NCBI RefSeq assembly: GCF_035599575.1
Contig: NZ_CP141179.1
Coordinates: 3,385,001-3,449,000, forward strand
Direction of reading: 5' to 3'
From: Roseovarius sp. Pro17
Lineage (GTDB): Bacteria; Pseudomonadota; Alphaproteobacteria; Rhodobacterales; Rhodobacteraceae
DNA: 64,000 nt
Shown here piece after piece: positions 1 to 64,000 of the stretch. The position numbers and the translations under genes are program-made. Position 1 is the first letter of the stretch. Each line of letters begins with the position of its first letter. The notes beneath the pieces were generated by a model. The model did not search any database, was not told the DNA's origin, and saw only the letters and a list, made by a program, of their open reading frames with translations.

Positions 1-20
1 CTATCAATTTCAAAGAGCGT
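1..20 (-). promoter_or_regulatory. rRNA operon leader, boxA-like antitermination site
   Basis: Read on the minus strand, the first 20 bases are ACGCTCTTTGAAATTGATAG. This resembles the boxA antitermination signal (TGCTCTTTAACA in E. coli) and the leader sequence that usually precedes 16S rRNA in Rhodobacterales. The 16S gene itself would lie to the left of position 1 and is not in the window. The abrupt start in a repeated locus suggests a contig edge. The identification rests on memory of rrn leaders plus a promoter-like sequence about 170 bp upstream. Confidence 0.65.
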
Positions 21-182
21 CGGGGCCTAGACCCCAGAGACAAAATCAACCGACTGCGCTAAATCGTTAGCGCGGTCCGCTTCATCTAACTCTGTATTCC
101 GTTGCCGTCAAGGCCTCTGGAGCGTCGCTCCGTTGTCCCGTCTGGCGTCCCGTTGTGCGCCTCAGCGCCGCCGGTGAGGTGG

Positions 183-211
183 GGTTTACGGTTTGATGCG
201 CAGACCCGCAA
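183..211 (-). promoter_or_regulatory. Putative rRNA operon promoter
   Basis: On the minus strand a TTGCGG -35 box (206-211) and a TAAACC -10 box (183-188) are separated by exactly 17 bp. They point toward the boxA-like leader about 160 bp downstream. An A/T-rich stretch (212-280) lies upstream, where an UP element would be expected. The region between promoter and boxA is GC-rich with short inverted repeats, as usual for rRNA leaders. The assignment is inferred from spacing and context; no start site is known. Confidence 0.5.
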
Positions 212-349
212 CCCCTTTTTACAGCAAAGGCCGTCTTTTTCTTAACTTTCCTGATTTTCGTATGAAATTAGGGGGTTAAGTGCTCTTTATTTCCAAACTC
301 GGCCGTCTAGCGCAACTTTGTTACAGCGCTTCCCTAGGATCAAAATGCG

Positions 350-680
350 GAATCGCTGCTTTGGACCCCGGCAAGCACCCCAGATTTGCGGAATCGCCAC
401 CCAAGGCGGCCGATTCATCGTCGCGACTCGGGGCAAAAGAGGGCGATTCCCCCCTCGTTCAACTGACTCGCGCTCAGACTCGCTGCCGCGCGCCGGATGA
501 ATCAAAGATTCCCCGCATAAATAATCAGTTCGACTCGCAATTTTCCGACCCGCTGGCCAGGATCGCACCCGACTCATGCCTCCTTGCAGCGCGATCCGCC
601 GCCAGCTGCTCAGGATTCGTCCCGGCCCACCCCGAGTCGGCGTCCTCGGTCAAATTTCGGACGGGGATGCCCGGCGATTC
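350..680. repeat. Dense array of 14 GANTC sites in a gene-free region
   Basis: Between the rRNA promoter and the first gene terminator there is no credible coding sequence. The stretch contains 14 GANTC pentamers starting at 350, 391, 412, 425, 445, 465, 477, 499, 507, 532, 571, 614, 634 and 676. GANTC is the target of the cell-cycle methyltransferase CcrM in alphaproteobacteria. At this GC content about one site per 250-300 bp is expected, so this is roughly a tenfold excess. Many intervals are 20-22 or 39-43 bp, close to whole numbers of helical turns. Neighbouring bases (212-349 and 681-783) hold nothing else I recognise. Function is unknown. Confidence 0.8.
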
Positions 681-783
681 TGATGGTTGGAACCGACGCA
701 ATCGTGCCAGCCACCCGGCCCGCAAAAAACCTCTCCACATACCCCCCTATATAGAGAGCGGCGCAGAACGGCGGTCAGCCATG

Positions 784-816
784 AAAAAGGGCGGAACCGC
801 CACCACGATTCCGCCC
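784..816 (-). terminator. Intrinsic terminator after the methyltransferase gene
   Basis: GGGCGGAA (789-796) and TTCCGCCC (809-816) form a perfect 8-bp stem with a 12-nt loop. Read on the minus strand the stem is followed by a run of five T (784-788). It lies about 40 bp downstream of the stop codon of the minus-strand methyltransferase gene and separates that operon from the GANTC-rich region and the rRNA promoter. Confidence 0.8.
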
Positions 817-854
817 CAAATTTGGGCCTCTATATAAGAGTGCGCTTTTGCGCC

Positions 855-1559
855 CTATCGCTTGTGGATCACCGCGACCTGATCGCGACGTTTCTTCTGG
901 TATTTCACGGGATGAACGATGCACGCCGAAATCTCGGGTATGAGCGCGTTGAAGGCCTCGGCCGTCTCGGGGTCGGAATGCTGAAACTCGCGCGTGTCTA
1001 TATAAGAGCGCAGCAGCGCCGCCGTCTTGGTGATGCCCGCGACCTCATACGTTTCCGGCTGCCAGCGCAGATCCTCGATCACATAGAGACCGCCGGATGC
1101 CAGCTTGGGAAATATCTCAAGAAAGGCGTTCTGCTGATGATGGCTCGCGTGGCTCGCGTCGTCGATGACGATATCGGGCGTGGGCATATCTGCCGCCGCC
1201 TGCGCGATCGCGCCGCGATCATCCATGTCGCAACGATGAAAGGTAAATCGATCATGATCGAACCATGAAAAGTCCGACACGTCGAGACCGTGGATATGCG
1301 CCTTGGGAAAATACTCCAGCCACATACGAATCGATGGGACGTCCGTCGTCTTGCGATCCGCATCGTTACCATGCTCGGGCCCGCCGATCAGGAGGCCCAT
1401 TTCCAGAAAGTTGATCTTGCGACCCCGGTAAGGGTGAAACAGCATGTGATAGAGTTCAGTATAGCGATGCTTTGTCGATCCCTTGTCCGAGCCGAACCTG
1501 TCGGCCAGATCGGTCAGGTTGATCGGGCCCTTCTTCTTGGTCTCGGTCGCGTCCAGCAT
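855..1559 (-). CDS. Class I SAM-dependent methyltransferase-like protein
   Basis: A 234-residue cytosolic protein. The N-terminal part (ADRFGSDKGSTKHRYTELYH), the acidic strand ends and a VIDDASHASHHQQNAFLE segment resemble the class I methyltransferases acting on sugars or small molecules (mycinamicin O-methyltransferase/cephalosporin hydroxylase type). The glycine-rich SAM loop is weakly recognisable (FLEMGLLIGG). I chose the second ATG: AAGGAG is 6 nt before it, whereas the first ATG directly abuts the SD. The stop of the upstream glycosyltransferase overlaps this SD, so the two genes are one transcription unit. Substrate unknown; the context suggests modification of a surface glycan. Confidence 0.75.
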   Translation of the reverse strand: MLDATETKKKGPINLTDLADRFGSDKGSTKHRYTELYHMLFHPYRGRKINFLEMGLLIGGPEHGNDADRKTTDVPSIRMWLEYFPKAHIHGLDVSDFSWFDHDRFTFHRCDMDDRGAIAQAAADMPTPDIVIDDASHASHHQQNAFLEIFPKLASGGLYVIEDLRWQPETYEVAGITKTAALLRSYIDTREFQHSDPETAEAFNALIPEISACIVHPVKYQKKRRDQVAVIHKR

Positions 1560-1569
1560 CCCCATCTCC

Positions 1570-2427
1570 TTACTCTGCCACTTCGGCCAATGATTTCTTG
1601 GTCATCACCGGCGCGGCCGCCGGATCAATTCCGTGCTTCTTCAGCAGCTGATCGATCAGCCCGCCCTCATCCGGTAACCCGTCCGGGCGCGACGCCAGAA
1701 ATTCACGGATGCGCCGCCCATAGAGGTGGATCGAGGTGGTCCGCTCCGTCAGATATGACTCGGCCGAGTCGAGGCGCGCGGCCTTGACCATGCGTCGCCG
1801 CTTTTCGAACGGAACCGGATAGAGCACCTCGCGCGCAAAGGCGTATTTGTCCTCGCCAGTCTTGTGAACATAATGCGTCACCGCCTGCGGGCCCCAAACA
1901 CCCCAAGGCAGTTCGCTGACATGAACGGGGTTGCCCGCATCCTTCAGAGTCTGCAATTTTGCCTTGGCGCCGTCGCTATACCATTCGGGGATGCCATATT
2001 CGTCATGGCTCATCTCCAGCAGACCAGCCAGCGCCGGGCTATCCTGCGGCAGACCCAGTACGCCGCCATTGATATGGCTTTCGCTTTCCCAGCCATAATA
2101 ATGTCCGGTCTCGGTCTCGAAGGGCTTCATGCAATATGCATCCGTATCGGCCCAGATCGTGCGCTCGGATTTGCTCAGCAGGTGATAGCGGAACACGTCC
2201 GAGAACAGGGCCAAACTGCCCGTGCGCCCGTGCTGGATGAACTCATCACGCTTGAGGATCGCATCGCCATGCACCACGGCGGCGCCATCCGGCACATTCT
2301 CGACCGGGCCATAATGATAGAGGGTGACGTCGTGACCCGCGTCCAGAAATGATTGAATGCACAGTTGTTCGACATAGCTCAGCGGGCCTTCGACCCACAG
2401 CATGGCAATATGGTGTAATTTACTCAT
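1570..2427 (-). CDS. GT32-type glycosyltransferase (DXD sugar-binding)
   Basis: A 285-residue soluble protein with the features of the glycosyltransferase sugar-binding (DXD) family. An N-terminal HIAMLWVEGPLSYVEQLCI segment and SDVFRYHLL are followed by the metal/nucleotide-sugar motif WADTDAYC near residue 93, and a central NGGVLGLP stretch typical of the acceptor side. It would transfer a sugar from a nucleotide donor onto a glycan or lipid carrier. It sits immediately upstream of the methyltransferase and shares its transcript. The ATG at 2427 has only a weak SD. A second glycosyltransferase starts divergently 220 bp away. Donor and acceptor cannot be told from sequence. Confidence 0.8.
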   Translation of the reverse strand: MSKLHHIAMLWVEGPLSYVEQLCIQSFLDAGHDVTLYHYGPVENVPDGAAVVHGDAILKRDEFIQHGRTGSLALFSDVFRYHLLSKSERTIWADTDAYCMKPFETETGHYYGWESESHINGGVLGLPQDSPALAGLLEMSHDEYGIPEWYSDGAKAKLQTLKDAGNPVHVSELPWGVWGPQAVTHYVHKTGEDKYAFAREVLYPVPFEKRRRMVKAARLDSAESYLTERTTSIHLYGRRIREFLASRPDGLPDEGGLIDQLLKKHGIDPAAAPVMTKKSLAEVAE

Positions 2428-2647
2428 GGATCACTTGTGCCCTCATGCCTCATTTGCCTCTCGCGCGCCCGTTTTCAGGTCTTTGCTAAGAATAACGTTA
2501 CCCCAGCGCGCAAATCCGCGCAATCGCGCAGCACTGGCACGCCCGTGGCAATTCCGCCGCAGCCTCAACTTTCGCCACAATCGCAATCCACGTGTGTCAT
2601 AAATACGATTAGCAACTCGCAAAAACCCGCAATCAGATGGGACAGGC

Positions 2648-3787
2648 ATGATCAGCAAACAAATAACGCCGTTATCGTTTTGCGTTGTGCCGTCACGCTT
2701 TTTGCGCCGGGATCTGCCTTTCGGCTACGAGGCGTGGGACGACAGCGCCAAGGCAGCATTCGACCACAATACGCTGTTCTACGACGTGTTCCAGTCTGGC
2801 ACGCCCGGCATCATCTACGCCGTCGGCCCACCGTTGAAACGTCGCTTTCGCGGGTTTCTCAAAACCGCGCAACTCAGCCTTGATGGCGCGCCCGCCACCA
2901 TGCGCGAGATCAGCCAATCGCGTCGCGCCTCCATCATCGAGATCACGACCGAGGCCCAAAACCCCTCGACCCTGTCAATTATCCATCCCCAGATGTCGTT
3001 CAGCGTCGCGGTCGGCCCGCCGCATTTGGACCGCTACGAGGGGCTGAACACCCTCTTTACGCTCAGCCGCAATAATACTTTGGACTGGGTGCGCGACTGG
3101 GCGCGTCATCACGTCGAAACCCAAGGCGTCGAGGCCATCGTCCTCTATGACAACGCCTCGGACATCTACGGCGCCGACGCGCTGACCGACGTACTCAGCG
3201 GCATCAATGGGCTCAAGACGTTCGACGTTATCCCCGCCCCATTTCAATATGGCCCCGCCGGGTTGGACCGCGAGCGCACCAGCGCACGTTTCCTGCAATT
3301 CGGCCTGTTCGAGATCACGCGCCTACGCTTCTTGCAAAAGGCGGCTGGCGTCCTGAACATGGATATCGACGAGTTGGCCCATGGCCCCGCAGGAACGACC
3401 GTGTTCGACGCAGCAGCCGGCAGCGACGCGGGCTTTCTCACCCTCCCCGGCAGCTGGCGCTATCCACAACCAGGTGCGCCACTGCTGCATAGCGCGCATA
3501 TCTGGCGCCGCGCAGACGAGGATGAGCCGATGTATCCCAAATGGTGTCTTGTGCCGGGCGGCCCACAACAGGGCAAAAGCTGGCGCACCCATGGGATCAA
3601 GGGTTTGACCAATCAGCCCCAGCACGAGTTTGGATTCTTCCACTGCCGGATGATCTCCGAAAGCTGGCACTACGATCGCTCGGAATACACCCAACTGGCG
3701 CTGGAACTAGATCCCTTGGCGGAAAAACTGCTCACACCTGCCGTTGACACGCCTCAAGTCGCCGGCCAAGGACACCAACAAAGCTAG
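2648..3787 (+). CDS. GT2/GT92-like glycosyltransferase
   Basis: A 379-residue protein. The central part (NNTLDWVRDWARHHV, then EAIVLYDNASDI, then VLNMDIDELAHG) matches the pattern of the Glyco_tranf_2_4/GT92-like group: a short helix, a strand ending in DNxS, and a DxD-type motif (DID). A C-terminal FFHCRMISESWHYDR segment is typical of roseobacter relatives. GGGACAGG precedes the ATG. The stop codon shares a CTAG palindrome with the stop of the convergent sulfotransferase gene, giving a 4-nt overlap. A role in surface polysaccharide assembly is inferred from neighbours only. Confidence 0.7.
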   Translation: MISKQITPLSFCVVPSRFLRRDLPFGYEAWDDSAKAAFDHNTLFYDVFQSGTPGIIYAVGPPLKRRFRGFLKTAQLSLDGAPATMREISQSRRASIIEITTEAQNPSTLSIIHPQMSFSVAVGPPHLDRYEGLNTLFTLSRNNTLDWVRDWARHHVETQGVEAIVLYDNASDIYGADALTDVLSGINGLKTFDVIPAPFQYGPAGLDRERTSARFLQFGLFEITRLRFLQKAAGVLNMDIDELAHGPAGTTVFDAAAGSDAGFLTLPGSWRYPQPGAPLLHSAHIWRRADEDEPMYPKWCLVPGGPQQGKSWRTHGIKGLTNQPQHEFGFFHCRMISESWHYDRSEYTQLALELDPLAEKLLTPAVDTPQVAGQGHQQS

Positions 3788-4716
3788 GGCGAAAGCAACG
3801 TGACCCGCGGGCGCGCGTCAATCTGGGCAACGTCGCTATCATAGAGCCGCGTGAGATGCGCGCGCTCTGACGCAGTCCACGGGTCATAGCCAGGGAACTC
3901 CGGTCCACGCGGATAGGCGTCCTGAATTTCCACCCGGCGTGCCAGCGCGGCATCGCCGCCGTTGCGCTCAATCTCGATCAGCAACTCCTGCACCGCGCGG
4001 TGGCTCGCCGACGGTCGCCCACGCGAACGCTTGGGCATTACCAATGTGCCCACGTCGAAACCCGGCCCGCACAGATTGCCGATGACCCTTTGCGACAGTG
4101 CGCCAAAATCCTCGTGCCGCCAGATGGTCAGTTGCGCATCCGGAAAGCATGACAACACCTCGTCGATGAACCCCGTCCAGCTAGGCAGGTTCGACAGAAC
4201 CGCGCGCTTCATCTGCGCCTCGGGTATGACGTTGTCGCCCGTGGCCGACCGTAGGAATTCGACAAACACCGAGGCAAAGAAATCCGCATAGTTGCGCAGT
4301 CCCAGATGCACCTCGCTCACCGGATAAGGGATATACTGCGCAAAGATCGGCAGCAGCACCTCGCGCCGGCTGTAGAGATGGCCCGAGCGCACGCAATGCC
4401 CACTATGGCCCGGCATGTTTTCGTCCGAGATGACGATACGCTCACCCGGCCCCGCGCCGATGCCCTTGAAAAAGGCAGTCGCCTTACGGCTCAGCATGTC
4501 GTCCGGCATCTTGGTCTTGTAATTCAGTCCCAGCTTTTCATAGCCGTTCAGCTGCGTCGGAAAGGTGTATTCCTTGCGCGTGTCGCGGTGATGCACGTAA
4601 TGCACGCCGCTTTTGCGCAGCCGCCCGGCGTTGCGTTGCAGGATCGACTGGATGTGGCTGGTCGCCGTCTTGTGAACGCCGCCATGCACCACCACTTCGG
4701 GTGTGCCCTTGCCCAT
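3784..4716 (-). CDS. Sulfotransferase-like protein
   Basis: A 310-residue protein that opens with VVHGGVHKTATSHIQSIL. This is the 5'-phosphosulfate-binding loop seen in PAPS-dependent sulfotransferases (GxHKTATS), here at about residues 9-20. A mid-protein SDENMPGH stretch and EVHLGLRNYADFFASVFVE fit the strand with the conserved RxxxxxxxS-type PAPS 3'-phosphate site, but I cannot assign the residue with certainty. It would move sulfate from PAPS to a glycan or other acceptor. It lies 4 bp after the hydrolase-glycosyltransferase fusion gene on the same strand, so the two are probably co-transcribed and functionally linked. Confidence 0.7.
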   Translation of the reverse strand: MGKGTPEVVVHGGVHKTATSHIQSILQRNAGRLRKSGVHYVHHRDTRKEYTFPTQLNGYEKLGLNYKTKMPDDMLSRKATAFFKGIGAGPGERIVISDENMPGHSGHCVRSGHLYSRREVLLPIFAQYIPYPVSEVHLGLRNYADFFASVFVEFLRSATGDNVIPEAQMKRAVLSNLPSWTGFIDEVLSCFPDAQLTIWRHEDFGALSQRVIGNLCGPGFDVGTLVMPKRSRGRPSASHRAVQELLIEIERNGGDAALARRVEIQDAYPRGPEFPGYDPWTASERAHLTRLYDSDVAQIDARPRVTLLSP

Positions 4717-4720
4717 TGCC

Positions 4721-6793
4721 CTAGCCCTCTTGCAACTCCGGCGCAGCGTTGATCACCTTGATCTGACCCCGAAACGCATCCCAGCCATCGCGCTTGCGCA
4801 GCTCTTCGATCTTGGCGCGATGCCACTCGATTGCACCCTTGTGCAGGCGCGCCAATTCGGGGTCCTTGAGCAGCTTGGCCATTTCCTTGCGCAAGCCCGG
4901 CAGGCGCGCATGGATCGACGTATCTGCCTCGGAATTATAATTCATGTTCGACCAATAGGTGATGCCCTGATCGTCGCCAACATGATTGGTCCGGCCCCGG
5001 TCGCGTTTCACCAGAAAGCTATCGACAGAACGCACGGCATAATGATGCAGCCGCGCATAATCATGGGCAAAGCCGTCATAGGCCTTCCACCCTTGCTCAA
5101 GATACAGATCCGGCATCGGCTGCCCTCCGCCGTCGACCCATGCGACATCGCCGCGATCAAGGTGAAAGGATGGGCGGTGAATGCGCAGCTTGTTGAAGCG
5201 GTCATTGTTGCGCACAAGGGTTTTCATGCCCAGCGCACGGTAGTTGGGAAATTCCAGCTCACCGCAGCCGTGATCAAACTGCTCGATCACGAAATCCTCG
5301 CAGTAATCGACCCGCCCGCTATTGCCCATCAGCTTCCAGCAGACGGAAATCGCGTCAGCATCGCCCACGGCGGCGAACAAATCGTCCAGCCGTCCCTCAC
5401 CCACGCGCACGTTCAGGAATTCATCGCAATCCGCGCAGATCAGCCAATCGGCGTTCTGCACGATCTCTTGCTTTTTTGCGTCTCTCAACGCGCTGCGCTG
5501 GGGGCTGCCGCCGGGTTTGAACTGGTTCTGGCGATGCTGCGCCAGCCCCAACTCGTTCAGCCGTTTGGCAATCAAATCGGTCCCGTCATCGCAATCGTTG
5601 GTGTAGATCAGAAAATCAGTGAATCCGATCAGGCGGTTATACGCCACCCATTCCAGCATAAAGGGGCCTTCGTTTTTCATCGTAGTGACGATGACGCGGC
5701 TTTGATCGGGTTGTTTGGCCGGCGCTTTCTGCCCCGGATTGGATGGCGCCACAATGCGCGCCTTGGATCCGTCCTCAGGCACCTTCACGCCCTTTATCTT
5801 TGGCTGCTTGGCGATATCGGCCAGTGCCTCAGGGGCAGGCGCCGCGGGCGCGACCTCTGGTGCAGGAGCGACCTCAGCCGTCTCCTCTTCCAGCTGGCGC
5901 TTGCGCTTGCGCAAACGGCGGCGGAACGCCTTGTCGAACGCATCGGCGACCTCAACACGTCCCTTTTGGCGGAAATAGTCGGACAGGGCGCCGCGATACC
6001 ACGGCAGGTTGCGACGGTCGCGATAGAGGCGGTAAAATTCCGGCTCGGTCAACTCATCCATGATGCAATGCGTCATCACCGCCTTGAGCGCGCCGATCTT
6101 GCGCAGGAACACAGCCGTCTTGTGCGACGAAAACCAGCATTTAAAGATCCGTACGTTATCGCCGTGAAAGCGGTCGACATGCTTTTGGTCCAGCTCGAAA
6201 TGCGGATCGTAGAACACGTTCACGCGCCCCGCCCCCGCCGTCAGAGCCGCACCATCAGCCAAGGGCAGTGTCCAGTCCTGCCGCTGCCCGTTTTCATAGC
6301 GCGTCTCCCACGGGACCAGATCGGGGTCCAGCGTGCTTTGCGGATTGATCGCGACCACATGCGCGCCCGGCACCAGCGACGAGAACGCCAGCGATGCGTA
6401 ACCGCCCATCGACACGCCCGCGAACACGACGCGCTCGTAGCCCTCGAAAAACCCTTGGGCCACCAGCCCCTCAAACCGGCGGATCAGAGCGGCGTCACGA
6501 TACCAATCGCTGACATGCGCCATGACGCCCAGATGGCAATAACCGCTGTCGGAGGCGAATTTGAACGCCCACGGCTCGCGCATTACGCTGTCGTCGTTAA
6601 CGTTGGAGAGGTTGTCGAACGTCACCAGCAGCCGATCGCTAGGCCGTTTGACGAACATCAATGAGTGCCTGAGGTTCTTTTCAAAGAATCCCTCGCCCTC
6701 GGCGCCGGGACGAAGATCGTCCAGCCAAAGGGGGGTTTCCGGACTGTCGCCTGCTGCCTGCTCTGCCATGTATCCAACTTTGTGCTGCGTCAT
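4721..6793 (-). CDS. Fusion of an alpha/beta-hydrolase-like domain with a GT2-like glycosyltransferase
   Basis: 690 residues in two parts. Residues about 1-275 carry an alpha/beta-hydrolase pattern: a strand LLVTFDNLSN, the nucleophile elbow GVSMGGYASLAFSS near residue 120, and a late HKTAVFL histidine. A basic and then Ala/Pro-rich linker (about 295-355, RRRLRKRKRQ followed by repeated AP) joins a Glyco_tranf_2_4-type domain with TTMKNEGPFMLEWVAYNRL, FLIYTNDCDDGTD and ICADCDEFLNV (DxD-like). The second domain is homologous in pattern to the tandem glycosyltransferases near 36 kb. SD support is weak for both possible starts (6793, and MAEQ at 6769). The hydrolase part might add or remove an acyl group on the same glycan; that is inference. 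Confidence 0.75.
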   Translation of the reverse strand: MTQHKVGYMAEQAAGDSPETPLWLDDLRPGAEGEGFFEKNLRHSLMFVKRPSDRLLVTFDNLSNVNDDSVMREPWAFKFASDSGYCHLGVMAHVSDWYRDAALIRRFEGLVAQGFFEGYERVVFAGVSMGGYASLAFSSLVPGAHVVAINPQSTLDPDLVPWETRYENGQRQDWTLPLADGAALTAGAGRVNVFYDPHFELDQKHVDRFHGDNVRIFKCWFSSHKTAVFLRKIGALKAVMTHCIMDELTEPEFYRLYRDRRNLPWYRGALSDYFRQKGRVEVADAFDKAFRRRLRKRKRQLEEETAEVAPAPEVAPAAPAPEALADIAKQPKIKGVKVPEDGSKARIVAPSNPGQKAPAKQPDQSRVIVTTMKNEGPFMLEWVAYNRLIGFTDFLIYTNDCDDGTDLIAKRLNELGLAQHRQNQFKPGGSPQRSALRDAKKQEIVQNADWLICADCDEFLNVRVGEGRLDDLFAAVGDADAISVCWKLMGNSGRVDYCEDFVIEQFDHGCGELEFPNYRALGMKTLVRNNDRFNKLRIHRPSFHLDRGDVAWVDGGGQPMPDLYLEQGWKAYDGFAHDYARLHHYAVRSVDSFLVKRDRGRTNHVGDDQGITYWSNMNYNSEADTSIHARLPGLRKEMAKLLKDPELARLHKGAIEWHRAKIEELRKRDGWDAFRGQIKVINAAPELQEG

Positions 6794-7040
6794 GCTGCTC
6801 TATCGCGGCGTGAGTGTATCGGCCTGCCTCGGCCACCCCGTCGCTTTGGGCGCATCATAACCCACTGCACAGAAAACAGGCAACATATCTATGGTTTTAG
6901 CGTTATTGGTTCGCAAAGCGAAACCCGCGCGCCACATATAGGGAACTGCCAGATGCCCCGATCAAAGCCGTGATTTGCCCCGCCGGGCCGTGCGATTTAA
7001 GAGGGGCCTCGAATTGTGTAACATCATCCAAGGGACAGCC

Positions 7041-8690
7041 ATGCTGGACACTATCAAACGCGCGATCATCCCCGTCACGGCGCTGGCGTTGACGATTCTG
7101 GCGATCGGCCTCGCCACTTTCGACGCGCGCTGGCTGCTGGCACTGATCCTGACCGTCCCGGTCGTGCTGCTCGGCGTCTATGACCGTCACCAGAAAACGT
7201 GGACGATCACGCGCAACTACCCTGTCGCAGGCCGCATCCGCTGGGTTTTTTACAAGCTGCGGCCTTACTTGCGTTCCTATATCGTCGAGGACGACCTGTC
7301 GGGGACACCCTATTCCTTCGACGCGCGCAATCTTATCCACGCGCGCGCGCGGGGCGAAACGGACACGCAGCCCTTCGGAACCGAACGTGACACAAGCCAT
7401 GTCGATTACCACTGGCTGATGCATTCCATCGCCCCCGAGGACGACCCCGACCCCGCCCCGCGCGTGCATGTCGGCAACGATCAGACAACGAAACCCTATT
7501 CGGCTTCGATCCTGAACGTGTCTGCGATGAGCTTTGGCTCGCTGTCCGCCAACGCCATTCAGGCACTGAACATCGGCGCCAAACAGGGCGGCTATTACCA
7601 CGACACCGGCGAGGGCGGCGTCAGCGATCACCACTCCAAACACGGCGGCGATCTGGTCTGGGAACTGGGCTCGGGCTATTTTGGCGCGCGCACCAAGGAC
7701 GGTAAATTCGACCCCGAAATGTTCCGCGACACTGCCACCCGCGATCAGGTCAAAATGACGGAAATCAAGCTGAGCCAAGGCGCTAAGCCTGGCCATGGCG
7801 GTATGCTGCCCGGCGCCAAGGTCACCGCCGAAATCGCCCGCATACGCGGGATCGAGCAGGGCAAGGACTGCCTGTCGCCGCGCGGCCACAAGGCGTTCTC
7901 GACGCCGATCGAGATGCTCGAATTCGCGGCGCAGATGCGCGAGCTCTCAGGCGGCAAACCCGTCGGGCTCAAACTGTGCATCGGCCAGCCCTACGAGGTC
8001 TTTGCGATTATGAAGGCCATCATGAAAACCGGCATCAAGCCGGAATTCATCGTCGTGGATGGCGGCGAGGGCGGCACCGGCGCAGCCCCGCTAGAGCTGT
8101 CGGATTGGGTCGGGATGCCCCTGACCGAAGGTCTGATCCTGATGCGCAACGCACTGGTCGGTTGTGGCCTCAAGAACGACATCAAGCTGGTCGCCAGCGG
8201 CAAGGTCTATTCCGGTATGGGCCTTGCTCACAACATCGCGCTGGGGGCCGATTGGTGCAATGCCGCGCGTGCCTTCATGCTATCGGTCGGCTGCATCCAG
8301 TCACAGCGCTGCCACCTCGACACCTGCCCCACCGGCGTCACCACTCAGAACGCGGCCCGCCAGCGCGGCCTCATCCCCGAGGTGCAGGGCGAGCGCGCCG
8401 CGCGCTTTCACTGCAAAACAATCGAGGCGCTGGTCGACATGGTCGCCGCCGCTGGCCTTAAGCATCCCAGTGAATTGCAACCCCATCACCTGATGCACAG
8501 GGTCGGCCCGGAATCGGCCCTGCCGATGGACCTGATCCATTCCTTCCTGCCCGAAAACATCCTGAACGAGGCACCAGAAGATACGCTTTACGCCGATTGG
8601 TGGGCGGCCGCGCAGGCCGAGAGCTTCAGATCCGCGACTGATCTGGTCAAGCGCCGTGCCAAAGCGAACCAGGACGTCGCGCTCAGCTAA
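7041..8690 (+). CDS. FMN-binding glutamate synthase family protein
   Basis: A 549-residue protein equivalent to the central and FMN domains of glutamate synthase, without the glutamine amidotransferase domain. Two hydrophobic segments (about residues 9-50) anchor it in the membrane. The FMN/TIM-barrel part contains MSFGSLSANAIQALN, GGEGGTGAAPLELSD and the cysteine cluster VGCIQSQRCHLDTCPTGV, which in glutamate synthase ligates a 3Fe-4S cluster. AGGGAC is 4 nt before the ATG at 7041, so I prefer this to an upstream in-frame ATG at 6975. Such stand-alone proteins are common in bacteria and their physiological reaction is not settled. It overlaps the convergent MATE gene by 8 nt. Confidence 0.85.
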   Translation: MLDTIKRAIIPVTALALTILAIGLATFDARWLLALILTVPVVLLGVYDRHQKTWTITRNYPVAGRIRWVFYKLRPYLRSYIVEDDLSGTPYSFDARNLIHARARGETDTQPFGTERDTSHVDYHWLMHSIAPEDDPDPAPRVHVGNDQTTKPYSASILNVSAMSFGSLSANAIQALNIGAKQGGYYHDTGEGGVSDHHSKHGGDLVWELGSGYFGARTKDGKFDPEMFRDTATRDQVKMTEIKLSQGAKPGHGGMLPGAKVTAEIARIRGIEQGKDCLSPRGHKAFSTPIEMLEFAAQMRELSGGKPVGLKLCIGQPYEVFAIMKAIMKTGIKPEFIVVDGGEGGTGAAPLELSDWVGMPLTEGLILMRNALVGCGLKNDIKLVASGKVYSGMGLAHNIALGADWCNAARAFMLSVGCIQSQRCHLDTCPTGVTTQNAARQRGLIPEVQGERAARFHCKTIEALVDMVAAAGLKHPSELQPHHLMHRVGPESALPMDLIHSFLPENILNEAPEDTLYADWWAAAQAESFRSATDLVKRRAKANQDVALS

Positions 8691-10236
8691 CGTATGATGC
8701 GCCGCCCTCCTGCCCCGCGTTTTGCCGCCCCGGCGTAATCCGCCGCGTATCGCCGACGATCTCGGCGCTGGGGGTGCAGGATCCTGTGGCATCGCGGTAG
8801 GTGCAACTGCCCTGCGCCGCCTCGCGCGCGGGGGTCATTTTGCCCTCTCGCCAGCCACCGCGCAGATAGAGCGCTGCGGCCATCAGCGCCGTCGCGACCA
8901 TCCCCGCCGGGAAGGATAGCCACAACGCATCGGCTGCCAGTACCGGATAGAGGCCAAACGCAAAGCCCAGCCGCACTGGATACATCGACACGATCATCAC
9001 GATCAACGGGCCAATGACATACCCATTGGCACGCATGGTTCCAAAAAGCACCTGCGCCACCCCAAAGAACAGATACCCCCATGTCGCCACCAGCTGGATA
9101 TGCTGCCCGATAGGCAACGCTTCGCTGTCTGCGCCCACAAACAACGCCAGCGCAGCCCGGTCGAACAGCGTCAGCACTCCGATCAGCGCCCCTGTCAAAC
9201 CGATGTTAAAGATGAGCCCCCATTTGGTAATTGCCGACACGCGGCCCCACTGCCCCGCGCCGATATTCTGCGCAGCCATTGCGCTGACCGCAGCGCTCAG
9301 CGCCATCGCGGGCATCTGCACATATGTCCAGAGTTGCTGGGTCACGCCATAAGCGGCGGCAGTCGCCACGCCCTCGCGGTTGATCAGCGATAACATCGTG
9401 ATTGCGGCCGAAGATATGACGATCATCTGCAACCCGATGGGCAATCCCTTGACCATCATCAGCCGCAGGACGGCAGGGTCAGGGATCAAGAGCCGCAGGT
9501 CAGTCCCGCGCAGCGCCAGTGGCGAGCGCCGCACATAGATCGTCACCACCAGCCCGATCAGCGCGGCAGTGTTGCCGATCACCGTTGCCAGTGCCGATCC
9601 CGCGATACCCAGCTCGGGAAACGGCCCCAGCCCCAAGATCAAAAGCGGGTTCAGCACGATATCCAGCCCCACGGACACACACATGAACCATAAGGGCGTC
9701 ATGGAATCGCCGGTGCCGCGGAGCGCCATCATCAACAGGGTAAAAGTCAGCGCCGTCGGCATCGCGACAAAAATCACCCGCAGATAACTGAGCGCCAGCG
9801 GCGCCGCCGCGCCGGGTGTGCCCAGCAGATCCAGCAATTGCGGCGCAAAGACAAACCCCAGCACCGCGATCACCGCGCTCAGCGGAATAATCGCGCCCAG
9901 CGCGGTGCCGACCGCGCGCCGCGCGTCATTGGGGGCGCGGCGGCCCATCGCCTGACCAATCAGGATCGTCGCCGCCATGCCAAAACCAAAGACGAACGAC
10001 ACCAGCAGGAACATCACCAGATTGCCGTTGGTCGTCGCCGCCAGTGCCTCCTCACCCAGGAATCGGCCGACCCACACTGCGTTGATCGACCCGTTCAGTG
10101 ATTGCAGTATCGACGATGCCAGCGTTGGCAGCGCGAAAAGGATCATTGTGGTCCCGATCGCCCCGCCGGTCAGGTCCAGCCCACCGTTTTTGGCGCCAGT
10201 CTTGGCGCCATTCTCAACCATATTTGTGCTGCTCAT
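8683..10236 (-). CDS. MATE family efflux transporter
   Basis: A 517-residue inner-membrane protein with about 12 hydrophobic segments in two homologous halves. It exports drugs or metabolites in exchange for sodium or protons. Family signatures are LALPTLASSILQSLNG near the N-terminus, and RGTGDSMTPLW and MAAQNIGAGQWGR at the ends of the halves. The polar C-terminal tail of about 45 residues (REAAQGSCTYRDATGSCTP) is longer than usual for the family. I start at the ATG encoding MSSTNM; a GTG 16 codons upstream (10284) and an ATG at 10221 are alternatives, none with a strong SD. Substrate unknown. Confidence 0.85.
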   Translation of the reverse strand: MSSTNMVENGAKTGAKNGGLDLTGGAIGTTMILFALPTLASSILQSLNGSINAVWVGRFLGEEALAATTNGNLVMFLLVSFVFGFGMAATILIGQAMGRRAPNDARRAVGTALGAIIPLSAVIAVLGFVFAPQLLDLLGTPGAAAPLALSYLRVIFVAMPTALTFTLLMMALRGTGDSMTPLWFMCVSVGLDIVLNPLLILGLGPFPELGIAGSALATVIGNTAALIGLVVTIYVRRSPLALRGTDLRLLIPDPAVLRLMMVKGLPIGLQMIVISSAAITMLSLINREGVATAAAYGVTQQLWTYVQMPAMALSAAVSAMAAQNIGAGQWGRVSAITKWGLIFNIGLTGALIGVLTLFDRAALALFVGADSEALPIGQHIQLVATWGYLFFGVAQVLFGTMRANGYVIGPLIVMIVSMYPVRLGFAFGLYPVLAADALWLSFPAGMVATALMAAALYLRGGWREGKMTPAREAAQGSCTYRDATGSCTPSAEIVGDTRRITPGRQNAGQEGGASYVS

Positions 10237-10370
10237 GGGGAACTGGCCTCGCCGGATTAGAGATTGTAAGCGGCGCGGGGCCACGGGCGGAACCTAGCAG
10301 CATCGCATCGCCCGGCAAGGCAAGGGCGACGCGCCATCGCGCATCGCCTTTGGGAACAGCCGCCAAAATG

Positions 10371-10407
10371 AATAAGGGCCGCGCGAGTAACATGCGCGGC
10401 CCTTATT
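10371..10407 (-). terminator. Intrinsic terminator downstream of clpB
   Basis: AATAAGGGCCGCGC (10371-10384) and GCGCGGCCCTTATT (10394-10407) form a perfect 14-bp stem with a 9-nt loop. The A/T ends let it work in both directions. On the minus strand it follows the clpB stop by 14 bp and is followed by CATTTT. It separates clpB from the MATE gene further down the same strand. Confidence 0.85.
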
Positions 10408-10420
10408 CTAAGATTTAAGA

Positions 10421-13039
10421 TTAATGAACGACGGCGTCCTCTGGCGGTTGCCGCTTGGTACTGCCGACGCGGTCACCGATAATCAGCCCATCCGAGCCGA
10501 CCGTCACCGGCACAACAGCACCGTCCAGCACATCCCCGGCCAGCAACATTTCGGCCAGCGGATCCTGAATGGCCCGCTGCAACACCCGCTTGAGCGGGCG
10601 CGCGCCGAACACCGGATCATAGCCTTCGTCGGCCAGCCACTTCTTGGCATCCTCGCTCAGATCCAGCGTGATCTTGCGACCTGCCAGACGCTTCTTAAGG
10701 CGCTCAAGCTGAACATCGACGATGCCCGTCATGTTGTCGCGGCTGAGCCGGTCAAAGATAACAATCTCGTCCAGCCGGTTTAGAAACTCGGGCCGGAAAT
10801 GGGCGCGCACAGCCTCGTCTACGCTGCGCTTGGCCTCAGCGGCATCCGCCCCGTCGGGAAGCTGGCTGAGGGCCTGCGATCCAAGGTTAGACGTCAGGAT
10901 GATCAGCGTCTGCTTAAAGTCGACGCGATGCCCCTGGCCATCGGTCAGAACGCCATCATCCAGCACTTGCAGCAGCACGTTGAACACATCCGGATGCGCC
11001 TTTTCGACCTCGTCGAACAGCACCACCTGATAGGGGCGCCGACGCACGGCCTCGGTCAGGACGCCGCCCTCGTCATATCCGACATAGCCCGGAGGGGCAC
11101 CGATCAGACGCGAAACCGAGTGCTTTTCCATGAACTCCGACATGTCGATACGCACCATCGCGTTGTCGTCGTCGAACAGGAACTCGGCCACCGCCTTGGT
11201 CAGCTCGGTCTTGCCCACCCCGGTCGGGCCGAGGAAGAGGAAACTGCCCAGCGGGCGGTTTTCGTCGTGCAGGCCCGCACGCGCCCGACGAACGGCGTTG
11301 GCGACGGCCCGCACGGCGGTATCTTGACCGATCACACGCTTATGCAGCCCGGCCTCCATGCTCAGCAGTTTTTCGCGCTCGCCTTCCAGCATCTTGGCGA
11401 CGGGGATGCCCGTCCAACGCTCGACAACCTGTGCGATCTGCTCGGGGCGCACGGCCTCTTCGACCATGACGCCGTCGGATTCGGATTGCTCGGCCTCGGC
11501 CAGTTGCTTCTCCAGCCCCGGAATGACGCCGTAAGACAGCTCACCCGCCTTGGCCAGATCGCCCGCACGCTTGGCGTGGTCCAGATCGATCCGCGCACGG
11601 TCCAGCAGCTCCTTGATGTCGCGCGCGCCGGCCAGTTTGTCACGTTCGGCCTGCCATTTTGCGGTCATCTCGGCAGAGCGCTCCTGTAGGTCGGCCAGCT
11701 CTTTCTCCAGCTTGTCCAGCCGGTCCTTGGACGCCGTATCGTCCTCTTTCTTCAGCGCCTCGGCCTCGATCTGCTTTTGCAGGATCTCGCGGTCCAGCGC
11801 GTCCAGTTCCTCCGGCTTTGAATCCACCTCCATGCGCAAACGGCTGGCAGCCTCATCCATGAGGTCGATGGCCTTGTCGGGCAAGAAACGATCAGTGATA
11901 TAGCGATTGGATAGCGTCGCAGCAGTCACAAGGGCGCTGTCCGAGATCCGCACACCATGATGAAGCTCATACTTTTCCTTGATCCCGCGCAGGATGCTGA
12001 TCGTGTCCTCGACCGTCGGTTCGGCGATCACGATCGGCTGGAACCGGCGGGCAAGGGCCGCGTCTTTTTCCACATGCTTGCGATATTCGTCCAGCGTCGT
12101 GGCGCCGATACAATGCAACTCGCCCCGCGCCAGTGCAGGCTTGATCAGGTTGGCGGCGTCCATTGCGCCATCGCCCTTGCCCGCACCAATCAGCGTGTGC
12201 ATTTCGTCGATAAAGAGGATGATTTCGCCCGCAGCCGAGGTCACTTCGTTCAGAACGGATTTCAGACGTTCTTCGAACTCGCCACGGTATTTTGCACCGG
12301 CAATCAGCGCGCCCATGTCGAGGCTAAGCAAGCGCTTGTTTGCAAGGCTTTCGGGCACGTCACCGTTGACGATACGCAGGGCGAGGCCCTCGGCAATCGC
12401 GGTTTTACCCACGCCCGGTTCTCCGATCAGAACGGGGTTGTTCTTGGTGCGGCGCGACAGCACCTGCATGGCGCGGCGAATTTCATCGTCGCGGCCGATA
12501 ATGGGGTCAATCTTGCCCTCTTCAGCGGCGGCGGTCAGGTCAGTCGCGTATTTTTCCAGCGCCTCATAGGTATCCTCGGCACTCGCCGAGTCGGCAGTGC
12601 GGCCCTTGCGAATGTCGTTGATCGCCTCGTTCAGCGTTTGGGCTGACACGTCGCCCGCCTCCAGCGCCTCCTTGGCGGGGGATTTCACCATTGCAAGTGC
12701 CTGCAACAGCCGCTCAACCGGGACAAAACTGTCCTTTGCCTTGGTCGCCAGCTTTTCAGCCTCGGCCAGAACCTTGCCGGTCTGTTGGTCCATATAGGTC
12801 TGGCCCGCGTCGCCCTGTACCTGCGGAATCTTGGCCACCGCGGCCTCAAGAGCCTGCACCACACGCGCCGGATCACCGCCCGAGCGGCGTATCAGATTGG
12901 CGGCCAGGCCCTCGCCATCGTCCATCAATGCCTTCAGCAGATGTTCGGGCGTCAGGCGCTGGTGGCTTTCGCGCATCGCGATCGTCTGGGCCGCCTGAAT
13001 AAAGCCACGCGAGCGTTCTGTGAACTTGTTCAAGTCCAT
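10421..13039 (-). CDS. clpB: ATP-dependent disaggregating chaperone ClpB
   Basis: An 872-residue Hsp100 chaperone that, with DnaK, threads aggregated proteins through a hexameric ring. It has the normal full-length layout: Clp-N repeats (about 1-145), the first AAA+ domain with Walker A GEPGVGKT (Lys212, the same number as in E. coli), a long coiled-coil middle domain (about 400-530), the second AAA+ domain with GPTGVGKTE (Lys610), and the ClpB C-terminal domain. AAGGAG lies 7 nt before the ATG at 13039, which excludes 38 upstream in-frame codons. A sigma-32-type promoter lies about 75-105 bp upstream and a strong terminator follows. Confidence 0.98.
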
Positions 13040-13115
13040 GGGTATTCTCCTTGTCACAGCGAAATCCCGGTGGCGCACCCTCATGGAGGCATGCACCGGT
13101 GGGAACCTTGGGTTG

Positions 13116-13145
13116 TATTTGGGCAACAGCGCGGCGCGCTTCAAG
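13116..13145 (-). promoter_or_regulatory. Heat-shock (sigma-32-type) promoter of clpB
   Basis: On the minus strand CTTGAA (13140-13145) and CCCAAATA (13116-13123) are separated by 16 bp. This fits the RpoH pattern CTTGAA-N13-17-CCCCATNT with a substitution in the -10. It sits 76 bp upstream of the clpB ATG, a gene that is classically RpoH-controlled. Confidence 0.6.
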
Positions 13146-13293
13146 GTATCCAAGGACGAAAAAGCACCTTTGGTAAACTTTTCGTAACCTGTGATGAAAC
13201 CGTAACACGCCTTCCTAAGTTAAGCTATGAGAGGCAAGTTATCCACAGCCCCTCATCGGCCAAAAAGAGCCGGTGCAACGAAGGAGCAGTCCA

Positions 13294-13593
13294 ATGAAGA
13301 TCGAGAAAGTTCAGTTCGACAGCGTGCGTTACAACCCTGAAATCGGCGCGTTCGAGACCTTGGTGAAAATCCACGATCACGGGCAGACATTCTCATATCC
13401 CGCGCAGGTGAAGGCACCATTGCACGCGGAATACAGCATCATCGCGCGCGGCCTCTCGCAGGCAGCCCGCAATGCGCATAAAAACGCATCCGGCAAGACA
13501 CGCCTGCATCACGCCACACCGAGCAAGTCGGTTGTTGCCGATGCCAGTCAGAAAAACTTGCTGAACCGTCTGCTGGGCAGTGCAGCGGCCTAA
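13294..13593 (+). CDS. Small conserved-looking hypothetical protein (99 aa)
   Basis: I do not recognise a family. The 99-residue product begins MKIEKVQFDSVRYNPEIGAF, has an N-terminal half that reads like a small beta-rich domain (ETLVKIHDHGQTFSYPAQV), then a helix with alanines (ARGLSQAARNAHKN), and a basic, probably flexible C-terminus ending LLNRLLGSAAA. AAGGAG is 7 nt before the ATG at 13294, so the upstream in-frame ATG at 13273 is not needed. It stands alone between divergent clpB and pyrF. Good SD and normal codon use support a real gene. No signal peptide or membrane segment is visible. Confidence 0.75.
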   Translation: MKIEKVQFDSVRYNPEIGAFETLVKIHDHGQTFSYPAQVKAPLHAEYSIIARGLSQAARNAHKNASGKTRLHHATPSKSVVADASQKNLLNRLLGSAAA

Positions 13594-13671
13594 AATGCAC
13601 GACGTAGCGCGGTTGACGCGAGGGTGTCGCACCGTATGAAGGGCGCGACACCCCGGACCGGAGCCGCGCCA

Positions 13672-14370
13672 ATGCAACCATTCCCCGACAACCGCCTGAT
13701 CGTCGCCCTCGACGTGCCCGACGCCCTGTCGGGCCTTGCACTGGCCGAGCGGATCGGCCCCCAAGTCGGGTTTTACAAGATCGGGCTTGGCATGTTGACC
13801 GGTGGCGGCCTTGCCCTTGCCAACGAATTAAAGACCGAGCACGGCAAGCGCATTTTTATGGACCTAAAGCTGTTTGATATCGGCGCCACAGTCGAGGCGG
13901 CGGTGCGTGGACTGGCGCAGTTTGATCTGGATTTTTTGACAGTGCACGGCGATCCACATGTCGTGCGCGCCGCCGCCGAAGGCGCGTCTGGCCAGCTCAC
14001 GAAAATCCTCGCCGTCACGATCCTGACATCGCTGGACCGCGCCGATCTGGATGCTGGCCTGATCGAACCCGGCGATATTCCCGATTTGGTCTGCATCCGC
14101 GCCGCGCGCGCCTTTGAGGCGGGCGCAGATGGCGTCATCGCCTCGCCGCAGGAGGCCGCGCTGATCCGCACCCTGCCCGAGGCCGAGGGCCGCTTGATCG
14201 TCACACCCGGCGTGCGCCCTGATGGTAGCCCCCTTGGTGATCAAAAAAGGGTGGCAACACCGGCGCAGGCCATAGCGGACGGTGCCGATCATATCGTCGT
14301 GGGCCGGCCAATCTGGGCCGCCGACGATCCAGCGGCGGCAGCAGCAGATATTCTGGCAAGCCTGCCTTGA
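13672..14370 (+). CDS. pyrF: Orotidine 5'-phosphate decarboxylase
   Basis: A 232-residue TIM-barrel enzyme that decarboxylates OMP to UMP, the last step of de novo pyrimidine synthesis. The start LIVALDVPD supplies the first active-site Asp. The catalytic array is FMDLKLFDIGATVE (Asp64, Lys66, Asp69). The phosphate-binding end is VTPGVRPDG followed by ADHIVVGRPIW. GGAG lies 8 nt before the ATG at 13672; two upstream in-frame ATGs (13624, 13636) lie in or beside a hairpin (13622-13653) and are less likely. Length is normal for the family. Confidence 0.97.
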   Translation: MQPFPDNRLIVALDVPDALSGLALAERIGPQVGFYKIGLGMLTGGGLALANELKTEHGKRIFMDLKLFDIGATVEAAVRGLAQFDLDFLTVHGDPHVVRAAAEGASGQLTKILAVTILTSLDRADLDAGLIEPGDIPDLVCIRAARAFEAGADGVIASPQEAALIRTLPEAEGRLIVTPGVRPDGSPLGDQKRVATPAQAIADGADHIVVGRPIWAADDPAAAAADILASLP

Positions 14371-14476
14371 TGGGCCAAGGCCGCGCCGGAATAGACTTCC
14401 TGCCTTCGGCTGGGATATTTTTAGCCACAAGATGCGGCGGTAAAATCCCCTGTCTTGTGATATGCGGTAAAGGGCC

Positions 14477-15733
14477 ATGCCAGCATTCTGCCGCGACTGC
14501 CTAACCGAAAACGACCCCGCACAGCGCCGCTGCGTCGCCTGCGGTCGACCGCGCGTCGTGGCGCATCCCGAACTATATGATCTGGGCATTGCCCACATGG
14601 ATTGTGACGCCTTTTATGCCAGCGTGGAAAAGCGCGACGATCCCAGCCTTGAGGGCAAGCCGGTCGTCATCGGTGGCGGGCGACGCGGCGTTGTGTCGAC
14701 GGCCTGCTATGTGGCGCGGATACGCGGAGTGCGTTCGGCGATGCCGATGTTTCAGGCGCTCAAACTTTGCCCCGATGCTGTCGTGATAAAACCACGGATG
14801 GAAGTCTATGCCGCCGTCTCGCGCCAGATCCGCGCCATGATGGAGGATCTGACGCCCGCTATCGAGCCTCTATCGCTGGACGAGGCGTTTCTGGACCTGC
14901 GCGGCACTGCCCGACTGCACGGTGCGCCGCCCGCCGTGATGCTGGCGCGACTGGTGCAACGGATGCGCGCTGAGCTGGGCGTGACAGGCTCGATCGGGCT
15001 CAGCCATAACAAGTTTCTGGCCAAGATCGCGTCAGACCTGGACAAGCCGCGCGGCTTTTCCGTGATCGGAGAGGCCGAGACAGCCGCATTCCTTGAGGGC
15101 CAGCCCGTGCGCCTGATATGGGGCGTCGGTCAGGCGGCCCAGGCATCACTGGAGGCGGCGGGCATCCGCACGTTCTCTGACCTTTTGCGGTGGGAGCGCA
15201 CGGATTTGCACGCCCGCTTTGGCGCGATGGGCGATCGGCTCTGGCACCTTGCACGCGGGCAGGATCACCGACGCGTGGATGCGCGCGCGCCGGTCAAGTC
15301 GATCTCGAACGAGACGACCTTTCACGACGATACCGGTAATCTGGACATTCTCGACGGCCATATCTGGCGGCTTGCCGAAAAGGTGTCGGACCGGGCCAAG
15401 GCACGGCAATTGGCCGGACGCGTGGTGACGCTGAAGCTGAAGCGATCCAATCACAGCAGCCTGACACGCCGCCAATCACTGCGCGATGCCAGCCAGATGG
15501 CTGACACGATCTATCGCACAGCGCGCGCGCTGATGGATGGCGCAGCAGGCGAGGCGCCCTTTCGGCTGATCGGTGTGGGTCTGTCGGATTTGGTGGACGA
15601 GAGCGGCGCAGATTTGTCGGGCGACCTGCTGGATCCCGGTGCCGTTCGACGTAGCGAGGCCGAGCGCGCGCGCGACGAGATCCGGCGCAAGTTTGGCGAC
15701 AGCGCCATCCTGAAGGGGCGCGCGCTGCGCTAG
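14477..15733 (+). CDS. dinB: DNA polymerase IV (Y-family) with N-terminal zinc ribbon
   Basis: A 418-residue error-prone translesion polymerase. Catalytic acids are visible: AHMDCDAFYASVE (Asp42) and LSLDEAFLD (Asp135, Glu136). The little-finger domain is at the C-terminus (about 290-400). Unlike E. coli Pol IV it begins with about 30 extra residues containing CRDC and CVACG, a CxxC-x11-CxxC zinc-ribbon pattern that could bind DNA or a partner. The gene starts 106 bp after pyrF. Loss of the extension would still leave a full-length polymerase starting near AHMDCD, but no good SD is present there, so the ribbon is probably real. Confidence 0.93.
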   Translation: MPAFCRDCLTENDPAQRRCVACGRPRVVAHPELYDLGIAHMDCDAFYASVEKRDDPSLEGKPVVIGGGRRGVVSTACYVARIRGVRSAMPMFQALKLCPDAVVIKPRMEVYAAVSRQIRAMMEDLTPAIEPLSLDEAFLDLRGTARLHGAPPAVMLARLVQRMRAELGVTGSIGLSHNKFLAKIASDLDKPRGFSVIGEAETAAFLEGQPVRLIWGVGQAAQASLEAAGIRTFSDLLRWERTDLHARFGAMGDRLWHLARGQDHRRVDARAPVKSISNETTFHDDTGNLDILDGHIWRLAEKVSDRAKARQLAGRVVTLKLKRSNHSSLTRRQSLRDASQMADTIYRTARALMDGAAGEAPFRLIGVGLSDLVDESGADLSGDLLDPGAVRRSEAERARDEIRRKFGDSAILKGRALR

Positions 15734-15736
15734 GCG

Positions 15737-16600
15737 CTACTCGGCGGCGAGTGGCATCCGCGCCGGGCGACCTATATCGGCCAGCTCAGCGATTACACCG
15801 GTCATCAGCGCCTGAAACGCAGCGAAATCCGCGCTGGGCTGGATCTTCTTTTCATTCATGTAAAGCGCGCGGTCAATTTCGACCTGCACGGCATGACGAC
15901 CGCGCGGTGGCCGCCCGTAGGTTTGCGTAATATATGCACCTGCAAAGGGGGTGTTGCGCACCACGCAGAGGCCCGCGCGGGTAAATGCGGCCTCGATCCG
16001 CTCCGTAACGTCGCGACTGGCGGACGCCCCAAAACGGTCGCCCAGCACCACGTCAGGTCGACGCGCACCGGGGCGCACGGTGCCATCCAGCGCCTCATGC
16101 GGCATTGAATGGCAGTCGATCAGGATCGCACGGCCAAAGTCCTTATGCGCGCGGTCCATTTCGCCGATCAATGCGGCATGGTAGGGCCGCCAATAGAGGT
16201 CGATCCGCCTGCGCGCCTCGGGCAGACTCATCTTGCCGTCATATATCGCGCGCCCGCCCGCAACGACGCGGGGTATGACACCCAGACCCGATGCGACGCG
16301 GGGGTTGTGGCCCGCATGGCGCACACCGTGGATCAGGGCCGGATCCAGCTCATCCGCGCTACGATTAAGATCGACGAACGCGCGCGGCATCCCAGCCAGC
16401 AGCAGCGGCGCACCATGCTGCGGCGCAGTGCCAAAGAGCTGATCGATGAACGCGTCCTCGGAACTGCGCATCGCCAGCGCATCCGGCAGTGCCTGCGCAA
16501 GGAACCACGCAGGATAATCGCACGCGCTATGGGGCGACGCAAAGACGACGCTGGTTTCGCGCCGTATGGGGGCGCGTAGATGATAGGCGGCGTTGGGCAT
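15737..16600 (-). CDS. N-formylglutamate amidohydrolase-like protein
   Basis: A 287-residue hydrolase of the N-formylglutamate amidohydrolase family, which contains zinc enzymes of histidine degradation and related amidases. Seen here are SPHSACDYP near residue 24, FVDLNRSADELD (the conserved DxNR segment), ILIDCHSMP (metal-site histidine) and VLGDRFGAS with a later VQVEIDRALYM, all in the family order. CGGAG lies 5 nt before the ATG at 16600, which is better than the ATG at 16615. No hut genes are adjacent, so the true substrate may not be formylglutamate. It converges with dinB (3-bp gap). Confidence 0.85.
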   Translation of the reverse strand: MPNAAYHLRAPIRRETSVVFASPHSACDYPAWFLAQALPDALAMRSSEDAFIDQLFGTAPQHGAPLLLAGMPRAFVDLNRSADELDPALIHGVRHAGHNPRVASGLGVIPRVVAGGRAIYDGKMSLPEARRRIDLYWRPYHAALIGEMDRAHKDFGRAILIDCHSMPHEALDGTVRPGARRPDVVLGDRFGASASRDVTERIEAAFTRAGLCVVRNTPFAGAYITQTYGRPPRGRHAVQVEIDRALYMNEKKIQPSADFAAFQALMTGVIAELADIGRPARMPLAAE

Positions 16601-16658
16601 GGCGGCTCCGGGCATGATAGGCCATGATAGACAGAACTTTCATACGATCAAAAGCCCC

Positions 16659-16687
16659 TTGATCCTTTGACCGACTCCTTTTATAGA
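16659..16687 (+). promoter_or_regulatory. Sigma-70-type promoter of tRNA-Val
   Basis: TTGATC (16659-16664) and TATAGA (16682-16687) are separated by 17 bp, and the -10 ends 68 bp before the tRNA. No other gene start on this strand lies nearer. This is the cleanest sigma-70-like promoter I see in the window. Confidence 0.6.
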
Positions 16688-16755
16688 CCGGCGGACTGGC
16701 GCGGACTTTCGCGCCCCTATCTTGTGTGGGGCGTGGAGTAAGCGACGGTATTCAT

Positions 16756-16830
16756 GGGTGATTAGCTCAGTGGTAGAGCACTTCGTTGACATCGAAGGGG
16801 TCACAAGTTCGAACCTTGTATCGCCCACCA
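16756..16830 (+). tRNA. tRNA-Val (anticodon GAC)
   Basis: A 75-nt cloverleaf. The acceptor stem GGGTGAT pairs with ATCGCCC (one G-U). The D arm contains AGCTCAGTGGTAGAGC, the anticodon stem-loop is CTTCG-TTGACAT-CGAAG with anticodon GAC, and the T loop is GTTCGAA. CCA is encoded at 16828-16830. The rpmJ gene follows 76 bp downstream and may share the transcript. Confidence 0.97.
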
Positions 16831-16906
16831 TGAATTCACTGGCTCCTTTCGGGGGCCGCCCGCAACCTCAGGCGCTGGCCCGCGCCGCACAGACAGGAGA
16901 TGAACG

Positions 16907-17032
16907 ATGAAAGTTCGCAACTCGCTCCGCTCGCTTAAGAACCGGCACCGGGATTGCCGCGTCGTGCGCCGCAAAGGCCGCGTTTACGTGATCAACAAAA
17001 CCCAGCGCCGCTTTAAGGCCCGTCAGGGCTAA
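16907..17032 (+). CDS. rpmJ: 50S ribosomal protein L36
   Basis: A 41-residue basic protein: [20 protein letters not shown] followed by a basic C-terminal half ending FKARQG. It is a structural protein of the large ribosomal subunit. This is the form lacking most zinc-binding cysteines (one Cys only), which is standard in alphaproteobacteria. AGGAG is 7 nt before the ATG. It is followed 32 bp later by a strong terminator and stands apart from other ribosomal genes, as is usual for this type. Confidence 0.97.
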
Positions 17033-17064
17033 GCAGGCACTGCCGCAATGCGGTTAAGAAATTG

Positions 17065-17096
17065 AACCCCGTCTCATATCCGAGGCGGGGTTTTTT
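17065..17096 (+). terminator. Intrinsic terminator after rpmJ
   Basis: AACCCCGTCTC (17065-17075) and GAGGCGGGGTT (17082-17092) pair over 11 bp with one G-T. The loop is 6 nt and the stem ends in a run of six T (17091-17096). It is a textbook rho-independent terminator for rpmJ, or for tRNA-Val plus rpmJ. Confidence 0.92.
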
Positions 17097-17170
17097 CGTG
17101 GTGCATCATCCTCTTGCCCGCGCGGGTCAAAACGCTTTAGCTGACTCGACAGGCAAAAAAGGGGCCACCC

Positions 17171-18409
17171 ATGACCGCTCAGAAAATCGTTGTCGTCGGC
17201 GCAGGCATCTGCGGGTTATCCAGCGCGATCTGGCTGCGCCGCGCGGGCCACGACGTGACCCTGATCGACAAGGACGCACCGGGTGCGGGCGCGTCCTACG
17301 GCAATGCGGGCCTGCTGGCCGAATGGGGGATCGTGCCGATAAGCGGGCCGGGCATCGCATGGACGGGCCTGAAATACCTAGCGTCGCGCGACGCGCCTCT
17401 GTCAATCCAGTGGGGCCAGTTGCCACGCCTCGCGCCCTGGCTGGCGCAGTTCCTGCGCAATTCCACCGACGCACGCACGCGCGAAATCTCAGCCGCGCTG
17501 TCGCATCTGCTGCATGACAGCGTCGATCAGCACCGCGCCCTGACGCGCGGCACGCTGGCCGACAAGTGGATCGCCTCCAGCGATTTCGGCTGGGCCTACG
17601 CTGATCGCACCGCATTTGAAAACGACGCTTACACATGGCAACTGCGTCGCAACGCCGGGTATGTGCCCGAGGTCATCGACGGACCCGCCGTGCAGGAAGT
17701 TGAGCCGATGCTGGGCCCGGCCACGAAATGCCTCGTGCAACTCAAAGGAAGCGGCCACATCGTCAATCCCGGCGCCTACATGGCCGATCTGGCCAAGGTG
17801 CTGCGGGATGAGGGCGGAACCTATCGGCGCGCCGAAATGCGCGATGTGACAATGCGCGATGGGCGCATCGCCGAGATTATCACCGATCAGGGGCCTCTGC
17901 TCTGCGACGTCGCCGTGCTGGCCGCCGGCATCTGGTCCGAGCCGCTGGCGCGCAAGCTGGGCATCAAGGTGCCACTGGTCGCCGAGCGCGGATTTCATCT
18001 GGAGTTCAAGAACCCCTCGCAGGCCCCGCGCACACCGCTGATGATGACCGGCGGCAAGTTCGCGGTGAATCCAATGGCACAGGGCCTACGCTGCGCTGGT
18101 ATGGTTGAGCTGGGCGGCACCTCGCCCAAGCTATCACGCGGGCCCTTGGAACTGCTGCGGCGCAACGTGGCGCGGATGTTTCCGGACCTTGAATATGACA
18201 GCGTCGATGAGTGGATGGGGTACCGCCCCTCAACCCCCGACAGCCTGCCGATGATCGGCCAAATGCGGGCCAGCGGTGTCTTTGCCGCCTTTGGCCACCA
18301 GCATATTGGGCTAACCGGCGGTCCTAAAACAGGGCGCTGGGTCGCGGACATGATCGCGGGGCAAAGCAATGCCCAGCTGGCGGCCTTCGACGCAAACAGA
18401 TTCGGGTGA
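17171..18409 (+). CDS. FAD-dependent amino acid oxidase/dehydrogenase (DadA-like)
   Basis: A 412-residue flavoprotein of the D-amino acid oxidase (DAO) fold. The Rossmann FAD motif is IVVVGAGICGLSSAIWLRRAG at the N-terminus, followed by the ADP-ribose acidic end (LIDKD). The segment GAGASYGNAGLLAEW is typical of the small subunit of D-amino-acid dehydrogenase (DadA). The C-terminal FAD contact GHQHIGLTGGPKTGRWVADMI is present. It would oxidise a D- or secondary amine amino acid and pass electrons to the respiratory chain. The substrate cannot be set from sequence. The SD is a run of G (GGGG) before the ATG. It converges with the FMN reductase gene. Confidence 0.87.
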   Translation: MTAQKIVVVGAGICGLSSAIWLRRAGHDVTLIDKDAPGAGASYGNAGLLAEWGIVPISGPGIAWTGLKYLASRDAPLSIQWGQLPRLAPWLAQFLRNSTDARTREISAALSHLLHDSVDQHRALTRGTLADKWIASSDFGWAYADRTAFENDAYTWQLRRNAGYVPEVIDGPAVQEVEPMLGPATKCLVQLKGSGHIVNPGAYMADLAKVLRDEGGTYRRAEMRDVTMRDGRIAEIITDQGPLLCDVAVLAAGIWSEPLARKLGIKVPLVAERGFHLEFKNPSQAPRTPLMMTGGKFAVNPMAQGLRCAGMVELGGTSPKLSRGPLELLRRNVARMFPDLEYDSVDEWMGYRPSTPDSLPMIGQMRASGVFAAFGHQHIGLTGGPKTGRWVADMIAGQSNAQLAAFDANRFG

Positions 18410-18456
18410 GGCTGGGTGCGAGCCGGGCCAAATGCGGTGGCGGTCGCCCTATCCCT

Positions 18457-18993
18457 TCAAGTGATCATCCCGCGCAACCGCTCCATCCGGTCCGCGACCT
18501 GCCCCATTAGGAAATCGTTGTTCAGCCTGCCATCTTCGCCGAACTCGTTCTGCGCTGCGGCCACCAAGATCAACGGGCCATGCACCACGTTCACCTGTAG
18601 CTGCGTCAGGATGGAATGGGTCATGAAATGCCCTGTCTCGCCCCCGGTGCGCCCGCCAGCAGCGGACATGATCACGGCGATCTTGTCCTTTAGTGCGGGC
18701 GGATTAACGCGGCTGATCCAGTCGATCGCGTTCTTTAGAACGCCGGAAATGCCCTTGTTATACTCAGGCGCACCGATCACCAGCGCGTCGGCGCGTCGAA
18801 CCTGGTCAATCAGGGTCTGAACGGACGCCGGCATGCCCTCAGCCTCCACGTCACCATCATAGAGCGGCAGCTTCAGATCGCCCTCAATCACCTCTGCCTC
18901 ACCAAAGGCGCGCACGGCCTCGGCGATAAGCATCCGGTTATAAGATCCTTTGCGTAACGATCCGGACATGGTCAGCAGAACGGGTTTACTCAT
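18457..18993 (-). CDS. NADPH-dependent FMN reductase
   Basis: A 178-residue flavodoxin-fold oxidoreductase of the ChrR/ArsH-like NADPH-dependent FMN reductase group. The FMN phosphate loop SGSLRKGSYNRML is at residues 10-22. The second flavin-binding segment GAPEYNKGISGVLKNAIDW is intact, as is the SAAGGRTGGETG loop. Such enzymes reduce flavins, quinones, chromate or azo compounds in the cytosol. A LysR gene lies downstream on the same strand, read away from this one, so a regulatory link is possible but not shown. Confidence 0.88.
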   Translation of the reverse strand: MSKPVLLTMSGSLRKGSYNRMLIAEAVRAFGEAEVIEGDLKLPLYDGDVEAEGMPASVQTLIDQVRRADALVIGAPEYNKGISGVLKNAIDWISRVNPPALKDKIAVIMSAAGGRTGGETGHFMTHSILTQLQVNVVHGPLILVAAAQNEFGEDGRLNNDFLMGQVADRMERLRGMIT

Positions 18994-19080
18994 GGGACGA
19001 TCCTTTTTGTTTCATATGCGCCCCTATCTGCGGCAACAGGGGAAAAAGGCAAGTAGCACAACCCACGCGCGGGGCCAGAC

Positions 19081-19112
19081 AAAAAAGCCCCGACGCGTAG
19101 TGCGCCCGGGGC
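19081..19112 (-). terminator. Intrinsic terminator of the LysR gene
   Basis: On the minus strand GCCCCG and CGGGGC (19087-19092 and 19107-19112) form a 6-bp stem with a 14-nt loop, followed by six T (19081-19086). It lies 45 bp after the stop of the LysR-type gene. Confidence 0.75.
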
Positions 19113-19156
19113 AGGTGGCCGTTGCCGGCAGGGAGAATATCAAATTCGTAGGGCTG

Positions 19157-20062
19157 TCACCACTCGGTCGGGCCCTTGTCCGCAAAGGCATGAACCAGAA
19201 AGTCGATGAAGGCGCGCACCTTGGGCTGGGTGAACCGGCCCGGCGGATAGACGGCGTAGATACCTTGGGTCTCGACCGGCAGATCGGGAATGACATCCTC
19301 GACCAGCCCCTTTTCCATCGCGCCCGCATATAGAAAGCTGGGCAGATAAGCGATGCCAAGACCCGAAATCGCCGCGTTCAGCAGCGATTGGCCATCATTG
19401 ACCGACAGGCCCCCGGCAGTGCGCACCTGCCGCTTTTCGCCCGAGGGCGCGGTCAGCTTCCACACCGACCCACCCGCCTGGCTGGAATAATGCAGCAACT
19501 TGTGCTCGTTCAGATCGTCGATCTTTTGCGGGCGGCCATATTTCTCGATGTAGCCAGGCGCCGCAATCATCCGCTTGGTCGTGTCGGTCAGCTTGCGCGC
19601 GCGCAGGGTACTGTCCTCCAGTTCGCCGATGCGGACGGCCATGTCGAAACCCTCCGAGATCAGCTCAACATAACGGTTGTCCAGTACCATGTTGACAGTA
19701 ATCTCAGAGAATTCATCGAGGAACTTGCCCAGCACCGGACTGAGGTGATTGACGCCAAAATCCGTTGCCACGCTAATCCTGAGCAGGCCCGAAGGATCGC
19801 TCTGCATCGAGCTGACCAGCGCGTCCGCCTCGCCCGCATCGTTCAAAACGCGCAAGGCCCGGTCGTAATAGGCAAGGCCGATTTCTGTCGGGCTGACGCG
19901 GCGTGTCGTGCGGTTCAGCAGCCGCGCGCCCAGCCGCGCCTCAAGGGACGAGACATGTTTCGAGACGGCGGATTTTGAAATCCCCATCTTGCGGGCAGCA
20001 TCGGTAAACCCCCCCTGGTCCACTACGGTGGCGAAGGCTTCCATTTCGGTCAGGCGATCCAT
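19157..20062 (-). CDS. LysR-family transcriptional regulator
   Basis: A 301-residue regulator. The N-terminal winged helix is intact: MEAFATVVDQGGFTDAARKM, then GISKSAVSKHVSSLEARLGA and LLNRTTRRVSPTEIG, with the usual recognition helix. The C-terminal periplasmic-binding-protein-like effector domain spans about 90-295. The sequence resembles the common LysR subgroup with DSTLRARKL and GLGIAYLPSFL. GAGG lies 9 nt before the ATG at 20062; nearby ATG 20071 and GTG 20077 are alternatives. No divergent gene starts nearby; the upstream 274 bp hold only one copy of a palindromic repeat. The effector is unknown. Confidence 0.92.
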   Translation of the reverse strand: MDRLTEMEAFATVVDQGGFTDAARKMGISKSAVSKHVSSLEARLGARLLNRTTRRVSPTEIGLAYYDRALRVLNDAGEADALVSSMQSDPSGLLRISVATDFGVNHLSPVLGKFLDEFSEITVNMVLDNRYVELISEGFDMAVRIGELEDSTLRARKLTDTTKRMIAAPGYIEKYGRPQKIDDLNEHKLLHYSSQAGGSVWKLTAPSGEKRQVRTAGGLSVNDGQSLLNAAISGLGIAYLPSFLYAGAMEKGLVEDVIPDLPVETQGIYAVYPPGRFTQPKVRAFIDFLVHAFADKGPTEW

Positions 20063-20222
20063 TTCGCGCATCCTCACGTCTTATATTTCGACGTCAGATA
20101 TGGCGGTGAATTCGGGCGCAAACGCGGCGAGCGCCGGACAATATCGGGGTTTTGTCGTGGATCGTTCGCTGGATGGAAACATCAGCACACCCGTCTGCGG
20201 GCACCCGGCATCCGGCGCGGTC

Positions 20223-20272
20223 GCTAAAAACGTTCCGCGAAAAACCTGAGACGCAGATTTTTTGCGAAACGC
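20223..20272. repeat. Dispersed palindromic element, copy A
   Basis: This about 50-bp hairpin element has the core ACCTGAGACGCAGAT flanked by CCGCGAAAA on the left and TTTTTTGCGAAACGC on the right. It matches copy B at 31641-31688 read in the opposite orientation (its reverse complement has ACCTGAATCACAGAT at the centre). It lies between the LysR gene and xseA, both on the minus strand, about 65 bp downstream of the xseA stop. The arms are less perfect than in copy B. Confidence 0.65.
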
Positions 20273-20336
20273 GCGCGCCCTTTATCGCTGCGCCACATTT
20301 CAGGCCGTCCCCATCTCAGGCATGATCCCCAACGCT

Positions 20337-21902
20337 CTAGAACAGGTTGCCCTGATCCGGCGCGTCCGGCTTTGCCTGCTTGGGCTTTGCCTTTGGTTTT
20401 GGTGCGGCCTGCACACCGTCCAGCGCCAACCTGCCATCGGCAAACTCGATCTCCAGCGCGCCTGCCTTTTTTGCCGCCTTGCGCGTCGTCACCAGATTTC
20501 CGTCAGCGCGCACTACCGCATAGCCGCGCTCCAGCGTCGCCTTATATCCCAGCGTTTCCCGCAGACGGTCCAGCGCGGCGATGCGCGTGGTCCAGACGGT
20601 GATTTGCCGCGCGCCCGCGGCAGACATGCGCTGTGCGATGCGGTCGAACTCGGCCCGTTTGGACACGATCCCCTCACTCGGCACCCGTGATTCGAACCGT
20701 GCAGATAGCGCGTCCATCCGCCGCCGATCATCACGCGTGCGCCGGCCCAGCGCGCCGCCCAAGCGGTCGCCTGCTGCGCTTAGTCGGCGCGCATCGCTGT
20801 CGATCATCCGGCGCAGAACACCGGGGCGCAGCGCACCGCCCGCCTCCGACAGCGCGACGCGGCGCATCTGAACGCCTCGGATCAGCGCGGCGGGCAGGCG
20901 GTCGCCCCAAACATCCAACCGCTGGCGAGGGCTGTCCAGCAGCACCTCAATCCGAGGCAACGCACGCGCCAGATCACGCAGCCGCTGGCGGCGCTGCGTC
21001 ACGCCACCGCTGAGCGCGTTGATCAGCCGGCCCTCTTGCCCGTCCAGCCACGCCAGCAGTTCCAGCCGCACCGGCACGGCCAGTTCGGCGGCAGCGGTAG
21101 GCGTCGGCGCGCGCTTATCGGACGCAAAGTCGATCAACGTCGTGTCGGTTTCGTGGCCGACAGCAGAAATCAGCGGAATGTCACTGGCCGCCGCCGCGCG
21201 CACCACTGATTCCTCGTTGAATCCCCAAAGGTCTTCGATCGAGCCACCGCCCCGCGCGATGATGATCAGATCGGGCCGGGGCAGCGCGCCGCCGGGCGTC
21301 ATTGCGTTAAAGCCTTGGATGGCGCGCGTCACTTCGCCAGCGCAGCGTTCGCCCTGAACGGCGACAGGCCAGATCAGCACCTTGCGCGGGAAACGATCAC
21401 GCAAGCGATGCAGTATATCGCGAATCACCGCACCAGAGGGCGAGGTAACGACACCGATGATTTCAGGCAGGTAAGGCAAAGGCCGCTTGCGCTCGGCCGC
21501 GAACAGTCCTTCGGCCGCCAGCGCCGCCTTGCGCTTCTCCAGCATCGCCATCAACGCGCCCGCGCCGGCCGGTTTTATGTCCTCGATGACGATCTGGTAG
21601 CGTGATTGGCCGGGGAACGTGGTCAGGCGACCCGTTGCAACCACCTCCATCCCTTCTTCGGGCTGGATGGGCAGGCGGCCTGCGACGCCCTTCCAGATGA
21701 TGCCGTTGATGACTGCACGGTCGTCCTTCAGATCCAGATAGATGTGCCCTGATTTGGGCCGGGACACGCGCCCGATCTCGCCCTTGACGCGAACGTGAGA
21801 AAACTCGCCCTCAATCAGGCGCTTGATCGCGCCTGATAGGTCCGAGACAGAGAATTCAGGCGCATTTTCGCCGGGATCGGGATCATCGATAAGGTCAGAC
21901 AT
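20337..21902 (-). CDS. xseA: Exodeoxyribonuclease VII large subunit
   Basis: A 521-residue subunit of exonuclease VII, which degrades single-stranded DNA to short oligonucleotides in recombination and repair. The N-terminal OB-fold (about 15-110, with VRVKGEIGRVSRPKSGHIY) is followed by the catalytic domain with PLPYLPEIIGVVTSPSGA, IIARGGGSIEDLWGFN and ISAVGHETDTTLIDF, all hallmark motifs. A basic Lys/Pro/Ala-rich C-terminal tail ends DQGNLF. The small subunit gene xseB is not in this window. A decayed PfpI gene lies upstream on the same strand. Confidence 0.97.
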   Translation of the reverse strand: MSDLIDDPDPGENAPEFSVSDLSGAIKRLIEGEFSHVRVKGEIGRVSRPKSGHIYLDLKDDRAVINGIIWKGVAGRLPIQPEEGMEVVATGRLTTFPGQSRYQIVIEDIKPAGAGALMAMLEKRKAALAAEGLFAAERKRPLPYLPEIIGVVTSPSGAVIRDILHRLRDRFPRKVLIWPVAVQGERCAGEVTRAIQGFNAMTPGGALPRPDLIIIARGGGSIEDLWGFNEESVVRAAAASDIPLISAVGHETDTTLIDFASDKRAPTPTAAAELAVPVRLELLAWLDGQEGRLINALSGGVTQRRQRLRDLARALPRIEVLLDSPRQRLDVWGDRLPAALIRGVQMRRVALSEAGGALRPGVLRRMIDSDARRLSAAGDRLGGALGRRTRDDRRRMDALSARFESRVPSEGIVSKRAEFDRIAQRMSAAGARQITVWTTRIAALDRLRETLGYKATLERGYAVVRADGNLVTTRKAAKKAGALEIEFADGRLALDGVQAAPKPKAKPKQAKPDAPDQGNLF

Positions 21903-21947
21903 GCCTCATCAATGCCCCATCCCGGCGTGCTTGAAAAGGTCGCGCAG

Positions 21948-22276
21948 TTACGCAGCGCGCGACTTATGCTGGCCCTCGCCGATCTCTTCGATCAGCTTGG
22001 CGCAGACGGCGGGCAGATCACGCCAATGGGCTTTCTGGCATCCCGGAATGCCTGAACGAATGCGACGACTTCGGGGTTCGCGCGCAGAGCGTTAGGATTC
22101 ATTGGCAGCCGGGCAGCACCAGCGCATCATAGTCTGTGGATTTTGCTGCCCTCAGGCGCGATGACATGAACGGTAACACCTGCATATTTAAGCGCGCTCA
22201 GCGGCTCATTCAGCTCGGATTTATCTAAGCCACCTGTAGACAGAATTTCAACTTTGCCATCTGAAATATCAGCCAT
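21948..22276 (-). pseudogene. Decayed DJ-1/PfpI-family amidotransferase-like gene
   Basis: From the ATG at 22276 the frame reads MADISDGKVEILSTGGLDKS then ELNEPLSALKYAGVTVHVIA, the N-terminal pattern of PfpI-type proteins, and stops after 49 codons. After a frameshift near 22139 the expected DYDALVLPG appears. After a second shift NPNALRANPEVVAFVQAFRD and KPIGVIC follow. The conserved HG of the nucleophile elbow is missing, and an internal deletion joins directly to a C-terminal-like LIEEIGEGQHKSRAA and a stop at 21948. A working protein needs about 180 residues; this remnant covers about 110 in three frames. Confidence 0.8.
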
Positions 22277-22424
22277 TGTCTTTCCTTTCATATCCAAGTG
22301 CTTTGTGTCCATCCAACGTGCGGCGCGCGCCCGCGGTCTATCGCCGCCCGCTTGCCTGCACGGCGCCTTGCGCCTAATGAGGGCCCGCAAGCGCAGACAG
22401 CCGGCGCAGATATGGGAGAGCGGC

Positions 22425-23687
22425 ATGAATATCTTGATCCTCGGCGGCGGCGGACGTGAACACAGCCTTGCGTGGGCCGTGCTGCAGAATCCCAAATGCG
22501 ACCGCCTGATCGTGGCGCCCGGCAATGCAGGCATCGCCGCCATCGCCGAATGCGCGTCGCTCGACATCATGGACCCCGGCGCCGTCGTCACCTTCGCCGA
22601 GGAAGAGGCGATAGATTTTGTCATCATCGGCCCCGAGGCACCGCTTGCCGCCGGTGTTGCCGATCGTCTGCGAGAGGCGGGCGTGCTGACTTTCGGGCCA
22701 TTGAAAGCAGCGGCGCAACTGGAGGCGTCCAAGAGTTTCACCAAGGAAATCTGCGACGCCGCGAATGCGCCAACCGCCGCCTATGGGCACTTTACCGATG
22801 CCAAGGCTGCGCGCGAATATGTCACCACCCAAGGCGCGCCCATCGTGGTCAAGGCCGACGGGCTGGCAGCAGGCAAAGGCGTCATCATCGCCGAGACGGT
22901 AGAGCAGGCGCACGCCGCCATCGACGACATGTTCGGCGGCGCCTTCGGCAATGCAGGCGCCGAAGTGGTAATAGAGGAATTCATGACGGGCGAAGAGGCA
23001 TCGCTCTTTGTTCTTTGTGACGGGCAGAACATCCTGCCCATCGGCAGCGCGCAGGATCACAAGCGCGTGGGCGAGGGCGATACCGGCCCCAATACCGGCG
23101 GCATGGGCGCCTATTCACCCGCCCCTGTCCTTACCCCCGAAATTGAGGCGTTGACGATGGACCGGATCGTCCGGCCCACCATGGATGAGATGACCAAGCG
23201 GGGGATGCCATTTCAAGGCGTCCTCTATGTCGGCCTGATGATCGAGAATGGCCAACCGCGCCTCGTGGAATATAACGTGCGCTTTGGCGATCCTGAGGCA
23301 CAGGTGCTGATGATGCGCCTTGGCGCGCAGGCGATGGACCTGATGCACGCCGCCGCCGAGGGGCGGCTGGACCGCGCGCAGGTTAACTGGGCTGACGATC
23401 ATGCGCTGTGCGTCGTCATGGCGGCAGACGGTTATCCGGGTGACTACACCAAAGGCAGCGTCATTGGCGGGCTGGATAAATGCCCGGCGGACAGCTTCAA
23501 CATGGTGTTTCATGCTGGGACGACCGCGAAGAACGGTCAGATTACCGCATCCGGCGGGCGCGTCCTGAACGTCACAGCGCGCGGCGCGACCCTGCGCGAG
23601 GCGGCAGACCGCGCCTATCGGATGGTTGACAGCATCGACTGGCCCCAAGGCTTCTGCCGTCGCGACATTGGCTGGCGTGCGTTGTAA
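22425..23687 (+). CDS. purD: Phosphoribosylamine-glycine ligase
   Basis: A 420-residue ATP-grasp enzyme of purine synthesis that joins glycine to 5-phosphoribosylamine to give GAR. The N-terminal MNILILGGGGREHSLAWAV, the ATP-grasp loop KADGLAAGKGVIIAE, the DHKRVGEGDTGPNTGGMGAY signature and the metal-binding YNVRFGDPEAQ are all intact. GGGAGAG lies just before the ATG at 22425; the longer in-frame ORF upstream runs through the promoter region. Length is normal. A hairpin follows the stop. Confidence 0.98.
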   Translation: MNILILGGGGREHSLAWAVLQNPKCDRLIVAPGNAGIAAIAECASLDIMDPGAVVTFAEEEAIDFVIIGPEAPLAAGVADRLREAGVLTFGPLKAAAQLEASKSFTKEICDAANAPTAAYGHFTDAKAAREYVTTQGAPIVVKADGLAAGKGVIIAETVEQAHAAIDDMFGGAFGNAGAEVVIEEFMTGEEASLFVLCDGQNILPIGSAQDHKRVGEGDTGPNTGGMGAYSPAPVLTPEIEALTMDRIVRPTMDEMTKRGMPFQGVLYVGLMIENGQPRLVEYNVRFGDPEAQVLMMRLGAQAMDLMHAAAEGRLDRAQVNWADDHALCVVMAADGYPGDYTKGSVIGGLDKCPADSFNMVFHAGTTAKNGQITASGGRVLNVTARGATLREAADRAYRMVDSIDWPQGFCRRDIGWRAL

Positions 23688-23704
23688 TTATCCACAAAAC
23701 CCGC

Positions 23705-23728
23705 AAAGGCTGCTGCAACGGCCTTTTC
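23705..23728 (+). terminator. Possible terminator of purD
   Basis: AAAGGC (23705-23710) and GCCTTT (23721-23726) form a short stem with a 10-nt loop about 20 bp after the purD stop, followed by TTC. The stem is short and the T-run weak. The rest of 23688-23928 holds no convincing gene. Confidence 0.35.
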
Positions 23729-23928
23729 AATGCGCGGCTCGGTTCTGCCCAACACCCTGCCCCAAACCAGCGCCACGCCCTTCGCCGTCTTCGGCATCGC
23801 GTGGTCACCATTCCTCGGCTTTCGCAACAAATCCGCGGATGACCAATGGTGGAGGGGCGCACCGCTTTAGCGAGACGGTGAATGACCTGCCGCTGGACGG
23901 TGTGCAGACTGCGAAGCAGGTTTTCCCG

Positions 23929-24717
23929 TCACGGACAGAGCTGTGCCGCGCGCAGGCTATCCGGCCCCTCGTAGGCGCCCAGATCGCGCGCAGACAGCGC
24001 CCCGCCAGCCAGCCGCACGGCCATCACGCGCCGCCAATCACCGCTGGCAAGGATCATCTCACTCGTGCAGGGCCGCCAGCCGCCTGCGATAAAATTCCAC
24101 CCGATGCGATGATTGGTCAGGCCGTCCAAATCTGCCACATGGCTCAGCGTGCCACCAGCATAACGCCAGACGCGCAGCCGCTTGGTAAGATGCGGGCGGT
24201 CGATATAGGCCAACTCGACCGCGCCATCACCGCCCAGATCGCCCACGGCGATCGGCGCAAGCCAGCGATTGCGCTGGCCGATATAGGGCGTCGCGGCCAG
24301 CAGCGTCAGCGTGCGTTTTTTGACGGCAAAAATCGCCAGTCGCGCGCCACGCTCAAAGCTGGATTGAACCACGATAATTTCTGGGAAACCGTCGCCATTG
24401 ACGTCCTGCAGACGCGGCGCGATATCCTCGAAGATATGTGCGGGCTGTCTCAGGCCAAATGGCGGGTGCAGCGGATCACCGGACTGCACGCTCAGCCTGT
24501 TCCACTCAGGCGTGCCCCCCAATGCATCGTGCCCGTAGGCTGGGCTGCCGGGCACGTGGACCAAGCAGACCTCGCCGATGCTGTCCCAAGCTGCGATGCA
24601 GGAACCGGGCGCACTGTCCGCAAAACCGGGCAGCGTCAGCAACAGGCACGCCGCCAGCCAAGTGCGGCGAGTGGGACCTAGCAAAAGGCGCAGGCGAAGA
24701 CGCCGCGCCCTACCCAT
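23929..24717 (-). CDS. Secreted FG-GAP/VCBS-repeat-like hypothetical protein
   Basis: A 262-residue protein with a basic N-terminus and a hydrophobic segment (TWLAACLLLTLPGFADSAPG) that looks like a signal peptide, so it is probably periplasmic. The repeats LQDVNGDGFPEIIVV and VGDLGGDGAVELAYI have the DxNxDGxxE pattern of FG-GAP/VCBS beta-propeller repeats, which bind calcium. Four cysteines could form disulphides. It ends 2 bp upstream of the ferredoxin start region on the same strand, so the ferredoxin gene is downstream of nothing else. Function is not known; I would not assign one. Confidence 0.7.
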   Translation of the reverse strand: MGRARRLRLRLLLGPTRRTWLAACLLLTLPGFADSAPGSCIAAWDSIGEVCLVHVPGSPAYGHDALGGTPEWNRLSVQSGDPLHPPFGLRQPAHIFEDIAPRLQDVNGDGFPEIIVVQSSFERGARLAIFAVKKRTLTLLAATPYIGQRNRWLAPIAVGDLGGDGAVELAYIDRPHLTKRLRVWRYAGGTLSHVADLDGLTNHRIGWNFIAGGWRPCTSEMILASGDWRRVMAVRLAGGALSARDLGAYEGPDSLRAAQLCP

Positions 24718-24719
24718 TC

Positions 24720-25115
<396 letters not shown>

Positions 25116-25331
25116 TCATCGGTCTGGAAAGAGTTGCGGGAAATGACAAATTGTCCGTTTCCGCCACGCAGAATCGTCTTTCTCCAGCGCGGCGTGATGG
25201 CGCGCCGTGTTCGCGGGGCGAGAAAGCGCGCACTCAGCTCCCTTGGCAACCGCTTCGCCGCCTTCCCCGCACCTCCAAAACGGTCTAACGTGGCTGGAAC
25301 CCGGCAAAGACCGCACTCAGAGGCACGCGCA

Positions 25332-25850
25332 TTGACATCCCGCACCCTACCCTTGCTGGCTATTCTGATGCTGGTCGCCTGCGACACATCCGTGACCGGC
25401 ACGGGGGGGCCGGGTCTCCTGCAGACCCTCGCCAATGCACCCGCCGGTGCCGCGCCCGGCACCTGCTGGGGCAAGTTGGTGACGCCCGCCGTGATCGAGA
25501 CTGTCACAAATCAGATCCTCGTTCAGTCGTCCGAGAGACAGGCGAATGGCAGCGTCGCCACGCCCGCAATCTACAAGACCGACACGCGCCAGGCCATCGT
25601 GCAAGAGCGCGATGTGACATGGTTCGAAACGCCCTGCCCTACTGACCTGACCCCAGATTTCGTTGCCTCATTGCAACGCGCATTGAAGGCACGGACGCTC
25701 TATCATGGGGCAATCAGCGGCCAGATGGACACGCGCACCCGCGCCGCTGTGCGCAAGTTTCAACAACCCGAGGGACTCAACAGCGGGATCCTGTCGCTCG
25801 CCGCCGCCCGCACGCTGGGGCTGGTTGCGGTTGAGCTGGACGGGACCTAG
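25332..25850 (+). CDS. Lipoprotein with peptidoglycan-binding domain
   Basis: A 172-residue protein if translation starts at TTG 25332, eight bases after CAGAGG. This start gives MTSRTLPLLAILMLVAC, a signal sequence with lipobox LVAC, so the mature protein would be a lipoprotein. The C-terminal part (about 105-165, FVASLQRALKARTLYHGAIS then TRAAVRKFQQPEG) is a PG_binding_1-type repeat. The middle has no family I recognise. An ATG-started frame goes upstream to 25134 but its added N-terminus is basic and would bury the signal sequence. It probably attaches the outer membrane to the cell wall. Confidence 0.75.
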   Translation: MTSRTLPLLAILMLVACDTSVTGTGGPGLLQTLANAPAGAAPGTCWGKLVTPAVIETVTNQILVQSSERQANGSVATPAIYKTDTRQAIVQERDVTWFETPCPTDLTPDFVASLQRALKARTLYHGAISGQMDTRTRAAVRKFQQPEGLNSGILSLAAARTLGLVAVELDGT

Positions 25851-25873
25851 CGCGCCCGCCGTGCGGCAATCGT

Positions 25874-26275
25874 CTAGAGGGTAGCCCGCACTACTGCGAC
25901 ACCAGCTGTTGCAGAAACGCCTGTCAGCAGGCTGCCCCAGATGAAATCAGTAGCCACCATGCGCCACGTCCAATCCTTGAGCGTCGCAAGGTTGGTAAAT
26001 TCGTAGGTGCCATAGGCCATAGCCCCGATCAGCACGCCCGACCCCAAGACCCAGAATAGCGATTTGCCGTCCTGCACTGCGGGCCAGCTGACAAACCACA
26101 GCAGCACACCGACATAAAAGGCGTAGAATATCGCCGCAGGTCCGATGCGCGGGCTGTCTGCCAAAAGCGCGCCGATGTCACGCTCAAACGTGGGTTTGAT
26201 GAGGTAGCTGAGGCCGAGATAGTCGATCCCCAGAAAAACCGCGAAGGTCACGATGTAGAGAACGGCAAGGGTCAT
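25874..26275 (-). CDS. DUF2177-family membrane protein
   Basis: A 133-residue protein with four predicted membrane segments, starting MTLAVLYIVTFAVFLGIDYL. The pattern of a GIDYLGLSYLIKPTFERDIG segment, then AIFYAFYVGVLLWFV, GAMAYGTYEFTNLATLKDW and a last helix with DFIWGSLLTG matches the DUF2177 family, whose function is unknown. GGAG is 6 nt before the ATG at 26275. It lies between the lipoprotein gene (convergent) and mrp on the same strand (58 bp apart), so it may be the last gene of the mrp transcript. Confidence 0.85.
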   Translation of the reverse strand: MTLAVLYIVTFAVFLGIDYLGLSYLIKPTFERDIGALLADSPRIGPAAIFYAFYVGVLLWFVSWPAVQDGKSLFWVLGSGVLIGAMAYGTYEFTNLATLKDWTWRMVATDFIWGSLLTGVSATAGVAVVRATL

Positions 26276-26333
26276 GAAAGGCTCCGGTTGCGTATGCTGG
26301 GCCAACGCTGGACGTAGCACATTGGTTCGGCGC

Positions 26334-27422
26334 TCAAACGATGCCGCCGTCGATCAGCCTCTGCGCCAGCGCGCCGTAGGCAGCAGCGGTCGGACCGTCG
26401 CCCACTGCAATCGGCGTGCCTGCGTCGCCGGCCAGCCGCGTTTCGAGGTCGATGGGCAGCGCGCCGAGAAAGGGCAGGCCCAGCTTTCGCGCCTCGGCCT
26501 CGACCCCACCATGGCCAAATATCTGCGCCTCATGTCCGCATTCGGGGCAGACATAGGTCGACATGTTTTCGATCATGCCAAGGATCGGGGTTTTCAGCGT
26601 AGAGAACATGTCGATGGCCTTGCGCGCGTCCAGAAGGGCAACGTCCTGCGGCGTCGAGACGATGATGGCACCCGACGGCTCGGCCTTTTGGCACAAGGTC
26701 AGCTGCACATCACCGGTGCCGGGGGGCAGATCGACGATCAGCACGTCCAGTTCGCCCCAGTTCACCTGTGAAATCATCTGTTGCAATGCACCCATCAGCA
26801 TCGGACCGCGCCAGATCACCGCCTTGGCAGGGTCCAGCATGAGGCCGATGGACATCAGCGTGACGCCATGCGCGTGCAGCGGCTCAATGATTTTGCCGTC
26901 GGGGCTGGCAGGGCGTTTGGAAACACCCATCATGCGCGGCTGGCTGGGACCATAAATATCGGCGTCCAGCAAGCCGACCTTCTTGCCTGCACGCGCCAGA
27001 GCGACGGCAAGGTTGGATGATACCGTGGATTTGCCCACGCCGCCCTTGCCCGAGCCGATGGCGATGATCGACTTGACGCTGGCCGGCTTCATCGAGCCCT
27101 CCTGCGGTTTGGGATGGCCGCCGATCTTGAGGCTGGGGGGCTGTTGCTGCGCCGCCGGGGGTGCCTTGGCCGCTGGGCCATGCGCGGTCAGCGCCGCCGA
27201 AACGCGCGTGACGCCGGGCAGGGCTGCGACCGCGCGTTCGGCCGCGGCGCTAAGCGGCTCGATCTGGCGGGCGATCTCGGGGCTGGGCGCCTCAATCACA
27301 AAGCGCACCTCGCCGCCCTCGACGCTGAGCGCGCGCACCCAGTCGCGCGATATCAGATTGCCACCATCCGGCAGCTCGATCTGGGCTAGCTGTGCTTCGA
27401 TGTCAGTGCGCGTGACGGCCAT
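26334..27422 (-). CDS. mrp: Mrp/ApbC-type iron-sulfur cluster carrier ATPase
   Basis: A 362-residue cytosolic P-loop ATPase that carries and transfers 4Fe-4S clusters to apoproteins. An N-terminal FeS-assembly-P (MIP18/DUF59-like) domain (about 1-85) is followed by an Ala/Pro-rich linker and the MinD-like domain with the deviant Walker [16 protein letters not shown], the [12 protein letters not shown] segment and the cluster-binding CPEC motif near residue 300. AGGAGGT is 6 nt before the ATG. The gene is divergent from the DUF1127 gene, with a 257-bp region holding regulatory palindromes between them. Confidence 0.96.
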
Positions 27423-27519
27423 GACTTACCTCCTGAAATGCGTTGCCTCATAGGTGGCAGCTTTTGGCGCAGGGGCAAGGGCGATCCGAGGAAGCCCGGT
27501 GGAAACGCCAACTTTTGCA

Positions 27520-27532
27520 TGACCTTAGGTCA
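27520..27532. promoter_or_regulatory. Palindrome TGACCTTAGGTCA, possible operator
   Basis: A perfect 6-1-6 inverted repeat (TGACCT-T-AGGTCA) lies 98 bp from the mrp start and 148 bp from the DUF1127 start in their shared divergent region. A second palindrome, GCTGCATAGCAGC (27550-27562), follows. Either could be a repressor or activator site. I do not recognise a specific regulator. Confidence 0.4.
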
Positions 27533-27579
27533 ACACTACGTATGCAATTGCTGCATAGCAGCATTGTTAGCCCGCGCTA

Positions 27580-27606
27580 TTGTGCAACTGCAGCGAAGGT
27601 CTATGT
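27580..27606 (+). promoter_or_regulatory. Candidate promoter of DUF1127-sRNA transcript
   Basis: TTGTGC (27580-27585), a 15-bp spacer, and CTATGT (27601-27606). The form is compatible with RpoH-type promoters of Rhodobacter, which drive the homologous DUF1127-CcsR transcript in R. sphaeroides. The match is partial and the assignment is inferred from the homologous locus. Confidence 0.35.
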
Positions 27607-27679
27607 AGAGGCCAGACACAAACAATAGCGGAAGCGCCGATCCGGGCCACACCGCCACATGCAAGACGAAGGAAATATC

Positions 27680-27907
27680 ATGAGCTACGCATCAAACTCA
27701 CATGCAGTTCGCCCCTCAGCCATCCAGACCCTGTCAGCAATGCTGGGTAACATGAAGCACAAGTTCGTTCAGCGCCGGTCCTATCGCCAGACCGTCAATG
27801 CGTTGTCGCATCTGTCGGACCATGAGCTGACCGATCTGGGCCTGAGCCGCGGTTCCATTCACGCCGACGCGTGGCACGCCGTTTACGGCACGCGCCACCA
27901 AGGCTAA
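27680..27907 (+). CDS. DUF1127 small RNA-binding-type protein (CcaF1-like)
   Basis: A 75-residue basic protein. The C-terminal DUF1127 signature is intact: QTVNALSHLSDHELTDLGLS and RGSIHADAWHAVYG. In Rhodobacter sphaeroides the DUF1127 protein CcaF1 is encoded just upstream of the CcsR small RNAs, binds RNA, and acts in their maturation. The same arrangement is seen here: two CCUCCUCCC-type hairpins follow within 110 bp. AAGGAA lies before the ATG at 27680; the ATG at 27659 is less well supported. It is not closely spaced with any other gene. Confidence 0.9.
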   Translation: MSYASNSHAVRPSAIQTLSAMLGNMKHKFVQRRSYRQTVNALSHLSDHELTDLGLSRGSIHADAWHAVYGTRHQG

Positions 27908-27914
27908 AATTTCG

Positions 27915-27930
27915 CCCGCCGCGCGGCGGG
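27915..27930 (+). other. 16-bp GC palindrome after the DUF1127 stop
   Basis: CCCGCCGCGCGGCGGG is a perfect palindrome 8 nt after the stop. It has no T-run, so it is more likely an RNase-processing or stability hairpin between the mRNA and the downstream sRNA than a terminator. Confidence 0.6.
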
Positions 27931-27940
27931 TGCACGATAT

Positions 27941-28016
27941 CCGGATGCCTCAACTCCTCCCGAAGGCATCCGGGCATGGCGGCGGCCCTTTCCTCCTCCC
28001 TGGGGGGCCGCTGCCA
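27941..28016 (+). ncRNA. CcsR/cuckoo-like small RNA (two anti-SD hairpins)
   Basis: Two adjacent stem-loops expose pyrimidine-rich anti-Shine-Dalgarno loops. The first is CCGGATGCCT (27941-27950) paired with AGGCATCCGG (27964-27973) around a loop with CTCCTCCC. The second is GGCGGCGGCCC (27978-27988) paired with GGGCCGCTGCC (28005-28015) around a loop with CCTCCTCCC (27992-28000). This is the defining layout of the CcsR/cuckoo RNA family, stress-induced sRNAs processed from a DUF1127 transcript in R. sphaeroides. Exact ends are unknown. A third hairpin, CCCCTCG-CTG-CGAGGGG (28021-28037), may be part of a terminator but lacks a T-run. Confidence 0.8.
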
Positions 28017-28159
28017 AATTCCCCTCGCTGCGAGGGGCGGAGGGTATGCACGACATGGCTGATTTGAACCGGCACGCACCTATCAAGGCGCGGCGCCGGT
28101 TTTCGGTCGTCCGGAATTTAGTATTTGTGGAACAATGAAAGAGCGCGGCGCGCGACGGA

Positions 28160-29074
28160 TCAATCGCCGGGAATGTTCTGCATGTGCCGCTCGCCTCTGG
28201 CCTCTGCCAATGCGATCTGCTTTTGCCTTTCGCGAAATCGGTCCTTGTCCGCCTCGCTGGTCTCATCGGTGCAGTGATGACAGGCAACGCCCTGTTCGTA
28301 TTCGGTGCGCTGCATATCGGCGGGCAAGATAGGGCGGCGGCAGGCATGGCACAGGTGGTGGGGCCCTTCAGTTAGGCCGTGGCCCACCGACACACGCCCA
28401 TCAAAGACAAAGCATTCGCCCTGCCATTTGCTCTGCTCCTGCGGGACCTCTTCGAGGTATTTCAGGATACCACCCTTGAGGTGATAGACGTCCTCGACGC
28501 CCTGGCCCAAGAGGTAGTTCGTCGATTTCTCGCAGCGGATGCCACCGGTGCAGAACATGGCGATACGCTTGTTATGAAAGCGGTGCTTGTTCGCCTCCCA
28601 CCATGCGGGAAAGTCGCGAAAGCTGGCCGTTTCGGGATCGATTGCACCTTGGAACGTACCGATGGCGACTTCGTAGTCGTTGCGGGTGTCGATTACGGCG
28701 ACGTCCGGCTCTGCGATCAGCGCGTTCCAGTCGGCGGGGCGGACATAATGTCCCGCCCGCGCGCGCGGATCGACGTCGGGCTGACCCATCGTGACGATCT
28801 CGCGTTTCATCCGCACCTTGAGGCGTCCGAAAGGTTGCTGTCTGCTGGTGCTCTCCTTGTGCTCCAGCGCCGCGCAATCGGGCCAGGCGCGCAGATGCGC
28901 CAGAACCGCCTCGATGCCGTTGCGCGGCCCGGCGATGGTTCCGTTTATCCCCTCATGCGCGAGGATGAGCGAGCCGGTTATCCCCTCGGCCCGGCAAAGC
29001 TCCAGCAGCGGCCCTTGCAGCGCGGCGGGGTCATTCAGACGGCAAAAGTGATAAAGTGCGGCGATGGTGAACAT
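28160..29074 (-). CDS. trhO: tRNA uridine(34) hydroxylase (rhodanese-like)
   Basis: A 304-residue protein of the YceA/TrhO group, which adds a 5-hydroxyl to uridine 34 of several tRNAs. An N-terminal UPF0176-type domain (ITGSLILAHEGINGTIAG) precedes a rhodanese domain with VAVIDTRNDYEVAIGTFQGA and AMFCTGGIRCEKSTNYLL; the two cysteines are Cys175 and Cys181. A C-terminal region has two CxxC pairs (LCHACRRP and CHHC) that could bind zinc. I start at MFTIAALYHF (29074); the longer in-frame N-terminus has no SD and no homologous look. It is divergent from pncA. Confidence 0.92.
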   Translation of the reverse strand: MFTIAALYHFCRLNDPAALQGPLLELCRAEGITGSLILAHEGINGTIAGPRNGIEAVLAHLRAWPDCAALEHKESTSRQQPFGRLKVRMKREIVTMGQPDVDPRARAGHYVRPADWNALIAEPDVAVIDTRNDYEVAIGTFQGAIDPETASFRDFPAWWEANKHRFHNKRIAMFCTGGIRCEKSTNYLLGQGVEDVYHLKGGILKYLEEVPQEQSKWQGECFVFDGRVSVGHGLTEGPHHLCHACRRPILPADMQRTEYEQGVACHHCTDETSEADKDRFRERQKQIALAEARGERHMQNIPGD

Positions 29075-29175
29075 GCGCGCGGGTTTAGGCCCAAGGGATG
29101 CGCACGGCAAGAGGGACGATGTTGACGCCGGGCGTGGCGGTGCCTACCGATGAGCAGGCCAATGAGGAGACTACC

Positions 29176-29772
29176 ATGACCGACGCCCTGATCGTGATCG
29201 ACATGCAGAACGATTTTTGCCCCGGCGGCGCGCTGGGCGTGACTGGTGGCGATGTCATCGTCGACGACATCAACGCGCGCATGAGCGCATTCGGCGCAAT
29301 GATCCTGACGCAGGACTGGCATCCGGCGGGACATTCCTCCTTTGCGTCTAGCCATCCGGGCGCAAAGCCGATGGACGTGACCGACATGCCTTATGGCCCG
29401 CAAGTGCTGTGGCCCGATCATTGCGTTCAGGGCAGCGCGGGCGCGCGTTTTCACGACCAACTGGACACGGATCGCGCCGACATGATCATTCGCAAGGGCT
29501 ATAACCCGTCGATCGACAGCTACTCGGCCTTTTTCGAGAATGATCGCGAAACGCCTACTGGCTTGCATGGGTATCTGCAAACACGCGGCATCACGGCGCT
29601 GACAATGGTGGGGTTGGCGCTGGATTTCTGCGTCAACTTCTCGGCCGTGGACGCCGCCAGACTGGGCTACGACGTGCGGGTCGAGACGTCGCTCAGTCGC
29701 GGAATCGACGTCAATGGCTCGATGGACGCAGCGTTGGCGGGGATGCGCGCAGCGGGCGTGGCGCTGATCTGA
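29176..29772 (+). CDS. pncA: Nicotinamidase
   Basis: A 198-residue isochorismatase-fold amidase that turns nicotinamide into nicotinate for NAD recycling. Asp in VIDMQNDFCPGGALG, the metal-site QDWHPAGHSSFAS histidines, the Lys of IIRKGYNP and the nucleophile Cys in GLALDFCVNFSAVDA are all present. GAGGAG is 6 nt before the ATG at 29176, which sets the start 26 codons after the first in-frame codon. It converges closely (2 bp) with the VanZ-like gene. Confidence 0.95.
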   Translation: MTDALIVIDMQNDFCPGGALGVTGGDVIVDDINARMSAFGAMILTQDWHPAGHSSFASSHPGAKPMDVTDMPYGPQVLWPDHCVQGSAGARFHDQLDTDRADMIIRKGYNPSIDSYSAFFENDRETPTGLHGYLQTRGITALTMVGLALDFCVNFSAVDAARLGYDVRVETSLSRGIDVNGSMDAALAGMRAAGVALI

Positions 29773-29774
29773 CG

Positions 29775-30119
29775 CTATCGACGCAGCGCGCGCATGGCCA
29801 GCGCGCCGGTGGTGGCGCCAAGCGCGTCGGCGACCAGATCGGCCAGCTCCGCACTGCGTCCAACGAAGGGCTGCACCAGTTCGATCCCTGCGCCGAACAG
29901 CGTGGCAGCAGCGACAATGGCCAATGTCCGGCGCGGGTAGGCAAATCCAAGCGGCGACGCCAGCGCAGCGAAGCCGATGAAATGCTGGATCTTGTCGCTG
30001 CTCGGTGGGCCGATAGCAGGCATTACGGGGCTGAGCGTCGAAACACAAAGCGCCGCCGCGATAAGTGCCGTCGCGTACCACGCCCATCTGTGCGCTCGCG
30101 GGATCGAAAATGGGGGCAT
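29775..30119 (-). CDS. VanZ-like small membrane protein
   Basis: A 114-residue protein with three to four hydrophobic segments. The stretch SSDKIQHFIGFAALASPLGF (an S-DK-xHFxxFxxL pattern) and a GAGIELVQPFVGRSAELADL segment are typical of VanZ-type membrane proteins, whose function is mostly unknown. I start at the ATG encoding MPPFSIPRAHR, with CGGAG 9 nt upstream. The frame upstream is Arg-rich and runs into the promoter region of glmM. It is divergent from glmM. Confidence 0.75.
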   Translation of the reverse strand: MPPFSIPRAHRWAWYATALIAAALCVSTLSPVMPAIGPPSSDKIQHFIGFAALASPLGFAYPRRTLAIVAAATLFGAGIELVQPFVGRSAELADLVADALGATTGALAMRALRR

Positions 30120-30286
30120 GATGGCGACTCCGGGTGTCAGAACGATGGCGCGGTTCTGCCTGCCCCGCGCGCCAATGGCAACACGCGCGCTCTCGCCAAG
30201 GCGACGCAGGGCCGTTATAGCGGCAGGCAATCGGACGGCCCCGCGCCGCCCCCTTGATCCGGTACGTAATGACAAAAGGCACTCTC

Positions 30287-31630
30287 ATGACGCGCAATAT
30301 TTTCGGCACCGACGGCATTCGCGGCACCGCCAACACCTATCCCATGACTGCCGAGATGGCACTGCGCGTCGGCGCTGCGGCAGGACGGCATTTTCGTCAG
30401 GACGGGCTGAACGGCCACCGCGTGGTGATCGGCAAGGATACGCGCCGTTCGGGTTATATGATCGAAAACGCGCTGACCGCCGGGCTGACCTCGACCGGCA
30501 TGAACGTGCTGCTGCTGGGGCCAGTGCCGACGCCAGCGGTCGCATTCCTCACGCGTTCAATGCGGGCCGATCTGGGCATCATGATATCGGCCAGCCACAA
30601 TCCGCATCACGACAACGGGATCAAGTTCTTTGGCCCCGATGGATTCAAGCTGGACGACGCCTCTGAGGCTGAAATCGAGCGGATCATCGCGGACGAGATT
30701 CAACTCGCTAAGCCCGTCAATATCGGCCGCGCCAAGCGGATTGAGGAAGGACAGGGCCGCTATGTCGAATATGCCAAAACGACGGTTCCGCGCACCACTC
30801 GGCTGACCGGCCTCAAGATTGTCGTCGATTGCGCCAATGGTGCCGCCTACAAGGCCGCGCCCGAAGTCCTGTGGGAGCTGGGCGCCGATGTGATCCCGCT
30901 GGGCACGTCACCCGATGGATTCAACATAAACCTTGGCTGTGGCTCGACATCGCCGCAGGCAGCGGCAGATGCGGTGCGCAGTCACGGCGCCGACCTGGGC
31001 ATATGCCTTGATGGGGACGCTGACCGCATCGTGCTGATTGACGAAATGGGGCGCATTGTCGACGGTGATCAGATCATGGCGCTTTTTGCGCGACTGTGGT
31101 CCGAAGCAGGCACGCTGGCGGGCGACGTCTTGGTCTCGACCGTCATGTCCAATCTGGGGCTGGAGCGGTATCTGCAAGGCATCGGCATCGCGCTGGAGCG
31201 CACAAAAGTTGGCGACCGCCACGTGGTCGAGCGGATGCGCGCAGGCGGCTTCAACCTCGGCGGTGAGCAGTCGGGCCATATCGTGATGAGCGATTACGCC
31301 ACCACCGGCGACGGGCTGGTGGCCGGTTTGCAATTCGTCGCCGCGATGGTCACCAGCGGCCAGCCAGCCAGCGCGCTGCTGCACAGCTTCGATCCGGTGC
31401 CGCAGCTGTTGGAAAACGTCAAGCTGGCCAACGGAACCACGCCGCTGGACAATTCCGCCGTTCAGGACGTGATCGCCGCGCAGGAACAGCGGCTAAAGGG
31501 CAAAGGCCGGCTGCTGATCCGCCCCTCCGGGACCGAACCGCTGATCCGTGTGATGGCCGAATGCGAGGACGAGGACATGCTGCGCGATGTCGTCGCCATC
31601 ATCGCAGACGCAGTGCGCAAGGCGAGCTGA
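30287..31630 (+). CDS. glmM: Phosphoglucosamine mutase
   Basis: A 447-residue cytosolic mutase that converts glucosamine-6-phosphate to glucosamine-1-phosphate for UDP-GlcNAc, needed for peptidoglycan, LPS and surface glycans. The N-terminal FGTDGIRG, the phosphoserine loop [20 protein letters not shown], the metal loop [15 protein letters not shown] and the sugar-specificity GGEQSGHIV are intact, as is the C-terminal phosphate-binding [12 protein letters not shown]. Start at the ATG 30287 gives the usual length and FGTDG position; the upstream GTG/ATG codons are not needed. Its stop is 10 bp before palindromic element copy B. Confidence 0.97.
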
Positions 31631-31640
31631 GGCCGAACGT

Positions 31641-31688
31641 AAAGCGTTTCGCGAAAATCTGTGATTCAGGTTTTTCGCGAAACGCTTT
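31641..31688. repeat. Dispersed palindromic element, copy B (best formed)
   Basis: AAAGCGTTTCGCGAAAA (31641-31657) and TTTTCGCGAAACGCTTT (31672-31688) are perfect 17-bp inverted arms around ATCTGTGATTCAGG. It lies between convergent glmM and the permease gene and includes the first two bases read of the permease stop codon (TAAAGCG on the minus strand). It probably acts as a bidirectional transcription end. Copies A (20223-20272) and C (40912-40959) share the core. Confidence 0.85.
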
Positions 31689-32508
31689 AGCGCCGCGCGT
31701 CCCAACTGGAGGACGCATGGCGGCGCGTATAAAATTCGCCCATCAGGCCGATCATCGTCAACGTGATCGCCACGACGATGGGATAGGTCACATTCGAATT
31801 ATGCGGCGAGTAATTGACGAACACGAACCCCCGCGCCTGATCGATCGTGTGAAACAGCGGATTCCAGTCGAACATCCGCAGCATATAGGTCGGCAACATG
31901 TTGGCCACGAACATCTTGCCCGACGCGATCATGTTCGCCCGCTGATAGACGGTGGCGAAGGTCGCAACGAACGTGGGAAACCACGGCTTGATCGCCAGCA
32001 GGACCAGTCCGATCGACGCGCCGGTAAACCACGCCAACAGCAGCATTCCAAAAGCCGGGTATGGTCGCTCGATCTCGAACGGAGTCACTGCGACGTGGTA
32101 GACAAAGAGGATCAGGACCATGGTAAAGACCTGCACATAGAGTGCGCCCAGCGCCGCCGAAGTGATCGAAATGGCCGTGGTCATTGGCGCGTGCTTCATC
32201 ATCGGTGATGACGGCCCTTCGGCCCCGACGACCGCGCCCAGCGTTTTTACATGCGTCAGGAACAGAAAAATCCCCGACATGATATAGAGCAGGAAATCCC
32301 CGCGCAACGCCGCACCGCGCAACCCCAGAACCGAGAACATGACGTAGAACGCCGCCAGAAAAACCAGTGCCTGAAGGATATTCAGCCCGATTGCCACGAA
32401 CGCGTTACCATGCGCCTTGCGCACGTCGCGCACCGTCGCGTGATACATCAGCTCGAGTATCGAGACCGCAGTGTGCAGCTTCGACTTGTGATGGATTTTT
32501 TGAAACAT
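31687..32508 (-). CDS. ABC-2-type polysaccharide export permease (KpsM-like)
   Basis: A 273-residue inner-membrane protein with six predicted membrane spans. It resembles KpsM/ABC-2 permeases: a hydrophilic N-terminal helix before the first span (HHKSKLHTAVSILELMYHAT), LNILQALVFLAAFYVMFSVL, then the paired later spans and a conserved WNPLFHTIDQARGFVF near the end. Such permeases export capsular or similar polysaccharides with a KpsT-like ATPase. No ATPase gene is adjacent. The stop codon (31687-31689) lies inside the palindromic element. I start at MFQKIHHK (32508); extension is possible but unneeded. It is divergent from cysQ and the glycan block. Confidence 0.8.
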   Translation of the reverse strand: MFQKIHHKSKLHTAVSILELMYHATVRDVRKAHGNAFVAIGLNILQALVFLAAFYVMFSVLGLRGAALRGDFLLYIMSGIFLFLTHVKTLGAVVGAEGPSSPMMKHAPMTTAISITSAALGALYVQVFTMVLILFVYHVAVTPFEIERPYPAFGMLLLAWFTGASIGLVLLAIKPWFPTFVATFATVYQRANMIASGKMFVANMLPTYMLRMFDWNPLFHTIDQARGFVFVNYSPHNSNVTYPIVVAITLTMIGLMGEFYTRRHASSSWDARR

Positions 32509-32639
32509 TGCGTCGACCCTGCGCCGTTGCCCCTGCCCTCTTATCACGGAATTCTTGCCGTTCCGTTAGCATCGCACCATAAGGGGCCGGACCATTTCCC
32601 GCAACACCGCGTTGCCGGCCCCGATGCAGGAGACATACC

Positions 32640-33437
32640 TTGGACTACGCACGACTAACGACCCAGATGCGCCGCCTTGCCCTCGAGGCCGGAGATGCGA
32701 TCATGCAGATCTATGGCCAGGATGATTTCGACGTGAAATCAAAATCCGACGACAGCCCTGTCACCGCCGCCGACGAGGCCGCCGATGCGCTGATCTCGGC
32801 CGGGCTGCGCGCCGAATTCCCCGACGTGCTGCTGGTCACAGAAGAGCAGGCAGCCTCGCATGAAAAACAAGCCGACACGTTCCTGATCGTCGACCCGCTG
32901 GACGGGACCAAGGAATTCATCCACCGGCGCGGCGATTTCACCGTGAACATCGCCTATGTCGAACATGGCACACCCACGCGCGGCGTCGTCTATGCGCCCG
33001 CCAAGGGCCGCATGTTTTACACACTCGCCGATGGCACGGCGGTCGAGGAAACCGGCCCGTTGGACAAGACCGAGGTGGGGCCGCAAACGCAAATCCACGT
33101 TTCTAGCCCGGACAACAGCGCATTGATGGTCGTCGCCTCGAAATCGCACCGCGATCAGGCGACCGACGACTACATCGGAAAATACGCCGTCAAGGACAGC
33201 AAAAGCGCCGGCAGTTCGCTGAAATTCTGCCTCGTCGCGACGGGCGAGGCTGACATCTATCCGCGCGTCGGGCGGACCATGGAATGGGACACCGCCGCCG
33301 GTCACGCCGTGCTCGCCGGGGCGGGTGGACGCGTTGTACGCTTTGACGATCACACACCGCTTATCTATGGCAAAGAAGGCTATGCGAACCCGTTCTTTAT
33401 CGCCTATTCGCCCAAAGTCACTCTCAAGGATGCGTGA
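32640..33437 (+). CDS. cysQ: 3'(2'),5'-bisphosphate nucleotidase
   Basis: A 265-residue phosphatase of the inositol monophosphatase fold that converts PAP, the by-product of sulfotransfer and sulfate reduction, to AMP. The metal and catalytic motifs are in place: the TEEQ Glu near residue 67, DPLDGTKEFIHRRGDFTV (Asp85 and Asp88) and WDTAAGHAVLAGAGG. The start is TTG, with AGGAG 7 nt before it and the family's usual N-terminal length; no ATG fits. It leads the co-directional run cysQ-galU-galE-glycosyltransferases-sulfotransferase, which fits a need to clear PAP during glycan sulfation. Confidence 0.95.
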   Translation: MDYARLTTQMRRLALEAGDAIMQIYGQDDFDVKSKSDDSPVTAADEAADALISAGLRAEFPDVLLVTEEQAASHEKQADTFLIVDPLDGTKEFIHRRGDFTVNIAYVEHGTPTRGVVYAPAKGRMFYTLADGTAVEETGPLDKTEVGPQTQIHVSSPDNSALMVVASKSHRDQATDDYIGKYAVKDSKSAGSSLKFCLVATGEADIYPRVGRTMEWDTAAGHAVLAGAGGRVVRFDDHTPLIYGKEGYANPFFIAYSPKVTLKDA

Positions 33438-33633
33438 CAACGGAAAGAATGCCCGACGCGGGCGAGCGTGATCCCGCCCTATGGCGCGATATCGCCTAAC
33501 TATAGAAAAAATGGTGCAAAACCTCTCCACTTCGGTGCAAGAACGTCGTAAACGCGCCTAGTTTCAGGGCTAAACGGGAATGCGGCAATCGTTTTTCTGC
33601 CGACCTTAAGCTGAACAAAAAAAGGGACCACCA

Positions 33634-34527
33634 ATGCACCGCAAGGTTACCAAGGCCATCTTTCCGGTGGCGGGCATGGGGACGCGCTTTCTTCCGGCGA
33701 CGAAATCTGTGCCGAAAGAGATCATGACGCTGGTCGACCGCCCGCTGGTGCAATACGCCATCGACGAAGCGCGCGCCGCCGGGATCAAGGAATTCATCTT
33801 TGTCACCTCACGCGGCAAGGGCGCGCTGGAGGACTATTTCGACAACGCCCCGCAGCTAGAGCAGACCCTGCGTGAGAAGGGCAAGACAGAGCTATTGGAT
33901 ATCCTTAAATCCACCAACATGGATTCGGGCGAGATCGCGTATATGCGTCAGCACAAGCCGCTGGGCCTGGGCCACGCCGTCTGGTGCGCCCGCCGCCTGA
34001 TCGGAAACGAACCCTTTGCCGTCATACTGCCCGACGACGTGATCGCGGCAGAAACGCCCTGCCTTCAGCAGATGGTAGAAGCGTTCAACGAAAACCCCGG
34101 CAACATCGTCGCCGCAATGGAGGTGCCCGACGACAAGGCGTCGTCCTACGGCATCCTCGACATCAAGGACGACATGGGGGATCTGGTCTCGACCAAGGGG
34201 ATGGTCGAAAAACCGGCACCTGGCACAGCGCCCTCGAATCTGGCCGTCATTGGCCGCTACATCCTGACGCCCACCGTCCTTGAAATGCTGAACAAGAAGC
34301 AGGTCGGCGCTGGTGGCGAGATCCAACTGACCGATGCAATCGACGGGGCGCGCAGCACAGGCGAAGAGGTCTATGGCTTCCGCTTTAAGGGGCATCGCTA
34401 CGATTGCGGCTCCAAGGCTGGGTTCCTTCAGGCCACGGTTGCCTTCGCGCTGGCACGCGACGATCTGCGTGACGATCTGCGCGACTTCCTCTACGCGGTT
34501 GTCGAGGCGGACAAAGCCGCCCGCTGA
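33634..34527 (+). CDS. galU: UTP-glucose-1-phosphate uridylyltransferase
   Basis: A 297-residue nucleotidyltransferase that makes UDP-glucose. The family motifs are FPVAGMGTRFLPATKSVPKE, the substrate-binding VLPDDVIA and VEKPAPG, and the C-terminal RYDCGSKAGFLQATV. Length and start (AAGGGA upstream of the ATG) are normal. It precedes galE by 22 bp and supplies its substrate. The 196-bp gap from cysQ is AT-richer and could hold a second promoter, but I see no clear boxes. Confidence 0.98.
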   Translation: MHRKVTKAIFPVAGMGTRFLPATKSVPKEIMTLVDRPLVQYAIDEARAAGIKEFIFVTSRGKGALEDYFDNAPQLEQTLREKGKTELLDILKSTNMDSGEIAYMRQHKPLGLGHAVWCARRLIGNEPFAVILPDDVIAAETPCLQQMVEAFNENPGNIVAAMEVPDDKASSYGILDIKDDMGDLVSTKGMVEKPAPGTAPSNLAVIGRYILTPTVLEMLNKKQVGAGGEIQLTDAIDGARSTGEEVYGFRFKGHRYDCGSKAGFLQATVAFALARDDLRDDLRDFLYAVVEADKAAR

Positions 34528-34549
34528 GGCAACATCGAAGGGACGGCTC

Positions 34550-35533
<984 letters not shown>

Positions 35534-35571
35534 GCGCGAGTCTGACGTTCGCGAAACTGGGCGGAGATTGG

Positions 35572-36615
35572 ATGAGCGACAGCGCGCAACCAAAGGCGAC
35601 TGCGGCAGCGCTGGCCATGGCCTATAGCCTGCGCTGGAAGCGTCGACGGCTGCTGTGGCGCAGCTTTCGCAAGCGCCGCCAGCTAAGCGTCGTGACGGAC
35701 CGCACCCGCCAGATCACGCCCGGCGCGATCTTGTGCTTTTCGACCATGCGCAACGAGGCGGTGCGCCTGCCCTTTTGGCTGGACCATCACCGCGCACTCG
35801 GCGTCGATCATTTCCTGATCGTGGACAATGACAGCGACGATGGCACGCGTGAATACCTCAGCGATCAGCCTGACGTGTCGCTCTGGCGCACTCCGGCCAG
35901 CTACCGCCTGTCGCGTTTCGGCGTCGATTGGCTGACATGGCTGCAAATGCGCCACGGGCATGATCATTGGTGCCTGACGCTGGATGCGGACGAAATCCTG
36001 ATCTATCCCTTCCACGACACCCGCCCCCTTCCCGCGCTGACCGAATGGCTGGACCGCAAGCAGATCCGCTCTTTTGGTGCGCTGATGCTGGACATGTATC
36101 CAAAGGGGCCAGTCAGCGCGGCGCCCTACGGCGCCGGGGACGATCCGCGCATTGCGCTGCCGTGGTTCGACGGCGGCAACTACATGATCCAAAAGCAGAA
36201 CCGCCTTGAAAACCTGTGGATACAGGGCGGGCCCCGCGCGCGCGCCTTCTTTGCCAATGAGCCGCGCCGCGCCCCCACGATGGGCAAGGTGCCGCTGGTT
36301 AAATGGCGTCGCGGCTATGCCTATGTCAGTTCGACCCACTCGGCCCTGCCGCGCGGGCTGAACCATGTCTATGACGAGGCGGGCGGCGAATGGACCAGCG
36401 GCGTCCTGCTGCACACCAAGTTCCTGCATATGATCATCCAAAGATCTGCCGAAGAGAAAGAGCGGCAGGAACACTTTGCCAGTTCCGGCCTCTACGTCGG
36501 GTATTACGACAGCCTGAGGGGCGACCCGGACCTGTGGTGCGACGGTTCCACCCGGTATCTGGGCTGGCGTCAGCTAGAGGCGATGGGCCTTATGTCACGC
36601 GGGACATGGCTGTGA
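35572..36615 (+). CDS. GT2-like glycosyltransferase, tandem copy 1
   Basis: A 347-residue protein of the Glyco_tranf_2_4 type: STMRNEAVRLPFWLDHHRAL, then VDHFLIVDNDSDDGTREYL, and a DxD-type motif in LTLDADEILIYPF near residue 140. These are the nucleotide-sugar and metal sites of GT2-like enzymes. A basic N-terminal stretch (RWKRRRLLWRSFRKRRQ) could bind membranes. GGAG is 6 nt before the ATG. The next gene encodes a close paralogue, alike in length and in order of motifs, ending WRQLEAMGLMSRG in this copy. The acceptor is unknown. Confidence 0.85.
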   Translation: MSDSAQPKATAAALAMAYSLRWKRRRLLWRSFRKRRQLSVVTDRTRQITPGAILCFSTMRNEAVRLPFWLDHHRALGVDHFLIVDNDSDDGTREYLSDQPDVSLWRTPASYRLSRFGVDWLTWLQMRHGHDHWCLTLDADEILIYPFHDTRPLPALTEWLDRKQIRSFGALMLDMYPKGPVSAAPYGAGDDPRIALPWFDGGNYMIQKQNRLENLWIQGGPRARAFFANEPRRAPTMGKVPLVKWRRGYAYVSSTHSALPRGLNHVYDEAGGEWTSGVLLHTKFLHMIIQRSAEEKERQEHFASSGLYVGYYDSLRGDPDLWCDGSTRYLGWRQLEAMGLMSRGTWL

Positions 36616-36757
36616 GCGGCGCAATAACAGTTTACCCAAGCGACCCAAGGCCTTATCATACACGCACCGCGTGTCGCGCCGCTGGAACCAGAGGCAATAG
36701 AACCTTAATCCCCGGCGTCTATGCTGCGCGTGAGGCAAGGCTCAGAGGAAGCTCATC

Positions 36758-37768
36758 GTGAGTGTCGTGCAATCATACCGGATGCGGCTGCGCCGCAAGC
36801 ATGCCAAGGCGCGCTCGCTTCGCAAGGGCTTGTCCCTGCGTCCGGTGGTCGATCGCACGAGCCAGATCGCGCCGGGAGACATTCTGCTGTTTTCGACTCT
36901 GCGCGATGAACATGTGCGCCTGCCCTATTTCCTCGACTACTACCGCAGCATGGGCGTCAGTCATTTCCTAATTGTGGACAATGACAGCAGCGACGGCAGT
37001 GGCAACTACCTGGCCGACCAGCCCGACGTGTCGCTGTGGCACACCACCGGCAGCTACAGGGGCGCGCGCTTTGGCGTTGATTGGCTGAACGGGCTTCAGT
37101 CCAAATATGGCCATGATCACTGGACCCTCGTCGTCGACCCGGACGAACTGTTCATCTACCCATTCTGCGACACGCGCCCGATCAAGGCGTTGACCGACTG
37201 GCTGGACGGATCGAACGTGCGCAGCTTTGGCGCGATGTTGCTGGACATGTATCCCAAGGGACCGCTAGACGCCGTGCCGTACCGGTGCGGACAGGACCCG
37301 ATCGAGATTGCGTCGTGGTTCGACCCCGGCAACTACATGATCAGAAAAAACAAGAGATTCGGCAATCTCTGGATACAAGGCGGCCCGCGCGCCCGCGTCT
37401 TTTTCAAGGACACACCGAAAAAGGCACCCGCCCTCAACAAGATCCCGCTGGTCAAATGGAACCGGCGCTATGCCTATATCAGCTCGACCCATACGCTGCT
37501 GCCGCGCGGTCTGAACCTGGTTTATGACGAATGGGGCGGCGAGTCGGCCAGCGGCGTGCTGCTTCATGCCAAGTTTCTGAATACCTTCGCCCAAAAAGCC
37601 GAGGAAGAAATGCGGCGCAAACAGCACTACCGCGCCTCGCTGGAGTACAAGGCCTACATGGAAAATATGGCAGGCCAGCCAGAACTCTGGTGCAAATGGT
37701 CCGAAAAATATATAAACTGGAGACAGTTAGAGATTTTAGGCCTCATGTCCAAGGGCAACTGGGCATGA
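36758..37768 (+). CDS. GT2-like glycosyltransferase, tandem copy 2
   Basis: A 336-residue paralogue of the preceding protein: STLRDEHVRLPYFLDYYRSM, VSHFLIVDNDSSDGSGNYL and LVVDPDELFIYPF (DPD instead of DAD). By eye about 60 percent of residues are identical over the core, so it arose by tandem duplication, probably followed by specialisation for a different step. The start is GTG at 36758, after GAGGAAG. The 142 bp between the copies holds no gene. It precedes the GT14-like gene by 19 bp. Confidence 0.85.
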   Translation: MSVVQSYRMRLRRKHAKARSLRKGLSLRPVVDRTSQIAPGDILLFSTLRDEHVRLPYFLDYYRSMGVSHFLIVDNDSSDGSGNYLADQPDVSLWHTTGSYRGARFGVDWLNGLQSKYGHDHWTLVVDPDELFIYPFCDTRPIKALTDWLDGSNVRSFGAMLLDMYPKGPLDAVPYRCGQDPIEIASWFDPGNYMIRKNKRFGNLWIQGGPRARVFFKDTPKKAPALNKIPLVKWNRRYAYISSTHTLLPRGLNLVYDEWGGESASGVLLHAKFLNTFAQKAEEEMRRKQHYRASLEYKAYMENMAGQPELWCKWSEKYINWRQLEILGLMSKGNWA

Positions 37769-37787
37769 CAGTAGGGACAATCGCAGT

Positions 37788-39485
37788 ATGAGCGTCGGAG
37801 TCGTCATGCTGGTCCACAATGCACTCGGCCGCGCCGAGCAGGTCGCGCGTCATTGGTCTGCTGCGGGCTGTCCGCTGGTCATCCATGCAGACGCTTCAGT
37901 GCCCCCCACAGCATTCAAGACCTTCCAGAAATCGCTGTCTGATCTGCCCGATGTCCACTTTTCCAAGCGGTATCGCTGCGAATGGGGCACTTGGGGTATC
38001 GTGGCCGCCTCGCAGCGCTCTGCTGAGTTGATGCTGGACGAATTTCCCGAGGTGCGGCATGTCTACCTCGCGTCAGGTTCGTGCCTGCCGCTGCGCCCAG
38101 TGCAGGAACTGATCGACTATCTGGCTGCGCGCCCACAGACGGATTTCATTGAAAGCGCGACGACCGCAGACGTGCCCTGGACCATCGGCGGCCTCGACGC
38201 CGAGCGTTTCACACTGCGTTTCCCGTTTTCCTGGCGCAAGCGGCGCTATCTCTTTGACCGCTACGTCGCGTTTCAGCGCAAGATAGGGATGAAGCGGCGC
38301 ATTCCCGGTGGCCTCGTTCCGCATATGGGCAGTCAATGGTGGTGCCTGACGCGCCAGACCCTCTCGGCGATCCTGACGGACCCCAAACGCGCCGCGCATG
38401 ACCGCTACTTTTCCAAGGTGTGGATCCCGGACGAGAGTTATTTTCAAACCCTCGCGCGGCAATATTCCCGCCAGATAGAAAGCCGGTCCCTGACGCTGAG
38501 CAAATTCGACTATCAGGGTAAACCGCATATCTTTTACGACGATCACCTCCAGTTGCTCCGCCGTTCGGACTGCTTTGTCGCGCGCAAGATCTGGCCACAG
38601 GCGAACCGCCTCTACGATGCGTTTCTCACCGACGAGGCCAGCGCGATGAAACGCGCCGAGCCGAATCCGGCCAAGATCGACCGCATCTTTTCCAAGGCGG
38701 TCGAGCGGCGCACGCGCGGCCGCCCCGGCCTCTATATGCAGAGCCGCTTTCCTGTGGAGACGCGCGGAAACGGCCTGACATCTGCGAAATATTCGGTCTT
38801 TCAGGGTTTTTCCGACCTGTTCGACAATTTTGAGCCGTGGCTGGCCCGTGTCACAGGCGCCCGGGTGCATGGCCATCTATTTGCGCCCGACCGCGCCGAT
38901 TTCGCCGAAGGCGCGAGCGTGGTCAATGGTGCGCTCTGCGACAGCGCTGCCTTGCGCGACTACAACCCGCGCGCCTTCCTCACCAGTCTGATCTGGAACA
39001 CACGCGGCGAGCGGCAGTGTTTTCAATTCGGCCCGCGGGACAATCAGGATATCAACTGGGCCATCTCCAAGGACCCCAATGCGCAGATCTCGGTCATCTT
39101 GGGCGCATGGGCGGTGCCGCTGTTCCAGTCGAACGCCAATTTCGCGGATATCCGACAAGAGGCCGCTCTGCTGCAACAGATCGAAAGCAAACATCTGGAG
39201 ATCCTGCGATCCACCTGGGTCAAGGCGCGCGTGCGCATCTGGAGCATGGCCGAATTCATCGAGGCACCGATGGAGCCATTGCAAACCATAATCGATGAAA
39301 TCGGCCCTCAGCAGCAACGTGGCCTGTCCGAGGTGCCGCAAATGGTCGATCTAAACGGGTTTGGCCAATTCTTGCAGAACCTCAAGAACCAAGGGATGCA
39401 CCCCTATCTGATGGGCAATTTCCCCGTTGGGCACGATCAGCCAGAGGCGACCACCGGCGCGCGCAAACCGTATCTGGTGCGATGA
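37788..39485 (+). CDS. GT14-like (core-2/I-branching) glycosyltransferase with C-terminal DUF5927-type domain
   Basis: A 565-residue protein. The N-terminal half follows the beta-1,6-N-acetylglucosaminyltransferase/xylosyltransferase (Branch) pattern: VVMLVHNALGRAEQVARHW, VIHADASVP, LASGSCLPLRPVQELIDYL, MGSQWWCLTRQTL and WIPDESYFQTL, the last providing the conserved acidic site. The C-terminal about 250 residues match the DUF5927-type tail seen on bacterial homologues. Such proteins add a branching or linking sugar. The gene lies within the run of glycan genes, 3 bp before the sulfotransferase-like gene, so both are probably translated from one message. Confidence 0.85.
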   Translation: MSVGVVMLVHNALGRAEQVARHWSAAGCPLVIHADASVPPTAFKTFQKSLSDLPDVHFSKRYRCEWGTWGIVAASQRSAELMLDEFPEVRHVYLASGSCLPLRPVQELIDYLAARPQTDFIESATTADVPWTIGGLDAERFTLRFPFSWRKRRYLFDRYVAFQRKIGMKRRIPGGLVPHMGSQWWCLTRQTLSAILTDPKRAAHDRYFSKVWIPDESYFQTLARQYSRQIESRSLTLSKFDYQGKPHIFYDDHLQLLRRSDCFVARKIWPQANRLYDAFLTDEASAMKRAEPNPAKIDRIFSKAVERRTRGRPGLYMQSRFPVETRGNGLTSAKYSVFQGFSDLFDNFEPWLARVTGARVHGHLFAPDRADFAEGASVVNGALCDSAALRDYNPRAFLTSLIWNTRGERQCFQFGPRDNQDINWAISKDPNAQISVILGAWAVPLFQSNANFADIRQEAALLQQIESKHLEILRSTWVKARVRIWSMAEFIEAPMEPLQTIIDEIGPQQQRGLSEVPQMVDLNGFGQFLQNLKNQGMHPYLMGNFPVGHDQPEATTGARKPYLVR

Positions 39486-39488
39486 TTT

Positions 39489-40913
39489 ATGCCTGAATTC
39501 GACTATTTCGTTGTGCTGGCGGAAATGCGCACCGGCTCAAACCTGCTCGAGTCCAACATCAATGCGTTTCAAGGCTTTGAATGTCACGGCGAGGCGTTCA
39601 ACCCCGCCTTTATCGGCTATCCCAACCTAACCGAAATCCTCGGCGTCACGCAGGCCATGCGCGAGGGCGACCCCGCCCGCCTGATAGAGACGATCCGCGA
39701 CGGATCGACCGGCATGGGCGGCTTTCGCCTGTTTCACAACCATGACGCACGCGCGATCGACATTTGCCTGAACGATCCGCGCTGCGCCAAAATCATCCTC
39801 ACGCGCAATCCAGCCGAGAGCTATGTCAGCTGGAAAATTGCGCAGGAGACCGGCCAATGGAAGCTGACTAACGTCAAACGGCGCAGGGATGCCAAGGCAA
39901 CCTTTGACGCCGAAGAATTCGAGCGGCACATCACCAGCCTTCAAACGTTCCAGCTGCAGGTGCAGAATATCCTGCAAAAGTCCGGGCAGACGGCCTTTTA
40001 CATTTCATACGAGGATCTGAACGACCTGGACGTCATCAACGGCCTCGCCCGCTATCTGGGTAACGATGAGGTGCTGGAGGCGCTCGACAGCACGCTAAAG
40101 ATCCAAAATCCCCAGCCGCTATCGGCCAAGGTGGCCAATTTCGACGACATGACGCAGGCTCTGTCGGGGTTGGATCGCTATAATCTGACGCGCACGCCTG
40201 AGTTTGAGCCGCGCCGCGGCCCCGCCGTTCCGTCGCATGTGATCGCGCACAGCGCGCCGCTGATCTATATGCCGATTAAATCGGGCCCCGAGGCAGAGGT
40301 CGAGGCGTGGATGGCCACCCTTGATGATGTCGCGCCTGATGCCTTACAGACCAAGATGAACCAAAAGGCTCTGCGCCAATGGATGCGGGCCACCAAGGGA
40401 CATCGCAGCTTTACCGTGCTGCGCCACCCGGCAGCGCGCGCCCATGCGGCCTTTTGCCAGCGCATCCTCTATCCCGGTCCCACCTGTCTGGGTGAGATCA
40501 GGCGCGTGCTGCGCAACTTTCACAAGCTGCCGATCCCCGGTCCCGGCCCGGATGAGACCTATGACAGGCGCGCGCACTACCTGGCCTTTATTGCGTTTCT
40601 AGAGTTCCTGCGCGCCAACCTGCGTGGCCAGACCGGCGTACGCGTCGATGCCAATTGGGCGACGCAGTCCGCCAGTTTGCAAGGGATGGCGCAGTTCTGC
40701 CTGCCGGACGTCATCATTCGCGAGGATGAAATGCAAATGCAGATGGACGCGCTGGCCAAGCAGGTCGGACGGCCCAGCGCAGCGCCCATCGCAGCCGCGC
40801 CGCCCGATCAACCCTACGCGCTGGACGATATCTACGACGACGATATCGAGGCGCTCGTCGCAGATATCTATCAGCGTGATTACATCATGTTCGGATGGGA
40901 TCGCTGGCGCTAA
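39489..40913 (+). CDS. Two-domain sulfotransferase-like protein
   Basis: A 474-residue protein. The N-terminal half resembles Stf0/NodH-type sulfotransferases: VVLAEMRTGSNLLESNI is the 5'-phosphosulfate-binding loop (residues about 8-25) and IILTRNPAESYVSWKIA the 3'-phosphate strand. The C-terminal half contains a second similar pattern: LIYMPIKSGPEAEVEAW and FTVLRHPAARAHAAFCQRIL, as in the sulfotransferase_2 group. It may therefore carry two sulfotransferase folds, one possibly inactive. It ends the co-directional glycan run; its stop codon forms the start of palindromic element copy C. Confidence 0.75.
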   Translation: MPEFDYFVVLAEMRTGSNLLESNINAFQGFECHGEAFNPAFIGYPNLTEILGVTQAMREGDPARLIETIRDGSTGMGGFRLFHNHDARAIDICLNDPRCAKIILTRNPAESYVSWKIAQETGQWKLTNVKRRRDAKATFDAEEFERHITSLQTFQLQVQNILQKSGQTAFYISYEDLNDLDVINGLARYLGNDEVLEALDSTLKIQNPQPLSAKVANFDDMTQALSGLDRYNLTRTPEFEPRRGPAVPSHVIAHSAPLIYMPIKSGPEAEVEAWMATLDDVAPDALQTKMNQKALRQWMRATKGHRSFTVLRHPAARAHAAFCQRILYPGPTCLGEIRRVLRNFHKLPIPGPGPDETYDRRAHYLAFIAFLEFLRANLRGQTGVRVDANWATQSASLQGMAQFCLPDVIIREDEMQMQMDALAKQVGRPSAAPIAAAPPDQPYALDDIYDDDIEALVADIYQRDYIMFGWDRWR

Positions 40914-40959
40914 AGCGTTTCAATCCAATCTGTGTCTCAGCTTTTTCGCAAAACGCTTT
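40912..40959. repeat. Dispersed palindromic element, copy C
   Basis: AAAGCGTTT (40912-40920) and AAACGCTTT (40951-40959) flank a core ATCTGTGTCTCAG like that of copy B. The inner arm sequences have diverged. The TAA of the sulfotransferase-like gene (40911-40913) reads directly into the left arm, as in copy B for the permease gene. It lies between convergent genes and may end transcription from both sides. Confidence 0.75.
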
Positions 40960-40996
40960 GAGGCGATACCGCCTCGGCCCGGATTTCAACCCGGAC

Positions 40997-41461
40997 TCAG
41001 GCAGCCAGCATAGACTGCGCTTCGGTGACGATGGTGTAGAGCGTCGCAGCGTCGGGATTGGCCCGCAACTTGGCGCAGAGCTGCGCATCGCGCAGCGTGC
41101 GCGACACCAGCGCCAGCGCCTTTAGATGCTCGACACCCGCCTCCTTGGGCGCAAAGAGGGCAAAGGCCAGATCGACGGGCTGACGGTCGACCGCGTCAAA
41201 GTTGATCGGGTTTTCCAATAGGATCAACGCCCCGACCACACGGTCGATATCATCCAGCCGCGCATGCGGCAGGGCGACGCCGTTGCCGACACCCGTCGGC
41301 CCCAGCGACTCGCGCTCTTGCAACGCGTCGACGGCGGCTTGGGCGTTCACGCCATAAACCGCATGGGCGATATCGCCCAATTCATGCATCAGCCGTTTTT
41401 TGCTGGATGTCGCGCCAAGAACGCGCACGGCCCCGGGTTTCAGGATCATGACTATGTCCAT
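40997..41461 (-). CDS. ptsN: Nitrogen-PTS EIIA protein (PtsN)
   Basis: A 154-residue EIIA-Ntr domain that receives phosphate on a histidine and regulates carbon, nitrogen and potassium metabolism. The active-site segment GNGVALPHARL is intact (His about 77), with preceding LQERESLGPTGVG typical of the family. GGAG lies 6 nt before the ATG. It is the last gene of the lptC-lptA-lptB-hpf-ptsN cluster, 44 bp after hpf. The kinase and HPr partners are not in this window. Confidence 0.95.
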   Translation of the reverse strand: MDIVMILKPGAVRVLGATSSKKRLMHELGDIAHAVYGVNAQAAVDALQERESLGPTGVGNGVALPHARLDDIDRVVGALILLENPINFDAVDRQPVDLAFALFAPKEAGVEHLKALALVSRTLRDAQLCAKLRANPDAATLYTIVTEAQSMLAA

Positions 41462-41505
41462 TCACTGCTCCGACGGCCAAGGCCGCTCTGCGCGCCTGAC
41501 CAATT

Positions 41506-42069
41506 TTACGGATCGATCCACCCTATATTGCCGTCGTCGCGGCGGTAGACCACATTAACTCCGCTTTTCGCCTCATTGCGAAACACCAGGACGGGGGCCC
41601 CTGCCAGCTCCATCTGCATCACGGCCTCTCCGACGGAGAGGGACGGGATTTTTGCCTCCATTTCGGCGACAATGATGGGCTGAAGGCTATCGGGTTCTGA
41701 TTCCCCTCCTTCGACTTCTGAAGCGAGGATATACGAGGCCCCACCGAAGAGTTCAACCGGCTGCGCACGATCCTTGTGGTGGTCCTTCAACCGGCGCTTG
41801 TAACGGCGCAGCTGCTTCTCCATTTTTTCGCGCGCGGCGTCGAAGGCGGCGTAGATTTCATGCGATTTGCCGCGCGCCTGTGCTGTCAGGCCCGTCGACA
41901 GATGCACGACGATTTCACAGACGAACTCACTGGCGCTTTTGGAAAAGACGACACCCGCATCAGTCGGGCGTTCGGCATATTTTGCCACCGCCTCGCTCAG
42001 TTCGCTCCTCACATGTGTTTGCAGGGCCTCGCCAATATCGATCTGCTTGCCAGTGATTTGATAGCGCAT
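41506..42069 (-). CDS. hpf: Long-form ribosome hibernation promoting factor
   Basis: A 187-residue protein. The N-terminal RaiA/HPF fold (about 1-105, MRYQITGKQIDIGEALQTHV and the basic KMEKQLRRYKRRLKDHHKD) binds the decoding centre. The C-terminal about 55 residues (VAEMEAKIPSLSVGEAVMQM and VLVFRNEAKSGVNVVYRRDD) are the dimerisation domain that forms 100S ribosomes, so this is the long type. It lies between lptB and ptsN, with 225 bp upstream that probably hold its own promoter, though I see no certain boxes. Confidence 0.96.
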   Translation of the reverse strand: MRYQITGKQIDIGEALQTHVRSELSEAVAKYAERPTDAGVVFSKSASEFVCEIVVHLSTGLTAQARGKSHEIYAAFDAAREKMEKQLRRYKRRLKDHHKDRAQPVELFGGASYILASEVEGGESEPDSLQPIIVAEMEAKIPSLSVGEAVMQMELAGAPVLVFRNEAKSGVNVVYRRDDGNIGWIDP

Positions 42070-42294
42070 TTTCTCTCCTTCAGATGACGCACCACGTCCG
42101 GCCCAAAGCGCAAGAGCGCCCTTCGGGTTGTCGGAATGGGCTGCTGGGAATTAACATTTCATTAACGATTTCAAGGCTTGGTCAGATAGTTCAAGCATGT
42201 GAAACCTAAGAAGCATCATGGATCAATTGAGGCCCTTTCAGACGCACTTGTCAATGATGATCAGTGTGACGGCGCTGAATTCTGCTGGTGATTT

Positions 42295-43080
42295 TCAAGA
42301 AATGCGAAAGTTTTCGCCTAGATAGACGCGGCGAACATTGTCGTTGGCGACGACCTCTTCGGGCGTGCCTGACATCAGAACCTGACCATCATGCAGGATA
42401 TAGGCACGGTCGATAATTTCCAACGTCTCGCGCACGTTGTGATCGGTAATCAACACACCGATGCCGCGCTTTTTCAGGTCCGCGACCAGATGGCGAATAT
42501 CACCCACGCTGATGGGATCGACCCCCGCGAACGGTTCGTCCAGCAGCAGATATTTGGGATCAGCGGCGAGGCAGCGCGCGATCTCGACGCGTCGCCGCTC
42601 ACCACCCGACAGGGCCAAAGCGGGCGCGCGCCGCAGATGTTCGATCGAGAATTCCGACAGCAGCTCTTCCAGCCGCTCGCGGCGTTTGTGGATATTCTTG
42701 CACGAGATATCGAGGATCGCCATAATGTTGTCTTCGACACACAGACCGCGAAAGATCGACATTTCCTGCGGTAGGTATCCAACGCCCATCTTGGCGCGGC
42801 GATACATCGGTAGGTTGGTCACGTCACGCCCATCAATGCTTACCCGTCCGCCTTCGGGATAGATGAGGCCAGCGATGGCGTAGAACATCGTCGTCTTGCC
42901 CGACCCGTTCGGCCCCAGTAGCGCCGCGACCTCGCCCTGCCGCAATTGCAGCGACACATCGCGGATCACGACCCGCTTCTTGTAGCTTTTTCGCAAGTTG
43001 CGCACGACCAGCCCGGCGTTGGGATCGCCCAGATCGGGCAGGGCCGCTTCCTCGGCTATGTGCAAATCGGGTTTGGTCAC
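42295..43080 (-). CDS. lptB: LPS export ABC transporter ATP-binding protein
   Basis: A 261-residue ATPase that, with LptF and LptG, drives LPS from the inner membrane into the LptA bridge. Motifs are Walker [19 protein letters not shown], the [18 protein letters not shown]-loop region, signature [13 protein letters not shown], Walker [14 protein letters not shown] and the switch His in [10 protein letters not shown]. The start overlaps the end of lptA by 4 nt (ATGA-type), so the two are translationally coupled. The N-terminal 20-residue acidic stretch is somewhat longer than in E. coli. Confidence 0.97.
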
Positions 43081-43571
43081 TGCTGTTTCTCGGGCTGGAG
43101 GACTGTTTTGACCCGACCATTCATGTGCGCGGTTCCGGCGACGGTGTCGACGCTCATCTTGTCGGCAGTCAGTGCGGCAGGCCCCTGCACCAGCAGCACG
43201 TCGCCGGTCATCTCAATCATACCCGACTGCACGTCGTAGTCAGCTTGCTTGGCTTCGGCCGCATCTTCGCCGCTGACCAGCGTGACGCCGCCCGTCGCCT
43301 GAAGGCGCGCGATGCCGCTGCGATCAGCCAGATAGACCACCTGCACACGGGGCGCGGACAGGCGCATTTCGCCCTGCCCGACCAGCACGTCGCCAGTGAA
43401 TATTGCCGTGCCGTCATTCTGATCGACGTCCAGATTGGCTGCGGTCACTTCGACCGGCAGGCCGCTGTCCTGCGCGGTGCTGCCAAAGGCGACCTGCATC
43501 CCCTGCGCCTGTGCCATGCCACCAAGGGCCATCAGGGACAGGAAAAGCGTAGCTTGAATGAAACGGAGCAC
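43077..43571 (-). CDS. lptA: LPS transport periplasmic protein LptA
   Basis: A 164-residue protein with an N-terminal signal sequence ([20 protein letters not shown] then QAQG). Mature residues form the OstA/LptA beta-jellyroll: [19 protein letters not shown], then repeated short strands such as LRLSAP-type and [19 protein letters not shown]. It bridges LPS across the periplasm between LptC and LptD. It starts 5 bp after lptC and overlaps lptB by 4 nt. Length is typical. Confidence 0.93.
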
Positions 43572-43576
43572 CTAGA

Positions 43577-44194
43577 TCAATCCTTCGACTTTGCGGGCTT
43601 GTACACCAGCTTGACCCCATCCGTGAACTGCAAATGTGCGTTACCCGTCTTGGGGTCAGAGGTTAAAATCATGCGGCCCGCGTTCAATGTGCCGGGCGGC
43701 CCGAAGCCAGTCACAGGCCCCGGCGTCTCGGCAAAGAGCGTGTCAAAGCGCGCGTCGATCGCATCGGTGCGGATATCGTAGCCGGTGGTCGTGGTGATCT
43801 GCACGTCGCCCTCCAGCCTTGCCATCATGCGCGATTGGCTGGCCGCGCCGCGTTCTGCCGCGATGTCGATGACGGCGCCGCCATTCAATAGCAGCGTTGC
43901 ACTGACGATCTCGGCCAGCAGACGCTCGCGATCATCCGGGTCGGGTCGCACGGTGGCCGCACGAAACGACACCTCCTCGCCGCCTGACGCGACCCCGGCG
44001 AAACTGGGGTTGGTTGCGCCCTGATCATGTGCACGCTGTGCCAGATCAACGTCCGAAAACGGAATCGCGGTGCTCAGATCAACCTTTTTCGATAGTAAAA
44101 ACAAGGTCGAGAGCAAGCCCAGCGCCACCAGCGGCAGGATGATCTTGGCCCAGTTGACGAGCCGCGTGTGAAAGTTGTCGCCGCGGCGGATCAA
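43577..44194 (-). CDS. lptC: LPS export system protein LptC
   Basis: A 205-residue bitopic inner-membrane protein with one N-terminal transmembrane helix (WAKIILPLVALGLLSTLFLL) and a periplasmic OstA-like jellyroll (LEGDVQITTTTGYDIRTDAI). It hands LPS from LptBFG to LptA. Its start overlaps the end of the ribonuclease D gene by 4 nt and it precedes lptA by 5 bp, forming one transcript rnd-lptC-lptA-lptB. The sequence is divergent but gene order supports the name. Confidence 0.92.
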   Translation of the reverse strand: MIRRGDNFHTRLVNWAKIILPLVALGLLSTLFLLSKKVDLSTAIPFSDVDLAQRAHDQGATNPSFAGVASGGEEVSFRAATVRPDPDDRERLLAEIVSATLLLNGGAVIDIAAERGAASQSRMMARLEGDVQITTTTGYDIRTDAIDARFDTLFAETPGPVTGFGPPGTLNAGRMILTSDPKTGNAHLQFTDGVKLVYKPAKSKD

Positions 44195-44802
44195 TGCGAA
44201 AATATGTCCTGTTCAGGCCAACCCTCCAGATCCAGCGCAGCCCGTGTTGGCAGGAAATCAAAGCAGGCTTGCGCCAGCTCCATACGTCCTTCACGCTCCA
44301 GCCGCTTGTTCAGCGTCTCACGCAGGCGATGCAGATAGAGGACGTCCGAAGCGGCGTATTCCAACTGCGCAACGCTCAGTTCCGGCGCACCCCAATCCGA
44401 GCTTTGTTGTTGCTTGCTGACATCCACACCCAGCAGCTCTTGCAACAGATATTTCAGGCCGTGCCGGTCCGTATAGGTGCGGATCAGCTTGCTCGCGATC
44501 TTGGTGCAATAGACGGGCGCAGTTACGGCGCCAAAGGCATTCTGCATCGCTGCGATGTCGAAACGGCCAAAATGAAACAGCTTCAGCACGTCGGGGTTTA
44601 CCAACATGGCGGTCAGGTTTGGCGCCTCGGTCTGCCCCTTGGCGATCTGCACCAGATGCGCATTGCCGTCGCCGCCCGACATCTGGACGACGCACAGGCG
44701 GTCTCGATGCGGGTGCAGCCCCATCGTCTCGCAATCAATGGCCACGACGGGCCCCAGGTCCAGCCCGTCCGGCAGATCACCCTGATAGAGTGTGTTGGTC
44801 AT
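44191..44802 (-). CDS. Ribonuclease D-like 3'-5' exonuclease
   Basis: A 203-residue DEDD exonuclease domain without the HRDC domains of full ribonuclease D. The first motif VVAIDCETMGLHPHRDRLC supplies Asp and Glu, the second FHFGRFDIAAMQ an Asp, and the third YAASDVLYLHRLR the Tyr and Asp (DEDDy). Short forms like this are normal in alphaproteobacteria and process tRNA 3' ends. It leads the LPS-export transcript with a 4-nt overlap to lptC. I leave the gene symbol empty because the short form may have a distinct role. Confidence 0.9.
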   Translation of the reverse strand: MTNTLYQGDLPDGLDLGPVVAIDCETMGLHPHRDRLCVVQMSGGDGNAHLVQIAKGQTEAPNLTAMLVNPDVLKLFHFGRFDIAAMQNAFGAVTAPVYCTKIASKLIRTYTDRHGLKYLLQELLGVDVSKQQQSSDWGAPELSVAQLEYAASDVLYLHRLRETLNKRLEREGRMELAQACFDFLPTRAALDLEGWPEQDIFSH

Positions 44803-44885
44803 GTCGGTCCCTTCGCATCATTTGTGCATGGGATATATATGATCGCCGAGGCGGGCCACCAATATCTGGCAATCCCGCGCTGCAT

Positions 44886-44909
44886 AATACCGAAAATCAA
44901 CGCGGTATT
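44886..44909 (-). terminator. Possible terminator of arfB
   Basis: On the minus strand AATACCG and CGGTATT (44903-44909 and 44886-44892) make a 7-bp stem with a 10-nt loop just after the arfB stop. No T-run follows, so its efficiency is doubtful. It could stop arfB transcription before the ribonuclease D promoter. Confidence 0.35.
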
Positions 44910-44912
44910 CCG

Positions 44913-45335
44913 CTACCCTTCGCCTTCGACCCTGCCGCGCATGGCCTTGACCTCGCCGCGCACTTTCTTGGCCTTGAGGCGGCGTTTCTTGCTGCCAAGG
45001 GTGGGGCGCGTTGGGATGCGGCGCTTGGGCTTTTCGCTGGCCTTACGGATCAGCTCGATCAGACGGTCGCGGGCGATGTCGCGGTTACGGGCCTGGTGGC
45101 GCGTCTCGTCGCACTGGATGATGAGGGTTCCGTCCGTCGTCCAACGCCGCCCGGCCAGCCGTTTCAGCCGCCGCTTGACCGGATCGGGCAAATTGGGCGA
45201 GCGTTCGGCCTCAAAGCGCAGCTCGACCGCGCTGGCCACCTTGTTGACGTTCTGCCCGCCGGGGCCACTGGCACGCACGAACTGCTCCGTCAGCTCCCAA
45301 TCCTCGATGGAGATATTATCTGTGATGCGCAACAT
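44913..45335 (-). CDS. arfB: Alternative ribosome-rescue factor ArfB
   Basis: A 140-residue peptidyl-tRNA hydrolase that enters the empty A site of stalled ribosomes and releases the nascent chain. The GGQ catalytic motif is at residues 26-28 in ASGPGGQNVNKVASAVELRF, the same position as I recall for E. coli ArfB. The C-terminal basic tail (KPKRRIPTRPTLGSKKRRLK, then KKVRGEVKAM) is needed to enter the mRNA channel. The ATG at 45335 has a weak SD; the frame is open upstream but begins in the leader hairpin. It is preceded by a long structured leader with its own small ORF (45371-45538). Confidence 0.95.
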   Translation of the reverse strand: MLRITDNISIEDWELTEQFVRASGPGGQNVNKVASAVELRFEAERSPNLPDPVKRRLKRLAGRRWTTDGTLIIQCDETRHQARNRDIARDRLIELIRKASEKPKRRIPTRPTLGSKKRRLKAKKVRGEVKAMRGRVEGEG

Positions 45336-45370
45336 GCGCGCCAGCTTAGCGCCCGTCGCGGCAAATCGAA

Positions 45371-45397
45371 AGGGCCGCCCCAATATGGGACGGCCCT
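45371..45397 (-). terminator. Terminator-like hairpin in the arfB leader
   Basis: On the minus strand AGGGCCGTCCC and GGGGCGGCCCT pair over 11 bp with one G-T around a 5-nt ATATT loop. TTTCGATTTG follows and AAAA precedes. It lies 36 bp before the arfB start and after the SD/anti-SD leader structure, so it could act as an attenuator for arfB or end a separate small RNA. The T-run is interrupted. Confidence 0.6.
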
Positions 45398-45408
45398 CTA
45401 GAAGTTTT

Positions 45409-45538
45409 AAGGAGGTGGGCCGGTTAGGCGCACCAATCAGGTTGGCTCAAATATCCGAGGGCTGCCTCAGATACGCTCCTCCCCAACTGTTCCGACACCT
45501 CGCTCCAATACCTCTGTAGACACTGGGCCACCTCCTTT
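45409..45538 (-). ncRNA. Structured arfB leader with SD sequestered by an anti-SD
   Basis: The leader starts with AAAGGAGGTGG (minus strand, 45538-45528), one of the strongest Shine-Dalgarno sequences in the window. About 110 nt later CCACCTCCTT (45418-45409) is fully complementary to it over 10 bp. Between them a hairpin ATCTGAGG-CAGC-CCTCGGAT (45473-45454) and a smaller one around 45445-45431 can form, giving a closed multibranch structure. A TTGACA box (45582-45587) lies upstream, with no convincing -10. I could not match it to a known RNA family. It may be a leader, a riboregulator or an independent sRNA. Confidence 0.6.
45467..45523 (-). CDS. 18-codon leader ORF upstream of arfB
   Basis: GTG at 45523 follows AAAGGAGGTGG with ideal spacing and opens MSTEVLERGVGTVGEERI, then TGA. 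No signal sequence, no repeated codons and no arrest motif I recognise. Its SD is the one that the downstream anti-SD can cover, so translation of this peptide would compete with the closed structure. Whether it is really translated is unknown; the SD strength is the only evidence. Confidence 0.5.
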   Translation of the reverse strand: MSTEVLERGVGTVGEERI

Positions 45539-45638
45539 CAGTTGTTGAAATCTAGGGGTAGCCTGCCACAAATTTCGTGTATGTCAAAACAAAATGCAGT
45601 GGCGCGGGAAATTTTTGCCACGTCATGCAGTAGTTCGC

Positions 45639-46535
45639 CTATTGCGATTGCAGCACACCGACGCATTGGCCCGGCAGATCGTTCATGCTTAGCTCACGCC
45701 TTGGCTTGGGCTTAGGGGCGTTGGGGTCGCGCGGCTTTGCCTTTGGCGGATTGAGGATATCGTTCACCCATCTCTGCGCATCGGCGCAGCCGTCGCCAGC
45801 GGGCGGCGGATCCTGATTGACACAGCCACTGGCCCCCGAAGGACAGGCAAGGCGCACGTGGAAATGATAGTGATGCCCCCACCATGGCCGGATCTTGCGC
45901 AGCCAGTCGCGGTTGCCGGTCTCATCCTTGCACATCTGCACCTTGGCACCCGGAAAGATGAATATACGCGCGACGCGGGGATCGCTGGCGGCGGCCTTGA
46001 GCAGCTCGTGTTGGGCGCGGGTCCAGCGGGAATTGACATATGCGCCATTGGCGCGGCGCATGGAAACCGCCGACAGGTTTTCGCGATCCCGGATGCTAAG
46101 TGTCAGACGACTGGGCGGCATCAGCCAGATATCCGCATCCAAGCCCAGTTGGTGCGAGCGGTGCCCGCTCAGCATCGGGCCGCCGCGCGGCTGGCTCAGG
46201 TCGCCAACGTATAGGCCCTGCCATCCGGGCAGGCGCGCGGCCTTGGCCGACAGGCCAGCGACAAAATCGATCAACTGCGGATGACCCCAGTTACGGTTGC
46301 GCGACAGGCGCATAGCCTGCCACGTCGGCCCGGTTTGGGGCAATTGCATGCCGCCCGCCATGCAGCCCTTTGAATAGGCACCAAAGGGTGCCGGGCCCTG
46401 ACGCGAACCGACACGCTCGGCCCCGAACAGCTGTTTGGCCTGTTTTCCCTGCATACTGCGGGGAACGTCGGCAGTGGCAGGCAGTGCCATGACTAGGGCG
46501 AGCGCTGCAAAAAGCGCTTTGAGATAGGTTTTCAT
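45639..46535 (-). CDS. mepA: Penicillin-insensitive murein endopeptidase
   Basis: A 298-residue periplasmic LAS-type metallopeptidase that cleaves D-Ala-meso-DAP cross-links in peptidoglycan. The signal peptide is LKALFAALALVMALPATADV. Zinc and substrate motifs are seen in LSGHRSHQLGLDADIWLMPP, FIFPGAKVQMCKDE and PWWGHHYHFHVRLACP (the HxH pair). Several cysteines could form disulphides. The C-terminus is a Lys/Pro-rich tail. Its start overlaps the stop of the upstream MFS gene by 4 nt, so the two are coupled. Confidence 0.96.
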   Translation of the reverse strand: MKTYLKALFAALALVMALPATADVPRSMQGKQAKQLFGAERVGSRQGPAPFGAYSKGCMAGGMQLPQTGPTWQAMRLSRNRNWGHPQLIDFVAGLSAKAARLPGWQGLYVGDLSQPRGGPMLSGHRSHQLGLDADIWLMPPSRLTLSIRDRENLSAVSMRRANGAYVNSRWTRAQHELLKAAASDPRVARIFIFPGAKVQMCKDETGNRDWLRKIRPWWGHHYHFHVRLACPSGASGCVNQDPPPAGDGCADAQRWVNDILNPPKAKPRDPNAPKPKPRRELSMNDLPGQCVGVLQSQ

Positions 46536-47869
46536 TCGGATGGGTCTCCTTCCGGTTTCACCCAGATTAACAGCACGAGGCCCAGCGCGAAAAGCCCGAT
46601 TAGCGGGCTGACGCCAATTTGCTGGCTGCCCGACGCCGATGTCGCCACGCCGATCAATGCGGGCGCGATGAATGCGGTCGCTTTGCCCGCCAACCCATAA
46701 AGGCCAAAGGACTCGGCCATATGCCCCGCCCGCGCCTGGCGCACCATCATCGAACGGCTGGCCGATTGCACCACGCCCCCCGCCGCGCCGATCAGCATGC
46801 CAAATCCGTAGAAGATCACATCAGGCATAAGTGATCCCGGCGCCAGCGGGACGCCATAGACTGCGCCGCGCGAGATCGTGACGATGGAAATGGCGACGAA
46901 AAGCAGTACTAGAATGGCCGTTACGATCACAGGTTTTGGCCCGAAACGGTCGTCGGCAAACCCACCCAGCCACGCGAACAGTGCCCCCGCGATCAGCGCA
47001 AGGATGCCAAAGATACCCACATCCACCACGCTCCACCCCAGCACGCCCGCCGCATAGATTCCGCCAAAGAAATACATCCCGTTCAGCGCATCGCGATAGA
47101 ACATCGAAGCGCTCAGATACGAGAACATCGAGGGCGTCTTCGGCAAGTGTCGAATGGTGTCGATCACCGTCCACAGCGCCTTGCGCACCGCATGGGCACC
47201 GCCGCCTATTGGCCTTGGGTCCTTTACCCACATGAAAAACGGCACCATGAAAATGATGTACCAGAACCCCGTCAGCGGTCCGACGAATCGCGTGCCTTCG
47301 CGCTGCGTCGCGTCAAATCCAAAGGCCGGATCGAGTCCGATCAGCGTTTTGCCCGTCCCGGCCCCTTCGGCAAAGAACAGCAGCATGATGACCAGCGCCA
47401 CCAGCCCACCCAGATAGCCAAAAGCCCAGCCAGTGCCGGAAATGCGCCCAATTTCGTCGTTGGACCCTAAATCCGGCAGCATCGAATTGGTGAATATCGT
47501 CGCAAACTCCATCCCGACCATGCCCAGCACGAAAAACCCGAGCACGACGATCAGGTTCAGATCCACCGGCGTCGCCCACCAAATGCCGAAGGCGCCGATG
47601 ACATACATGGCGGAAAACACCTGTATCCACTGCATCCGCGCCCCCGAATTGTCGGCCATGGCCCCGAGGATCGGCGCGCCCAGCGCGATGATCACGCCCC
47701 CGATGGCGATGCCAAAGGCCCAAACCGTCTGAGCCTGCGCGCCGTCGCCGATCAGCTCACTGATGTAGGGCGCAAAAATAAAGGTAATCAGCAGCGTGTT
47801 ATACGGCTGACTGGCCCAGTCGAAAAAGAACCAGCCCCAGATGCGGCGGCGATAGCTGATGCCTCTCAT
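46532..47869 (-). CDS. MFS transporter, UMF1 (Atg22-like) type
   Basis: A 445-residue inner-membrane protein with 12 hydrophobic segments, opening WGWFFFDWASQPYNTLLITF, the signature start of the UMF1/Atg22-like MFS group. Later MADNSGARMQWI and GGFADDRFGPKPVIV are the conserved intracellular loops between helices. Yeast Atg22 exports amino acids from the vacuole; bacterial substrates are unknown. No SD of note before the ATG at 47869. It overlaps mepA by 4 nt and probably shares its transcript. Confidence 0.92.
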   Translation of the reverse strand: MRGISYRRRIWGWFFFDWASQPYNTLLITFIFAPYISELIGDGAQAQTVWAFGIAIGGVIIALGAPILGAMADNSGARMQWIQVFSAMYVIGAFGIWWATPVDLNLIVVLGFFVLGMVGMEFATIFTNSMLPDLGSNDEIGRISGTGWAFGYLGGLVALVIMLLFFAEGAGTGKTLIGLDPAFGFDATQREGTRFVGPLTGFWYIIFMVPFFMWVKDPRPIGGGAHAVRKALWTVIDTIRHLPKTPSMFSYLSASMFYRDALNGMYFFGGIYAAGVLGWSVVDVGIFGILALIAGALFAWLGGFADDRFGPKPVIVTAILVLLFVAISIVTISRGAVYGVPLAPGSLMPDVIFYGFGMLIGAAGGVVQSASRSMMVRQARAGHMAESFGLYGLAGKATAFIAPALIGVATSASGSQQIGVSPLIGLFALGLVLLIWVKPEGDPSE

Positions 47870-48021
47870 ATGGCCCTCGAAATCCGTTTACCGGCTGAAA
47901 TTGGCGATGCGCCCGATATGACAGCGCCCGCGCCAATGGGGCAAGCCATTCCTCGCCACCCTTGCGCTTTGCGCCGCTGCGGCCTACCTCGGAGCAGGCT
48001 TTATTCGAGGGATGACTTTTC

Positions 48022-48309
48022 ATGCTGGCAATCTACGGACCTTTGCAACTGATCCTCAGCATCATCTATTTCGTGATGATCGTGCACATCATCATGAGCT
48101 GGCTGATCAACTTTCAGGTGCTGAACCTGCGCCAGCCGCTGGTCGCCCAGATATGGACCGGCCTCAACCGCCTGCTTGAGCCGATCTATCAGCCCATTCG
48201 CCGCATTCTGCCGGACACGCGCCCGCTGGACCTGGCGCCGCTGGTCGCGCTGATCGTCGTCATATCGCTGCGGGCGTATGTGCTGCCCGTGATCTTTGGC
48301 TTTGCATGA
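48022..48309 (+). CDS. YggT family membrane protein
   Basis: A 95-residue protein with two or three membrane helices: LILSIIYFVMIVHIIMSWLI, then LNRLLEPIYQPIRRILPDTR between the hydrophobic parts and LAPLVALIVVISLRAYVLPV at the end. This matches the YggT/YlmG-type family, implicated in membrane organisation and cell division. A GAGGGATGAC stretch lies before the ATG. It is divergent from the MFS gene and precedes recQ by 91 bp on the same strand. Confidence 0.9.
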   Translation: MLAIYGPLQLILSIIYFVMIVHIIMSWLINFQVLNLRQPLVAQIWTGLNRLLEPIYQPIRRILPDTRPLDLAPLVALIVVISLRAYVLPVIFGFA

Positions 48310-48400
48310 TCTCAGGGTTTGCGCGCCTAGGGACTTGTTCCCCGAATCTTAGTGTGAAAATACTCTTGTAAGAGCAGCCAAGCAACTTGCAGGACATCTC

Positions 48401-50440
48401 ATGCCCCCCGCCGCCACCCTTCTGAGGGACATTTTCGGATTCGACGCCTTCCGCCCCGGGCAGGAGGATATCGTCACCGCCGTGTCAGGGGGCCGCAACG
48501 TGCTGGCCATCATGCCAACGGGCGGCGGCAAATCCCTGTGTTTTCAACTGCCTGCGCTGATGCGCGAGGGTGTCACAGTCGTCATATCCCCCCTCATTGC
48601 CCTCATGCGCGATCAGGTCCGCGCCCTGCGCGCGGCGGGCGTTGAGGCGGGTGCGCTGACCTCCGGCAATACCGAAGAGGAAACCGCAGCCGTCTGGGAC
48701 GCGCTCGACGCCGGTCGGTTGAAACTGCTCTACATCGCGCCCGAACGCCTCGCCGCCGGGTCCGCTATGGGAATGCTGCGGCGCATCAATGTCAGCCTGA
48801 TCGCGGTAGATGAGGCGCATTGCGTCAGCCAATGGGGTCATGATTTCCGCCCCGATTATCTGCGCATCGGTGAATTGCGCCGGGCGTTGGATGTGCCGCT
48901 GGCCGCGTTCACCGCCACGGCAGATGCCGAGACGCAGGACGAGATCATCGAAAAGCTATTCGATGGCGCCGCGCCCGAGCGGTTCCTGCACGGGTTTGAT
49001 CGGCCCAACATCCACCTCGCCTTTGCCGCCAAGGACACCCCACGACGCCAAATCATGGAGTTCGCCGCCGCGCGCAAGGGTCAGTGCGGCATCGTCTATT
49101 GTGGCACGCGTGCGCGCACCGAAACGCTGGCGCAGGCGCTGCGCGATGCGGGTCACAACGCCGTCGCCTACAATGGCGGCATGGAGGCGGGTCTGCGCCG
49201 CGAAGTCGAGGCGCGATTCAACACCGAGGATGGGCTGATCGTCGTGGCCACCGTCGCCTTCGGCATGGGCGTGGACAAGCCCGATATCCGCTGGGTCGCC
49301 CATGCAGACCTGCCCAAATCCATCGAATCCTACTATCAGGAAATCGGCCGCTCGGGCCGCGACGGTGCCCCAGCCGAAACGCTGACCCTATATGGTCCTG
49401 ACGATATCCGCCTGCGCCGATCCCAGATCGACGAAGGGTTAGCACCACCTGAACGCCGCATGGCCGATCACGCCCGGCTGAACGCGCTACTTGGCCTCGC
49501 TGAGGCGCTGGAGTGTCGCCGCGTCAAACTGCTGGGCTATTTCGGTGAGACCACTGAGCCATGCAAGAACTGCGATCTTTGCGACACACCCCCCGCGACC
49601 TTCGACGGGACCGAGGCGGTCCGCAAGGCACTGTCGGCCATCCTGCGCACCGGCGAATATTTCGGCGCGGGCCATCTGATCGACATTCTGACCGGCAAGG
49701 TCACAGAAAAGGTCCGCCAGCGCGGCCATGATGATCTGCCCACTTTCGGCGTCGGCAAGGATATGTCCAAGCAAAGCTGGCAGGCGATTTTCCGACAGAT
49801 GATGGGCCACGATTTGGTCCGCCCCGATCCCGAGCGCCACGGCGCGCTGCGCATGACGGACCCCGCCGTGCCGATCCTCAAGGGCGAAGGCACTATCACC
49901 CTGCGGCAGGATACAATGCAAAGCAATGCGCGCCGCCCGGCGGTCAAGGCGCTGGTGTCGGACGAGGACGCGCCATTGCTATCCGCGCTCAAGGCGAAGC
50001 GTCGCGCCTTTGCCGAGGCGCAAAGCGTGCCCGCCTATATAGTCTTTAACGACCGCACGCTGATTGAGATGGCCGAGGTCCGCCCCGCCACGCTAGACCA
50101 GATGGCCCGCATCGGGGGTGTCGGTGCGAAAAAGCTTGAGCAATACGGCAATGCTTTTCTCGAAGTCATCAATGGCGAGGCGGCGCAAATGCATCCGTCC
50201 CGGCGCAAGCTGGCCGGGCGCGCGGCGGGCAGTATCTTTGATCGACTAAACGAGGCGCAACAGCAGCTGGCCCGAGGTACCGAGGGTCTGGACAAACCGC
50301 TCAGTTGCTCAACCTCATTGATCACCCGCATTGCCGAAACACGCCCCCGCGACGCCGCGCAGATGGCCCGAATCCTCGGCGACAAACGCGCCGAGCGTTT
50401 CGGCCCGGCCTTTCTGGACGTTCTGCAAGAGGCGGACTAG
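48401..50440 (+). CDS. recQ: ATP-dependent DNA helicase RecQ
   Basis: A 679-residue 3'-5' helicase for recombination and fork repair. Walker A IMPTGGGKSLCFQLP (Lys44), the DEAH box LIAVDEAHCVSQWGHDFRP (Asp137), motif VI EIGRSGRDGAPAE and the zinc cysteines in RRVKLLGYFGETTEPCKNCD are intact. The winged-helix RQC domain follows, then a C-terminal HRDC domain (AFAEAQSVPAYIVFNDRTLI, about residues 530-600) and an extra tail with a degenerate HRDC-like repeat (STSLITRIAETRPRDAAQMA). Total length is slightly above that of E. coli RecQ. It precedes yaaA by 28 bp. Confidence 0.97.
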   Translation: MPPAATLLRDIFGFDAFRPGQEDIVTAVSGGRNVLAIMPTGGGKSLCFQLPALMREGVTVVISPLIALMRDQVRALRAAGVEAGALTSGNTEEETAAVWDALDAGRLKLLYIAPERLAAGSAMGMLRRINVSLIAVDEAHCVSQWGHDFRPDYLRIGELRRALDVPLAAFTATADAETQDEIIEKLFDGAAPERFLHGFDRPNIHLAFAAKDTPRRQIMEFAAARKGQCGIVYCGTRARTETLAQALRDAGHNAVAYNGGMEAGLRREVEARFNTEDGLIVVATVAFGMGVDKPDIRWVAHADLPKSIESYYQEIGRSGRDGAPAETLTLYGPDDIRLRRSQIDEGLAPPERRMADHARLNALLGLAEALECRRVKLLGYFGETTEPCKNCDLCDTPPATFDGTEAVRKALSAILRTGEYFGAGHLIDILTGKVTEKVRQRGHDDLPTFGVGKDMSKQSWQAIFRQMMGHDLVRPDPERHGALRMTDPAVPILKGEGTITLRQDTMQSNARRPAVKALVSDEDAPLLSALKAKRRAFAEAQSVPAYIVFNDRTLIEMAEVRPATLDQMARIGGVGAKKLEQYGNAFLEVINGEAAQMHPSRRKLAGRAAGSIFDRLNEAQQQLARGTEGLDKPLSCSTSLITRIAETRPRDAAQMARILGDKRAERFGPAFLDVLQEAD

Positions 50441-50468
50441 ATCAGGGGCAACCCGAAAGGAATTTCCC

Positions 50469-51224
50469 ATGCTCGTCGTCATCTCGCCCGCCAAGAAACT
50501 GGATATGTCGCCCACGGATGCAAGCGCCACGGTGCCCGGATTTACCAAGGATGCCAACGCACTGGCAAAGGTCGCCGGCAAACTCAGCCAGTCCGACCTG
50601 CAAGACCTGATGGATATCAGCGCCGATCTGGCCAAGCTCAACGTCGAGCGGTTCGCCGAATTCGGCGACATGGACAGCAAGCCCGCCGCGCTGGCCTTTG
50701 CCGGAGACACCTATCAAGGACTTGAGGCGGGCAGCCTAGACGCGGACGAAATGGCATGGGCGCAGGATCATCTGCGCATCCTGTCCGGGCTTTATGGCCT
50801 GCTGCGTCCGCTGGACGCGATCCAGCCCTACCGGCTGGAAATGGGCAGCAAGTTAAAGACGCCAAAGGGCAAATCGCTCTATGAGTATTGGGGCGACCGG
50901 ATCGCCGAGGCGCTGAACCGCCACGCCGCCGACGTCAAAGGCGACGTTTTGGTCAATTGCGCCAGTCAGGAGTATTTTGGCGCGGTGGACCGAGATGCGC
51001 TGAAACTGCGGGTCATCACCCCTGTGTTCCTCGAAGACAAAGGCGGCACGCCGAAAATCGTCAGCTTTTACGCCAAGAAGGCGCGCGGTGCGATGGCGCG
51101 GTTCATCATCCAGAATCGGCTGACAGACGCCGACGCCTTGCTGGATTTCGACACCGGCGGCTACAAGCACAGCCCAAACCTCTCGGAAAAGGACAAGCCT
51201 GCGTTCCTGCGCGCAGCGGACTGA
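50469..51224 (+). CDS. yaaA: Peroxide stress protein YaaA
   Basis: A 251-residue DUF328/UPF0246 protein, beginning MLVVISPAKKLDMSPTDASA and ending with KIVSFYAKKARGAMARFIIQ and FDTGGYKHSPNLSEKDK. In E. coli YaaA lowers free intracellular iron during hydrogen peroxide stress and binds DNA. AAAGGAA precedes the ATG at 50469, which is in the family's usual place; upstream in-frame sequence overlaps recQ. Same strand as recQ, so they may be co-transcribed. It converges with the histidine kinase gene. Confidence 0.96.
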   Translation: MLVVISPAKKLDMSPTDASATVPGFTKDANALAKVAGKLSQSDLQDLMDISADLAKLNVERFAEFGDMDSKPAALAFAGDTYQGLEAGSLDADEMAWAQDHLRILSGLYGLLRPLDAIQPYRLEMGSKLKTPKGKSLYEYWGDRIAEALNRHAADVKGDVLVNCASQEYFGAVDRDALKLRVITPVFLEDKGGTPKIVSFYAKKARGAMARFIIQNRLTDADALLDFDTGGYKHSPNLSEKDKPAFLRAAD

Positions 51225-51231
51225 ACAGGCG

Positions 51232-53424
51232 CTATCCCGCCTCAGCCACGGGCGCGCTCGGCGGGCGCACATCGGGCGGGCAGGCATCCATGATGCGCTC
51301 GTGGATGGCGCCCTTGCGCAGCGGCTTGGTCAGGTAGTGATCTAGGCCCGCCGCCAAGATGTCGGTATCGTCGCCGTCCATCGCGTGTGCCGTCATCGCC
51401 ACTACCGGTACATGCACGCCGCTTTCCTTTTCCAGATCGCGGATATGCCCGGTCGCTTCCTTGCCGTCCATCAGGGGCATCGAGATATCCATAAAGACGA
51501 TATCGGGCTGAAAGCTCTGATATAGCTCAACCGCCTCGACGCCGTTCTCGGCAAAGGTCAGCTCAATATCCAGAGTGCCGACCATCTTGGAAAAAACCAA
51601 CCGATTCGTCTTGTTATCTTCTGCCGCCAGCACGCGCAGCGCGCGCAGGGAAGTTTCAGGCGGTGCCTCTTCGGCCTCGACCTCCGAAATTTGTGCGGCA
51701 TCCGGCGCGGTGAGCGATTGCAGCGCCGCGCACAGATCGCGGCGCGACACCGGCTTTTGCAGCACCGCATGAAGATGCACGCGCGCCGGGTCTTGCGCGG
51801 CATTGCCGGTATTGTCGCTCAGCAGGATGATGGGCGCGTCATGGCCTGCCGCGCGCAGCGCCTCGGCCAGCTCCAGCCCGTCAATGCCGGGGAGATGATG
51901 ATCGGTCAGGACCAGATCGACACCCGCATCCATGCACTCCAGTGCCTCGGCGCCGTCCGCGCAGCATTGCGTTTCAATTCCCAATAGGTTCAGCCGCTTT
52001 TCCAGGATCAGGCGGTTCGCGTCACGCCCGTCCACGATCAGCGCGCGCCTCACACCGCAACCCCCGATCGGTCCCGGCTCTTCGGCGCCATCCACCAACG
52101 GCAAGGTGATCTGAAGGCCAAAGGTGGACCCAACGCCCAGCTCACTTTCGACCCAGATGCGCCCACCCATCATCCGCACCAACTGCTGCGAGATGGCAAG
52201 GCCCAGCCCGGTGCCCTCAAACCGGCGATTACGGTCGTCATCGACCTGATTGAATTCGCCAAAAACGTGATCGACCTTGTCCGCAGGGATGCCGATGCCT
52301 GTATCTTCGACCGCGATATGCACCCGCGCTGTGCCGTCGTCCCCGGCGACGCCCGTCACGTGGATCAGCACATGGCCCTTTTCGGTGAACTTGACGGCGT
52401 TGCCCATGAGGTTCGTCAGAACCTGCCGCAACCGGCCCGGATCGCCGATGAACTGCGTCGGCAGAAATAGATCGTAATCCAGCAGAATTTCCAGCCCTTG
52501 CTCGCGCGCCTTGGGCTGCATCAGCATGATCAACTCGTGAATGCAGCGCTCCAGATCAAATGGCTCAGGCTTGAGCACCAGCTTTTCGGCTTCGATTTTC
52601 GAATAATCCAACACGTCGTTGATGATGACCAACAGCGCCTCGCCCGAATTCTTGATCGTGTCCGCATATAGCCGCTGCTCTTCGGTCAGCGTGGTATCCT
52701 TGAGCAGGTCGGCCATGCCGACGACGCCGTTCATGGGCGTGCGGATTTCGTGACTCATATTGGCGAGAAAGGACGACTTCGCACGGCTCGCCGCCTCGGC
52801 CTTGGCGCGGGCATCTTTCAGACGTTCCTCGTAGCGGATCGTTGAGGTAATGTTCAGCGCCAGACTGACCACATCGCCGTCATGGCCGCGCTGGTCGATC
52901 AGCTTGATGTATTCGCCGCTCCACAGGCGGATCACGGTCGGCTCGGGGTCGGTGCTTTGCCAGCGGTCAAGCATCGTCTCGCGCCACGCGGCGGGGGCAT
53001 CGTCGCCGATATCGACGATCCCCTCCTCGGTGGCCAGTTGCAAGATCTCGACATAGCTGATGCCCGGCTCGATCGCCTCCAGCCCATCGAATACCGACAT
53101 ATAGGCCGGATTGGCCGCGATCATGCGCCCGCTGTCGTTGAAAAAGGCGAAACCGTCCTGAATCGTCTCGATTGAATGCCACAGCCGCCGCTCGGCCACC
53201 TGCACCTTTTCGTTGGCGACATGCAGATCGGATTTCACCCGCTCGTTTTCATCCTCGACCGTCTGCACCTTGGCACGGGTGACGACGATCTCATCCGAGA
53301 GGGCGCGCGCATGCTTGCCCAGTTTGCGGTTGGCCGCATGCAGTTCGGCCTGCTTTTGCTCCAGCAGACGCTCGGCCGCGAGGCGCGCGCGCCGCTCCTG
53401 TGCCAGCTTGTTGGCAAGCGTCAT
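51232..53424 (-). CDS. Hybrid sensor histidine kinase with two receiver domains
   Basis: A 730-residue soluble sensor kinase. An N-terminal coiled coil (about 1-85, AERLLEQKQAELHAANRKLG) is followed by a PAS domain (about 85-200), the HisKA domain with SFLANMSHEIRTPMNGVVGM (His225), the HATPase domain with NLMGNAVKFTEKGH, DTGIGIPADKVDHVF and GTGLGLAISQQLVRMMGG, and two receiver domains. In the first the phospho-acceptor is Asp508 (LVLTDHHLPG); its acidic pocket is weak (LIVDG). In the second it is Asp646 (FMDISMPLMDG) with the full EDN pocket. No membrane segment or partner gene is nearby; input and output are unknown. Confidence 0.93.
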   Translation of the reverse strand: MTLANKLAQERRARLAAERLLEQKQAELHAANRKLGKHARALSDEIVVTRAKVQTVEDENERVKSDLHVANEKVQVAERRLWHSIETIQDGFAFFNDSGRMIAANPAYMSVFDGLEAIEPGISYVEILQLATEEGIVDIGDDAPAAWRETMLDRWQSTDPEPTVIRLWSGEYIKLIDQRGHDGDVVSLALNITSTIRYEERLKDARAKAEAASRAKSSFLANMSHEIRTPMNGVVGMADLLKDTTLTEEQRLYADTIKNSGEALLVIINDVLDYSKIEAEKLVLKPEPFDLERCIHELIMLMQPKAREQGLEILLDYDLFLPTQFIGDPGRLRQVLTNLMGNAVKFTEKGHVLIHVTGVAGDDGTARVHIAVEDTGIGIPADKVDHVFGEFNQVDDDRNRRFEGTGLGLAISQQLVRMMGGRIWVESELGVGSTFGLQITLPLVDGAEEPGPIGGCGVRRALIVDGRDANRLILEKRLNLLGIETQCCADGAEALECMDAGVDLVLTDHHLPGIDGLELAEALRAAGHDAPIILLSDNTGNAAQDPARVHLHAVLQKPVSRRDLCAALQSLTAPDAAQISEVEAEEAPPETSLRALRVLAAEDNKTNRLVFSKMVGTLDIELTFAENGVEAVELYQSFQPDIVFMDISMPLMDGKEATGHIRDLEKESGVHVPVVAMTAHAMDGDDTDILAAGLDHYLTKPLRKGAIHERIMDACPPDVRPPSAPVAEAG

Positions 53425-53567
53425 GCCGATTCCCCGCCGTGCCAATCCATAAGATGCAAGCGATATTGGGCCAGCAAAGTGAACATCTCTTTAACGAGAG
53501 CGGGTTGAATCATTGCCCCGCCCCCGGACGCATGGCACGATATGACAACGGCTGTCAGGAGGCTTTG

Positions 53568-56500
53568 ATGCTGCGCAACATAATTTTGCCGATGTTTTTC
53601 ATGCTATTCGCGGCTGGCCTGACAGCGCAGACCGCAATCCCCGAGCGCCGCGCCGTCATCACAGCCGATGTGGATTTCTACGGCGCGGACCTGACCGCGC
53701 TGTTTGACACCACCTATGATGCCTGCCAGAACGCCTGCCTCAGCGATCCCCAATGCCACGCCTTTACCTACAACACCAAATCGAACGCCTGCTTTCCCAA
53801 AAGCGCCGTCAGCGACCAGCAGCTGTTCGAGGGTGCCTATTCCGGGCGCGTTGTCGAGACTGACTCTCAGGTGCTGGCAATGTCCGACGGACGCGCGAAC
53901 GATCTGAGCTTTCTGGGCACAGGCACGCTGAGCCAAGCACGCGAACAGGCAGACAAGATCGGGCGGCTTCATTCCGGCGGCGCTTGGACGATCGAGGCGA
54001 TGATCGCCGCCGCGCAGAACCGCGAATCAGGCGGTGACATGCTGAACGCCATGCGCTGGACAGGGGCCGCCGTCGCCACCAGCGATCTGAGCGAACATTG
54101 GACCGACTACGCCCGCCTGTCCCTCCGGATCGGCAAGGACAAGAGCAAGCATACCCGCCAGGCCATATCCGCCAGTACCAATGCCTATTTGCGCGCCCTT
54201 TCGGACGGCGCGCGCATTAATGCCTTGTTAGTGATGGCTGACGCGCTAGAGCGGGGCGATCGGGGCCGAGATATGGTGCAGGCCCTGCGCCTCGCCTATG
54301 AAGTGCAACCGCGTGCCGATGTCACGTCGCAACTGGACGCTGCCGTCGCGAAATACGGTTTCCGCATCACCGACAATAGCATTGACAGCGATACCGCGAC
54401 CCCGCGTATCTGTGCCGAGTTTTCCGAGGATCTGATCGAGGCCGGGACCGATTACGCCCCCTTCGTCCGTGTGCCTGATCCGGGCATGGTCGTGCAGCCT
54501 GAGAAGCGGCAGATCTGCATCGACGGCGTCCAGCACGGCGAGCGCTATAGCATCACCTTCCGCAAGGGGCTGCCCGCTGCCGATGGCCAGGCACTGGTCA
54601 AGGATATCGAGATCACCACATATGTGCGCGACCGCGAGCCTAACGTCGCCTTTCCGGGCCGCGCCTACGTGCTGCCCCGCGCCGCCGACGCGGCCCTGCC
54701 GGTCGAGACGGTGAACCTCGATTCCGTCCAGCTTAGCCTGCGCCGCGTGAGCGATCGCAACCTTTTGCGCGCCATTCAGGACGGCTATTTTGGCCGCCCG
54801 CTGGACGGCTATACGCTAGACTCGTTTTCCGAAAACATCGCGCAGGACATTTGGACCGGCACGGGCGAGGTTCAAAATGAACTGAACCGCACCATGACCA
54901 CCCGCCTGCCCCTGGGCGACGTGCTAAAGGACCAGCCGCCGGGCATCTACACCCTTTCAGCCAGCATAAAAGGGGTCGAAACCTACGATGATGCAGGCGC
55001 GACCCAGTGGTTTGTGCTGACCGATCTGGGCCTGACGACAATGATGGGCAACGACGGGCTAAACGTCTTTGCGCGCAGCCTTGCCAGCGCGGATGCGCTG
55101 GACGGGATCGAGGTAACGCTGCTGTCGCGCGCCAATGCGGTGCTGGGAACGGCGGCGACCGATAGTGACGGGCATGTACGCTTTGACGCGGGCCTGACGC
55201 GCGGCACCGGTGGGGCGGCGCCTGCGTTGGTCATCGCCAAGAAGGGCGATGAGGATGCGGCATTTCTGTCGCTGACCGACCCCGCCTTTGATCTGTCGGA
55301 TCGCGGCGTCGAGGGCCGTGCGCCCGCACCGCCTGTCGACGTGTTCCTTGCCACCGATCGCGGTGCCTATCGCGCAGGCGAAGTGATCCATGCCACCGCA
55401 CTGGCGCGCGACGACCGGGCCGAGGCGATAACCGGCCTGCCGCTTACAGCGATCCTGACGCGCCCGGACGGCGTGGAATATACCCGCAATCTATCGGCGG
55501 ATGGCACAGCGGGCGGCCACGTGTTCAACCTGCCAGTGGGCGAAACGGCTCCGCGCGGCACCTGGACGCTGGATATCAAGGCCGATCTGGACGCGCCTGC
55601 GCTGGCGTCGACCCAGCTTCTGGTCGAGGATTTCCTGCCTGAGCGCATTGATTTCACCCTGTCCCTGCCCGACGGCACGATCAGCGCCGATGCACCGCCC
55701 CGGGTGCAAATCGAGGCGAAATACCTCTTTGGTGCGCCCGGTGGCGGTCTGAAATCCGAGGGCGAGCTGGTGCTGAGGCCTGCCCGCGACCTCGATGGGT
55801 TCCCCGGCTACATCTTTGGCCGATACGATAGCGCGGACGGGCCGCAAGTATCGGTCTTGGACACACAAACCACCGCGGCGGACGGCACGCTGAGCCTGCC
55901 ATTGGAAATGCCCGAAGGTCTAGGCGACGATCGCCCCTACACTGCCACCGCAGTCGTGCGCCTGCGCGAGGGATCGGGTCGCCCGGTCGAGCGGCAGATC
56001 ACCCGCACGGTCGCGCCCAACGCGCCAATCATCGGCATCAAACCCGCCTTTGACGATGTCGTGCAGGAGGGCAGCGAGGCGCGCTTTGACGTGATCGCCG
56101 TTGCGCCTGACCTGACCCGCACCGACATGCCGGTGAAATGGACCCTGAACCGAGTCAAGACGCGCTATCAATGGTATCGCCAATACGGCAATTGGGACTG
56201 GGAACCGATCACGACCCGCACCCGCATCGCCACGGGCGATGGGATGCTGGGCGATGCGCCTCTCGCCGTTTCCGCCCCGGTGGACTGGGGCCAGTATGAG
56301 CTGCTGGTCGAGCGCACGGATGGCCCCTATGTCGCTTCTTCGACGCAGTTCTACGCAGGCTGGTATGCCCCCGCCGACGCCAGGCAGACACCCGACACGC
56401 TGGAGTTATCGCTGGATTCTGAGACCTATGCGCCCGGCGACACTGCGCGGCTGCGCATCGTGCCGCGTTACTCTGGCACAGCGCTGGTCACCGTCATGTC

Positions 56501-58976
56501 GAACCGGGTGATCTCGCGCCAAGCCGTCGAAGTGACGGAGGGCGAAAACGTCATCCCCGTCGAAATCACCGAGGATTGGGGCGCAGGTGCCTATGTCACC
56601 GCACAGGTGATCCGCCCGATGGACGTCTCCGCCGGGCAGAACCCCGCGCGGTCGCTGGGGCTGGCCTATGCGAAAATCGATCCGGGCGAACGGCAGCTGG
56701 CCGTCACCATTGACGCGCCCGACACTTCGGACCCGCGCGGCCCGCTGAGTGCCACCGTCAAGGTCGACGGGCTGGAGGGCGAGACGGGCTATGTCACGCT
56801 GGCCGCCGTCGATGTGGGCATTCTGAACCTGACCGGGTTCGACAGCCCCGATCCATCCGACCATTACTTTGGCCAGCGCCGCCTAGGAGTCGAGATCCGC
56901 GATATCTATGGACGTCTCATCGACGCAATGAATGGCGCTGACGGGCGCGTACGCTCGGGCGGGGATGCAGGCAACGGTATGCAGCGCAAATCGCCCCCGC
57001 CGACCGAGGAGTTGGTCGCTTACTTCACCGGGCCGCTGACCGTCGGCGCAGACGGCACAGCCGAGGCGCAGTTCGACATTCCCGATTTCAACGGCACCGT
57101 GCGCCTCATGGCCATCGCGTGGAGCGCCAAGGGCGTGGGCCAAGCCGAGCGCGACGTGCTCGTGCGCGATCCCGTGGTGCTGACCGCGTCTGTCCCCCGC
57201 TTTCTCGCGCCCGGCGATACCAGCTCGATGCTGCTCGAAATTGTCCACGCCACCGGACCCACGGGCCGCGTCGGTCTGGATCTTTCCGCGCCGGGTCTGG
57301 CCCTGACGGGCAACATCCCCTCAGGTTTCGATCTGGGCGAAGGGCAAAAGCAGACCTTCCGCCTGCCCGTCACCGCAGGCGAGGTCGGTGATTACGACAT
57401 CCGCATTGCCCTCACTACGCCGGACGGCAGGCAGCTGACCAAATCGCTGACGCTGCCCGTGCGCGCCAATGATCCTGCTGTATCCGGAACCCGGCGGTTC
57501 GAGTTGGCGGCAGGCGATACCTTTACCCTGACGGACGACCTGTTCGCGCTATATCGCCCCGGCACGGGCGAGGCGGTCATGTCAGCGGGCGCGTTGGCAC
57601 GGCTGAATGTGCCCGGCCTGCTTCAATCGCTGAACCGCTACCCCTATGGCTGCACCGAACAGACGACGTCCCGCGCGCTACCGCTGATCTACTTTAACCA
57701 AGTCGCCTCGGCCTTGGGCCTCGGAAATGACGCCAGAATCCAGGAACGCGTGCAGCAGGCCGTTGCAAAAGTACTGACCCGTCAGACAGGCAGCGGCGCC
57801 TTCGGCCTCTGGCGCGCGGAATCGGGTGATTTCTGGCTGGACGCCTATGTCGCCGACTTCCTGTCGCGCGCGCGCGCCGAAGGGTTTGATGTGCCCAACC
57901 ACGCCTTTACCATGGCGATGGACAACCTGCGCAACCGCGTGAACTATGCCCCTGATTTCGACAATGGCGGCGAAGATATCGCCTACGCGCTGATGGTCCT
58001 CGCCCGCGAAGGTGCGGCCAGCATGGGCGATCTGCGCTATTACGCCGACGTCAAGGTCGGCGACTTTGCAACACCGCTTGCGCAGGCACAATTGGGCGCG
58101 GCGTTGGCCTTCTACGGGGATCAATCGCGCGCGGATCGCATGTTCCGCGCGGCGCTGGACAAAAGCGCGAATGACAGCGACGGCCGCCATGTCTGGCGCT
58201 CGGATTACGGCACTGCCGCGCGTGACCGCGCTGGCGTTCTGGCCCTTTTGGTCGAGGCAGGCAGCGAGGTGGGCGATGCCGCCGATCTGGCCCGCCGCCT
58301 GAACACCGACGGCCCGCACATGTCCACCCAGGAAGAGGCGTGGAGCCTTCTGGCCGCAAATGCCCTGATCAAGGACAGCTCATCGCAGGGCCTGACCGTG
58401 AACGGCGATCCTGTCACCGGCCCGTTCATCCGCAAGCTGGAGGCTGAGACGCTGACGCCCCAGCGGATCGAGAATACCGCGCAGACAGACACCGACATCA
58501 CGCTGACCACCTTTGGCGTGCCGTTGGTCCCCGGCCCGGCGGATGGCTATGGCTACCGGATCGAGCGCACGTATTACGACATGGACGGAAACGAGATCAC
58601 GCTGGTCAATGTCCCCTCCGGCGCGCGGCTGGTTACCGTTCTGACCGTCACCCCTTTCGAGGACAGCGAGGCGCGGCTGATCATTGACGATCCGCTGCCT
58701 GCGGGGCTTGAGATCGATAACCCGAACCTTCTGCGCTCAGGCGACGTGCGCTCGCTGGATTGGTTGAAGACCGCATATGCGCGGCATACCGAATTCCGCT
58801 CAGACCGCTTCATCGCCGCCGTCGACTGGCGCGAAGACGAGGCATTCCGCCTTGCCTATATCGTGCGCGCTATCTCGCCCGGTAGCTACCATCACCCGGC
58901 CGCCACGGTCGAAGACATGTATCGACCCCAGTATCGCGCCCATACCGATACCGGCGCGATGACAGTGACCGAGTAG
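53568..58976 (+). CDS. Bacterial alpha-2-macroglobulin with N-terminal PAN domain
   Basis: An 1802-residue exported protease inhibitor. The signal peptide is MLRNIILPMFFMLFAAGLTA. A PAN/Apple domain (about 25-90) has cysteines in YDACQNACLSDPQCHAFTYN. Many macroglobulin (MG) domains follow, with the bacterial MG pattern VFLATDRGAYRAGEVIHATA and the A2M signature FTGPLTVGADGTAEAQFDIP. The thioester motif is YPYGCTEQTTSRALPL (Cys1362), so a reactive thioester is likely. AGGAGG is 5 nt before the ATG. pbpC starts 4 bp downstream. Together they may protect and repair the cell wall, as proposed for the E. coli yfhM-pbpC pair. Confidence 0.95.
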   Translation: MLRNIILPMFFMLFAAGLTAQTAIPERRAVITADVDFYGADLTALFDTTYDACQNACLSDPQCHAFTYNTKSNACFPKSAVSDQQLFEGAYSGRVVETDSQVLAMSDGRANDLSFLGTGTLSQAREQADKIGRLHSGGAWTIEAMIAAAQNRESGGDMLNAMRWTGAAVATSDLSEHWTDYARLSLRIGKDKSKHTRQAISASTNAYLRALSDGARINALLVMADALERGDRGRDMVQALRLAYEVQPRADVTSQLDAAVAKYGFRITDNSIDSDTATPRICAEFSEDLIEAGTDYAPFVRVPDPGMVVQPEKRQICIDGVQHGERYSITFRKGLPAADGQALVKDIEITTYVRDREPNVAFPGRAYVLPRAADAALPVETVNLDSVQLSLRRVSDRNLLRAIQDGYFGRPLDGYTLDSFSENIAQDIWTGTGEVQNELNRTMTTRLPLGDVLKDQPPGIYTLSASIKGVETYDDAGATQWFVLTDLGLTTMMGNDGLNVFARSLASADALDGIEVTLLSRANAVLGTAATDSDGHVRFDAGLTRGTGGAAPALVIAKKGDEDAAFLSLTDPAFDLSDRGVEGRAPAPPVDVFLATDRGAYRAGEVIHATALARDDRAEAITGLPLTAILTRPDGVEYTRNLSADGTAGGHVFNLPVGETAPRGTWTLDIKADLDAPALASTQLLVEDFLPERIDFTLSLPDGTISADAPPRVQIEAKYLFGAPGGGLKSEGELVLRPARDLDGFPGYIFGRYDSADGPQVSVLDTQTTAADGTLSLPLEMPEGLGDDRPYTATAVVRLREGSGRPVERQITRTVAPNAPIIGIKPAFDDVVQEGSEARFDVIAVAPDLTRTDMPVKWTLNRVKTRYQWYRQYGNWDWEPITTRTRIATGDGMLGDAPLAVSAPVDWGQYELLVERTDGPYVASSTQFYAGWYAPADARQTPDTLELSLDSETYAPGDTARLRIVPRYSGTALVTVMSNRVISRQAVEVTEGENVIPVEITEDWGAGAYVTAQVIRPMDVSAGQNPARSLGLAYAKIDPGERQLAVTIDAPDTSDPRGPLSATVKVDGLEGETGYVTLAAVDVGILNLTGFDSPDPSDHYFGQRRLGVEIRDIYGRLIDAMNGADGRVRSGGDAGNGMQRKSPPPTEELVAYFTGPLTVGADGTAEAQFDIPDFNGTVRLMAIAWSAKGVGQAERDVLVRDPVVLTASVPRFLAPGDTSSMLLEIVHATGPTGRVGLDLSAPGLALTGNIPSGFDLGEGQKQTFRLPVTAGEVGDYDIRIALTTPDGRQLTKSLTLPVRANDPAVSGTRRFELAAGDTFTLTDDLFALYRPGTGEAVMSAGALARLNVPGLLQSLNRYPYGCTEQTTSRALPLIYFNQVASALGLGNDARIQERVQQAVAKVLTRQTGSGAFGLWRAESGDFWLDAYVADFLSRARAEGFDVPNHAFTMAMDNLRNRVNYAPDFDNGGEDIAYALMVLAREGAASMGDLRYYADVKVGDFATPLAQAQLGAALAFYGDQSRADRMFRAALDKSANDSDGRHVWRSDYGTAARDRAGVLALLVEAGSEVGDAADLARRLNTDGPHMSTQEEAWSLLAANALIKDSSSQGLTVNGDPVTGPFIRKLEAETLTPQRIENTAQTDTDITLTTFGVPLVPGPADGYGYRIERTYYDMDGNEITLVNVPSGARLVTVLTVTPFEDSEARLIIDDPLPAGLEIDNPNLLRSGDVRSLDWLKTAYARHTEFRSDRFIAAVDWREDEAFRLAYIVRAISPGSYHHPAATVEDMYRPQYRAHTDTGAMTVTE

Positions 58977-58980
58977 CACC

Positions 58981-61017
58981 ATGCGCGCGCACCGTTGGCT
59001 CTTTGCACTCGCCCTGACGCTGGGCCTTGCGGCGGGCGGGCGCGATGCACTGGATCGCTGGATAGATGCGACGCCAATGCCTCCGTTGCTGAGTGCGACC
59101 GGCACCGAAGTGCTGGACCGCGACGGGCGCACGCTGCGCGTCTATACCGTCGCCGATGGCCGCTGGCGGCTAGAGCCGGGTCAGGTGGATGCGGCGTTCA
59201 TCGACATGCTGATTGCCTACGAGGATCGCCGCTATCGCAGCCATTTCGGCGTCGATCTACGCGCCATGCTGCGCGCGGCGATGCAGGCCGTTTGGAACGG
59301 CGGCATCGTTTCGGGCGGCTCGACCCTGACGATGCAGACCGCGCGTCTGATGGAGGATGGCAGCACCGGCCAATGGGCGGGCAAGGCGCGCCAGATCCGG
59401 CTGGCGCTAGCGCTGGAGCGACGGTTGACCAAGGATCAGATCCTGCAAATCTATCTCACCCGCGCGCCCTATGGCGGCAATATCGAGGGCATCCGCGGCG
59501 CCACCCTCGCGTGGTTCGGCAAGGAACCTGCCCGCCTGACCCCCGCCGAGGCGGCGTTGCTGGTGGCCCTGCCACAATCGCCCGAAACGCGCAGACCCGA
59601 CCGGCACCGCGATGCAGCACGCGTGGCGCGCGACCGCGTTCTGGACCGCATGGCGCGACAAGGCATACTGAGCGATGAGGCCGCAAGCGCCGCCAAGCTG
59701 GACCCGGTGCCCAGCGCGCGCCGTCCCTTTCCCGCCCTCGCGCCGCATCTGGCGGACCGCGCCATCGCGGACGCGCCCGGCGCGCTGCGCCATGATCTGA
59801 CCATCGACGCCCGGCTTCAGGCCCAGCTTGAGACGCTTGCCGCCCGTGCGGTGCGCGGTCTGCCCAGCGCGGTGTCGGTCGCGATCGTGCTGGCCGATCA
59901 TCGCAGCGGAGATATCCTCGCCTCTGTCGGGTCCGCCGGTTACGATTCGGGCGCGCGGCAGGGATTTGTCGACATGACGCAGGCGCTACGCTCGCCCGGA
60001 TCGACGCTGAAGCCGGTGATTTACGGCATGGCTTTTGATCGGGGTCTAGCGCATCCGCAAACACTGATAAACGACGCACCCGTGCGTTTCGGCGGTTACG
60101 CGCCGCAGAATTTTGACGGCCATTTTCGCGGTGAACTGACCGTGACAGACGCCCTGCGCCAATCGCTGAATATCCCCATCGTGCGCCTGATGGACGAAAT
60201 CGGCCCGGCCCATCTGATGGACACGATGCGCCGCGCCGGGATGCATCCCGAATTGCCCGGCGATCACGCGGGCCTCGCCGTCGCGCTGGGCGGTATCGGT
60301 ATTACGCTGTCGGATATGGTGCAACTCTACGCCGCTCTCGCGCGGGGCGGCGAGGCGATTCCACTTCACTGGCGGCAGGGCGAGGGGGACGCGAGCCCCA
60401 CCCCCATCCTCAGCCGCTCTGCCGCGTGGCAGGTGGGCGATATCCTCGCGGGCCTGACGCCCCCTCCCAATGCCCCCAGCCGGACGTTGGCGTACAAGAC
60501 CGGCACCTCCTACGGCCATCGCGATGCCTGGGCGCTGGGCTATGACGGCGCGCATGTGGCGGGTGTCTGGATCGGGCGGCCTGACGGCACGCCGGTGCCG
60601 GGCGCGTTCGGCGGCGATCTGGCCGCGCCGATCCTGTTCGAGGCGTTCCAGCGGCTGAAGCCCGCGCCCGATCCGCTGCCCGCGCCCCCGCCTGAAACGC
60701 TGATTGTCTCGACCGCCGAACTGCCGCAACCGCTACGTCGCTTTACTGGGCGCAGCGCGGTCTTTGCCCCGGATCCCGGCGCGCCCGAGCTGATTTTTCC
60801 GCCCGAAGGCGCGACGCTGGCCGAGTTCGGCGCAGGCCTGCCGGTCAAGGTGCGCGGCGGCAAGCCGCCTTATACATGGATGGCAAACGGCCAGCCGATG
60901 CTGACCGGCGTGCAGGTGCCACAGGCCAGCCTGCCGGGGCTAGGTGCGGGATTCAGCCAGATATCGGTCATCGACGCGCTGGGGCGCAGCGCGCGGGTGA
61001 ATATTCGGCTGGATTGA
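58981..61017 (+). CDS. pbpC: Penicillin-binding protein 1C
   Basis: A 678-residue bifunctional class A PBP. The glycosyltransferase domain (about 50-220) has Glu81 in AYEDRRYRSHFGVDLRAM and GGSTLTMQTARLMED. The transpeptidase domain has the SxxK Ser341 in SPGSTLKPVIYGM, an SLNIPIV (SxN) motif and KTGTSYGHRDAWALGY (Lys506). The C-terminal BiPBP_C-like domain (about 590-675) is present. An N-terminal helix anchors it in the membrane. It follows the A2M gene by 4 bp on the same strand. Confidence 0.96.
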   Translation: MRAHRWLFALALTLGLAAGGRDALDRWIDATPMPPLLSATGTEVLDRDGRTLRVYTVADGRWRLEPGQVDAAFIDMLIAYEDRRYRSHFGVDLRAMLRAAMQAVWNGGIVSGGSTLTMQTARLMEDGSTGQWAGKARQIRLALALERRLTKDQILQIYLTRAPYGGNIEGIRGATLAWFGKEPARLTPAEAALLVALPQSPETRRPDRHRDAARVARDRVLDRMARQGILSDEAASAAKLDPVPSARRPFPALAPHLADRAIADAPGALRHDLTIDARLQAQLETLAARAVRGLPSAVSVAIVLADHRSGDILASVGSAGYDSGARQGFVDMTQALRSPGSTLKPVIYGMAFDRGLAHPQTLINDAPVRFGGYAPQNFDGHFRGELTVTDALRQSLNIPIVRLMDEIGPAHLMDTMRRAGMHPELPGDHAGLAVALGGIGITLSDMVQLYAALARGGEAIPLHWRQGEGDASPTPILSRSAAWQVGDILAGLTPPPNAPSRTLAYKTGTSYGHRDAWALGYDGAHVAGVWIGRPDGTPVPGAFGGDLAAPILFEAFQRLKPAPDPLPAPPPETLIVSTAELPQPLRRFTGRSAVFAPDPGAPELIFPPEGATLAEFGAGLPVKVRGGKPPYTWMANGQPMLTGVQVPQASLPGLGAGFSQISVIDALGRSARVNIRLD

Positions 61018-61023
61018 TGTCGG

Positions 61024-61716
61024 TTAACCCAGCGCGCCCTCGGCAGCAGCGCGAATGGCGCGCATATTCTCGCCATAAGGCGCAGGATTGTCGACGCTGC
61101 CACCTTTGAACACACCCGAGCCAGCAACAAACACATCGGCCCCAGCCGCCGCCATCAAAGGCGCGGTTTCGGGAGTCATGCCACCGTCGATCTCGATATG
61201 AATAGGCCGGTCGCCGATCATGGCGCGCAGGGACCGCACCTTTTCAATCTGGCTATGGATGAATTTCTGCCCGCCAAAGCCGGGGTTGACTGTCATCACG
61301 CAAACCAGATCGATCATGTCCAGCAAATGCGGCACCGCGTCCAGCCCCGTGCCGGGGTTCAGCGCCAGCCCGGCCTTGCAACCAGCCCCGCGAATGGCCT
61401 GCAACGTGCGGTGGATATGCGGGCCTGCCTCAAGATGCGCGGTCAGGATATCAGCGCCTGCATCGGCATAGGCATCGATATAGGCATCCACCGGCGAGAT
61501 CATCAGATGCACGTCCATGACGGTCTGAATATGCGGGCGAATCGCCTTGAGCAGGGGCGGGCCGAAGGTGAGGTTTGGCACGAAATGCCCGTCCATCACG
61601 TCGACATGCACCCAATCGCAGCCCTCGGCCTCGATCGCGCGAATCTCCTGCCCGAAATTGGCGAAATCTGCGGAGAGGATTGAGGGGGCGATCCTGATCT
61701 GGCGGTCGAATGTCAT
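61024..61716 (-). CDS. rpe: Ribulose-phosphate 3-epimerase
   Basis: A 230-residue TIM-barrel epimerase of the pentose-phosphate and Calvin cycles. Motifs are APSILSADFANFGQEIRAIE, WVHVDVMDGHFVPNLTFGPP, MDVHLMISP, VMTVNPGFGGQKFI and IEIDGGMTPETAPLM. The start MTFDRQIRIAP at 61716 has GGAG upstream and is the family start; the longer in-frame ORF runs into the neighbouring promoter. It converges with pbpC and is divergent from the thioesterase gene. Confidence 0.97.
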   Translation of the reverse strand: MTFDRQIRIAPSILSADFANFGQEIRAIEAEGCDWVHVDVMDGHFVPNLTFGPPLLKAIRPHIQTVMDVHLMISPVDAYIDAYADAGADILTAHLEAGPHIHRTLQAIRGAGCKAGLALNPGTGLDAVPHLLDMIDLVCVMTVNPGFGGQKFIHSQIEKVRSLRAMIGDRPIHIEIDGGMTPETAPLMAAAGADVFVAGSGVFKGGSVDNPAPYGENMRAIRAAAEGALG

Positions 61717-61846
61717 ATGGCTGGCTCCGGTGTGGCTGATGGGGCTTAGATGGGGCCTAACCCCGCCCAAGGTCAAGGCCGCCCGATTGCAGCGCGGCCC
61801 GGATTGTGCCACCTGTCGTCGCAACCCGTGACGAAAGGCCCAGCCC

Positions 61847-62272
61847 ATGACCGACGCCCCCATCGACCCCGCGCTGCTGGAATCCCCATCCGGCCTGCAA
61901 ACCCATCTGGGATATCAGCTCACCGAATGGTCGCGCGATCACGCGCAGGTCGAGCTGGATTTTGCAGAGCATCTGCATAATCGCCAAGGACTGCTGCATG
62001 GCGGCGTCCACGCGCTGCTGCTGGACACGGCCATGGGCTATGCGGGATGCTACACAGGCGAGCCGGGCGCGCAACAAAACGCCCTGACGTTGTCGATGAC
62101 GGTCAACTATGTCGGCCAGTTGCAAGGCAAGCGGATCATCGCCACGGCCAAGCGCATCGGCGGCGGGCGCAAGACCTACTTTGCCGAGGCGCGGGTGACG
62201 GACGAGACGGGCACCCTAGCGGCCACCGCCACTGGCGTTTTTCGCTATCGAAGCGGGCCGCTGACTGGCTGA
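61847..62272 (+). CDS. PaaI-type hotdog thioesterase
   Basis: A 141-residue hotdog-fold thioesterase. The family core HNRQGLLHGGVHALLLDTAM and the terminal strands with ALTLSMTVNYVGQLQGKRII and ATATGVFRYRS are intact. The HGGVHALLLD segment supplies the catalytic Asp. Such enzymes cleave short or aromatic acyl-CoA thioesters, in phenylacetate and other catabolic routes. AAAGG lies before the ATG at 61847. Specific substrate unknown; no paa genes nearby. Confidence 0.9.
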   Translation: MTDAPIDPALLESPSGLQTHLGYQLTEWSRDHAQVELDFAEHLHNRQGLLHGGVHALLLDTAMGYAGCYTGEPGAQQNALTLSMTVNYVGQLQGKRIIATAKRIGGGRKTYFAEARVTDETGTLAATATGVFRYRSGPLTG

Positions 62273-62336
62273 GGCCACCACGTAACCACCTGATCGCGCT
62301 TGACACGGGGCGAAGGTCGCGCCAACGCTCGCCCCC

Positions 62337-63785
62337 ATGTTGGATCTGCGCCCGGTGGGATATGTTATCGGCCTGACGGCCATGGCGCTGGGCCTTGCCA
62401 TGCTACTGCCGCTCGTGGTGGATATCGCCGAGAGCCGCGGCCACTGGCATGTTTTCGCGCAGTCTTCGATCCTGACGATCCTGATCGGCGGCCTTGTTGC
62501 AGGTGCGTGCCGCAACGGGGTGGGCGAAGGGCTGACCATTCGCCAGACCTTCCTGCTGACGACTGGCGTATGGGTCGTGCTACCCGTCTTTGGCGCGCTG
62601 CCCTTCATGCTGGGGGCGACCGGCCTCGATTTTACAGACGCCGTGTTCGAGGCGATGTCGGGACTGACGACGACCGGCTCGACCGTGGTCGAGGGGCTGG
62701 ATACGTTACCCAAGGGACTGCTGTTGTGGCGCGGCATCATGCAATGGCTGGGCGGGATCGGTATCATCGTCGTCGCCATGGTGTTCCTGCCCGAACTGCG
62801 GGTCGGCGGCATGCAGATATTCAAGGCCGAATCGTTCGACACGATGGGCAAGATACTGCCACGCGCGGGTGAGATCGCCAGCCGCATTTCCGTGATCTAT
62901 CTGGGCATGACGCTGGCCTGCATCATGTCCTACATCGCCACCGGCATGACCGCATTCGACGCCACGGTTCATGCCATGACGACCGTTGCGACCGGCGGCA
63001 TGTCGAACTACGACGCCTCCTTTGGCGCGCTTCACCCTTCGGCTGAATATGTGGCGGTCATCTTTATGATGCTGTCGGCACTGCCCTTTGTGCGGTTCGT
63101 GCAGCTGACCGCAGGCACTGCAAAGCCCCTGCTACGCGACCCGCAGGTGCGCGGCTTTTTCACGACGATCAGCTGCATCGTCGGCGTGCTGACCATGTGG
63201 CAATTCTTTCAGCGTCAGCATTTCACCGAAGAGACATTCCGCGAGGTGCTGTTCAACGTCGTATCGATCATTACCGGCACCGGATATGCCAGCGAAGATT
63301 ATATGCTCTGGGGGCCTTTCGCTGTCTCGATCTTTTTCTTTACCGGGCTGATCGGCGGCTGCGCCGGATCGACGGCCTGCTCGGTCAAGATTTTTCGCTA
63401 TCAACTGCTGTTCGCATCCATCCGCGTACAACTGGCCCGCATCCGCACGCCGCATGGCGTGTTCACACCGCGCTATGCGGGGCGTGCTGTGGACAACGAC
63501 GTGCTGAGTTCGGTCATGTCGTTCTTTGTTTTCTTTACCGTCAGCCTCGGCCTTATCTCGGTGCTGCTCGGCCTCACGGGCCTTGATTTCACCACCGCCA
63601 TTTCGGGTGCCGCGACCGCGCTGGGCAATATCGGCCCCGGTCTGGGCGACACGATCGGCCCTGCAGGCAACTTCGTAACGCTAAACGACACGGCCAAGTG
63701 GATCCTGACCACCGCCATGCTGATCGGCCGGTTGGAGCTGGTCGTCGTCTATGCCATATTCACCGTATCATTCTGGAGGATCTGA
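62337..63785 (+). CDS. TrkH-family potassium transporter subunit
   Basis: A 482-residue inner-membrane channel subunit of the Trk/Ktr type. Four selectivity-filter regions are visible, for example FEAMSGLTTTGSTVVEG, HAMTTVATGGMSNYD, SIITGTGYASEDY and ALGNIGPGLGD, each with the glycine that lines the pore. It works with the NAD-binding regulator TrkA, which is not in the window. Overlaps the next start by 1 nt, so it may be translationally coupled to it. Confidence 0.95.
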   Translation: MLDLRPVGYVIGLTAMALGLAMLLPLVVDIAESRGHWHVFAQSSILTILIGGLVAGACRNGVGEGLTIRQTFLLTTGVWVVLPVFGALPFMLGATGLDFTDAVFEAMSGLTTTGSTVVEGLDTLPKGLLLWRGIMQWLGGIGIIVVAMVFLPELRVGGMQIFKAESFDTMGKILPRAGEIASRISVIYLGMTLACIMSYIATGMTAFDATVHAMTTVATGGMSNYDASFGALHPSAEYVAVIFMMLSALPFVRFVQLTAGTAKPLLRDPQVRGFFTTISCIVGVLTMWQFFQRQHFTEETFREVLFNVVSIITGTGYASEDYMLWGPFAVSIFFFTGLIGGCAGSTACSVKIFRYQLLFASIRVQLARIRTPHGVFTPRYAGRAVDNDVLSSVMSFFVFFTVSLGLISVLLGLTGLDFTTAISGAATALGNIGPGLGDTIGPAGNFVTLNDTAKWILTTAMLIGRLELVVVYAIFTVSFWRI

Positions 63786-64000
63786 TGTCTGATACATCCC
63801 ACACTCGCCCCTTGGGCGCACAAATCTCGCACATGCTGAAATCGCGGGGCGTTGACACAATCTTTGGCATCCCCGGCGTCCACAATCAGGAAATGTATCG
63901 CGGCATCGAAGAGGCGGGCATCCGTCATTTCCTGGCCCGGCACGAACAGGGCGCGGGCTTCATGGCCGACGGATACGCCCGCGCCAGCGGCAAGCCCGGT
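63785..64000 (+). CDS. Thiamine-pyrophosphate enzyme, N-terminal part (truncated by window edge)
   Basis: Seventy-two codons are present before the window ends. The sequence AQISHMLKSRGVDTIFGIPG and HEQGAGFMADGYARASGKPG matches the N-terminal TPP-binding domain of acetolactate-synthase-like enzymes, including the Glu of RHEQGAGF that activates thiamine. The whole family includes acetolactate synthase, benzoylformate decarboxylase and sulfoacetaldehyde acetyltransferase, so the reaction cannot be named. GGAGG precedes the ATG, which overlaps the trkH stop by 1 nt (TGATG). Confidence 0.9.
   Translation, partial: MSDTSHTRPLGAQISHMLKSRGVDTIFGIPGVHNQEMYRGIEEAGIRHFLARHEQGAGFMADGYARASGKPG

Follow-up and report, generated by a model that had tools for sequence, protein, structure and literature searches.

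A helically phased GANTC array upstream of the rRNA operon, common to many Rhodobacteraceae, suggests that the cell-cycle methylation system helps control ribosome production

The synthesis of rRNA sets the bacterial growth rate, and its coupling to the cell cycle is a standing question on which the array described here bears. More than one factor can bind ahead of rRNA promoters; Fis of enteric bacteria is an instance, and its upstream activating sites are helically placed, few in number and have a motif of their own. To our knowledge, no promoter has been described with phased methylation targets. In Caulobacter, GcrA binds methylated GANTC and sigma-70, according to the accessible parts of PMC7987155 and PMC8116508; in the former, GcrA targets are defined by a peak between -40 and +40 of the start site, and the accessible text does not name rRNA among them. 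SMRT sequencing has revealed GANTC m6A in six strains of Phaeobacter gallaeciensis, and the mark is listed for one strain of Tritonibacter mobilis (available portions of PMC5583230 and PMC11225332, respectively). The frequency of GANTC rises around the origin in four orders, as reported in a text whose available portion does not contain the term rRNA (PMC9836097). The GATC sites of E. coli oriC lie without integral phase, according to the SeqA paper cited. No such array is named in the accessible parts of the open-access literature on GANTC or CcrM with rRNA, on the DnaA box with the rRNA operon, and on Rhodobacteraceae; an earlier report may exist, subscription papers and preprints being mostly outside this literature scope.

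The window analysed here is a 64,000-nucleotide stretch of Roseovarius sp. Pro17 (C1:3385001-3449000; genome of 4.24 Mb in two contigs). The 23S, 5S and tRNA genes lie to its left on the minus strand, with the intervening 16S stretch masked. The entire genome yielded a single 5S gene, so that the array sits upstream of an rRNA operon, apparently the sole one. From the letters alone, a first-pass annotation had described the array as adjoining an rRNA promoter. Its place upstream of the operon stands; the promoter itself is a prediction (Table 1), and a strict consensus promoter scan found none. Of the 37 positions listed for -35-like hexamers across 112 loci, 30 fall at anchor +88 to +91. The GANTC at 807 sits within the second hairpin of Table 1 and was left out of the array count. 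Pfam gave no match for the 855-1565 frame or its neighbours (four frames, 855-4716), and an open frame at 4721-6793 carries a glycosyltransferase family 2 domain. Near-repeats like TCTATATAAGAG occur at window 748-760, 829-843 and 997-1011, two of them sharing 93% identity over 15 nt and the third recognised by eye, and the Ruegeria cis2 sRNA family (RF02645, 77 bits) matches at window 31793-31944.

Table 1. Features at the array locus, in window coordinates.
Feature	Position	Strand	Basis
GANTC array, 14 sites, ~10.5 bp phase	350..680	.	motif positions; same place in relatives
GANTC site starts	350, 391, 412, 425, 445, 465, 477, 499, 507, 532, 571, 614, 634, 676		
Conserved rRNA leader block, the anchor (anchor end = 220)	173..220	-	alignment; source of search pattern
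Predicted -35-like TTGCGC (sense strand)	310..315	-	search between anchor +70 and +115
Weak predicted -10-like AAATAA, 17 bp from the -35-like element	287..292	-	read from sequence
Terminator-like hairpin, between array and next upstream open reading frame	731..758	-	hairpin prediction
Terminator-like hairpin with T tail	788..817	-	hairpin prediction
Next upstream open reading frame, 236 aa, codirectional with the rRNA operon	855..1565	-	

All 14 GANTC sites that the first-pass annotation had counted in 331 bp were recovered where it placed them, and positions 1-349 are free of the motif, as it had said. The background it assumed, about one site per 250-300 bp, proved too dense: we found one per 732 bp in the remaining window and one per 685 bp in a chromosome sample of 60 stretches and 1.1975 Mb (1747 GANTC). 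The densest 331-bp stretch in that sample contains 7 GANTC versus 14 in the array, and dinucleotide shuffles of 350-680 gave a mean of 2.65 and a maximum of 9 (2000 shuffles). The helical phase had been put at R of about 0.78 for a 10.5-bp period; we obtained R = 0.78, which none of 20,000 random placements reached with the period fixed. With the period free over 10-11.2 bp, the window alone gives R = 0.80 (P = 0.0003). The reported dominance of intervals of 20-22 and 39-43 bp also held, 9 of the 13 intervals falling there. Among the outcomes named as telling against the proposal were spacing no more periodic than in shuffled controls, and a coding or repeat element accounting for the density. 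Periodicity survived the controls, and no repeat was found at the array, either by Tandem Repeats Finder or by a repeat-family search. No known RNA family matched there. Both strands carry open frames that overlap the array.

Window 1-860, used as a DNA query, matched in 16 of 40 genomes, every one from this genus and ours among them; the search gave 17 loci besides our own, of which 8 carry 7-16 GANTC per 331 bp and 9 carry 2-6. Searching with the leader pattern returned at least 119 stretches in named genomes, a sample thus biased to leader-bearing loci. From 137 loci examined, 135 had the anchor, 128 of these had 500 bp upstream, and 112 remained after removal of near-duplicates. In these 112 non-redundant Rhodobacteraceae loci among the matches listed, the median is 6 GANTC per 331 bp and the lower quartile 3; at least 7 sites are present in 52 loci and at least 5 in 73, and the largest arrays count 17 helically phased sites. 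Across 92 regions of 500 bp or more, GANTC occurs at 14.5 per kb at 60-500 bp upstream versus 1.1 per kb at 500-1200 bp, and seven other gapped palindromes reach 1.9-4.1 per kb in the same 60-500 bp. With one locus per genus, six or more sites were found in Roseovarius, Sulfitobacter, Roseobacter, Yoonia, Loktanella, Salipiger, Flavimaricola, Marinovum, Pseudodonghicola, Aestuariivita, Vannielia, Pseudohalocynthiibacter and Pseudooceanicola; 15 other readable genera have 0-5 sites each, Sagittula and Tritonibacter among them with none. This set comprises 29 genera, with just 76 bp upstream in Arenibacterium. Conservation in relatives, on which the annotation had made its proposal depend, is therefore real in many and weak or absent in others (none or one site in 6 of the 112 loci).

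Eighteen further stretches comprise 7 with a visible leader, which carry 5-16 sites and overlap genomes already counted, 10 partly masked without a visible leader, and one unmasked without a leader (L280). Plasmid-borne rRNA copies in 13 Rhodobacterales records (L184-L194, L200, L201) lack the array, with 0-5 sites per 331 bp. Beyond Rhodobacterales, no array was found in 7 rRNA copies that other orders carry on plasmids or chromids (1-3 GANTC per 331 bp), nor in 18 stretches from other alphaproteobacterial genomes, a weak negative since just 3 of these are fully unmasked upstream of 16S (2-3 per 331 bp) and the remainder are part-masked, short or without 16S.

The phase is shared among loci. 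Relative to the anchor, sites pile up near 161, 171, 182, 193, 204, 215 and 226; pair distances peak near 10-11, 22, 33, 43, 53 and 63 bp, and the commonest adjacent spacing is 10-11 bp. Pooling 679 sites from 112 loci, the Rayleigh power is 177.9 at 10.55 bp, and random rotation of each locus gives at most 28.5 (500 trials). Because per-locus rotation destroys the power, the phase is tied to the promoter region, beyond the spacing from site to site. Periodicity within loci is also strong (1754 versus at most 284 under random placement, 300 trials), and with a single locus for each of the 26 genera entering the phase test the power is 43.5, a value reached by 0 of 2000 rotations. A phase kept with the promoter favours either contact with the polymerase or assembly of bound neighbours along one helix face.

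We also asked what is conserved within the motif. Of the four-letter patterns, uninterrupted or split by a central N, seen 30 times or more in 82 loci, GANTC ranks first both in enrichment (21.6-fold over flank) and in phasing. Its N position takes all four bases, G least, and C before and G after the motif are preferred. In 21 pairs of related loci, substitution rates are 0.074 for G, 0.075 for A, 0.202 for N, 0.089 for T and 0.039 for C, with a background of 0.211; in four of these the two loci come from a single genome, as separate rRNA copies, or from two strains of the same species (L088/L108, L062/L125, L043/L057, L031/L135). In the same 21 pairs GANTC is kept in 300 of 368 cases, and nine control palindromes in 20-53%. 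An earlier set of 22 pairs, in which one species pair appeared twice and another had a duplicated genome, gave the same picture. Since G, A, T and C change slowly and N at the background rate, the selected unit is GANTC itself. Judged by this substitution pattern, selection is for exactly the CcrM/GcrA word, and promoter-region GANTC is under selection, as expected of a GcrA/CcrM promoter. A free N between fixed G, A, T and C appears unlike codon constraint, and on this pattern we set coding sequence aside as a likely cause of the array. The same contrast offers a comparative way to separate selected from chance GANTC.

Both proteins of the GcrA/CcrM system are encoded in the genome. The GcrA gene lies at C1:1944829-1945440, and its product matches a solved GcrA chain over residues 1-202, including both the DNA-binding and the sigma-binding parts; a CcrM-like methylase with a RAMA domain is at C1:3848557-3849672. 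The scores for PF07750 (GcrA) and PF18755 (CcrM-like methylase) are above their cut-offs, and the NCBIfam GcrA and CcrM models stay below their curated ones (148/280 and 640/830 bits, respectively). Directly upstream of the ccrM-like gene there are two GANTC and a perfect DnaA box (L180 8464-8515, C1:3848464 on). Other candidate readers were considered. SeqA had 0 matches in the genome, with a control that scores in E. coli, and MucR had none, with a control genome that did match; both were discarded as readers of the array. CtrA was discarded too, with just 2 full sites in 112 regions.

Elsewhere in the sampled chromosome, at least 5 GANTC per 331 bp occur at rpoD (7), at ccrM (5), before the end of the contig (5) and beside a phage-like gene (5). 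Upstream of rpoD, 23 of 24 genus loci (L204-L227) have at least 3 GANTC no more than 85 bp from the match start, the exception being a gene fragment, and a 21-bp GANTC pair is present in 21 of the 24; the rpoD sites of our own genome are at C1:432365-432414. The contig starts with an open frame that appears to be dnaA, so that the contig-end cluster may be the dnaA upstream region if the contig is circular. At the phage-like locus (L263 3148-3337, C1:3348148 on), the five GANTC come with GAATCCAC-like repeats, and the frame downstream of these resembles, by eye, a phage ParB/DNA methylase.

Array size differs with the place of the rRNA operon in its contig (median 10 inside, n=37, versus 5 at the edge, n=68; P = 2.5e-7; 108 loci, 3 intermediate left out), a proxy in which inside stands for one rRNA copy and edge for several. 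Within Roseovarius the contrast is not significant (P = 0.08), and overall it is confounded by phylogeny. Of 40 genomes of the genus, 29 yielded one 5S gene, 3 yielded two and 8 none, counts in which filters lose weak matches and drafts collapse copies.

At the promoter-proximal end of the array, between anchor +113 and +154, 50 of the 112 loci carry a perfect DnaA box (TTATCCACA or its complement); the flanks at 500-1200 bp contain none. These boxes are in helical phase with one another (R = 0.81), typically number one per locus, and accompany richer arrays (median 9 GANTC versus 5 in loci without a box). Window 1-900 has neither a perfect box near the array, the closest being a 1-mismatch at 863 and a 2-mismatch at 731, nor a datA-like cluster of boxes. 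GC skew, which is noisy, is mostly negative from the array to ~3.71 Mb and positive near 3.72 Mb, and this sign change places the array ~0.33 Mb from the apparent origin. An origin at the array itself is not supported, the skew showing no sign change there, within its noise.

A phased GANTC array that is common to many relatives suggests that the cell-cycle methylation system helps control ribosome production. The earlier proposal of a methylation-linked platform at the rRNA promoter is partly supported: conservation, the leader-tied phase, selection on GANTC with N free, and the presence of GcrA and a CcrM-like methylase all speak for it. These features, like the position and density of the array, are observed; from them we infer methylation of the array, GcrA as its reader, activation and not repression, and the link to replication. 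We give about even chances to the following reading: the array would be an upstream activating region whose methylated GANTC are read by GcrA, boosting the rRNA promoter and exposing it to replication. CcrM would methylate the sites, as GANTC m6A in Phaeobacter and Tritonibacter, of the same group, makes plausible. GcrA would then occupy several of them on one helix face, from ~35-70 bp upstream of the predicted -35 element, and through sigma-70 would hold or deliver RNA polymerase holoenzyme at the promoter. Stepping by helical turns would turn the bound molecules towards the promoter and towards one another, and a high number of sites would suit an operon that is single in the genome and needs to fire frequently. 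Passage of the fork would leave the whole array hemimethylated until CcrM acts, and rRNA output could therefore be linked to replication. The DnaA box found in some loci could be a second replication-linked input. The GANTC kept upstream of rpoD, the larger arrays of operons inside a contig, and the failure to find SeqA or MucR also count in favour of this reading. Several observations stand against it. Between about -40 and +40 relative to the predicted start site, where Caulobacter targets were defined, there is no GANTC, the array sites starting ~35 bp upstream of the predicted -35; array size varies, with a Tritonibacter locus lacking sites though GANTC methylation is reported in a Tritonibacter; plasmid-borne copies have few sites; the contrast by place in the contig is confounded by phylogeny; and the bases flanking GANTC fit the Caulobacter motif only loosely. 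A fuller version, in which the methylation state, reset by the fork and restored by CcrM, sets GcrA and RNA polymerase at the rRNA promoter and rpoD is likewise controlled, seems to us possible rather than probable.

Phase and selection alone are no proof of methylation, and the sites might instead be read by a nucleoid or transcription factor blind to it, making the array an ordinary upstream activating region of the Fis kind. This we hold to be unlikely, as the four fixed bases around a free N match precisely the CcrM/GcrA word. Methylation could also act with the opposite sign, through a gate of the SeqA type: once the fork has passed, a protein on hemimethylated, same-face GANTC pairs would hold rRNA initiation down, or sequester the region, until CcrM remethylates, in a role mainly negative and transient. 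The peaks in pair distance listed above would fit, as would DnaA boxes nearby in 50 of 112 loci, but the genome has no SeqA match, the commonest adjacent spacing falls below SeqA's preference, and sequestration needs no phase with the rRNA leader, so we think such a gate unlikely as well.

The first-pass annotation had also offered a decoy or anchor, in which the sites would serve to titrate GcrA or CcrM or to position the chromosome, with the rRNA operon no more than a convenient location. A density far above that of the remaining sampled chromosome agrees with this idea; however, the sites keep their phase with the rRNA leader across genera, which makes a decoy less likely as titration does not require it, and GANTC is kept at rpoD too. 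We consider it improbable. Still harder to credit is a replication element, either an origin or a datA-like DnaA site: box-bearing loci are numerous, but a single box is typical of them, no perfect box lies near the array in the window, and the apparent origin is distant by GC skew. Chance or base composition can be dismissed, since shuffles, control palindromes, phase controls and substitution rates all contradict it and no point in its favour was found.

Activation through GcrA, if true, would tie ribosome production to chromosome replication through epigenetic control of rRNA, and each of the known systems resembles the array in part. Fis sites share the helical placement upstream of an rRNA promoter, but are few and of another motif. 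CarD of Rhodobacter sphaeroides is alike in that rRNA promoters of the same order need an extra factor, and unlike in acting just upstream of the -10 element without an array, according to the accessible part of PMC8407463, where GcrA has 0 occurrences. SeqA on hemimethylated GATC at E. coli oriC has in common with the array methylation targets on one helix face and, in many of our loci, nearby DnaA boxes. Here the helically phased motif is GANTC and not GATC, SeqA has no match, and the site is an rRNA promoter rather than an origin. The array also resembles the GcrA/CcrM promoters of Caulobacter and Brevundimonas, where GANTC lies upstream of sigma-70 genes and GcrA and a CcrM-like methylase are encoded. 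The slight preference for C before GANTC in Brevundimonas, in the portion of the source available, is seen here as well, and the C-before and G-after preference of the array loosely fits the Caulobacter YGAKTCK motif (accessible part of PMC7987155). Those promoters have single or few sites in the core promoter, whereas here up to 17 phased sites lie far upstream of the rRNA promoter: an alphaproteobacterial cell-cycle methylation word, in helical phase, at the rRNA promoter in many members of a large family.
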